From an uncultured Alphaproteobacteria bacterium (GTDB lineage: Bacteria; Pseudomonadota; Alphaproteobacteria; CAAGCB01; CAG-977), in NCBI GenBank assembly GCA_944393745.1, contig CALYBD010000001.1, positions 136,628 to 169,477 of the forward strand: a DNA stretch of 32,850 bases, written 5' to 3'. This document shows positions 1-32,850 of the stretch, piece after piece (position 1 is the stretch's first letter; each line of letters starts with the position of its first letter). The position numbers and the translations under genes are program-made. Below the pieces are notes generated by a model. The model had not been told where the DNA came from. It saw only the letters and a program-made list of their open reading frames with translations, and did not search any database.

Positions 1-782
1 CGGACGCGATCCAGATCCTCTATCGCCTGTATGTTTTCCAATAAATTAGCCTGACCTTTGACGATCAGAACGCCTTTTTTTCCGCCGGCCCATGCTGCCA
101 GCCCCGCCGAAACCAAACGGGACGACACTTCGTCCAGCTGCGCCTGATGCCGTTCGGTTTCTTTTAAGATCTCTTCCCGCGCTTCTTCCAATGTCCGGCC
201 GTTCAAACGCGCGTTCAAATAATTTGTCGCCTCTGTCAAAGCAGCCGGCAACGTCCCCGGCGGAATGTCAATCAAACGGTTTTCCACTGTTCCGTCCGCC
301 GTAACCATAACCACCAAAGCCCGATTATCCCCTAAATGAACAAATTCGATATGCTTCAGCGGCGCTTCGGTTTTCGGCGCAATGACGACACCGGCGCATT
401 TTGACAGGCCGGACAGCATTGTTGACGCCTGTGTCAGCATCGTTTCAATATTAATGCCGGCTGTTCGGCAGTGCGCTTCAATCGCGTGACGTTCGTCCTT
501 TTCCAAAGCGCCTATTTCCAAAAACCCGTCAACAAACAGCTTCAGTCCGCGTTCCGTCGGAATTCTGCCGGCAGATGTATGCGGCGAAGACAATAAACCT
601 GCCGATTCCAAATCCGACATAACGTTGCGAATCGTTGCCGAAGACAACGAAAAATCCAATAAACGGGACAATGTCTTAGATCCGACAGGTTCCCCCGTTT
701 CCAGATACGCATCGACCAGCGATTTAAAAATATCGCGGGATCGGTTGTTTAATTCGGATAAAGTTAATATTTGCTTATTCAT
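1..782 (-). CDS. hrcA: Heat-inducible transcription repressor HrcA (3' part missing)
   Basis: HrcA is the repressor of groE/dnaK-type heat-shock operons and binds CIRCE operators. Reading leftward from the ATG at 782, about 260 codons are open. The N-terminus has a winged-helix region (residues about 1-75), including the family-typical stretches GEPVGSKTLSR, SSATIRNVMSDLE and the wing segment TSAGRIPTERG. The following GAF-like region includes IEFVHLGDNRALVVMVTADG and ends at the window edge. Full HrcA is about 340-360 residues, so roughly the last quarter is missing. It is divergent from rph. No Shine-Dalgarno sequence is visible before the ATG, and a good promoter (TTGACG, 17 bp, TACATT) would start the transcript almost at the start codon, so a leaderless mRNA is possible. 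No CIRCE element (TTAGCACTC-N9-GAGTGCTAA) is seen here. The family call is secure. Confidence 0.95.
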   Translation of the reverse strand, partial: MNKQILTLSELNNRSRDIFKSLVDAYLETGEPVGSKTLSRLLDFSLSSATIRNVMSDLESAGLLSSPHTSAGRIPTERGLKLFVDGFLEIGALEKDERHAIEAHCRTAGINIETMLTQASTMLSGLSKCAGVVIAPKTEAPLKHIEFVHLGDNRALVVMVTADGTVENRLIDIPPGTLPAALTEATNYLNARLNGRTLEEAREEILKETERHQAQLDEVSSRLVSAGLAAWAGGKKGVLIVKGQANLLENIQAIEDLDRV

Positions 783-790
783 AGTTGATA

Positions 791-819
791 AATGTAGTAA
801 TCGTAGTATCAAACGTCAA
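791..819 (-). promoter_or_regulatory. Putative hrcA promoter
   Basis: On the minus strand, TTGACG (814-819) is followed after 17 bp by TACATT (791-796). The predicted start lies about 3 nt upstream of the hrcA ATG. The perfect inverted pair TTGATA (785-790) / TATCAA (807-812) overlaps it and could be an operator, or a weak divergent promoter for rph. Predicted by eye only. Confidence 0.45.
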
Positions 820-860
820 CAGGACAAATTATTTTATTCAACAGATTAAGGACAGAAAAA

Positions 861-1577
861 ATGCAAAGACCTTCAAAAAGACAACCCGATCAACTGCGCA
901 AAGTCACAATCGAACCGAACATTAACAAACACGCCGAAGGATCATGCCTGATCAAATGCGGCGACACGCACGTAATCTGCACGGCAACGGTCGAAGACAA
1001 AGTACCGATGTGGATGCGCAACACGGGTAAAGGCTGGATAACGGCCGAATACGGCATGATTCCCCGCGCAACGGGAACCCGGACGGAAAGAGAAGCCAAA
1101 AAAGGACAAACGGGACGCACCCAGGAAATTCAGCGTTTAATCGGGCGGGCACTGCGTTCCGTTGTCGATATGAAAGCGCTGGGGGAAATATGCATAAAAA
1201 TTGACTGCGACGTTATTCAAGCTGACGGCGGCACACGAACAGCTTCGATTACGGGCGGTTTTGTCGCTTTGCATCTGGCATTGCAGAAATTGCGTGAACA
1301 ACGCCGGTTTTACACATTGCCGCTGTTTGATACCGTATCGGCCGTTTCCTGCGGTATTTATGAAGGAGTGCCCGTACTGGATTTGGACTATACCGAAGAT
1401 TCCAATGCGCAGACCGATTCCAACTTTGTCATTACCGGAAAAGGCGGCATTGTGGAAATTCAGGGAACGGCAGAACGGACACCGTTTTCTTCGGAAGAAT
1501 TCAAAACACTGTACGAACTGGCCTGCAAAGGCACTGCCGAATTAAGCAAAATCCAACATGATGTTTTAGGAGAATAA
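861..1577 (+). CDS. rph: Ribonuclease PH
   Basis: RNase PH is a phosphorolytic 3'-5' exoribonuclease that trims tRNA 3' ends, releasing nucleoside diphosphates. The 238 residues match the usual family length. Conserved stretches are visible: the N-terminal [41 protein letters not shown] (phosphate-binding arginines) and [20 protein letters not shown]. The start ATG has an upstream AAGGA at about 848. It is divergent from hrcA and followed one base later by rdgB, and the rph-rdgB-hemW order is a familiar alphaproteobacterial run. Probably the first gene of a three-gene operon. Nothing unusual in the sequence. Confidence 0.97.
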
Positions 1578-1578
1578 A

Positions 1579-2172
1579 ATGCGCAAACTGATTGAAAAAC
1601 AAATCGTTTTGGCAACGCACAACATCGGTAAAGTCAAAGAAATGCAGACAATACTTGCTCCTTTTGGTGTTACGGTTTTATCCGCCGACGATTTAAAACT
1701 TTCAGAACCCGAGGAAAACGGAAAAACTTTTATTGAAAACGCCCGGATCAAAGCCGTCAGCGCAGCCAAAGAAGCAAATATGCCGGCTTTGGCCGATGAT
1801 TCCGGACTGTGTGTTCATGCTCTTGACAATCGACCGGGGATTTATTCCGCCCGTTACAACGAACCGAAAAAAAACGGATTTATGTATGCTATGGAACGGC
1901 TGAATGCGGAATTGGGCGATACAAAAGACCGATCCGCGCATTTTTCCTGCGCCGTTGTCATTGCCTGGCCTGACGGCGATACGGAAGAATTCGAAGGGCG
2001 TGTTGACGGCCGTTTATGCTGGCCGGCAAAAGGAAAAAACGGTTTCGGGTACGATCCGATGTTTGTTCCCGACGGCTTTGATCTTTCTTTTGCCGAACTG
2101 CCGGCCGAAGAAAAAAATAAAATCAGCCACCGGGCACGGGCATTAAAGAAATTTACGGATACCTGCCTGTGA
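1579..2172 (+). CDS. rdgB: RdgB/HAM1 non-canonical purine NTP pyrophosphatase
   Basis: This enzyme hydrolyses (d)ITP, XTP and similar deaminated purine nucleotides to monophosphate plus pyrophosphate, keeping them out of DNA and RNA. It has 197 residues, the normal length. Family motifs are all present: LATHNIGKVKEM at the N-terminus (substrate loop), ALADDSGLCVHALDNRPGIYSARY (metal-binding acidic residues) and GFGYDPMFVP followed by KISHRARAL near the C-terminus; most members read SHRGRAL, so one glycine is replaced by alanine. It lies one base after rph and overlaps hemW at GTGA, so translational coupling is likely. Confidence 0.96.
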   Translation: MRKLIEKQIVLATHNIGKVKEMQTILAPFGVTVLSADDLKLSEPEENGKTFIENARIKAVSAAKEANMPALADDSGLCVHALDNRPGIYSARYNEPKKNGFMYAMERLNAELGDTKDRSAHFSCAVVIAWPDGDTEEFEGRVDGRLCWPAKGKNGFGYDPMFVPDGFDLSFAELPAEEKNKISHRARALKKFTDTCL

Positions 2173-3287
2173 ACGGATTCGGTATTTATATTCATTGGCC
2201 GTTTTGCCGGTCAAAATGTCCTTACTGCGATTTTGTCAGTATGCCGGCAAAAAATTTTGACTTTCAAATTTGGCAAAACGCCTATGTCAAAAGCCTGAAA
2301 TTATATGCCGGCAGAACGGCGGACAAACGGGTTTCAAGCATTTTTTTCGGTGGCGGAACCCCTTCATTAATGACAGAAGAAGTCGTTTCTTTCGTTATCG
2401 AAACAATTCGTTCGCTTTGGACCGTAGAAAAAAACGTTGAAATCTCCATGGAGATTAATCCCTGTTCCGTCGATGTATTGAAAATGCAGGCGTTGAAAAA
2501 AGCCGGCATTAATCGTTTGTCTGTCGGGGTTCAGGCTTTAAACGATAAGGATTTAAAATTTCTGGGACGTTTACACAGCGTTGAACAGGCCTTAAGTGTT
2601 TTGAAAAATGCCGAACGAATTTTTCCCCGTGTCTCGGCTGATTTTATTTACGGCCGGCCGAATCAACGTTTAAACGACTGGAAAGAAGAACTGGAACGCA
2701 TTCTGGAACTTAATTTAAGACATTTGTCCTTATATCAGCTGACGATAGAAGAAGGGACCGTCTTTTATAAAAAAGGAATACAACCGCCCGAAGACGAATT
2801 ATCAGCCGATTTATTCGAATTGACCGACCGCATGACGTATCAGGCCGGTCTGGAACGTTATGAAGTATCCAATCACGCCGTTCAAGGCGAAGAATGTCGC
2901 CATAACCTGTTATACTGGCACGCAGGAGAATGGATCGGAATCGGTCCGGCGGCACACGGACGATTTACGCAAAACGGATCTTTTTATGCAACGGCGCAAG
3001 ATTCCTCCATTACAGACTGGGCAAAAAACCAAAAGGCTTCAGAAATCGTTTTGACAACGAAAGAAAAGGCTGAAGAGCTGATTTTAATGGCCTTGCGAAC
3101 ACGTGAAGGAATTAACAGAAAATCCTTTTATGAGGTCATCAAAGAAGAACCAGAAGCCTTTATGCATACCGGTACTTTGCAGGATTATCAAACCGACGGT
3201 TTTTTGATTTGCGATCAAACCGGTATTCGTACAACGGCCAAAGGATTAATGATTTTGGACGCTTTGTGCCGAACTCTGCTGATTTGA
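2169..3287 (+). CDS. hemW: Radical SAM heme chaperone HemW
   Basis: HemW is a radical-SAM protein related to oxygen-independent coproporphyrinogen oxidase that acts in heme handling. It has 372 residues. The iron-sulfur cluster motif CxxxCxxC is at C13, C17 and C20 within HWPFCRSKCPYCDF. The SAM-binding FFGGGTPSLM and SMEINPCSVD follow, and then INRLSVGVQALND. The C-terminal part (ECRHNLLYWHAGEWIGIGPAAHG) is the HemN_C-type domain found in HemW. It starts with GTG in a GTGA overlap with the rdgB stop. Its 3' end overlaps the convergent LpoA-like gene by 42 bp. It follows rph-rdgB as the third gene of the run. HemN itself is less likely given the short N-terminus and gene context. Confidence 0.93.
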   Translation: MNGFGIYIHWPFCRSKCPYCDFVSMPAKNFDFQIWQNAYVKSLKLYAGRTADKRVSSIFFGGGTPSLMTEEVVSFVIETIRSLWTVEKNVEISMEINPCSVDVLKMQALKKAGINRLSVGVQALNDKDLKFLGRLHSVEQALSVLKNAERIFPRVSADFIYGRPNQRLNDWKEELERILELNLRHLSLYQLTIEEGTVFYKKGIQPPEDELSADLFELTDRMTYQAGLERYEVSNHAVQGEECRHNLLYWHAGEWIGIGPAAHGRFTQNGSFYATAQDSSITDWAKNQKASEIVLTTKEKAEELILMALRTREGINRKSFYEVIKEEPEAFMHTGTLQDYQTDGFLICDQTGIRTTAKGLMILDALCRTLLI

Positions 3288-4835
3288 ACCTGACGGATAC
3301 GGCGTATTTTCCGCCGGTTTTGAAACATCGACACTGTCCGACATTGCTTCTGCCGCTGCGGCAGCGGCTGCAGCTGCTTCTTCTTCCGGTGACAAAGGAA
3401 CCGTAACCAAATTTTCGGAATGACGGAAATCTTTGATATAAACTTCGGGCGTAAAGACCGGCACGGATTCAAAAACTTCCAAAGCCGGCGATAAAGTCAC
3501 AAAGCCTTTCTTTTCTACCCCCAGAACCTGCAGACCGCGTTCGGACAAACCGTTCGGCAACAAACGAAACAGACCGTCTACGCCTTTGAAACCGGAAACT
3601 GTCGTCAGATTTTCATAAGAAAAGCTGCCCGTTTCTGCCAAAATAGCCGCTAAAGCAACAGCATCGTAAGCCTGTGATGCAATACGCGGCGGTTTTTCGC
3701 CATAAAGTTCTTTATAACGCTGTGCAAAAACAGAAAATCCCTCGGAAGGCAAATGCGAGAACCACCCTCCGATTAATGCCGGTTCGCGTGACGGACGGGA
3801 AGAAGCCCATTGAGACGTCCCCAAAATCCGAATATCGGACGGAACGTCATAAAACGAGAACAAAGCCCCCAAAGAACGCAAATGACTGCCTTCTTCGGAA
3901 ATCAGAATCGCATCAAATTCGAACGGATCACGCACCAGCTCTTTTTCTTTCAAAGCATCAATTATTGCCTGCAGCTGATCCATGGACATATTGACTTCTT
4001 CCATTTCTTCGGTTTCTTCGTTTTTCATTAAAACCGGTTTTCCCTGCATGACCAGCTCTTTTGATTTTTCCAGCCGTTTAATTTCTTCTTCCCGCTCTGT
4101 TTCCAGTTCCTCCATTGTTTTGGGCATGACGGACTGAACAGCCGTTTGCAAATCAGCGGCAATCGGATCATAAAAAGCCGCCTTTGTAATCATACCGCCG
4201 CAGGAATCCACGGCTGCTTTTGCTGCCATGGAAATAATATCCCCTGTCGCATTATCCTGAGAAATAACGGCCAGACGCTTGTATCCTTTATCACAAGCAT
4301 ATCGAACAATGTGTTCTACCTGCTGCGACGTCAGCGTACTGATCGTATAAATGCCGTCACCTAAATTCGACGGATCGGAAGAAAATGTAATAACACTGAT
4401 ATCAGCTGAATGCGTTACCGGCCTAACCGCCCGGACAGATTTTGAAAAAACCGGCCCGATAATTAATTCAACCCCCTGACTGACAGCCAATTCTGCCGCT
4501 TCCCGGGCGCCTTCCGGCGTTCCCTGCGTATCATAAAACTGCAGTATCAAACGCTGACTGGAAATGTCAAACAAAGACATCATCGCCGCATTGCGCAAAA
4601 TTTCCCCCAGCTTTGCCGAACTGCCCGTTAACGGTACCAACAAACCGACCCGAACCATCTCCACAGGAACAAGAGCCGGCGCCGCCGCTTCGCCTTTTTC
4701 GGCAATATTTGCATCGTCCACATGAAACGCGCTTTGATCAACGCGTCTGGACAATAAAGGTATTCCGCTTTTACAGGAAACCAACAAGAAAACCGCAGCA
4801 AAAAAAATGATTGATTGACGAATAATTTGACGCAA
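3246..4835 (-). CDS. LpoA/LppC-like penicillin-binding protein activator lipoprotein
   Basis: Probably an outer-membrane lipoprotein that stimulates a class A penicillin-binding protein in peptidoglycan synthesis. The 529-residue protein begins with a lipoprotein signal whose lipobox is LVSC (cysteine 21). From about residue 60 it has a periplasmic-binding-protein type I fold: VRVGLLVPLTGSSAKLGEIL, GVELIIGPVFSKSVRAV and ASQAYDAVALAA. About residues 220-295 form a charged, probably coiled-coil insertion rich in E and K. A run of nine alanines and a low-complexity tail close the protein. The order LpoA-like gene / rsmI / yraN matches the E. coli yraM(lpoA)-rsmI-yraN arrangement, which supports the call. 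Its last 42 bp overlap hemW tail to tail. The precise PBP partner is unknown. Confidence 0.85.
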   Translation of the reverse strand: MRQIIRQSIIFFAAVFLLVSCKSGIPLLSRRVDQSAFHVDDANIAEKGEAAAPALVPVEMVRVGLLVPLTGSSAKLGEILRNAAMMSLFDISSQRLILQFYDTQGTPEGAREAAELAVSQGVELIIGPVFSKSVRAVRPVTHSADISVITFSSDPSNLGDGIYTISTLTSQQVEHIVRYACDKGYKRLAVISQDNATGDIISMAAKAAVDSCGGMITKAAFYDPIAADLQTAVQSVMPKTMEELETEREEEIKRLEKSKELVMQGKPVLMKNEETEEMEEVNMSMDQLQAIIDALKEKELVRDPFEFDAILISEEGSHLRSLGALFSFYDVPSDIRILGTSQWASSRPSREPALIGGWFSHLPSEGFSVFAQRYKELYGEKPPRIASQAYDAVALAAILAETGSFSYENLTTVSGFKGVDGLFRLLPNGLSERGLQVLGVEKKGFVTLSPALEVFESVPVFTPEVYIKDFRHSENLVTVPLSPEEEAAAAAAAAAEAMSDSVDVSKPAENTPYPSGSNQQSSAQSVQNH

Positions 4836-4888
4836 AGAATTGCTCCCGAATTTAAAACGTGTTTAGATGCATCTTAACTGTTTTTGCA

Positions 4889-4894
4889 AAGGAG
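4889..4894 (+). promoter_or_regulatory. Shine-Dalgarno deciding the rsmI start
   Basis: AAGGAG lies 5 nt before the ATG at 4900. An in-frame ATG at 4867 has no comparable site and would add 11 residues not typical of RsmI, so 4900 is preferred. Confidence 0.8.
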
Positions 4895-4899
4895 TGCAA

Positions 4900-5751
4900 A
4901 TGTCTGAAACTTCTTTTACCAAAGGATTATACCTTGTTGCAACCCCTATCGGCAATTTAGGCGATATTTCTGCCCGTGCCGTTGCCGTTTTGACAGCAGC
5001 CGATATTATCGCCTGCGAAGACACACGAAACACAAAAAAATTACTGACGTTGCTGGGAATAACAAAAAAACACCTGATCGCTTATCATGAACACAATGCC
5101 GACGAAATGCGGCCGTATATTTTGGAACACCTTCGAAACAATAAGATGATCGCTTTGGTTTCAGATGCGGGAACCCCGTTAATCAGTGATCCCGGATATC
5201 GTTTGGTACAAGACTGTATTGATCAAAATATTTATGTTACCGCCATTCCCGGAGCTTCTGCCGTATTAACGGCTTTGCAGTTGTCGGGTCTGCCCTGTCA
5301 TCGTTTTTTGTTTGAAGGATTTTTACCGTCAAAAACTGTTGCCCGAAAAAAAGAACTGACTCTGCTGGCCGACATTCCGGCAACGTTAATTTTTTACGAA
5401 TCCCCCCAGCGTCTGGAAGAAACATTAAACGATATGATTATCGTTTTTGGAACTCGACAGGCTGCCGTTGTTCGTGAATTAACCAAAAAATTTGAACAAA
5501 CTGTCCGCGGTACTTTTAAAGAATTATCGGATTATTACCGCACAAACGGCTGGCCAAAAGGAGAAATCGTCATTGTTGTTGCACCTGCGGAACAAAAATC
5601 TCCCGATCAAAAAGAAATTATTGTTTTGCTGAAACAGGCTCTGACAACGATGAGCGTAAAAGATGCGGCGGCTTTTGTTGCCGATCAGACGGGCGAATCC
5701 AAAAAACAACTTTATCAAACAGCTTTAAAGTTAAAAAATGACATCAAGTAA
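4900..5751 (+). CDS. rsmI: 16S rRNA (cytidine(1402)-2'-O)-methyltransferase RsmI
   Basis: RsmI methylates the ribose 2'-OH of C1402 in 16S rRNA, using SAM, near the ribosomal P site. From the ATG at 4900 the protein has 283 residues, the usual length. It shows the tetrapyrrole-methylase fold: YLVATPIGNLGDISARAV at the N-terminus, CEDTRNTKKLL, then VSDAGTPLISDPGYRLV and FEGFLPSK. It is divergent from the LpoA-like gene and overlaps yraN by 14 bp, as in the conserved rsmI-yraN pair. The small C-terminal part (SVKDAAAFVADQTGESKKQLYQTAL) is the usual RsmI tail. Nothing odd. Confidence 0.97.
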   Translation: MSETSFTKGLYLVATPIGNLGDISARAVAVLTAADIIACEDTRNTKKLLTLLGITKKHLIAYHEHNADEMRPYILEHLRNNKMIALVSDAGTPLISDPGYRLVQDCIDQNIYVTAIPGASAVLTALQLSGLPCHRFLFEGFLPSKTVARKKELTLLADIPATLIFYESPQRLEETLNDMIIVFGTRQAAVVRELTKKFEQTVRGTFKELSDYYRTNGWPKGEIVIVVAPAEQKSPDQKEIIVLLKQALTTMSVKDAAAFVADQTGESKKQLYQTALKLKNDIK

Positions 5752-6124
5752 ACAACGGAAAGGAAAAACAGCCCGGGATAACGGATATAAAGCGGAAACC
5801 GCCGCTGTTTTGTTTTTACGTTTAAAAGGATACAAAATATTAGAACGTAATTTTAAACCGCCCCGGGGGATCGGCGCCGGTGAAATTGATATTATCGCTG
5901 AAAAAAAAGGCGTTATTGCCTTTATCGAAGTCAAATACCGTGCGACTCTGTCCGATGCCGCCGAATCCGTCAATCATCATGTCCGGATCAGACGCATCAA
6001 AGGCGCCGAATATTTCTTAATGACCCGCCCTGAACTGGCAGAAAAGGAAATGCGTTTCGATGTCATTTTAATTTCACCGAAACATTTTCCCGAACACATT
6101 CAAAACGCTTTTACATGTTCATAA
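5738..6124 (+). CDS. yraN: YraN family (UPF0102) endonuclease-fold protein
   Basis: YraN proteins have a Holliday-junction-resolvase-like nuclease fold; their biological role is not settled. This one has 128 residues, typical of the family. The core is visible as AETAAVLFLRLKGYKILERN, GAGEIDIIAEKKG and FIEVKYR, giving the E-x-D ... E-V-K nuclease-like acidic/lysine set. It starts inside the last codons of rsmI (14-bp overlap), which is common for this pair, so the two are probably cotranscribed. The last 14 bp overlap the convergent kinase gene. Confidence 0.9.
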   Translation: MTSSKQRKGKTARDNGYKAETAAVLFLRLKGYKILERNFKPPRGIGAGEIDIIAEKKGVIAFIEVKYRATLSDAAESVNHHVRIRRIKGAEYFLMTRPELAEKEMRFDVILISPKHFPEHIQNAFTCS

Positions 6125-6620
6125 TTATTTGATGAATTTGTTCCGCTGTCTGTTCGGCGTTTAAATGATCAGTATTAATTTTAATCGTATTCATATCCTG
6201 ATATTTCGACAGATAGGCAAGGCTTTGATCTATATTTTCTTTTTTTATATTTTCACGTTGTTTTAATCTTTGCACAAGAATTTCCGGCGAACAGAACAAA
6301 GATACCCGGATTATTGAAAAAGGCGTTCCCGTCAGTCTGCCGGTAATTTTATCTGTTATTGTTTCATCGGGCAGCACCCAGCAAAATAAGACCGTTCGGG
6401 AAAAAGGATTTGCCAAAAAAGAATTCAGCAAATAAACAATATTGTCGATAACCATTTTTTTATTTTCTTCGGATACGGTAAACGGCGCCATATCCCAACA
6501 CCAATCTCCGTCCAGAAAAAAACACGGTTGCAACCGTTGTTTTAAACAGTTGCAAACCGTTGTTTTTCCGACCCCCATCGTGCCGTTGACAATAACCAGT
6601 TTTTTTGAAAAAACCGCCAT
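6111..6620 (-). CDS. Small P-loop nucleotide kinase-like protein
   Basis: A 169-residue P-loop protein. The Walker A motif GTMGVGKT is near residues 13-20, followed by FLDGDWCWDM (residues about 36-45), a signature like that of small AAA/nucleoside-kinase-type ATPases seen mainly in Firmicutes. No further domain is visible and the substrate cannot be told. It begins 18 bp after the parB stop on the same strand, so it is probably the last gene of the rsmG-parA-parB transcript. It is not a usual member of that cluster in alphaproteobacteria and may have been acquired. Its 3' end overlaps yraN by 14 bp. The P-loop is certain; kinase activity is inferred. Confidence 0.7.
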   Translation of the reverse strand: MAVFSKKLVIVNGTMGVGKTTVCNCLKQRLQPCFFLDGDWCWDMAPFTVSEENKKMVIDNIVYLLNSFLANPFSRTVLFCWVLPDETITDKITGRLTGTPFSIIRVSLFCSPEILVQRLKQRENIKKENIDQSLAYLSKYQDMNTIKINTDHLNAEQTAEQIHQIIMNM

Positions 6621-6638
6621 TATTTCTATACCGGAACA

Positions 6639-7661
6639 TTATTTTTCATTTTCTAATTTATCCAAGCTGATCACGTCTTCGTCCAACGCTTTTGAAAAAG
6701 AATCATCAAAGACAACTTCGCCGATTTCTTCTTTTTCCATTTGAATAATATCTTCACCGGCATCGGCAGAAACAATATTTTGTTCGGATTCTGTTTTCGA
6801 TTCCGGCTGCGGACGAGCACTTAATTTACGAATCAGAGTATCCAGCTGTTCCAATGTTTCATAAGCAAGAATCAGTTCACCGCCGACGGATTTCGGACGA
6901 ATGGAAACAGTAATGCCCAAAACACGGGATAAATCGGCAGCTAAGGCATTGCATTCTTCTTGTTTTTCGGATTTTTTTGGCGTGTTTTGTTTCTTTTTCT
7001 TTTCCAATCCTTCCTGCGCCAATTTTTCTGTCTGACGCACGTTTAATCCTTTGGATATAACGGTATCAGCCAAGATTTCGGGTTCTTTTGCCGTCAACAA
7101 AGCACGAGCATGTCCGGACGTTAATTTTCCCGTTTCCAAATATTTTTTGACTTTTTCAGGCAAACCTAACAAACGAATTGTGTTGGCAACATGGCTGCGG
7201 CTTTTTCCGACAGCTTGTGCCAGTTCTTCCTGTGTATTGGAAAATTCGTCCATTAAGCGGCGATAGCCTTCGGCTTCTTCCAAAGCATTCAAATCCTGAC
7301 GCTGCAGATTTTCAATTAAGGCGACTTCCAATGCTTCTTTATCCGTCAGCTGTTTAATCAATACGGGAACTTCCGTTAATCCGGCTAACTGAGAAGCACG
7401 CCAACGACGTTCTCCACCGACAATTTCATATTTGTCTTCCGTCCCGTTTTTTAAACGCACGATCAACGGCTGCAAAACGCCTTTTGTGCGAATGGATTCC
7501 ACCAAATCATTAATGGCTTCTTCGTCAAAAACCCGACGCGGCTGGAAGGGGCTGGGCTCTAAATCAGAAAGCAACACTGTTTTTATATTTTGGGCGTGTT
7601 GTTCGGGTTCCCCTTCCCCTAAAAGGGCATTTAATCCGCGCCCCAGATTTTTTGTTTTCAT
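6639..7661 (-). CDS. parB: Chromosome partitioning protein ParB
   Basis: ParB binds parS sites, spreads over neighbouring DNA as a CTP-dependent clamp and guides origin segregation with ParA. It has 340 residues. The N-terminus has LGRGLNALLGE, which resembles the ParA-contacting start of chromosomal ParB proteins. The CTP/Arg-rich motif GGERRWRASQLAG and the ENLQRQDLNALEEAEGY helix follow, then the helix-turn-helix TQEELAQAVGKSRSHVANTIRLLGLP. The C-terminal dimerisation region is preceded by a lysine-rich linker. It overlaps parA by 4 bp. Two perfect parS palindromes lie upstream of the operon, at 9079 and 10136, which supports an intact system. Confidence 0.97.
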   Translation of the reverse strand: MKTKNLGRGLNALLGEGEPEQHAQNIKTVLLSDLEPSPFQPRRVFDEEAINDLVESIRTKGVLQPLIVRLKNGTEDKYEIVGGERRWRASQLAGLTEVPVLIKQLTDKEALEVALIENLQRQDLNALEEAEGYRRLMDEFSNTQEELAQAVGKSRSHVANTIRLLGLPEKVKKYLETGKLTSGHARALLTAKEPEILADTVISKGLNVRQTEKLAQEGLEKKKKQNTPKKSEKQEECNALAADLSRVLGITVSIRPKSVGGELILAYETLEQLDTLIRKLSARPQPESKTESEQNIVSADAGEDIIQMEKEEIGEVVFDDSFSKALDEDVISLDKLENEK

Positions 7662-8446
7662 TTTCTTGCCTCCTGTTTTAAAATTTCGCTTGCCAAACCG
7701 ATATAAGCCTGCGCACCTTTACTTTTAAAATCATATAATAAAATCGGTTTACCGTGTGAAGGAGCTTCCGATACACGCACATTACGCGGAATAATCGATT
7801 TATAAACTTTACTGCCAAAATAATTGCGCACGTCCTGAGCAACGACTTCGGATAATCCTGTTCGGCCGTCAAACATAGTTAAAACAATTCCCTGAATTTC
7901 CAGAGAATGATTGAAATTACGTTTCACCCGGTCAATCGTTTTCATCAGATCCGCAACCCCTTCCAGGGCCAGATATTCACATTGAACAGGCACAATAACG
8001 GAATCGGCGGCAACCAAAGCATTAACGGTCAGCATACCGACTGCCGGAGGACAATCAATAAAAATATAATCATAAGCCGGTAATTCGGAATCTAATGCTT
8101 TTTTTAAAAAAAATTGCGGCGATTCCTGATGAGACAATTCAAAATCCGCGCCGGCCAAGTCTTTGGAAGAAACAACAACAGACAAGTTAGGAATTTTCGT
8201 CCAGATAATTGTTGATGAAATTTTCGATTCCCCCATTAAAACCTGATACATGTTTTTGGGCGCATTTCTGCGATCAATACCAAAACTGACTGTTGCATTG
8301 CCCTGCGGATCCAGGTCTAAAACAAGCACTTTTTTATTAACGGCAGCCAAAGCCGTTGCCAAATTAACGGCGGTTGTCGTTTTTCCGACACCCCCTTTTT
8401 GATTTGCAACCGCAATGATGCGAGGACGTTCATATAAAGCTTTCAT
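7658..8446 (-). CDS. parA: Chromosome partitioning ATPase ParA
   Basis: ParA is a nonspecific-DNA-binding ATPase that, with ParB-parS, moves the replicated origin. It has 262 residues. The deviant Walker A KGGVGKT is at residues 17-23, with LVLDLDPQGNATVSFG next and YIFIDCPPAVGMLTVNAL as the Walker B region. There is no long N-terminal helix-turn-helix domain, so this is the chromosomal (Soj-like) type. It overlaps both rsmG (4 bp) and parB (4 bp), so the three are translationally coupled. Confidence 0.97.
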   Translation of the reverse strand: MKALYERPRIIAVANQKGGVGKTTTAVNLATALAAVNKKVLVLDLDPQGNATVSFGIDRRNAPKNMYQVLMGESKISSTIIWTKIPNLSVVVSSKDLAGADFELSHQESPQFFLKKALDSELPAYDYIFIDCPPAVGMLTVNALVAADSVIVPVQCEYLALEGVADLMKTIDRVKRNFNHSLEIQGIVLTMFDGRTGLSEVVAQDVRNYFGSKVYKSIIPRNVRVSEAPSHGKPILLYDFKSKGAQAYIGLASEILKQEARK

Positions 8447-9066
8447 TTCTTTTTAATCCCCGAAAGCGAAAGAATTGTTCCTTCTTTGCTGGTAATACTT
8501 TGTATTTTTTCAATCCGGAACTGGTATTTTTTAAAAGCGGGTTCCAGTTCTTCATCAACCTTTTCCCCTTTCATAAACAAACAACGTGTTTTTGTTTTTA
8601 AAAAAGGGTATGCATATTTGATCAAACGATCTAACGGGGCCAAGGCTCTGGCAGTAATAATGTCTGCCCCGAACGCTTCTGTTTGTTCAATTCGTATATG
8701 ATGAACTTCGGCGTTCAGATCACAGCTTTCTATAATTTTATTTAAAAAAGCGCATTTTTTTCCGTCGCTTTCGATCAGATGAAAATCATATTGATGTTCA
8801 GAATCCATGATCGCCAAAACCAAAGCCGGAAAACCGGCGCCGCTGCCCAGATCCAGTATGACCTTGTCTGTCGGCAAAAAAATTTTAAACAGCTGAGCCG
8901 AATCCAGAATATGTCTTGTCCAGACAATCGGTAACGTTGATCTGCCAACCAGGTTAAGCTTGTTTTGTTCCTGTTCCAACAATTCAACATACCTGTCCAA
9001 TTTTTCAACTGTCTGTTTGGACAGATGAAGCTGCTTTAAAACAAAATCACGATCAGCTGTAATCAT
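8443..9066 (-). CDS. rsmG: 16S rRNA (guanine(527)-N7)-methyltransferase RsmG
   Basis: RsmG (GidB) adds a methyl group from SAM to G527 of 16S rRNA. It has 207 residues. The sequence has KLNLVGRSTLPIVWTRHILDS, the SAM-binding VILDLGSGAGFPALVLA, HLIESDGKKCAFL and IITARALAPLDRLIKYA, all typical. It is the first gene of a leftward rsmG-parA-parB operon. A parS site lies only 12 bp before its ATG, so ParB bound there could affect transcription or translation of the operon. In many alphaproteobacteria mnmG lies directly upstream; here mnmG is about 17 kb away. Confidence 0.96.
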   Translation of the reverse strand: MITADRDFVLKQLHLSKQTVEKLDRYVELLEQEQNKLNLVGRSTLPIVWTRHILDSAQLFKIFLPTDKVILDLGSGAGFPALVLAIMDSEHQYDFHLIESDGKKCAFLNKIIESCDLNAEVHHIRIEQTEAFGADIITARALAPLDRLIKYAYPFLKTKTRCLFMKGEKVDEELEPAFKKYQFRIEKIQSITSKEGTILSLSGIKKK

Positions 9067-9078
9067 TTTTTATCCGTT

Positions 9079-9094
9079 TGTTTCACGTGAAACA
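9079..9094. promoter_or_regulatory. parS: parS site 1
   Basis: The perfect 16-bp palindrome TGTTTCACGTGAAACA is the consensus chromosomal parS sequence bound by ParB. It lies 12 bp before the rsmG start, just upstream of parA-parB. An identical copy sits 1.06 kb away at 10136. Confidence 0.96.
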
Positions 9095-9114
9095 TTTTTC
9101 ATATTGATGTTATA

Positions 9115-9143
9115 AAATAACTTCTGTTGATCAAAAAACTCAA
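9115..9143 (-). promoter_or_regulatory. Possible rsmG-parAB promoter
   Basis: On the minus strand, TTGAGT (9138-9143) is followed after 17 bp by TTATTT (9115-9120); TATAAC at 9110-9115 is an alternative -10. The parS site lies between this promoter and the rsmG start codon. Weak match, predicted by eye. Confidence 0.3.
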
Positions 9144-10135
9144 GCATAAAATTTTTTTATTCAAAAATGGCTTAATTTTCCTTATTTCTGACGGAGAAGT
9201 TTTTACAACACCTCTTATAACGCCTCCTTTTTTTTGGCCGTTTTTTAATAGTATATTGAATCGTTATAATTTCGAAACAAAAAATGAGCTTTCAGTATCT
9301 TGCTTTATCAGAATATTCCGTTAAAACGAAATTTTTAGCAAAAAAACAATAAAAATTTTTTCGTGGACGAAATAAAAAAAACAAAAAATTCAGAAAAAAG
9401 CAACTAAAATTTTATTTGTAAACACAATCCCCGTAGCACAGGTCATATCCGAACGGTGACACGATATTTTTCCCGTAAACAAATCAGACCGTTTTATGAT
9501 CGAACAAACTGAAATCTTTTTTCTGATATTTTCAATCACAAAAAATTTTATGGACAGTTTCGTCAGAAAAATAACATATTTTTCAAATCATATTACCTGC
9601 AAATCACGTATGATAACTTTCATCGTCAACCCGTTTATGCTTTTTCATTATCATAAACCTTTTGATCCCCCGCAGCTGACGTGGCGGTATTGATAAAAGC
9701 GTTAAAAATAATCTTACAAAAATCGGCATTTCATTTTTCATAACTTAAAATTTTTTTAACTGCCGATCATTCCATTCATAAAAAAATCAGATCGGAGTTT
9801 TAACCGCTAAAAAATACTTTTTATTTTTCATGTTATTTTCGCGACCGATATCGATTTGTATAAAATTTTTATGCATTCGTTAAAAATGTCGACCCATATT
9901 TAACGATCCGGATTAGGGCAGATTGATCCGTTTGTTTTTCATAAAAAATAATTTTACGGGATTGTTTTTTGTTCGAAACAAAAATTCACAACAATTTTAA
10001 TTACAGTGCCATTCTGTCGATTATGTCAGTAATCATTCCGGCAAATTAAAATAAATGTTTACAGATTTCTGGCTTATTCCTCTGTTATGCATTGAACAGA
10101 TTTTTCCGAACATACCAGAAGTAAAAACATAAAAT

Positions 10136-10151
10136 TGTTTCACGTGAAACA
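10136..10151. promoter_or_regulatory. parS: parS site 2
   Basis: A second perfect TGTTTCACGTGAAACA, identical to the copy at 9079. It directly abuts the stop codon (10152-10154) of the chromate-transporter-like gene, so it is just outside the coding region. Confidence 0.96.
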
Positions 10152-10676
10152 TTAATAAAATAAAACACCAAATGCGGCAGCCCCAAAAATCAATGTAATC
10201 GGTGACACATTAAACCGGTAACAAGCGATAAAAGAAACAAGGCATAAAATCCAGCTTTTATAATCAATAAAATTTTCAGGTGTCATAAGAATCAAAGCCG
10301 CCCCCAAAATCAGGCCGACTACTCCGATTTTCAATCCTTTAAAAGCGTTTTTAACAAAAAGCGATTCTTTAAATCTTTGCAAAAAAAGATACAACAAAAC
10401 AACAACGATCAAAGACGGCAAACACACGCCGAATGTAGCACAGGCGGATCCCCAAACACTGTTTGTTGCCGTATACCCGATATAAGTTGCCGAATTAATG
10501 GCAATTGGTCCCGGCGTTATCTGGGAAACGGCAACAATATCCGCAAACTGAGAATTTGTAATCCAATTATGTTTGGAAACGACTTCATTTTGAATTAAAG
10601 GCAGCATGGCGTATCCGCCGCCGAAACTAAACAGACCGATTGTAAAAAAAGTTTTGAACAGCTGGATAAAAATCAT
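10152..10676 (-). CDS. Chromate transporter-like short CHR protein (second of pair)
   Basis: A 174-residue membrane protein with one CHR (chromate-transporter) domain. The family signature is visible: FSFGGGYAMLPLIQNEV near residues 16-32 and VAVSQITPGPIAINSATYIGY near 49-69, followed by several hydrophobic segments. Short CHR proteins usually act as heterologous pairs; the partner is the preceding gene, which it overlaps by 4 bp. Known members export chromate or related oxyanions, but the true substrate here cannot be read from sequence. The stop codon abuts parS site 2. Confidence 0.88.
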   Translation of the reverse strand: MIFIQLFKTFFTIGLFSFGGGYAMLPLIQNEVVSKHNWITNSQFADIVAVSQITPGPIAINSATYIGYTATNSVWGSACATFGVCLPSLIVVVLLYLFLQRFKESLFVKNAFKGLKIGVVGLILGAALILMTPENFIDYKSWILCLVSFIACYRFNVSPITLIFGAAAFGVLFY

Positions 10677-11209
10677 TCTTTTTGACGTCCGTAATAAAGT
10701 ATTCCCCCGATAATCGAAGCTAAGATAACATAAATCGGTGACAGCGGGGTAAAGGTGATTAACAAAGCAATCAATAAAGGAATTAAAAATTTAAAGCCGA
10801 TCACTCCCGTACGCTTGGCAATAGAAAAAACAGGAACCAAAATCAAAGCAACCGAAGCAGGTTTTACAGCTTTAAATGCTGCAATAAAAAAAGGATTATT
10901 TTGTATTCCCTGAAACAACATGGCAATCATTAAAATAATAATGAAAGAAGGCAATACAGAACCAAGCGCCGTTGCAATCAATCCTTTTACGCCGGCAATT
11001 CTTAATCCCAAAAAAACAGCCAGATTAACGGCAATCGGTCCCGGAGCAGACTGCGTTACGGCAACAATATCAATAAATTCATCTTCATCAAGCCAATGGC
11101 GACGTGTTACCAATTCTTTTTTAATTTGCGGCATCATGGCATATCCGCTGCCCAGTGTGAACGCCCCGATTTTAAAAAAAACACAAAAAAGTTCCCATGC
11201 CTGATACAT
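10673..11209 (-). CDS. Chromate transporter-like short CHR protein (first of pair)
   Basis: A 178-residue integral membrane protein with one CHR domain. It shows FTLGSGYAMMPQIKKELVTRR (residues about 17-37) and VAVTQSAPGPIAVNLAVFLGLRIAG. It is related to, but clearly different from, its downstream partner, as expected for a short-chain CHR heteropair. The gene has its own promoter just upstream, with a palindrome filling the -35/-10 spacer, so the pair is probably controlled by a repressor or activator. Such pairs are widespread in Firmicutes and anaerobes, and horizontal gain is possible. The substrate is not established. Confidence 0.88.
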   Translation of the reverse strand: MYQAWELFCVFFKIGAFTLGSGYAMMPQIKKELVTRRHWLDEDEFIDIVAVTQSAPGPIAVNLAVFLGLRIAGVKGLIATALGSVLPSFIIILMIAMLFQGIQNNPFFIAAFKAVKPASVALILVPVFSIAKRTGVIGFKFLIPLLIALLITFTPLSPIYVILASIIGGILYYGRQKE

Positions 11210-11238
11210 TTTTCACCGATTTTTTTTAATTTTTTATC

Positions 11239-11266
11239 ATTATACTTGAGTTATATACTTAAGCAA
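11239..11266 (-). promoter_or_regulatory. Promoter with embedded operator-like palindrome for the CHR pair
   Basis: On the minus strand the -35 is TTGCTT (11261-11266), the spacer 16 bp and the -10 a perfect TATAAT (11239-11244). An imperfect palindrome, plus-strand CTTGAGT-N5-ACTTAAG (11245-11263), fills the spacer. That position suits a dimeric regulator. The regulator is not identified. Confidence 0.55.
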
Positions 11267-11423
11267 GAATTAAAAAATTTAATCATTAAAAAAAAGAAAA
11301 ACGTATTTATTTCGAATATGAAAGAAAGCTTGCAAAAAGCCTTATATACAAAAAATTTAATTCTGTTTTCCTAAAGAAAAAATCAGGAATAAAATTTGTT
11401 TTTTAAAATAAATTTAAAAAACA

Positions 11424-11448
11424 AAAAAGGCAGAAAAATCGCCTTTTT
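11424..11448 (-). terminator. Intrinsic terminator after hslU
   Basis: The hairpin AAAAAGGC / GCCTTTTT (arms 11424-11431 and 11441-11448) has a 9-nt loop and lies about 40 bp beyond the hslU stop. It is A/T-flanked on both sides and could work in both directions. Confidence 0.7.
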
Positions 11449-11489
11449 CTCCCTTTTTTGTATTTGTTATAATAGTGAAATAACAAAGG

Positions 11490-12800
11490 TTATAAAATGA
11501 ATTTCGACAAATCAGAAGTTTTTGCCAAAGTTCCGACTTTTTCAAAAACTTTTTCCTTAGTAATGATTTCCGTTTCACCCGACCTTTCAGCAGCGGAAAA
11601 GGAAATATCTTCCAACAGTTTTTCTAAAATCGTATGCAAACGCCGCGCACCGATATTTTCAACATTTTCATTGACTTCCGCTGCTACTGCGGCAATTTCC
11701 CGAATGGCTTCGTCTTCAAATTCCAATGTGAAATTTTCGGTTTTCAGCAATTCTTTATACTGCAAAATCAGATTTGCTTCCGGTTCGCACAGGATTTTAT
11801 AGAAATCCTCTTTTGTCAGCGGCTTTAATTCCACGCGGATCGGCAGACGTCCTTGCAGTTCCGGCAACAAATCAGACGGCTTTGACACATGAAAAGCGCC
11901 GGACGCAATAAATAAAATATGATCTGTCTTCACCATTCCGTGTTTTGTCGTTACCGTCGTGCCTTCAATTAACGGCAGCAGATCACGTTGAACGCCTTCG
12001 CGCGAAACGTCGGGGTTTTTACCTTCGCTGCGCCCGCAGATCTTGTCAAATTCGTCAATAAAAACAATGCCGTTGTTTTCAACGTTCGTTACCGCTTCTT
12101 TAACAACCTTTTCCTGTTCAATCAGGTTATCGCTTTCTTCGGTCACCAATACGTCATAAGAATCCTTTACCGTCATTTTTTTCTTGCGGTAAACGGTTCC
12201 TTTTCCGCCCAACAGATCGCCCAGGCTGATCATGCCCATTTGTGCGCCGGGCATACCCGGAATATCAAACGTCGGCATGGAATTGTTCGGTGCTTCTTGG
12301 ACTTCAATTTCGATTTCTTTATCGTCCAGCATTCCTTCACGCAACATTTTACGAAACTTCTGACGGGTTTCTTCTGCCGCATTTGTGCCGACCAGAGCGT
12401 CAATAACGCGTTTTTCGGCGGCTTCTTCGGCTTTGACATGAACATCACGGCGCATTTTTTTGCGGGTCATGGCAATGGAAATTTCCAATAAATCACGAAC
12501 AATGCTTTCCACGTCCCGGCCGACATAACCGATTTCCGTAAATTTTGTCGCTTCGACTTTGATAAAAGGAGCCTGCGCCAGTTTTGCCAGACGGCGGGCG
12601 ATTTCCGTTTTTCCGACGCCGGTCGGCCCGATCATTAAAATATTTTTGGGAACGACCTCTTCCCTTAAAGCCGCAGAAAGCTGCTGTCTGCGCCAGCGAT
12701 TGCGCAAAGCGACGGCTACGGCGCGCTTGGCTTCGTTTTGGCCGATAATGTGTCTGTCCAATTCGGAAACGATTTCACGCGGAGAAAAAAACATACTCAT
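11490..12800 (-). CDS. hslU: ATP-dependent protease ATPase subunit HslU
   Basis: HslU is the AAA+ unfoldase that feeds substrates to the HslV peptidase in the cytoplasm. It has 436 residues. Visible motifs are [21 protein letters not shown], Walker [16 protein letters not shown], the pore loop [14 protein letters not shown], Walker [13 protein letters not shown], the sensor region [27 protein letters not shown] and the C-terminal DLSKFIL that docks into HslV. The inserted I domain (about residues 105-240) is present. It overlaps hslV by 4 bp and follows it in a two-gene operon. Confidence 0.98.
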
Positions 12801-13327
12801 AATTTTTCCGTAATAATGTTATGGTTGGTGTAAATGCAGATATCTGCGGCAATATTCATTGACTTAGTGACGATTTCTTCGGCCGACAAGTCGGTATCGA
12901 TTAATGCCAGAGCTGCCGCCTGTGCGTATGAGCCGCCGGATCCGATCCCGATTAAACCGTGCTGCGGTTCCAATACGTCCCCGTTGCCCGTTAAAACCAA
13001 TGTCACGTCTTTGTCCGCGACAATCATCATGGCTTCCAGTTTTCTTAAATAACGGTCCGTACGCCAGTCCTTCGCCAGTTCTACGCAAGCCCGTGTCAGT
13101 TGACCGGAATACTTCTCTATTTTTTCTTCCAAGCGTTCAAACAATGTAAAAGCGTCCGCCGTTGCTCCCGCAAAACCGGCAATGATCGAGCCGTTGCCCA
13201 GTCTGCGAACCTTTTTGGCATTGCTTTTTAAAACGGTGTTGCCGAAAGTGACTTGTCCGTCTCCGGCAATCACGACAGAGCCGTTTTTGCGCACGCACAG
13301 GATTGTTGTCCCTCTTAAATTATCCAT
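12797..13327 (-). CDS. hslV: ATP-dependent protease peptidase subunit HslV
   Basis: HslV is the proteasome-like threonine peptidase of the HslUV complex. From ATG 13327 it has 176 residues. The sequence begins [32 protein letters not shown], so a 6-residue propeptide would be removed to expose the catalytic threonine. [25 protein letters not shown] and [12 protein letters not shown] follow the family closely. An AGGAGG lies 5 nt before the ATG at 13327; an upstream in-frame start at 13348 would add 7 residues and lacks a better ribosome site. It is divergent from hisB, as in many alphaproteobacteria. Confidence 0.96.
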
Positions 13328-13410
13328 AAAGCCTCCTTTTGCTTGCACTGATCTGAAACTGCGTTAAAGTGGTTTAAATCAGATTATTGTCAAAAGAAAG
13401 GAAAAAAACA

Positions 13411-13998
13411 ATGCGCTTCGCCGAATTAGAACGAAATACCGCAGAAACGCAAATTAAAGTTCAGCTTAATCTGGACGGAACCGGCGTCTATGACATTCAA
13501 ACCGGCTGCGGATTTCTGGATCATATGTTGGCTCAGTTATCCCGTCACGGTTTGATCGATCTGAATATTCAGGCAAAAGGCGATCTGCATATCGACGCGC
13601 ATCATCTGGTCGAAGATGTCGGCATTGTTTTGGGAAAAGCTTTTTCTCTGGCCTTGGGCGATAAAAAAGGCATTAACCGTTACGGATCCGCCTGTATTCC
13701 GATGGATGAAGCTTTGACAAGGTGCGTTTTGGATTTAAGCGGCAGATCCGCTTTTGTCTGGCATGTCAGTTTCCCGACCGAAAAAGTCGGTAAAGTCGAT
13801 ACAGAAGTCTTTAAAGAATTCTTCGCCGCCGTCACCGATAATTTAAAAGCCGCCGTCCATATCGAAAATCTATATGGCGATAATTCGCATCATATTGCTG
13901 AATCCTGTTTTAAAGCGTTCGCACGCGCTTTGCGTCATGCCGCCGAAACCGATCCGCGCGCATGTCATCTCTTACCAAGTACAAAAGGAGCTTTATAA
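13411..13998 (+). CDS. hisB: Imidazoleglycerol-phosphate dehydratase HisB
   Basis: HisB dehydrates imidazole glycerol phosphate to imidazole acetol phosphate in histidine synthesis. From ATG 13411, with AAAGGA just upstream, it has 195 residues. The metal-binding histidine motifs are complete: GFLDHMLAQLSRHG, HIDAHHLVEDVGIVLG and HHIAESCFKAFARAL. It is the monofunctional type, lacking the phosphatase domain. An alternative TTG at 13387 is less likely. In many alphaproteobacteria hisB is followed by hisH-hisA-hisF; here a flavodoxin gene follows with no gap, so the usual his genes are elsewhere or missing. Confidence 0.96.
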   Translation: MRFAELERNTAETQIKVQLNLDGTGVYDIQTGCGFLDHMLAQLSRHGLIDLNIQAKGDLHIDAHHLVEDVGIVLGKAFSLALGDKKGINRYGSACIPMDEALTRCVLDLSGRSAFVWHVSFPTEKVGKVDTEVFKEFFAAVTDNLKAAVHIENLYGDNSHHIAESCFKAFARALRHAAETDPRACHLLPSTKGAL

Positions 13999-14613
13999 AT
14001 GTTAAAATATATTCTCTATTTCATTATTGTTGCCGCTGTTATCGGCGGTATAATCGGTATTGTTCATCTTTACCGTGTTTCCGTCAGAAACGAAAAAGAA
14101 ATGGCTCCGTATATGAATATGTCGGATACCGTACATAAAAACTTTGGAAAAACGCTGATCATCTATTATTCGTTAACAGGACATACAAAAGAAATCGCCG
14201 AAAAAATCCAAAGCAAAACAAATGCCGATCTCTTTGAAATCGAAACGCAAAAAGCTTTTCCGATGAAGCCGATACTTTTCTTTGCCGTAAAACAACAGCT
14301 TAAAGATAAAAATTATCCCGCTTTAAAGAACATTCCGGACATTACCGCTTACGATACGATTTTTATCGGCGCGCCGGTCTGGTGGTATACGGCCGCCACG
14401 CCTGTTTTATCCTTGCTGGATCAGGTTGATTTTCAAAACAAGAAAGTCGTTCCTTTTTCAACGCAGGGCAGCAATGCGGGTACTTTCCTGGAAGATTTCA
14501 AAGCTAAAATCAAAAATGCCGTTGTTTTGGACTATGCTTCTTTCAACAACATCGGCAAAGAATACGATCAGGCCGTTAATGCCAAAATCGCCGCGTGGCT
14601 GAATAATCTGTAA
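13999..14613 (+). CDS. Membrane-anchored flavodoxin-like protein
   Basis: A 204-residue protein with one N-terminal membrane helix (about residues 3-25) and a flavodoxin fold after it. The FMN phosphate loop YYSLTGHTKEIAEKI is at about residues 55-69; GAPVWWYTAATPVL and STQGSNAGTFLEDF are the loops that normally hold the isoalloxazine ring. It is most like the flavodoxin_4 family. The helix would anchor it, with the flavodoxin domain either cytoplasmic or periplasmic; orientation cannot be decided. The ATG directly follows the hisB stop, so the two are likely cotranscribed. A strong terminator ends the unit. Electron partner unknown. Confidence 0.8.
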   Translation: MLKYILYFIIVAAVIGGIIGIVHLYRVSVRNEKEMAPYMNMSDTVHKNFGKTLIIYYSLTGHTKEIAEKIQSKTNADLFEIETQKAFPMKPILFFAVKQQLKDKNYPALKNIPDITAYDTIFIGAPVWWYTAATPVLSLLDQVDFQNKKVVPFSTQGSNAGTFLEDFKAKIKNAVVLDYASFNNIGKEYDQAVNAKIAAWLNNL

Positions 14614-14620
14614 AGTTTTA

Positions 14621-14648
14621 AAAGCCCCGGAAACGGGGCTTTTTTTTC
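14621..14648. terminator. Strong bidirectional terminator
   Basis: A 9-bp stem AAAGCCCCG / CGGGGCTTT with a GAAA loop, followed by a T run. It lies between the converging flavodoxin and lipoprotein genes and has A and T runs on both sides, so it can serve both. Confidence 0.92.
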
Positions 14649-14652
14649 ATAC

Positions 14653-15219
14653 TTAAACAGCAGAAGAAACGATTTTCACTGCATCAATTTCGTTTATGCA
14701 TGAAGCCAACATCAAGCTCAACTGTTTTTTATTTATTCCGGTCAGACCGGACAAAGCCCGTAAGTGCTCCTGTTCCCCTTTTTTCAACGAGTTGAAATTA
14801 AACAGAATAAAACGTGTTATTTTCATCTGCTTTTCAAAATTGTTGCGCTGCACTTTTGTCATGTTTGTTTTTTCCATTTCAACATATACGGCATCGGGAG
14901 CATACCGCCATACGCCATTTGACAAAAAATCTGTCGTCCAGCTGTATAAAGACGATAAGTTAATAATGCTGACCGGATTGATTTGAGATGATAAAACAGC
15001 CGTTACATTCTCGTATCCGTCTTTTTTCAGCATAATAAATACGTTGCTTTGACTTCGTTTTACATCAACGGCACATGGTGTTGAACAAACGGGCATACCA
15101 TTAATATAAACCTTTGCCTCAGTGATATTGGAATTTACGGTAATGCTTTGTTGCGTTCCGGAAAAAATCGTTCCGCAGGCAGATAACAGCATCAACGGTA
15201 AAAATAAAAACTTTTTCAT
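14653..15219 (-). CDS. PEGA-like domain lipoprotein of unknown function
   Basis: A 188-residue lipoprotein. The signal peptide ends with lipobox LSAC (cysteine 15). The next ~75 residues resemble a PEGA-type surface domain: SITVNSNITEAKVYINGMPVCSTPCAVDVKRSQSN followed by KKDGYENV. The C-terminal half (from about residue 115) is alpha-helical and charged and resembles no family I recognise. The ribosome site AAGGAG sits 5 nt before the ATG, and only 3 nt separate it from the T run of an upstream intrinsic terminator, so expression probably depends on read-through from the structured RNA upstream. Its own terminator is the GAAA hairpin at 14621. Confidence 0.75.
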   Translation of the reverse strand: MKKFLFLPLMLLSACGTIFSGTQQSITVNSNITEAKVYINGMPVCSTPCAVDVKRSQSNVFIMLKKDGYENVTAVLSSQINPVSIINLSSLYSWTTDFLSNGVWRYAPDAVYVEMEKTNMTKVQRNNFEKQMKITRFILFNFNSLKKGEQEHLRALSGLTGINKKQLSLMLASCINEIDAVKIVSSAV

Positions 15220-15233
15220 GAACTCTCCTTATG

Positions 15234-15259
15234 AAAAAAAAGCCGCCCGGAAAGGCGGC
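15234..15259 (-). terminator. Terminator of the structured RNA, abutting the lipoprotein ribosome site
   Basis: On the minus strand GCCGCC / GGCGGC (arms 15242-15247 and 15254-15259) is followed by eight T residues, ending 3 nt before the AAGGAG of the lipoprotein gene. It could be a simple terminator of a small RNA or a regulated attenuator. Confidence 0.85.
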
Positions 15260-15507
15260 GGGGAGTTCAGAAATCACACATAAGAATGATCGTTATGACC
15301 TTTAACCCCGTACCAAAAAATCGGCAGAAGTCTGAACATACGTCAAAACCTCCCCGACCATAACAATGAAATCGGGGATATAATCCTGTTTTGTGTACGA
15401 CAAAACAGGTTACGGCGTTCATATCAAACACCGCTTATGTGAGAGCTTCTGACGGCTCCGCGCCTGATTTCCAGACACTTACATAAACAAATATCGTGTT
15501 TATGCCT
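15234..15507 (-). ncRNA. Unassigned structured RNA or attenuator leader
   Basis: On the minus strand a predicted transcript begins near 15507 and ends at an intrinsic terminator. Clear helices are: CATAAACA/TGTTTATG (15482-15504); a long-range closing stem pairing 15434-15441 with 15277-15284 (CTTATGTG/CACATAAG), continued by 15447-15452 with 15267-15272 (TTCTGA/TCAGAA) across a small internal loop; and, enclosed, hairpins 15413-15433 (7 bp with one possible G-U), 15385-15409 (10 bp) and 15352-15377 (6 bp). GTTATG (15292-15297) could pair with CATAAC in the last loop, making a pseudoknot. No tRNA-like T loop, RNase P or SRP core motif is visible. It matches no RNA class I recognise. Confidence 0.6.
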
Positions 15508-15513
15508 GTTTAA

Positions 15514-15542
15514 AGAATATAAATTTCCATCAAAAACAGCAA
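15514..15542 (-). promoter_or_regulatory. Putative promoter of the structured RNA
   Basis: On the minus strand TTGCTG (15537-15542), a 17-bp spacer and TATTCT (15514-15519). Predicted start is near 15507, just before the first hairpin. By eye only. Confidence 0.5.
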
Positions 15543-15562
15543 GTTGTTTCATTCACATATAA

Positions 15563-15588
15563 AAAAAGCCCCGGAAACGAGGCTTTTT
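15563..15588 (-). terminator. Terminator after the alcohol dehydrogenase gene
   Basis: Plus-strand GCCCCG-GAAA-CGAGGC, flanked by A and T runs. Read on the minus strand the stem is fully paired, with one G-U; on the plus strand it has a C-A mismatch. This fits termination of the leftward dehydrogenase gene, whose stop is at 15591. Confidence 0.85.
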
Positions 15589-15590
15589 AT

Positions 15591-16679
15591 TTAACTCAAT
15601 GTCTTGCCTAAATCGTCTACGTGCAAAATCGAATCATGAAATTTTTCGGCACTTAATTCATAATTATCCACATACCAGCCGGGAACGTGTGTTGCCTTTT
15701 CAATCAAAGCCGGCAAATCGTCGCGTGTTAATCCGACTTCGGCCAATGTCACGGGCAATCCCGTTTGGCGATAAAAGCGCATAACACGGTCGCGCAGTTC
15801 CGTCTGGCCGTCGTAATCCAGTAAAATCAAAACGCCGAAAGCAACCAAAAATCCGTGCAGATATTGATGCGAAACGGGAAAAATCGTCGCGCCGTAATAA
15901 AAGCAATGCGCCAGATTGGTATTGTAATAAAATTCGGGACAAACCGTCATGTTGCTGACCAGTCCGGTTGAAATGACAATATCCAAAATGACTTCCTGCA
16001 AAGCTGTTGAGGTTTTCTTTTCACGACAAGACTGCAAAGCTTCTTCGCCGTATTTCAGCAACGGTTCGCTGCAAGCCTGACACAAGCTTAAACCGACCAA
16101 AAGATTCTGATCGAGTTCGACATGGCGCAAAGCCAAAGCGACTTCGGCTTCTTTGCTCAAAGCGTCGCCGATACCGGCCTGCAAATATTCAATCGGAGAA
16201 TTTGCAATAATTTTATCATTGATAAAAACGCATAAAGGCGGCTTTACACTGTAAAAGTTATCCTTAAAACTGCCGTCCGCATTATACATGATCGCCAGAG
16301 CCGTACACGGCGCACAATTTGAAGAAATCGTCGGAAACGTAAATAAAGGTTTATCCAATCGTTCGGCAACGACTTTGCAGGTATCACAGCATTTTCCGCC
16401 GCCGACAGCCAAGACAACGTCCGCCTGTTTTACCGTATCGTCCTTAATCAGCATATCCACATTTTCATACGTGGAATCTCCGCCGAACCAAACTTGTCCC
16501 AAAACAGTAATGTCGTCTTTTTTTAAAGCGTCCGTCAGTTCTTTCGCGGCAACTGACATAGCCGTTTTTCCGCCGATAATCACAGCGGTCTTTCCGTATT
16601 TTTTAATAAAAGAGCCCGCTTTTTCATAAACGTCTGCGCCGATTGCATAATCCGGCAAAGTAACTACTGAACGTTTCAT
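15591..16679 (-). CDS. Iron-containing alcohol dehydrogenase family protein (GldA-like)
   Basis: A 362-residue NAD(P)-dependent dehydrogenase-like protein of the glycerol dehydrogenase/iron-ADH fold. The dinucleotide-binding motif is VLAVGGGKCCDTCK (residues about 85-98); the TISSNCAPCTALAIMYNADG stretch and INDKIIANSP follow. Metal-ligand candidates are the aspartate in GIGDALSKEAE and the histidines in LAHCFYY and HQYLHGFLVAFG. The substrate (glycerol or another alcohol) is not certain. The start is ATG 16679, with AAGGGG 8 nt upstream; a TTG at 16700 is rejected. It has a strong promoter and its own terminator, so it is monocistronic. Gut anaerobes use such enzymes in fermentation. Confidence 0.85.
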   Translation of the reverse strand: MKRSVVTLPDYAIGADVYEKAGSFIKKYGKTAVIIGGKTAMSVAAKELTDALKKDDITVLGQVWFGGDSTYENVDMLIKDDTVKQADVVLAVGGGKCCDTCKVVAERLDKPLFTFPTISSNCAPCTALAIMYNADGSFKDNFYSVKPPLCVFINDKIIANSPIEYLQAGIGDALSKEAEVALALRHVELDQNLLVGLSLCQACSEPLLKYGEEALQSCREKKTSTALQEVILDIVISTGLVSNMTVCPEFYYNTNLAHCFYYGATIFPVSHQYLHGFLVAFGVLILLDYDGQTELRDRVMRFYRQTGLPVTLAEVGLTRDDLPALIEKATHVPGWYVDNYELSAEKFHDSILHVDDLGKTLS

Positions 16680-16717
16680 TTTTTTACCCCTTTTTATCAA
16701 CTGAACATATTGATTTT

Positions 16718-16746
16718 TTTATAGAGTTTTTAAACAGGGAAGTCAA
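16718..16746 (-). promoter_or_regulatory. Promoter of the iron-containing dehydrogenase gene
   Basis: On the minus strand TTGACT (16741-16746), 17-bp spacer, TATAAA (16718-16723). Close to the sigma-70 consensus and well placed before ATG 16679. Confidence 0.6.
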
Positions 16747-16783
16747 TTTAAGATCAACGGTTTCCTTTGATCCAAAGATATTT

Positions 16784-16825
16784 AAAAAAGTATTCGCCGG
16801 AAAAACACTTTTTCGGCGAATACTT
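16784..16825 (-). terminator. Terminator of rho
   Basis: A perfect 12-bp stem AAGTATTCGCCG / CGGCGAATACTT (16788-16799 and 16814-16825), extended inward by further A-T pairs, followed on the minus strand by T residues. It lies 29 bp past the rho stop. Confidence 0.88.
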
Positions 16826-16853
16826 ACATACATCAAAAAACGGCGCAGCAGTA

Positions 16854-18107
16854 TTAGGAATTCATCGCGTCAAAAAAGTCGTGGTTGTTTTTCGACTGCT
16901 TGAGTTTTTCCATTAAAAATTCCATCGCATCGGCCGGCCCCATCGGCATCAAAATACGGCGCAACACCCACATCTTGGACAGAATGTCTTTACCGACCAG
17001 CAATTCTTCTTTACGCGTGCCGGATTTCGTAATGTCGATCGCGGGGAATATACGTTTGTCGGACACTTTGCGATCCAAAATGATTTCCGAATTACCCGTT
17101 CCTTTAAATTCTTCAAAAATCACTTCGTCCATACGCGATCCTGTATCAATCAAAGCCGTCGCGATAATCGTTAAAGAACCGCCTTCTTCGATATTTCTGG
17201 CCGCACCGAAAAAGCGTTTCGGTTTTTGCAAAGCATTCGCGTCAACACCGCCGGTCAGCACTTTGCCGGAACTGGGCACAACCGTGTTATAAGCGCGTGC
17301 CAGGCGCGTAATGGAATCCAGCAAAATAACAACATCGCGTTTGTGTTCGACCAAACGTTTGGCTTTTTCAATCACCATTTCGGCCACCTGAACATGGCGG
17401 GCGGCCGGTTCGTCAAAGGTGGAGCTGATGACTTCGCCTTTAATCGTGCGGCTCATTTCCGTGACTTCTTCGGGGCGTTCATCAATCAACAAAACAATCA
17501 GATAGATTTCCGGATTGTTCTGCGTGATTGCGTGCGCGATGTTTTGCAGCATCACGGTTTTACCGGTTCTGGGCGGCGCGACGATCATTCCGCGCTGGCC
17601 TTTACCCTGCGGACAGATCAGATCAATAATCCTGGACGTCATGTTTTTATTGTCCAGATCGTTTTCCATTTTAATTTTTTCCGTCGGGTGCAGCGGCGTC
17701 AAGTTGTCAAAGTTAATTCGGTAGCGCACGTTTTCCGGATCCGTAAAGTTGATTTTCAATACTTTAGACAAAGCAAAGTATTTTTCCCCGTCTTTGGGCG
17801 CGCGCAATTCGCCTTCGACCGTGTCGCCGGTTCTTAACCCGAACTTGCGCACCTGGCTGGGAGAAACGTAGATATCGTCAGGTCCGGGCAGATAATTGGA
17901 TTCGGGGGAACGCAAAAACCCGAAACCGTCCTGTAAAACTTCTATGACGCCTTCGTCTACCAGAACTTCGTCATTTTTGGACAACTGCTTTAAAATGGCA
18001 AATGTCAAATCCTGCGTACGTAATGTGGAAGCGTTTTCAACGCCCAATTCTTCCGCCATGCTTAACAGTTCGGCGGGAGATTTCTTTTTCAAATCTTTTA
18101 AATGCAT
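16854..18107 (-). CDS. rho: Transcription termination factor Rho
   Basis: Rho is a hexameric RNA helicase that ends transcription at C-rich unstructured RNA. It has 417 residues, normal length. The N-terminal helix bundle ([20 protein letters not shown]) and the cold-shock-like RNA-binding domain ([42 protein letters not shown]) precede the ATPase core. Walker A is APPRTGKT, Walker [18 protein letters not shown], and the R-loop region is [26 protein letters not shown]. It reads away from the candidate origin. A promoter (TTGACC, 17 bp, TAAAAG) is possible about 50 nt upstream of the start. Confidence 0.98.
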
Positions 18108-18164
18108 ATAAACTCTGTTTGTTGTTTAAGGAAAGTGGGCCATATGCCCGAAGAAGAGAATTTT

Positions 18165-18193
18165 CTTTTATCTTTTTTGGCACAGTCGGTCAA
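18165..18193 (-). promoter_or_regulatory. Possible rho promoter
   Basis: On the minus strand TTGACC (18188-18193), 17-bp spacer and TAAAAG (18165-18170). The -10 is poor. The leader of about 50 nt would contain a GGGC-CATAT-GCCC hairpin. Confidence 0.35.
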
Positions 18194-18253
18194 GTCGAAA
18201 AAATTTTCCTTCAAAAAATATATTATAATAAGATGTTGTTTTTTGTTGTTTCC

Positions 18254-18262
18254 TGTGGATAA
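18254..18262 (-). promoter_or_regulatory. DnaA box 1 (perfect)
   Basis: TGTGGATAA on the plus strand, the reverse complement of TTATCCACA. It faces box 2 across 13 bp. Confidence 0.85.
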
Positions 18263-18275
18263 GTCGGACGCAATT

Positions 18276-18284
18276 TTATCCACA
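18276..18284 (+). promoter_or_regulatory. DnaA box 2 (perfect)
   Basis: TTATCCACA, the high-affinity DnaA box, in the opposite orientation to box 1. Confidence 0.85.
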
Positions 18285-18376
18285 GCTTTTAAACAAAAAT
18301 AATCACATTGTTAATTTGTCAGTAAAAAACGGAACAGATTTTTTTTCTGTTGCAAATGTGACGATTCGCACTGAAA

Positions 18377-18385
18377 TGAGGATAA
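18377..18385 (-). promoter_or_regulatory. DnaA box 3 (one mismatch)
   Basis: TGAGGATAA on the plus strand, one base different from TGTGGATAA. Confidence 0.5.
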
Positions 18386-18430
18386 CGGGGATAACTTTTA
18401 TCCCGTTTTTCATTCGGGCAGTGATTTTTT

Positions 18431-18439
18431 TTATACACA
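18431..18439 (+). promoter_or_regulatory. DnaA box 4 (perfect)
   Basis: TTATACACA, which matches TTATNCACA. Confidence 0.75.
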
Positions 18440-18507
18440 TTTGCATAAAAAACGGGACATAATCACATAAAAAGGATAAAAATAGAAAGTTCCTTTACTT
18501 ATCAGAC

Positions 18508-18516
18508 TTGTGCACA
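18508..18516 (+). promoter_or_regulatory. DnaA box 5 (one mismatch)
   Basis: TTGTGCACA, one mismatch to TTATNCACA. It is part of the palindrome TTGTGCACAA, 13 bp before the maf start, so it could also affect maf transcription. Confidence 0.45.
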
Positions 18517-18529
18517 AGGGTTTTGAAAA

Positions 18530-19120
18530 ATGTTGATATTGGCTTCCGAAAGTAAAAGCAGGCAGGACCTTTTAGACGCGGCCGGAGTTGAATTTAAAAG
18601 TGTTTCGGCCGGAATTGATGAAGAGGCTGTAAAAAAAGAAATGCGGATTGCCGGACAGGACAGCCGCAAAACCAGTCTGCAGCTGGCTACGGAAAAAGCA
18701 ATGGCGGTTTCGAAAAAATATCCCAGAGCTTTTGTGATCGGTGCGGATCAGATTTTGGATTTAAAAGGGGAATGGTTTTCAAAACCCGCTGATTTGAACG
18801 CGGCGCATAAACATTTAAAAAAATTAAGAAATAAAACACATTTGCTGGTAAATGGTACGGCGGTTGTCAAAAACGGCAGTCTGGTCTGGTTTGACAATTC
18901 CGTCGTTAAGGTGACGATGCGCGATTTTTCGGATAATTTCCTGGACGATTACCTGGCAGAAGCGGGGGAAGATGTTTGCAATTCCGTCGGGGCTTATTAT
19001 ATGGAAGATTTGGGCGCGCAATTGGTTAAATCATTTGAAGGGGATTATTTTTCAATTCTCGGGTTGCCTTTGTTGCCTTTGCTGGAATGTCTGCGCACGT
19101 GCGGAGAATTGAAAAAATGA
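18530..19120 (+). CDS. maf: Maf family nucleotide pyrophosphatase
   Basis: Maf proteins hydrolyse nucleoside triphosphates, modified or canonical, to monophosphates, a housecleaning role. It has 196 residues. The N-terminus LILASESKSRQDLLDAAGVEFKSVSAGIDEE is typical, as are FVIGADQILDLKGEWFSKP and VCNSVGAYYMEDLGAQLVKSFEGDYFSILGLPLLPLLE. It starts the rightward run maf-aroE-coaE-dnaQ and lies directly beside the candidate origin. The aroE start overlaps its stop by 4 bp. Substrate preference (dTTP/UTP versus modified nucleotides) is not decided by what I can see. Confidence 0.95.
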   Translation: MLILASESKSRQDLLDAAGVEFKSVSAGIDEEAVKKEMRIAGQDSRKTSLQLATEKAMAVSKKYPRAFVIGADQILDLKGEWFSKPADLNAAHKHLKKLRNKTHLLVNGTAVVKNGSLVWFDNSVVKVTMRDFSDNFLDDYLAEAGEDVCNSVGAYYMEDLGAQLVKSFEGDYFSILGLPLLPLLECLRTCGELKK

Positions 19121-19941
19121 CGTCTTGTCGGGCTGGTGTCATCGGTTATCCCGTTCATCATTCAAAATCGCCGCTGATTCATAATTACTGGTTGAAAAAG
19201 TATAATATTGACGCTGTTTACGACGCTTTTGAAATCAAATCCGAAGAACTGCCCGCATTTACCGCGGGACTGGTTGAAAACGGTTTTGCCGGTATTAACG
19301 TTACGGTACCGCACAAAATCGGCGTTATGTCTTTGATGAACGAGTTATCTGTCGAAGCACAAAAAGCCGGTGCCGTTAATACGGTCGTTGTACGTTCGGA
19401 CGGGACTTTGTTCGGGCATAATACGGACGGTTTCGGATTTTTGGCAAATCTGATTGAAAACAAGCCGGATTTTGACGTTAAAAAATTTCCGGCCGTTGTT
19501 TTGGGAACGGGCGGAGCGGCCAGAGGCGTTTGCGCCGCTTTGATTCTGGCGGGCGTTCCGGAAATCAGGTTGGTTTACAGAACAAAAGAAAAAGCCGAAA
19601 ATCTGGCACAATCCGTCGGCGGGAATTTCCGCCTGATCGAATGGAGTAAAAAAGAAAGCGCTCTGTATGAAGCGGGGCTTTTGGCCAATGCAACGACTTT
19701 GGGCATGAACGGATTTGATCCGCTGGAAATTGATTTAAGTAATTTATCTGAAAATGCCGTTGTTGCCGATCTGGTTTACGCGCCTTTGAAAACGGAATTG
19801 TTAAAACGGGCGCAACAAAAGGGCTGCCGAACGGCGGACGGTCTGGGTATGTTGTTGCATCAGGCCAGACCGGCTTTTCGGGCATGGTTCGGAATGATGC
19901 CGGAAATTACGCCGGAATTAAGGGAACTGGTACTGAAATGA
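19117..19941 (+). CDS. aroE: Shikimate dehydrogenase
   Basis: AroE reduces 3-dehydroshikimate to shikimate with NADPH in aromatic amino acid synthesis. From ATG 19117 it has 274 residues. The substrate-binding VIGYPVHHSKSPLIHNYWL, NVTVPHKIGVMSL (catalytic lysine) and VNTVVVRSDGTLFGHNTDGFGFLANL are conserved, followed by the NADP motif VLGTGGAARGVCAALI. The start in ATGA overlap with maf is preferred over an in-frame ATG at 19087. It overlaps coaE by 4 bp as well, so the run is tightly coupled. Confidence 0.97.
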   Translation: MTSCRAGVIGYPVHHSKSPLIHNYWLKKYNIDAVYDAFEIKSEELPAFTAGLVENGFAGINVTVPHKIGVMSLMNELSVEAQKAGAVNTVVVRSDGTLFGHNTDGFGFLANLIENKPDFDVKKFPAVVLGTGGAARGVCAALILAGVPEIRLVYRTKEKAENLAQSVGGNFRLIEWSKKESALYEAGLLANATTLGMNGFDPLEIDLSNLSENAVVADLVYAPLKTELLKRAQQKGCRTADGLGMLLHQARPAFRAWFGMMPEITPELRELVLK

Positions 19942-20540
19942 AGAAAAGTATTGTTGTCGGATTGACGGGCAGCATGGGCGCTGGAAAGTCAACGGCCGTC
20001 GGTATGATTAAAAAAATGGTGATCCCTGTTTTTGACAGTGACGAAGCCGTACACAGACTGATGCGGGACAACGCGGAAATGAAAGCCGTATTTTATCGGA
20101 AATTTCCGCAAAGCCTTGTAAACGATCAAATTGACCGCTCCGTTTTATCCGTGTTGATTAAAGATCGGCAGTTGGACGTCCGGGAGCTGGAAAAAATCAT
20201 TTATCCTTTTTTGGAACAGGAATTACAGGCGTTTTTCGCCCGCCACCGGTTTGAACCGGTTGTTGTATTGGACGTTCCTTTGTTGTTTGAAGCCGGTTGG
20301 AATCGGTTTTGCAATAAAATAATAGTATTGACAGCGCCGGCGGACGTTTTAAAACAACGTGTTTTCAGCCGTCCGGGAATGACCGAACAAAAATATGACG
20401 CTTTGACGGCCAGGCAGATGCCCGATCATGAAAAGTGTTTAAAGGCGGATTATATTATCGAAACGCAGTACGGTATCGAACCGGTACAGAATAAACTGAC
20501 GGAAATTATGGAAGAATTAAAATGCGAGAAGTTGTCTTAG
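19938..20540 (+). CDS. coaE: Dephospho-CoA kinase
   Basis: CoaE phosphorylates the 3'-OH of dephospho-CoA, the last step of CoA synthesis. From ATG 19938 it has 200 residues. Walker A GLTGSMGAGKST is at residues about 9-20; FDSDEAVHRLM and VVVLDVPLLFEAGWNRFCNKIIVL follow, then QRVFSRPGMTEQKYDALTARQMP, the lid. An upstream in-frame start at 19884 lies inside aroE and is rejected. It overlaps aroE by 4 bp and dnaQ by 19 bp. The order aroE-coaE-dnaQ is conserved in alphaproteobacteria. Confidence 0.97.
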   Translation: MKKSIVVGLTGSMGAGKSTAVGMIKKMVIPVFDSDEAVHRLMRDNAEMKAVFYRKFPQSLVNDQIDRSVLSVLIKDRQLDVRELEKIIYPFLEQELQAFFARHRFEPVVVLDVPLLFEAGWNRFCNKIIVLTAPADVLKQRVFSRPGMTEQKYDALTARQMPDHEKCLKADYIIETQYGIEPVQNKLTEIMEELKCEKLS

Positions 20541-21208
20541 ATACGGAAACGACCGGATTGGATCCTTATTCGGGGCACAAGCTGGTTTCGATCGGCTGTG
20601 TTGAATTGGAAAATCATGTACCGACCGGAAAAACATATTACCAGTTAATTAATCCGGAACGCGACGTTCCCGAAGAAGTCGTCAAAGTCCACGGTCTGAC
20701 AAACGAGATTTTGGATAAAGAACCGCCGTTTCGGGATATTGTTGATGATTTTCTGGCGTTTATCGGCGATGCACCTTTGGTTATTCACAATGCCGAATTT
20801 GATATGAAGTTTATCAATGCGGAATTGTCATGGATTAAACGCGATCCGATCCCTATGGACAGAACGATTGATACGCTGCTGATTGCCCGGCGCAAGTTTC
20901 CCGGATCTCGCGTTAATCTGGATGAATTATGTCGCAGATTTGATATTGATAATACCAAAAGAACAAAACACGGGGCTTTGCTGGATTCCGAATTACTGGC
21001 GGAAGTCTACCTGGAACTGTTGGGGGGACGGGAACCGGGATTTGTTCTGGGCATAAAAGAAAAAGAAAGCGTTTTGGAAATTAAAGCACGCGGAGAAGTG
21101 GAAAAAAAGCCCCGTAAAGAGCCGCGACCGCCTGTTTTTCTGGAAGGCGAAGCGGAAAATCACGAAGCTTTTTTAAAAAAAATAAAAAATCCGATGTGGC
21201 TCAGTTAA
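20522..21208 (+). CDS. dnaQ: DNA polymerase III epsilon subunit (3'-5' exonuclease)
   Basis: DnaQ is the proofreading exonuclease of the replicative polymerase. It has 228 residues. Exonuclease motifs are complete: ExoI LDTETTG (aspartate 7, glutamate 9), ExoII VIHNAEFDMKFI, ExoIII HGALLDSELLAEVYLELLGG. The C-terminal tail rich in K, E and P probably contacts the polymerase alpha subunit. It overlaps coaE by 19 bp, and its last 8 bp overlap the convergent secB. It ends the maf-aroE-coaE-dnaQ run. Confidence 0.97.
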   Translation: MREVVLDTETTGLDPYSGHKLVSIGCVELENHVPTGKTYYQLINPERDVPEEVVKVHGLTNEILDKEPPFRDIVDDFLAFIGDAPLVIHNAEFDMKFINAELSWIKRDPIPMDRTIDTLLIARRKFPGSRVNLDELCRRFDIDNTKRTKHGALLDSELLAEVYLELLGGREPGFVLGIKEKESVLEIKARGEVEKKPRKEPRPPVFLEGEAENHEAFLKKIKNPMWLS

Positions 21209-21677
21209 CCGTTGCGGTTTCTTTTTGTTGTTTGATTTCTTCCAAACGCTTATGATACAGCCCGACAAAATCAATCGGATTAATCATCAGCGGCGGGAAT
21301 CCGCTTTCGCGCGTCAGATCGGCAATAATGTTGCGAACAAACGGGAACAATAAACGCGGAATTTCAATCAATAAAATCGGTTCGACATGTTCGGCGGGAA
21401 CCTGAACGCCTGCAATACAGCCGTATTCGACTTCACATAAAAAAGCTACCTTGTCTTCGACTTTGGCTTCCGCTTTAATTTTCAAGACAACCTGATATGT
21501 CGTTTCCTGTACTCTGGCCGCTTGAACATCAACGGAAACATTAATTTCGGGATTGGATTTTAATTGTGTAAAAATTTGCGGAACGTGAGGGGCTTCAAAT
21601 GAAATATCTTTGACAAATTGGGCATTGATCGCAATTGAGACTTCTTGCGGATTGTTTTCGGCATTATTTTCGTTCAT
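21201..21677 (-). CDS. secB: Protein-export chaperone SecB
   Basis: SecB is the tetrameric cytoplasmic chaperone that keeps preproteins unfolded and passes them to SecA. It has 158 residues. Family stretches include QFVKDISFEAPHVPQIF, VVLKIKAEAKVEDKVAFLCEVEYGCIAGV and LLIEIPRLLFPFVRNIIADLTRESGFPPLMINPIDFVGLY. It is opposite to dnaQ (8-bp overlap) and divergent from the Tim44-like gene, the same arrangement as in many alphaproteobacteria. An AGGAGA ribosome site lies before its ATG. Confidence 0.97.
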   Translation of the reverse strand: MNENNAENNPQEVSIAINAQFVKDISFEAPHVPQIFTQLKSNPEINVSVDVQAARVQETTYQVVLKIKAEAKVEDKVAFLCEVEYGCIAGVQVPAEHVEPILLIEIPRLLFPFVRNIIADLTRESGFPPLMINPIDFVGLYHKRLEEIKQQKETATVN

Positions 21678-21704
21678 AAGTGTTCTCCTGATTAAAAAAT
21701 CTGC

Positions 21705-21710
21705 TATACT
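21705..21710 (+). promoter_or_regulatory. Possible -10 for the Tim44-like operon
   Basis: TATACT lies 44 bp before the ATG at 21754; no good -35 is seen at the right distance. Confidence 0.3.
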
Positions 21711-21753
21711 CTATCTTAATCAAAGAAAGAAGAAAAGAAGGAAGGTTAAAATT

Positions 21754-22467
21754 ATGTCACAGCAGATCCAGTTTTTGGACATCATCTTTTTGGGAATAAT
21801 CGTGCTGCTTTTGATTAATCGTTTGCGCAGTGTGTTGGGAACGCGTCCTACAACAGATGAAAAAGTTAAAAACGGCGAACCGACACGTCCGGTTTCCCAA
21901 TCGGATAAAATTGTGGATATTTCCGAATATCGTACGATTGAAAATGCCGGCGGGTCCGTTAAAATGGAACGCGATCCGGCGGCCGACGGGGATTTTGAAG
22001 AAAATGCCGAAGTCGTTCAGAATTTAAAGAAAATAAAAGAAACTTTTCCTTCTTTTGATCTGGTTGATTTTATGCAAAAAGCACCGCGCGCTTTTGAATA
22101 TATTGCCGCAGCCTTTGCCAAAGGGAACAAAACCGATTTAAAACCGCTGCTCAGCCCTGAAATATACGCCAGTTTTGAAAAAGTCATCAATGAACGTAAA
22201 GAACGCGGCGAAACGGCGGAATTTAACCTGATCGGATTTAAAACAATCCGTTTAAGTAAAGCGGAAATGATCGGTAACGATGTCGAATTAACCGTTGAAT
22301 TTGAAACAGAACAAACAAATATCGTCAAAGACAGTCAGGGACAATTAATCGTTGGCGATCCGACATATATAGAAACGGTTACGGATATCTGGACATTGCG
22401 GAAAAACATGAAATCCAGCAGCCCGGTTTGGGTTTTAACGGCAACGCATAATAAAACACAAGCGTAA
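21754..22467 (+). CDS. Tim44-like domain membrane protein
   Basis: The bacterial Tim44 homologue (TimA-like), whose mitochondrial relative helps protein import. From ATG 21754, with GAAGG upstream, it has 237 residues. A single N-terminal helix (FLDIIFLGIIVLLLINRL, residues about 7-24) anchors it. A charged linker and the Tim44 domain follow from about residue 95: NLKKIKETFPSFDLVDFMQKAPRAFEYIAAAF through the C-terminal VTDIWTLRKNMKSSSPVWVLTA. An in-frame ATG at 21610 lies within secB on the other strand and is rejected. The gene order secB / Tim44-like / mltA is conserved in the class. The exact bacterial role is not settled. Confidence 0.92.
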   Translation: MSQQIQFLDIIFLGIIVLLLINRLRSVLGTRPTTDEKVKNGEPTRPVSQSDKIVDISEYRTIENAGGSVKMERDPAADGDFEENAEVVQNLKKIKETFPSFDLVDFMQKAPRAFEYIAAAFAKGNKTDLKPLLSPEIYASFEKVINERKERGETAEFNLIGFKTIRLSKAEMIGNDVELTVEFETEQTNIVKDSQGQLIVGDPTYIETVTDIWTLRKNMKSSSPVWVLTATHNKTQA

Positions 22468-23624
22468 TGAAACGCATTATTTTAAGATCGGGGTTAATCT
22501 GTATCGTTTTGGCGGCAGTATTTTTCGGCCTGAAAAAAACGCCGCCGCCCGAATTGCCGGATAAAACGGAATCTTTGATACAAGAACAACCGGATCGGTT
22601 GCATCTGGCAAAAGTCGATTTTGATCGTTTGCAGGGGTTTGAAACGGATCAGATCAGGCAGGCTTTGCCGGCTTTGAAAAAATCATGCTCGGCTTTGGAA
22701 AAAAAAGATAAATATTGGCAAAATTTTTGTAAAAAATTAAAGCAGACTTCTTTTTTAACAGACGATGAGTTGCGTTCGTTCATTAAAAAAGAAATGCAGG
22801 CCTTTTCTGTTAACAATGGGGAAACAGGTCTGTTTACCGGATATTATGAACCAGAAATAGAAGGCTCTTTGAAAAAAACTGAAAAGTATAACGTTCCTGT
22901 TTATGGTCTTCCGAAAGATATTATTAAAATTGATTTAGGAAAATTTAATGCTCGTTATAAGGGTGAAGTTTTATTTGCACGACAGGACGGCAAAGAAATG
23001 AAGCCTTATTTAACCCGCCGCGAAATCGAAAGCGGAAAAATTAAATTTCCCGCGGAAATTATTGCCTGGGTTAAAGAACCGGCTGAGTTGTTTATTTTAC
23101 AAATTCAGGGATCCGGTGTTTTAAAATTGCCGGACGGCGAAAAAATAGGAATCGGATATGCGGGCAATAACGGTCATGCTTTTACGGGAATAGGCAGTAT
23201 TATGGCACAGCGCGGATTATTAAAGGACGGTGTTTATACAATGGCCGAAATTAAAGACTGGCTGATTGCCAATCCGCAACAGGCGCAAAATCTGATGCAT
23301 GAAAATCCTCGTTATATCTTTTTTAAAAAAACGGATCGTCCCGGTGCCGTCGGATCTTTGGGCGTTCCTTTGACTGCCGGCAGAAGTCTGGCCGTTGATC
23401 CGGCTTATGTTCCTTTGGGCAGTTTTTTATGGTTGCAAACGACGGCGCCGGACGGATCGGATTTGAATCGTCTGGTCACTGCTCAGGATACGGGCAGTGC
23501 GATCAAAGGTGCCGTCAGAGGCGATTTTTTCTGGGGAACGGGGGATAAAGCCCTGAAAGAAGCCGGACGCATGAAAAGCCGGGGAGTGTATTTTCTGCTG
23601 CTGCCCAAAGAGAAAAAGGAATAA
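22467..23624 (+). CDS. mltA: Membrane-bound lytic murein transglycosylase A
   Basis: MltA cleaves peptidoglycan glycan strands, leaving 1,6-anhydro-muramyl ends. It has 385 residues. Conserved parts are LFTGYYEPEIEGSLKKTEKYNVPVYG, PYLTRREIESGKI, ILQIQGSGVLKLPDGEKIGIGYAGNNGHAFTGIG, and in the C-terminal 3D domain RSLAVDPAYVPLGSFLWL with AQDTGSAIKGAVRGDFFWGTG. The N-terminus has one hydrophobic segment but no clear lipobox, so it is probably anchored by that helix or cleaved as a plain signal peptide, unlike the E. coli lipoprotein. The ATG overlaps the Tim44-like stop by one base. Confidence 0.95.
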   Translation: MKRIILRSGLICIVLAAVFFGLKKTPPPELPDKTESLIQEQPDRLHLAKVDFDRLQGFETDQIRQALPALKKSCSALEKKDKYWQNFCKKLKQTSFLTDDELRSFIKKEMQAFSVNNGETGLFTGYYEPEIEGSLKKTEKYNVPVYGLPKDIIKIDLGKFNARYKGEVLFARQDGKEMKPYLTRREIESGKIKFPAEIIAWVKEPAELFILQIQGSGVLKLPDGEKIGIGYAGNNGHAFTGIGSIMAQRGLLKDGVYTMAEIKDWLIANPQQAQNLMHENPRYIFFKKTDRPGAVGSLGVPLTAGRSLAVDPAYVPLGSFLWLQTTAPDGSDLNRLVTAQDTGSAIKGAVRGDFFWGTGDKALKEAGRMKSRGVYFLLLPKEKKE

Positions 23625-23625
23625 A

Positions 23626-24120
23626 ATGATGAAAGTGCCTTTACAGCCGCCGACACGAGAAGATTTACTTATTTTTCAAGGGCTTCAACGTGCTCTTGTT
23701 GAAAAAAAAGCTCTTGTTAAAATTGATTTTAAACGGCTGAACAAATTTAAATCTCCTTTTTTTAATCCGTGGGAAAATGTTTTGCCTCTTTTGGTTATTT
23801 TGACTTTATCACTGGTGCTGATGATTGCAGACAGCCTGATTACGGGAACGATAACCCTGATGATCCTGTGTATCGGTTATGCTTTTTTAATGCCTTATTT
23901 TTTGGAACCGTTTATGCATAACAGAGTTGTTAAGCGTATCGTTCCCAGAATCGAAAAATTTTTAACAGCCTGGCGATACGGCGGATTTTCTATTGTATTG
24001 GCTGCCGATCCGCGCTATTCCTGCCAGGCGCCGCTGGGAAACTGGCAGCAATTTACACAGGCTTATTTTCCGGATTTAATTCCGCAGGATATGGACAAGA
24101 CAAATAATGCTGCCGGATAA
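23626..24120 (+). CDS. Two-helix membrane protein of unknown function
   Basis: A 164-residue protein that I do not recognise. Two hydrophobic segments lie at about residues 53-70 (VLPLLVILTLSLVLMIAD) and 73-93. The N-terminus is hydrophilic and the C-terminus (from about residue 100) basic, then ends in a region with one cysteine. It starts with ATG-ATG, one base after the mltA stop, and overlaps the Smr gene by 14 bp, so it is certainly part of the operon Tim44-mltA-this-smr. Position suggests a cell-envelope role, but nothing in the sequence shows it. Confidence 0.75.
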   Translation: MMKVPLQPPTREDLLIFQGLQRALVEKKALVKIDFKRLNKFKSPFFNPWENVLPLLVILTLSLVLMIADSLITGTITLMILCIGYAFLMPYFLEPFMHNRVVKRIVPRIEKFLTAWRYGGFSIVLAADPRYSCQAPLGNWQQFTQAYFPDLIPQDMDKTNNAAG

Positions 24121-24628
24121 CGATGATTTGGATTTATGGAAGGCCGTGACACAAACCGTCCGGCCGCTGAAATCAAAAACGCCCGCGAAAAAAGCAGAGC
24201 ATGTTTCTTTGCGCAAAAAACTGACCGTTGACGTCAAACCTGCCCGTCACAGTCCGAATTTGGACTATGCAATCACCGATGTTTTAAGCGAAGGCGATAT
24301 TCATGCGATGGATAAAAAGACGGGACAGCGGTTCAGAAACGGTGAAATGCCGATTGACGCCGTTTTGGATTTGCACGGCCATACGCTGGAAAGCGGCTTT
24401 AAGACGCTGGTAAAGTTTATTTACGAACAGAACCGGCGTAATGCGCGCTGTCTGCTGCTGATTACCGGAAAGGGCGGATTTTTAGGCCGCGGCGTGCTAA
24501 AAGCGGAAGTGCCGGCCTGGATTAATTCTGCCGAAATACGCAGTTTGATTTTATCCTTTGCACAGGCAAAACCCAAAGACGGCGGAGAAGGGGCTTTTTA
24601 TATTCTTTTAAAACGCAACAGATCGTGA
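24107..24628 (+). CDS. Smr/MutS2-type domain protein
   Basis: A 173-residue protein with a C-terminal Smr domain. LDLHGHTLESGFKTLVKFI (residues about 87-105) and LLLITGKGGFLGRGVLKAEVPAWI are the two signature parts of the domain; LSFAQAKPKDGGEGAFYILLKR closes it. The first 80 residues are a charged, probably flexible arm. Stand-alone Smr proteins are nucleic-acid endonuclease-like; targets in this group are not established. It overlaps the previous gene by 14 bp and is followed 41 bp later by mnmE. In alphaproteobacteria this type is regularly found after mltA. Confidence 0.9.
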   Translation: MLPDNDDLDLWKAVTQTVRPLKSKTPAKKAEHVSLRKKLTVDVKPARHSPNLDYAITDVLSEGDIHAMDKKTGQRFRNGEMPIDAVLDLHGHTLESGFKTLVKFIYEQNRRNARCLLLITGKGGFLGRGVLKAEVPAWINSAEIRSLILSFAQAKPKDGGEGAFYILLKRNRS

Positions 24629-24669
24629 TAAGACAGGCGTAATAAAACAGTTTTTTTAAGGGTTGAAAA

Positions 24670-25977
24670 ATGAACGGGACGATTTTTGCGCCGGCAACGG
24701 CTTCGGGCAAAGCGGGGGTCGCCGTTATACGCGTTTCGGGGCCGCAGGCGCTTGAAGCCATTAAGAAAATGACGGCAATCAAAACGCCGGTTCCCAGAAA
24801 AGCGATGTTTTCCGAAATTCATACGCCGGACGGCACGGCGGTTGACAACGGGCTTGTGCTGTACTTTCCCTGCCCGAACAGCTTTACCGGCGAAGACGTC
24901 GTTGAATTTCAAACGCACGGCGGACGCGCGATTATATCGGCCGTTTTGAACGGTTTGGCGCAGATTGACGGTTTCAGACCGGCCGGCCGCGGAGAATTTA
25001 CCAGACGCGCCGTTGAAAACGGCAAAATGGATTTAACGGCGGCCGAAGGACTGGCGGATCTGGTCGACGCGGAAACGGAACAGCAAAGAAAACAGGCGCT
25101 GCGGCAAATGGGCGGCGCTTTGGCGAAAATATACGAAGACTGGCATGACCGCCTGCTGCACGTTTTAGCGTGGATGGAAGCTTATATTGATTTTCCCGAA
25201 GAGGAAATTCCCAAAAACGTTTCCGCGGACGTGCGCGGCAAAATTGCCGGTTTAATGTCTGAAATTCAAGTTCATTTAAATGACGGCCGGCGCGGGGAAA
25301 AGCTGCGCGACGGATTTCAGATTGCCATTATCGGCGCGCCGAATGCGGGAAAATCCAGCCTGATGAACCGATTGGCGCAGCGTGATGTGGCGATTGTTTC
25401 ATCAACGGCCGGCACGACGCGCGATATTATCGAAGTCCGGCTGGATATTAACGGTTATCCCGTTATTATTGCCGATACGGCGGGGCTGCGTGACACAGAT
25501 GAAGAAATCGAGGCCGAAGGCGTGCGCCGCGCCAAAGCCAGAGCGGAAGAAGCCGATCTTATTTTATGGTTGTCCGATGCTTTAAAAAAGAAAAACGAAA
25601 AAGAAATCAAAAATATTCCTCTTGAAAAAATTTTCTGCATTATGAACAAAGCCGATCAAACGGAACCGCAAAACGACGACAATATTTGGATTTCCGCCAA
25701 AACGGGGCAGGGGATTGGCGTTCTTTTGGATCGGATCGGGCGCTTTGTCGAAGAAAAAATGGCTTTGCGCGAAGAACCGTCATTGACTCGTCTGCGGCAC
25801 AGAAAAGCGCTGGAAGAATGCATGCAATGTTTAAATTCTTCTTTAAAAGCACCGGAAATAGAACTTATGACGGAAGATCTGCGCATGGCGATGCGGTCTT
25901 TAGGAAAAATCACCGGACAGGTACAGGTCGAAGAACTGCTGGATGTTATTTTTAAAGATTTTTGCATAGGAAAATAA
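24670..25977 (+). CDS. mnmE: tRNA uridine-5-carboxymethylaminomethyl modification GTPase MnmE
   Basis: MnmE works with MnmG to add the carboxymethylaminomethyl group at wobble uridine 34 of several tRNAs. It has 435 residues. The N-terminal formyl-THF-binding domain starts [22 protein letters not shown]. The G domain has G1 GAPNAGKS (222-229), AGTTRD, and [20 protein letters not shown] follows as G4. The C-terminal CIGK is the conserved cysteine motif. The ATG follows a weak GGTTG site. It overlaps mnmG by one base (TAATG). Everything needed for function is present. Confidence 0.98.
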
Positions 25978-27839
25978 TGACGAATACTTTTGACGTAATT
26001 GTTGTCGGCGGCGGTCACGCCGGGTGCGAAGCGGCGGCGGCGGCGGCACGCATGGGAGCAAAAACGCTGCTGTTGACCCATAAAATCGCGACAATCGGCG
26101 AAATGTCGTGCAATCCGGCGATCGGCGGACTGGGCAAAGGACATCTGGTGCGCGAAATCGACGCTTTGGACGGCGTTATGGGACGCATTGCCGACAAAGC
26201 CGGAATTCAGTTCAGACTGTTAAACAGTTCCAAAGGCCCGGCCGTTCAGGGGCTGCGCACGCAGGCTGACAGAAAACTGTACCGGCAGGCAATGCAAGCA
26301 GAGCTGCTGAACTATGAAAATCTGACCGTCAAAGAATGTGCGGTTGAAGGGTTGATTTATCAGGAAAATCCTGTTCGCGTAACGGGCGTTGCCGGCAGCG
26401 ACGGGACGGAATATACGGCCGGCGCCGTTGTTTTAACGGCCGGAACGTTCCTGCACGGGTTGATGCATGTCGGGGAAACAAAAACCGTCGGCGGGCGCGT
26501 CGGGGACGTTTCCTGCGAACATTTATCCGGTTTTTTAACCCGTCTGGGATTGACGGTCGGGCGGCTGAAAACGGGAACGCCTGCCCGTCTGGACGGAAAA
26601 ACGATCAATTATGACATTATTCAGCGTCAGGAAGGCGATCCGGATCCCGAACCGTTTTCTTTTCTGGACGATAAAATCACAACGCCGCAGATTGCCTGCT
26701 ACATCACGGCGACGAACAAAACGACGCATGACATTATCCGGGCGAACATGCATCGCGCGCCGTTGTTTTCCGGACAGATCAAAGGCGTCGGGCCGCGTTA
26801 TTGCCCCAGTATCGAAGACAAGCTGGTTAAATTCGCCGACAGAGATTCACATCACGTGTTTTTGGAACCCGAAGGTCTTGACGACGATACGGTTTATCCC
26901 AACGGTATTTCGACGTCTTTGCCGGCCGATGTGCAGGACGCTATGATTCATTCAATCAAAGGGTTGGAAAACGTCCGCATTATCCGTCCGGGATATGCGA
27001 TTGAATACGATTATATCGATCCTTTGGAAATGCGCACGACGCTGGAAACCAAAAAAGTATCCGGCCTGTTTATCGCGGGGCAGTTAAACGGTACGACGGG
27101 ATATGAGGAAGCGGCGGCTTTGGGATTGCTGGCGGGCGTGAACGCCGCTTTGAAAGTATCCGGTTCCGATAAAGAATTTACGTTGGATCGCGCGGACGCG
27201 TATCTGGGAGTCATGATTGACGATCTGACAACCAAAGGCGTCGACGAACCGTACCGCATGTTTACGTCGCGCGCCGAATACCGGCTGCTGCTGCGTTCCG
27301 ACAATGCCGATATGCGCTTGACGCCCAAAGGTATTGATATCGGCTGCGTCGGATTGAAACGCCGTCGGTATTTTGAAGAAAAAGTCAAAGCTTTGAACGA
27401 AGCGCGGCAGAAACTGAATATGATCGGCGGAACGCCGAAAGAACTGGAAAAACTGGGATTTGAAGTCAATAAAGACGGGTCGCACCGCACCGGGTTTGAT
27501 TTGCTGGCGTATGACAAAATCAACTGGGCGGATCTGGCCGCCGTATGGCCGCAGCTGGGCGATACCCGCAAAGACGTTGTCGAACAGCTGGAAATCGAAG
27601 CCAAATACCGCGGCTATTTGCAGCGTCAGGAATCCGACATAGCGGCTTTTCGCAAAGACGAAGCGTTAAAAATACCGGCGGATATTGATTATAAGAAAAT
27701 CGGCGGTTTATCAAACGAAGTCGTGATGAAATTAAACAAAGTCCGTCCCGAAACGTTGGGGGCCGCTTCGCGCATTTCCGGCGTGACGCCCGCCGCCGTA
27801 ACGGCCGTTCTGGGATATATCAAATCGGCAAAGCCATAA
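25977..27839 (+). CDS. mnmG: tRNA uridine-5-carboxymethylaminomethyl modification enzyme MnmG
   Basis: MnmG (GidA) is the FAD-dependent partner of MnmE in U34 tRNA modification. From ATG 25977 it has 620 residues, the usual length. The FAD-binding [14 protein letters not shown] is at the N-terminus (GGGHAG at 11-16), followed by [60 protein letters not shown] and [24 protein letters not shown]. Its stop is only 6 bp from the stop of the convergent S41-like gene. Usually rsmG-parA-parB follows; here they are elsewhere in the window on the other strand. An upstream start at 25962 inside mnmE is rejected. Confidence 0.98.
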
Positions 27840-27845
27840 AAACAA

Positions 27846-29267
27846 TCAGCGTTCGCGATTTTTTGTTTGTGTTATTATTGAACATACTTCGGAAGAAGAC
27901 TTCCGGGCGTTTTTGGTTATTTTTGTTTGTAAAGATTCTTTGTTCGGTTTTGAAGAAATAAGCGTATCAAATTTTTTTTCTTTTCCCGGATACAACATAC
28001 GAAATAAATTTTGGATATCCTCTTTTTTGACGTTTCCTTTGTTTAATTCACGGATAAACATCATATCGTTAAACGCCAGTCTGTCATTTCGATTGTTTGT
28101 TGTTTGCGGCGGTATGTAAGCATCTAACCGTTTTTGTGCGGCAGCGTTGATTTCGGATTGATTTTCCGTTACGGCCTTCAAGGCGTCTTGTCCTTTGGTT
28201 TTAAAATCAACGGCAAATCCCGTCCGTTCGCAGGAATGTCCTTCTTTGACAAAACAATGACCGGTTGCGATTTTAATGCCGTAATCAAATTGATTGCGGA
28301 CACAGTCCCCGCTGTTTTCGGCATAACAGCCGGAGGTGTTTTCTCCGGCAATGGTCAAACCGGGGTGTCCCTTTAAGTATTGACATAGGCTTTCACCGGC
28401 GGAAGCTGTTTCTCTGTTGGTTAACAGCGTAACAGGGCGTTTAAAACCACCGTTGGCGAACGGGGGAAATTCCTGTTCATGATCGGAATAATCGCAAACG
28501 GTTACAAGTTTTCCGGTATATTTATGTCCTTTTTGACGTTGCGTGTATTCTTCCACACTCATTTCACCGTTTGCGCAACGTAAATAATCGTTTTCTGGTG
28601 TATCTCTGTAAGACATTTTTTCAAACGGAGCGACTTCGTTGCCATACAGCATTTGACCGATAAGTTCGTAAGGAATTGACGGGCCGCCCGGATTGCTGCG
28701 AACATCAATGATTAAGGAATCAACTTTTTCGGTACCGTCTTCGTTAAATAAAGTATTGCGTACCTGATTGCGCAACTCTATCCAATCTTTAGGACCGGTT
28801 GATCCAAGATCGTTAATGGCAAGAATTGATGATTTTCCGTTTTCGGATAATTTAATTTCCCAAGGTTTTTCTTGATCACAGCTGTTTTTTCCGACTTCCG
28901 TGGGATTCGGTTCGCGCGGTATCAGATTTCCCTTTCCCGGGGATACTTTTAAATGTTCATCGGGTAAAGTTTGCAATGCCGCGTCAACTTTGTTGTAAAA
29001 ACCGTCTTTCCGTGCGTTTTTAAGATCAAGAGGTTCTGAAATATTATTATAAAGTTCAACAATAGCCGTTTCAAATTTGTCGGTTGTTTCTTTGTCCCAT
29101 AGGGTATATCCGGCATGTCCTTTTGAAATCAGCCGAGCAATTTGAGCCAATTCCTGGCGTTGTTCATCGGGAGTAATTATTTTTCGGTCTGTTTTTTCCG
29201 TTTTTTCTGTCGGGTTTGGTAAAACAGCCGAATCAATAATTTGTTCAAACGTTGATTTTTCTGACAT
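27846..29267 (-). CDS. S41 family (C-terminal processing/tricorn-like) peptidase, no signal peptide
   Basis: A 473-residue protein whose middle holds the S41 peptidase core. SLIIDVRSNPGGP (residues about 184-196) and TNRETASAGESLCQYLKGHPGLTIAGENTSGCY (split over 283-315) are the signature; serine 289 in TASAGE is the expected nucleophile. GFAVDF (350-355) corresponds to the usual G-x-x-P-D strand, with proline replaced. No PDZ domain is obvious. The start is an ATG with GGGAGA upstream; no signal peptide or lipobox precedes it, unlike most S41 members. Nine cysteines are present, eight of them between residues 130 and 346. It is convergent with mnmG with a 6-bp gap and no hairpin between. Substrate and location unknown. 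Confidence 0.75.
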   Translation of the reverse strand: MSEKSTFEQIIDSAVLPNPTEKTEKTDRKIITPDEQRQELAQIARLISKGHAGYTLWDKETTDKFETAIVELYNNISEPLDLKNARKDGFYNKVDAALQTLPDEHLKVSPGKGNLIPREPNPTEVGKNSCDQEKPWEIKLSENGKSSILAINDLGSTGPKDWIELRNQVRNTLFNEDGTEKVDSLIIDVRSNPGGPSIPYELIGQMLYGNEVAPFEKMSYRDTPENDYLRCANGEMSVEEYTQRQKGHKYTGKLVTVCDYSDHEQEFPPFANGGFKRPVTLLTNRETASAGESLCQYLKGHPGLTIAGENTSGCYAENSGDCVRNQFDYGIKIATGHCFVKEGHSCERTGFAVDFKTKGQDALKAVTENQSEINAAAQKRLDAYIPPQTTNNRNDRLAFNDMMFIRELNKGNVKKEDIQNLFRMLYPGKEKKFDTLISSKPNKESLQTKITKNARKSSSEVCSIITQTKNRER

Positions 29268-29329
29268 CTATATCTTCTCCCCTTTAAAGATATGGCTTAC
29301 ATTTTAAGTAAAAAGAGGGAAATTTTCAA

Positions 29330-30574
29330 TCAGATTTCCTGCCGGCAGATAAAGCGTTTGATTTGCGCATCAATAAAATTTTGCAGCCATTCCAGATCGT
29401 CTTTGGGCAGACCGCGGCCGACATGAGTCGTCTGACCGTCCGCCCCGATAATAAGCGTATATTTAAAGTCATAGCTGTTATGAACGACATAGATATATTC
29501 CAGTTCTTCGGGCTTAATCAAAAAACCGAAAGACGGAAAGAACAACCATCGCGATTTAATGCGTATGCCGTTTGAGGAAATGATAATTCTTTTGCGGCGG
29601 AAAAACAAAGAAAGAGGGATCAACACAAACAACACCAACGCCGTTAAGATAACCGGCAAATAGGAAATCGTCAGATGGAAGATAAATCCGAAAAACAAAA
29701 TCGAAAAAAAGGCGCAGAAACATAAAATTCCCGAAAACATGGAAAAAGCACTGTCGCGAATCTGCGGATCAATCTGACAGGTATCGGCATTTTCAATGAT
29801 TTTAAAGGAACGCGGAATTTTATATAAGTTTTTATCCGAAACGGGAATTTTACCCTGCATAATCAAATCGGGCAGCGCTTTTTGAATATCTTCGGGCGCA
29901 ATTTCGATAATGCCGTCTGCGGTATTAAACAAAGCGGGCATTTGCAGCTGACGAGCCAATTCTTCCCATTTTTGGGAAATATTTTCGCCGTCTTTCGTGA
30001 TGTACAAAGGAATCGTTTTTGTTTCATTGGGGTGCTGCAGATCAATGATATGCTGCGTATAAGACGTTAATCCCAAAACATTAACGATTCTTGTTCTGTA
30101 ACGCACGCCCAGGTATTCGGTCAAAGAATCCGCCATTCTGGTGCTGTGTTCAAAAGGTTTTTGAATAACAACGGCGGCAAATTTATGTCCGATGAAGAAA
30201 TCACGACCGTAAAGCATCAGCATCAGCCGAGTAACAATTAAAAACAATCCGAGTCCGACAAACAACCACGACGCGGAAAAAGCACCGTGATTTGTCGGCA
30301 AAGGCAACGATTCGGTTTCGGAAAACAAAGAATTGCCGGTTGTGTTAAAATCAGCAATTAATCCCAATCCGATTAATAATATTCCCAGTCCGATTCCCCA
30401 ATAAATACGTTTTTTGGATACACGATCCTTTGCCTGGGTCGGGCGGCGGGAAACATCGAAGTCCAGGAAAGAAGCCAACGGACGCAGTCGGCGTTTTTCA
30501 ATTTTTTCTTCATTGACCGACAAGCTTTCCAGTTCGTCCAAATCTGTGTTTTGCAACAATTCGTCCTGAGTCAT
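29330..30574 (-). CDS. Four- or five-helix membrane protein of unknown function
   Basis: A 414-residue protein that I do not recognise. The first 50 residues are charged and cytoplasmic in character. Two hydrophobic helices follow (about residues 57-75 and 99-120), then a soluble region of about 150 residues, then two or three close helices (about 276-330) ending in FFRRKRIIIS. The C-terminal part (about 335-414) resembles a PH-like or beta-rich tail, IRIKSRWLFFPSFGFLIKPEELEYIYVVHN, by loose impression only. It ends in the same direction as, and directly upstream of, the S41 gene (62-bp gap), so cotranscription is possible. It is divergent from the GGDEF gene. Confidence 0.65.
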   Translation of the reverse strand: MTQDELLQNTDLDELESLSVNEEKIEKRRLRPLASFLDFDVSRRPTQAKDRVSKKRIYWGIGLGILLIGLGLIADFNTTGNSLFSETESLPLPTNHGAFSASWLFVGLGLFLIVTRLMLMLYGRDFFIGHKFAAVVIQKPFEHSTRMADSLTEYLGVRYRTRIVNVLGLTSYTQHIIDLQHPNETKTIPLYITKDGENISQKWEELARQLQMPALFNTADGIIEIAPEDIQKALPDLIMQGKIPVSDKNLYKIPRSFKIIENADTCQIDPQIRDSAFSMFSGILCFCAFFSILFFGFIFHLTISYLPVILTALVLFVLIPLSLFFRRKRIIISSNGIRIKSRWLFFPSFGFLIKPEELEYIYVVHNSYDFKYTLIIGADGQTTHVGRGLPKDDLEWLQNFIDAQIKRFICRQEI

Positions 30575-30622
30575 GTGTTCCTCAAAAACAATGTTTTTTT
30601 TTAAGTTATGACAAATTCGTCT

Positions 30623-30650
30623 TTGCTCTGCAATAGCAATATACTATAAA
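30623..30650 (+). promoter_or_regulatory. Possible promoter of the GGDEF gene
   Basis: TTGCTC (30623-30628), 16-bp spacer, TATAAA (30645-30650), 39 bp before the ATG at 30689. By eye. Confidence 0.4.
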
Positions 30651-30688
30651 TAATATGAAAAGAATATTTTTTCATTAACGGGAGTGAT

Positions 30689-32850
30689 ATGGAAACAGCT
30701 CTGACATCAACCGCCGGTCTTATTCCGATGCTGCTCAGCCTGGTGGGCGTATTGGTAACGCTTCAGTATTTAAAAGGAATGACTGATTTTTCTGCGGCAA
30801 TCCGTTTTGTGTTTTGGGGGTTTGCCTGTATCCTGGCTGCAAAGCTTTTGATTTTTACCGCCCGTTTTATGCCGCAGGGATATTATTATTTTTGTTCTTT
30901 ATTCTTTCATTTGTGTTCTGCCGTTTTTTTGACCGCCGGCGGTTTAAGTATCAAAGGGGTTAAGTTTTTCAACAGAACAGTCGTGATCAGTGCGTGTCTG
31001 CTGGCCGCGGTGTGGAGCTGGTATGTCGTCATTATTACCCGGGACGCCGGTACGTTAACGTTGTCTTTGGCGGCATCAACGGCCGGATATGCTGTTCTGG
31101 CGGCATCGCTGTGGCGGCGCAAGACTTTGCGTAATTCCATCGGTTTCGTTATTACGGGTTGGTTCAGTATTTTTCTGGTGCTTTATAACCTGCTGTCATT
31201 GATGTCATGGGGGCAGAGCCTGTTATCACCGGCATTTGAAACGTTTTTGTATATTGCCATTATGTGCGGCTGGATATTGATTTCAAACAATATGATGGCG
31301 CATCAGTTTGATACGCTGGAACAAGCCGCCGAAGAAAGCAAGGAACGACTGCGCCTGATGATTCAAATGTCGCCGTTTCCGATTATTATTTCCCGGCTGA
31401 AAGACGATCAGCTGATGCTGATTAACAACAAAGCGGGGGCTTTGTTCGGTTTGGACGTTAAGCATCCGGGGAATTTTAAAACGGTTGATTACTTTGCCGA
31501 ACCGTCAAAAAGGACAGAATTGCTGGCAAAGTTGGAAAAACATCCGGTGGTTGATGATTTTGAATTTTTGGTTAAACCGCGCAAAGGCGAACCGTTTTGG
31601 CTGCTGTTATCCGCCCGGGTGATTGATTTTGAATATGAAATTGCGCTGTATATGGCTTTCCAAGACATTACGGACCGCAAGAAAAAGGAAATGCAGTTGT
31701 TTGATCAGGCGACGAAAGATCCTTTGACAAAGTGTTACAATCGTCGTCAGTTTGAAGAATTGGCCAAAAACGAAATTCAGCGTTCCCGCCGTTATAATCA
31801 TCCGTTCTGTTTGTTCATGATTGACGCGGATCACTTTAAAAACGTTAACGATACGCATGGTCATGCGGTCGGGGATCTGGTTTTGCAGGCTTTGGCCGAT
31901 TGTTGCCGCCGGACATTGCGCGAATCCGACATTGTTGCCCGTTTCGGCGGGGAAGAATTTGTTATTTTGTTGCCCGAAGCCTCTATTGAAAATGCTTTCC
32001 GCGTGGCCGAACGGTTAAGAATTAAGATTTCCAAGCTGGTTGTTAAAAACGAACAAAATCAAGATGTTCAGTTTACGGTCAGTATCGGTTTGGTTTCTTC
32101 AACGGTAACGGACGATATTCCCGAAATGTTGAAAATGGCCGATGAAGCGCTGTACGTTGCCAAAGAAAACGGCAGAAATCAGGTTGTTGTTTATGATAAT
32201 GACGGCCCGAATAAAGATTTGCCGCGGCCGGAAGGGGAAGATATCGATAAAGTCAAAGCCGAACCGTTGTATTATTTTAAACCGACAAATGCGCCGGTGA
32301 TTAAAAATCAATCTGATGAACCGGAAGAAACAGGTGTCGTCGGATTGAGCGGAGAATCGGCAGCCGATGAAACAGAACCGTCTTTGGACGATGACGGTGA
32401 TACGGAAATTCAACCTTCATCACAGCCACACGGCGTTTCATTGAGTTCTTTGTATGATGACGAAGACGGTGACGATTCTTTTGTTCCGGCTTCAAAGCCG
32501 CCTGAGGCTCCGCCGGTACCGCCACCGCCGCCCGCGCCGGCTTCGGTTGTTCATGTCGAAACGGACGATCTGCCCATAACAAATGATCCTTTTGCTACGG
32601 ACGCTGTTTTTGCCGATGAACTGCCACCGGAAGAAGAAGCTTTACCGGCAGAATACCCGCCTGTCGAAGCGGAACTGCCGCCGGAAGAAGAGGCTTTACC
32701 GGCAGAATATCCGCCTGTCGAAGCGGAACTGCCGCCGGAAGAAGAGGCTTTACCGGCAGAATATCCGCCTGTTGAAGCGGAACTGCCGCCGGAAGAAGAG
32801 GCTTTACCGGCAGAATATCCGCCTGTCGAAGCGGAACTGCCGCCGGAAGA
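30689..32850 (+). CDS. Membrane diguanylate cyclase (PAS-GGDEF) with repeat tail, cut by window edge
   Basis: The 720 visible residues begin with about six membrane helices (residues 8-200), then a PAS-like sensor (about 215-335, starting ERLRLMIQMSPFPIII and ending YMAFQDITDRKKKE), then a GGDEF domain. The active-site loop is GGEEF at 420-424 and the product-inhibition site RxxD (RESD, 411-414) stands exactly five residues before it, so it should make cyclic di-GMP under feedback control. The substrate motif DPLTKCYNRRQFEE is present. A long acidic, proline-rich tail follows (from about 500), ending in exact 18-residue repeats from residue 644. The 3' end is outside the window. ATG 30689 is preceded by GGAG. 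Confidence 0.92.
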   Translation, partial: METALTSTAGLIPMLLSLVGVLVTLQYLKGMTDFSAAIRFVFWGFACILAAKLLIFTARFMPQGYYYFCSLFFHLCSAVFLTAGGLSIKGVKFFNRTVVISACLLAAVWSWYVVIITRDAGTLTLSLAASTAGYAVLAASLWRRKTLRNSIGFVITGWFSIFLVLYNLLSLMSWGQSLLSPAFETFLYIAIMCGWILISNNMMAHQFDTLEQAAEESKERLRLMIQMSPFPIIISRLKDDQLMLINNKAGALFGLDVKHPGNFKTVDYFAEPSKRTELLAKLEKHPVVDDFEFLVKPRKGEPFWLLLSARVIDFEYEIALYMAFQDITDRKKKEMQLFDQATKDPLTKCYNRRQFEELAKNEIQRSRRYNHPFCLFMIDADHFKNVNDTHGHAVGDLVLQALADCCRRTLRESDIVARFGGEEFVILLPEASIENAFRVAERLRIKISKLVVKNEQNQDVQFTVSIGLVSSTVTDDIPEMLKMADEALYVAKENGRNQVVVYDNDGPNKDLPRPEGEDIDKVKAEPLYYFKPTNAPVIKNQSDEPEETGVVGLSGESAADETEPSLDDDGDTEIQPSSQPHGVSLSSLYDDEDGDDSFVPASKPPEAPPVPPPPPAPASVVHVETDDLPITNDPFATDAVFADELPPEEEALPAEYPPVEAELPPEEEALPAEYPPVEAELPPEEEALPAEYPPVEAELPPEEEALPAEYPPVEAELPPE
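32618..32850 (+). repeat. 54-bp in-frame tandem repeat in the GGDEF gene
   Basis: Four complete 54-bp units (32618, 32672, 32726, 32780) and the start of a fifth at 32834 that runs off the window. Each encodes the identical 18-residue unit ELPPEEEALPAEYPPVEA. DNA differences between the units are few and all synonymous (unit 1 differs at three third positions, unit 3 at one). Confidence 0.97.

Follow-up and report, generated by a model that had tools for sequence, protein, structure and literature searches.

A probable riboswitch-like 5' leader with a covarying, mutually exclusive helix in gut Alphaproteobacteria, and its relatives on mobile elements

The window (the whole stretch of 32,850 nucleotides analysed, from an uncultured alphaproteobacterium) carries on its minus strand, at 15507-15234 between an Fe-ADH-type gene and a gene for a PEGA-domain lipoprotein, a structured RNA that we regard as probably a cis-acting, riboswitch-like 5' leader. 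Covariation of a helix designated P5alt, together with the terminator or Shine-Dalgarno-hiding hairpin that lies behind it, makes such a switch the most likely reading. The structured leader itself is real, well beyond chance expectation (folding z = -7.25 against 100 dinucleotide shuffles).

The proposed regulated gene (minus strand, 14653-15230 including its ribosome site; ORF 15219-14653; Pfam PEGA, 1.2e-9) follows the leader closely. The RNA ends, as originally predicted, in an intrinsic terminator, P8 (minus, 15259-15234), whose GCCGCC/GGCGGC stem occupies 15259-15242 and whose T run extends to 15234; the Shine-Dalgarno sequence AAGGAG (15230-15225) begins 3 nt later, with the ATG at 15219. 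The upstream Fe-ADH-type gene has a terminator of its own (minus, 15588-15563), and near-identical terminator hairpins (AGCCYCGTTTCCGGGGCT) follow both this gene (15563-15588) and the lipoprotein gene (14617-14640, likewise minus). A promoter-like pair read from the sequence (minus, 15543-15514; -35 CTTGCT at 15543-15538, -10 TATTCT at 15519-15514, 18-nt spacer) was missed by a strict consensus scan. It had been part of the original prediction and gains weight from the family, since a similar pair precedes 52 of 78 copies, against 11.0 +/- 3.0 in shuffled sequence; a generic -35/-10 search upstream of plasmid-type copies gave 0 of 23, and TATAAG-like boxes stand before many of them. The RNA would be expected to start near 15507 and to end at 15234.

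Searches at the DNA level showed that the element recurs in the source genome and that almost every genome of this genus and family carries it as well. A pattern scan of GTDB genomes with a strict gut-clade pattern returned 70 loci, mostly from gut and rumen and, by title, nearly all from uncultured Alphaproteobacteria or Proteobacteria, with three bins otherwise named. The same strict pattern found nothing on viral contigs, and the gut-clade version is therefore not evidently phage-borne; copies of the sRNA-Xcc1 type, discussed below, do occur in phages. Distinct sequences from uncultured gut Alphaproteobacteria (75) were aligned with MAFFT without structural information, which limits circularity in the covariation test, and this alignment (A1) served to build a covariance model restricted to the gut clade (R1). 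R1 detects 12 copies in the source genome, of which six are strong and the other six belong to a divergent, shorter type. It also detects the family in 11 of 12 genomes of the order, at up to 20 copies per genome, and in genomes from many other alphaproteobacterial families (23 of 289). R1 finds nothing in one nearly complete genome of the same family (G009), against 15 copies in its sister G007 and 14 in G011. One R1 match, on the minus strand at locus L110 (E 0.0012), reflects a true copy on the opposite strand. The shorter divergent subfamily (CAGGGCGTCAGAAACCCT; L131-L135 and L158, from the source genome and a relative) shows strongly changed P5alt strands, and in the source genome every one of its copies has a different gene behind it, predicted to encode a small or secreted protein. 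In two recent structured-RNA surveys (PMC11109978, PMC8632094) Alphaproteobacteria go unmentioned in the main text.

The predicted fold is conserved and aptamer-like, and covariation runs through most of its helices, all given here on the minus strand. At the 5' end, hairpin P0 (15482-15504) joins CATAAACA (15504-15497) to TGTTTATG (15489-15482) with 8 of 8 pairs canonical, and by eye other copies have a hairpin of different sequence at this position. P1 (15460-15478) comprises 7 canonical pairs between 15478-15472 and 15466-15460, and plasmid relatives have GAGGCAG/CTGCCTC there. P2 (15442-15459, GGAGC/GCTCT) is paired in 90.8% of alignment cells, with double changes in 4 of 5 pairs; its loop, CAGAA at 15451-15447, pairs with TTCTG at 15272-15268, directly 5' of the regulatory segment, to form PK1 (97.3% paired, double changes in 4 of 5). 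PK2 joins CACATAAG (15441-15434) to CTTATGTG (15284-15277), the latter within the loop of hairpin P7 (15272-15291, GATCA/TGATT, 94.7% paired), and all 7 of its column pairs are doubly changed, in 204 cells. Hairpin P3 (15413-15433) is 99.1% paired with double changes in 5 of 6 pairs. Its loop, GATAT at 15425-15421, can pair with ATATC at 15381-15377 in the 5' flank of P5; support for this contact, PK3, comes mainly from one covarying column pair (60-126: AU 47, UA 20). The 10-bp hairpin P4 (15385-15409), with double changes in 8 of 8 pairs, is missing from many plasmid-type relatives. P5 (15351-15378, TCCCCGA/TCGGGGA), which defines the first of two states, is 98.4% paired and almost invariant. 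P6 (15292-15349; 15349-15342 with 15299-15292) is 98% paired with 4 of 4 core pairs doubly changed, and encloses a conserved internal loop, GTATGTTCAGA (15341-15331) opposite TTAAAGG (15305-15299), that is kept in plasmid copies. The terminator P8 is 98.7% paired.

The covariance analysis suggested with the original prediction thus found compensatory change in 41 of the 55 pairs of the named structure across the 75 aligned sequences, with 92.3% of cells canonical; doubly changed cells number 703; shuffles give 238 +/- 18, and strands slid by 1-3 columns no more than 197. An unbiased mutual-information scan ranks the long-range stem, P3, P4, P6 and one inner hairpin at the top. That long-range closing stem, which had been foreseen and corresponds to PK2, is among the strongest covarying elements of A1 (columns 22-26/282-287 and 38-44/264-270; for pair 24-285, UA 27, AU 24 and GC 21 of 75) and resolves into two helices. 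PK1 and PK2 are both pseudoknots, because P2 and P7, the hairpins that they cross, covary too; the pseudoknot once offered as a possibility is therefore supported, as is the PK3 contact. The five helices originally proposed become about ten. Two further pairings were considered: an RNAalifold pairing at the base of P1 (CGGAG/CTCYCC) was set aside, since the local P2 covaries and the same segment fits P5alt, and a GTTC/GAAC pairing of the core motif with the 3' arm showed no covariation.

The antiterminator pairing that had been suspected opposite the 15242-15259 stem exists as P5alt (minus strand), in which the 3' strand of P5, GGTCGGGGAG at 15359-15350, pairs instead with CTCCCCGCC at 15265-15257, excluding P5 and taking 3 nt of the 6-bp terminator stem. 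It comprises 9 bp and one bulge in the window. Across the gut clade the partner of GGTCGGGGAG is CTCYCCGACC, at the base of the last hairpin, with 98.8% of cells paired over ten columns of A1, and an extra base on one strand is usually matched on the other (A-U, U-A or U-G). Divergent copies within the source genome have wholly different yet complementary strands, as in AGGCGGGTGT/ACATCCGCCT and GACTGGGAG/CTCCCAGTC. By comparison of own with swapped arms, P5alt covaries in every subfamily: own-arm scores in three of them were 26.3, 25.0 and 23.7, against 23.8 +/- 0.22, 20.5 +/- 0.50 and 17.5 +/- 0.94 for swapped arms, differences of about 11, 9 and 7 standard deviations over 29, 35 and 17 distinct helices. 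As far as sequence evidence reaches, the leader thus has a property expected of riboswitches, two helices that exclude each other and are linked to an expression platform in cis.

That platform takes two forms. Most gut copies have P8, then a T run, then a ribosome site. About 14 copies have no T run; here P8 and the start codon are 14-18 nt apart, and the CTCYCC arm takes the Shine-Dalgarno sequence itself as its partner, in pairings changed on both sides (TCTCCG/CGGAGA, CTCCCG/CGGGGG, AATTCCC/GGGAATT, AACTCTC/GAGAGTT). A U run is mostly absent when the start lies no more than 18 nt behind P8 (a mean of 3.5 T in 8) and present in the remaining copies (6.7). For 22 leaders with arms picked by hand, the CTCYCC arm scored 16.0 with its own Shine-Dalgarno region, against 14.7 +/- 0.45 with those of others (7/2000) and 10.5 +/- 0.5 with shuffled letters. 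The position in cis is general: a start codon lies 14-45 nt behind nearly all copies, and in 75 gut-clade copies with distinct genes an ORF on the same strand starts within 90 nt of P8. Among 70 gut downstream genes, Pfam identified autotransporters (9), EcoRI-type methylases (5), staphylococcal-nuclease-like proteins (4), RgpF (3), acyltransferases (3) and PEGA lipoproteins (2), as well as other DNA methylases, restriction genes and pilins; many copies with a Shine-Dalgarno-pairing arm precede DNA-modification genes. The leader appears modular, in that its closest relative outside the source genome (L006, 83% identical) sits before a different gene.

A mechanism consistent with these features can be outlined. 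A transcript begun near 15507 would fold a knotted 5' domain, in which the P2 loop engages PK1 and PK2 sits in the P7 loop, with P3, P4 and P6 alongside, and the 3' strand of P5 would then choose between its own hairpin and CTCCCCGCC just before the terminator. Were the knotted domain stable, perhaps with its signal bound, P5 would stay closed and CTCYCC would be left to the P8 terminator or the Shine-Dalgarno hairpin, turning the gene OFF; were it unstable, P5alt would form, the base of P8 could not close and the gene would be ON. The sign could also be reversed. One device would thereby serve two outputs, acting through a terminator or, in other copies, through a hairpin that sequesters the ribosome site. 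Where P8 is a terminator, P5alt overlaps only about 3 bp of it. A nested approximation without pseudoknots gives the terminator state much greater stability (-106 versus -88 kcal/mol), so that switching would have to be kinetic or signal-driven; since thermodynamics of this kind favours the terminator state, our guess is that the window leader is OFF by default.

The original prediction had recognized no known RNA in this sequence. At Rfam thresholds that claim holds: the window itself gave no match to a described structured RNA, the window and 31 related loci together yielded only tRNAs and the unrelated Atu_Ti1 at gathering threshold, and ARAGORN reported no tRNA or tmRNA in the window. It requires amendment in one respect, a distant kinship with sRNA-Xcc1 (RF02221), a family reportedly acting in trans. 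Window positions 15249-15358 align with its model at 20.7 bits (E 0.72), far below the gathering cut-off of 53 bits, and the leader is therefore a distant and longer relative of RF02221 and not a formal member. Intermediate members score 29-37 bits over the full model, also below 53 (L189, L216 and L201: 32-37), and one copy in the source genome (G000:C27:30638-30723) matches RF02221 at 34.6 bits and, independently, R1 at 5.4e-10. The architecture corresponds: the closing stem GGCCGGG..CCCGGCC has its counterpart in the 9-bp, covarying P5alt, followed by P6, whose conserved internal loop may be the equivalent one, and then P7, and RF02221 loci have the same P2/PK1/PK2 domain on their upstream side, outside the Rfam model. 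Where RF02221 has the internal loop ATACAA../GAAA the window has GTATGTTCAGA/TTAAAGG, with L189 intermediate (GTATACAACAGG..CTAAAG). Loci above the RF02221 cut-off have an upstream hairpin loop complementary to the 3' arm (own 21.6, swapped 16.8 +/- 0.62, 0/200). The window leader differs in its length (about 275 nt, P4 and a terminator included, versus an 87-nt model) and in its setting, being chromosomal and before a lipoprotein gene, whereas RF02221 is known from Xanthomonas and from integrons, plasmids and phages. Our preferred reading places the leader in a large superfamily that takes in the Ti-plasmid traM leaders described below and holds sRNA-Xcc1 as its 3' half.

Gene order around RF02221 is of the same kind. 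Behind many of its loci, at a distance of 24-40 nt, stands a gene for a KilA-N, Rha, P22_AR_N or SymE protein, and Bro-N genes follow at about 110 nt. In Vibrio phage VPBES, 31 nt separate the end of the annotated sRNA-Xcc1 from a small downstream gene that occupies the position of the KilA-N gene in related phages. In integron cassettes of Xanthomonas, sRNA-Xcc1 has likewise been noted ahead of symE (PMC12444791). A stretch of about 10 kb at G560:C40:304721-314889 holds three RF02221 copies, similar to a tandem cluster reported from a Xylella genomic island (PMC12189769).

A further branch resides on plasmids. A blastn search with L156, one of R1's hits in other alphaproteobacterial families, matched 403 of 72,556 plasmid records, mostly from Agrobacterium and Rhizobium; 295 of the matched records are predicted to be conjugative. 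Of the plasmid copies examined, R1 misses two and recovers the rest (E <= 1.2e-4). The two it missed (L180 and L181) are the named Ti-plasmid traM leaders, on pTiAch5 and pTi_CFBP1933, which were found by blastn with a Pararhizobium traM leader and aligned separately (A3); on both plasmids traM starts about 25 nt after the match. This textbook quorum-sensing gene of Agrobacterium conjugation is also the downstream gene in Pararhizobium, Mesorhizobium, Jiella, Pannonibacter and a pAt plasmid, and other annotated neighbours include helix-turn-helix regulators, DUF2285 genes and genes near AHL synthases. A second model, R2, built from 24 mostly plasmid sequences, detects the family in 39 of 385 sampled Alphaproteobacteria genomes and in three genomes outside the class, and also finds the window locus (E 1e-5). 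A search of the open-access literature found no published traM leader RNA.

The small size of sRNA-Xcc1, a discrete RNA of about 100 nt by Northern blot and 88 nt by RACE (PMC2996969), bears on the proposal, made for that RNA, of an independent sRNA that acts in trans and has a promoter and terminator of its own, the downstream gene receiving read-through only. The promoter and terminator predicted here would suit that account, as would two loci (L035 and L088) without a close downstream ORF, but we consider it improbable for this family. It is disfavoured because other copies exchange the terminator for a hairpin that sequesters the Shine-Dalgarno sequence, an arrangement hard to explain for an independent sRNA and predicted by a cis-acting switch; the close start codons and the strong selection on alternative pairing at the terminator base argue in the same direction. 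Furthermore, the 88-nt species begins at P5alt and so leaves out the conserved 5' domain, an indication that it may be the processed 3' part of a longer leader. Of the two readings originally entertained, attenuation in a riboswitch-like manner is thus well supported, and a small RNA with read-through is not favoured.

The nature of the signal admits a more serious rival, that the leader answers to an RNA-binding protein, such as a host chaperone or a ribosomal protein, and not to a small molecule. Very diverse regulons without a common pathway are consistent with this, TraM protein drops in an Agrobacterium hfq mutant (PMC4201532), and on pTiAch5 (L180, 2557-2889) a gene for an RNA chaperone of the ProQ/FinO family immediately precedes the traM leader. 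Against this, the pseudoknotted fold and the long, conserved internal loop resemble a binding pocket, no protein gene was seen travelling with the RNA, and the Hfq effect may be indirect; we hold protein control to be possible, though less likely than not. (At the corresponding place on pTi_CFBP1933 no ProQ/FinO gene is annotated.) Attenuation by a leader peptide, whereby translation of a short ORF from the conserved ATG at 15338 would set the P5/P8 choice, draws on the invariance of this ATG in the gut clade and on GGGGAG about 10 nt before it, and seems very improbable: second codon positions change (TYC, ARA), frame and length vary among copies, and sRNA-Xcc1-type copies have ATACAA and no start codon. 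A coding upstream ORF at this ATG was rejected on the same grounds, its frames differing within A1 and the ATG being lost in those relatives. Least credible, to the point of being negligible, is a 6S-like RNA that binds RNA polymerase. Size and a long-range closing stem recall 6S RNA (RF00013), which the original prediction had named as nearest alternative, but the family has pseudoknots, many copies (12 loci in the source genome) and a position in cis, the window has no match to RF00013, and a separate 6S-like locus (L247, G000:C19:20596-20781; 43.7 bits against a Rfam cut-off of 46.4) is likely the real 6S of this genome.

A cis-acting, riboswitch-like leader thus remains the preferred reading, and the leaders found before plasmid-transfer, phage, DNA-modification and surface genes across Proteobacteria probably represent a common on/off switch. 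They share with riboswitches of transcriptional and translational type a conserved sensor-like domain, an alternative helix with a terminator or hidden Shine-Dalgarno sequence behind it, and many genes per genome; they differ in that their target genes have no common metabolic pathway, and they are riboswitch-like with a ligand that is only hypothetical. We would put at even odds a broader proposition, that they constitute a single pan-proteobacterial class, spread largely by mobile elements and governed by one common signal, which controls conjugation (traM), phage antirepressors, the SymE toxin, restriction-modification and surface genes, with sRNA-Xcc1 as its processed 3' half. If so, this would be one of the more widespread orphan riboswitch-like classes, judging by the genome and plasmid frequencies of its broader form; an RNA switch would stand ahead of traM, and a published family of trans-acting sRNAs would be recast as the tail of a cis-acting leader. 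The variety of targets suggests a general signal by which mobile elements might read the state of their host. One chromosomal copy (L196, 1501-1725, minus strand) has a second partial core (GTATGTTCAGAGG..TTAAAGG..CTCCCCGGCC) right behind its Shine-Dalgarno sequence, as if two switches overlapped.
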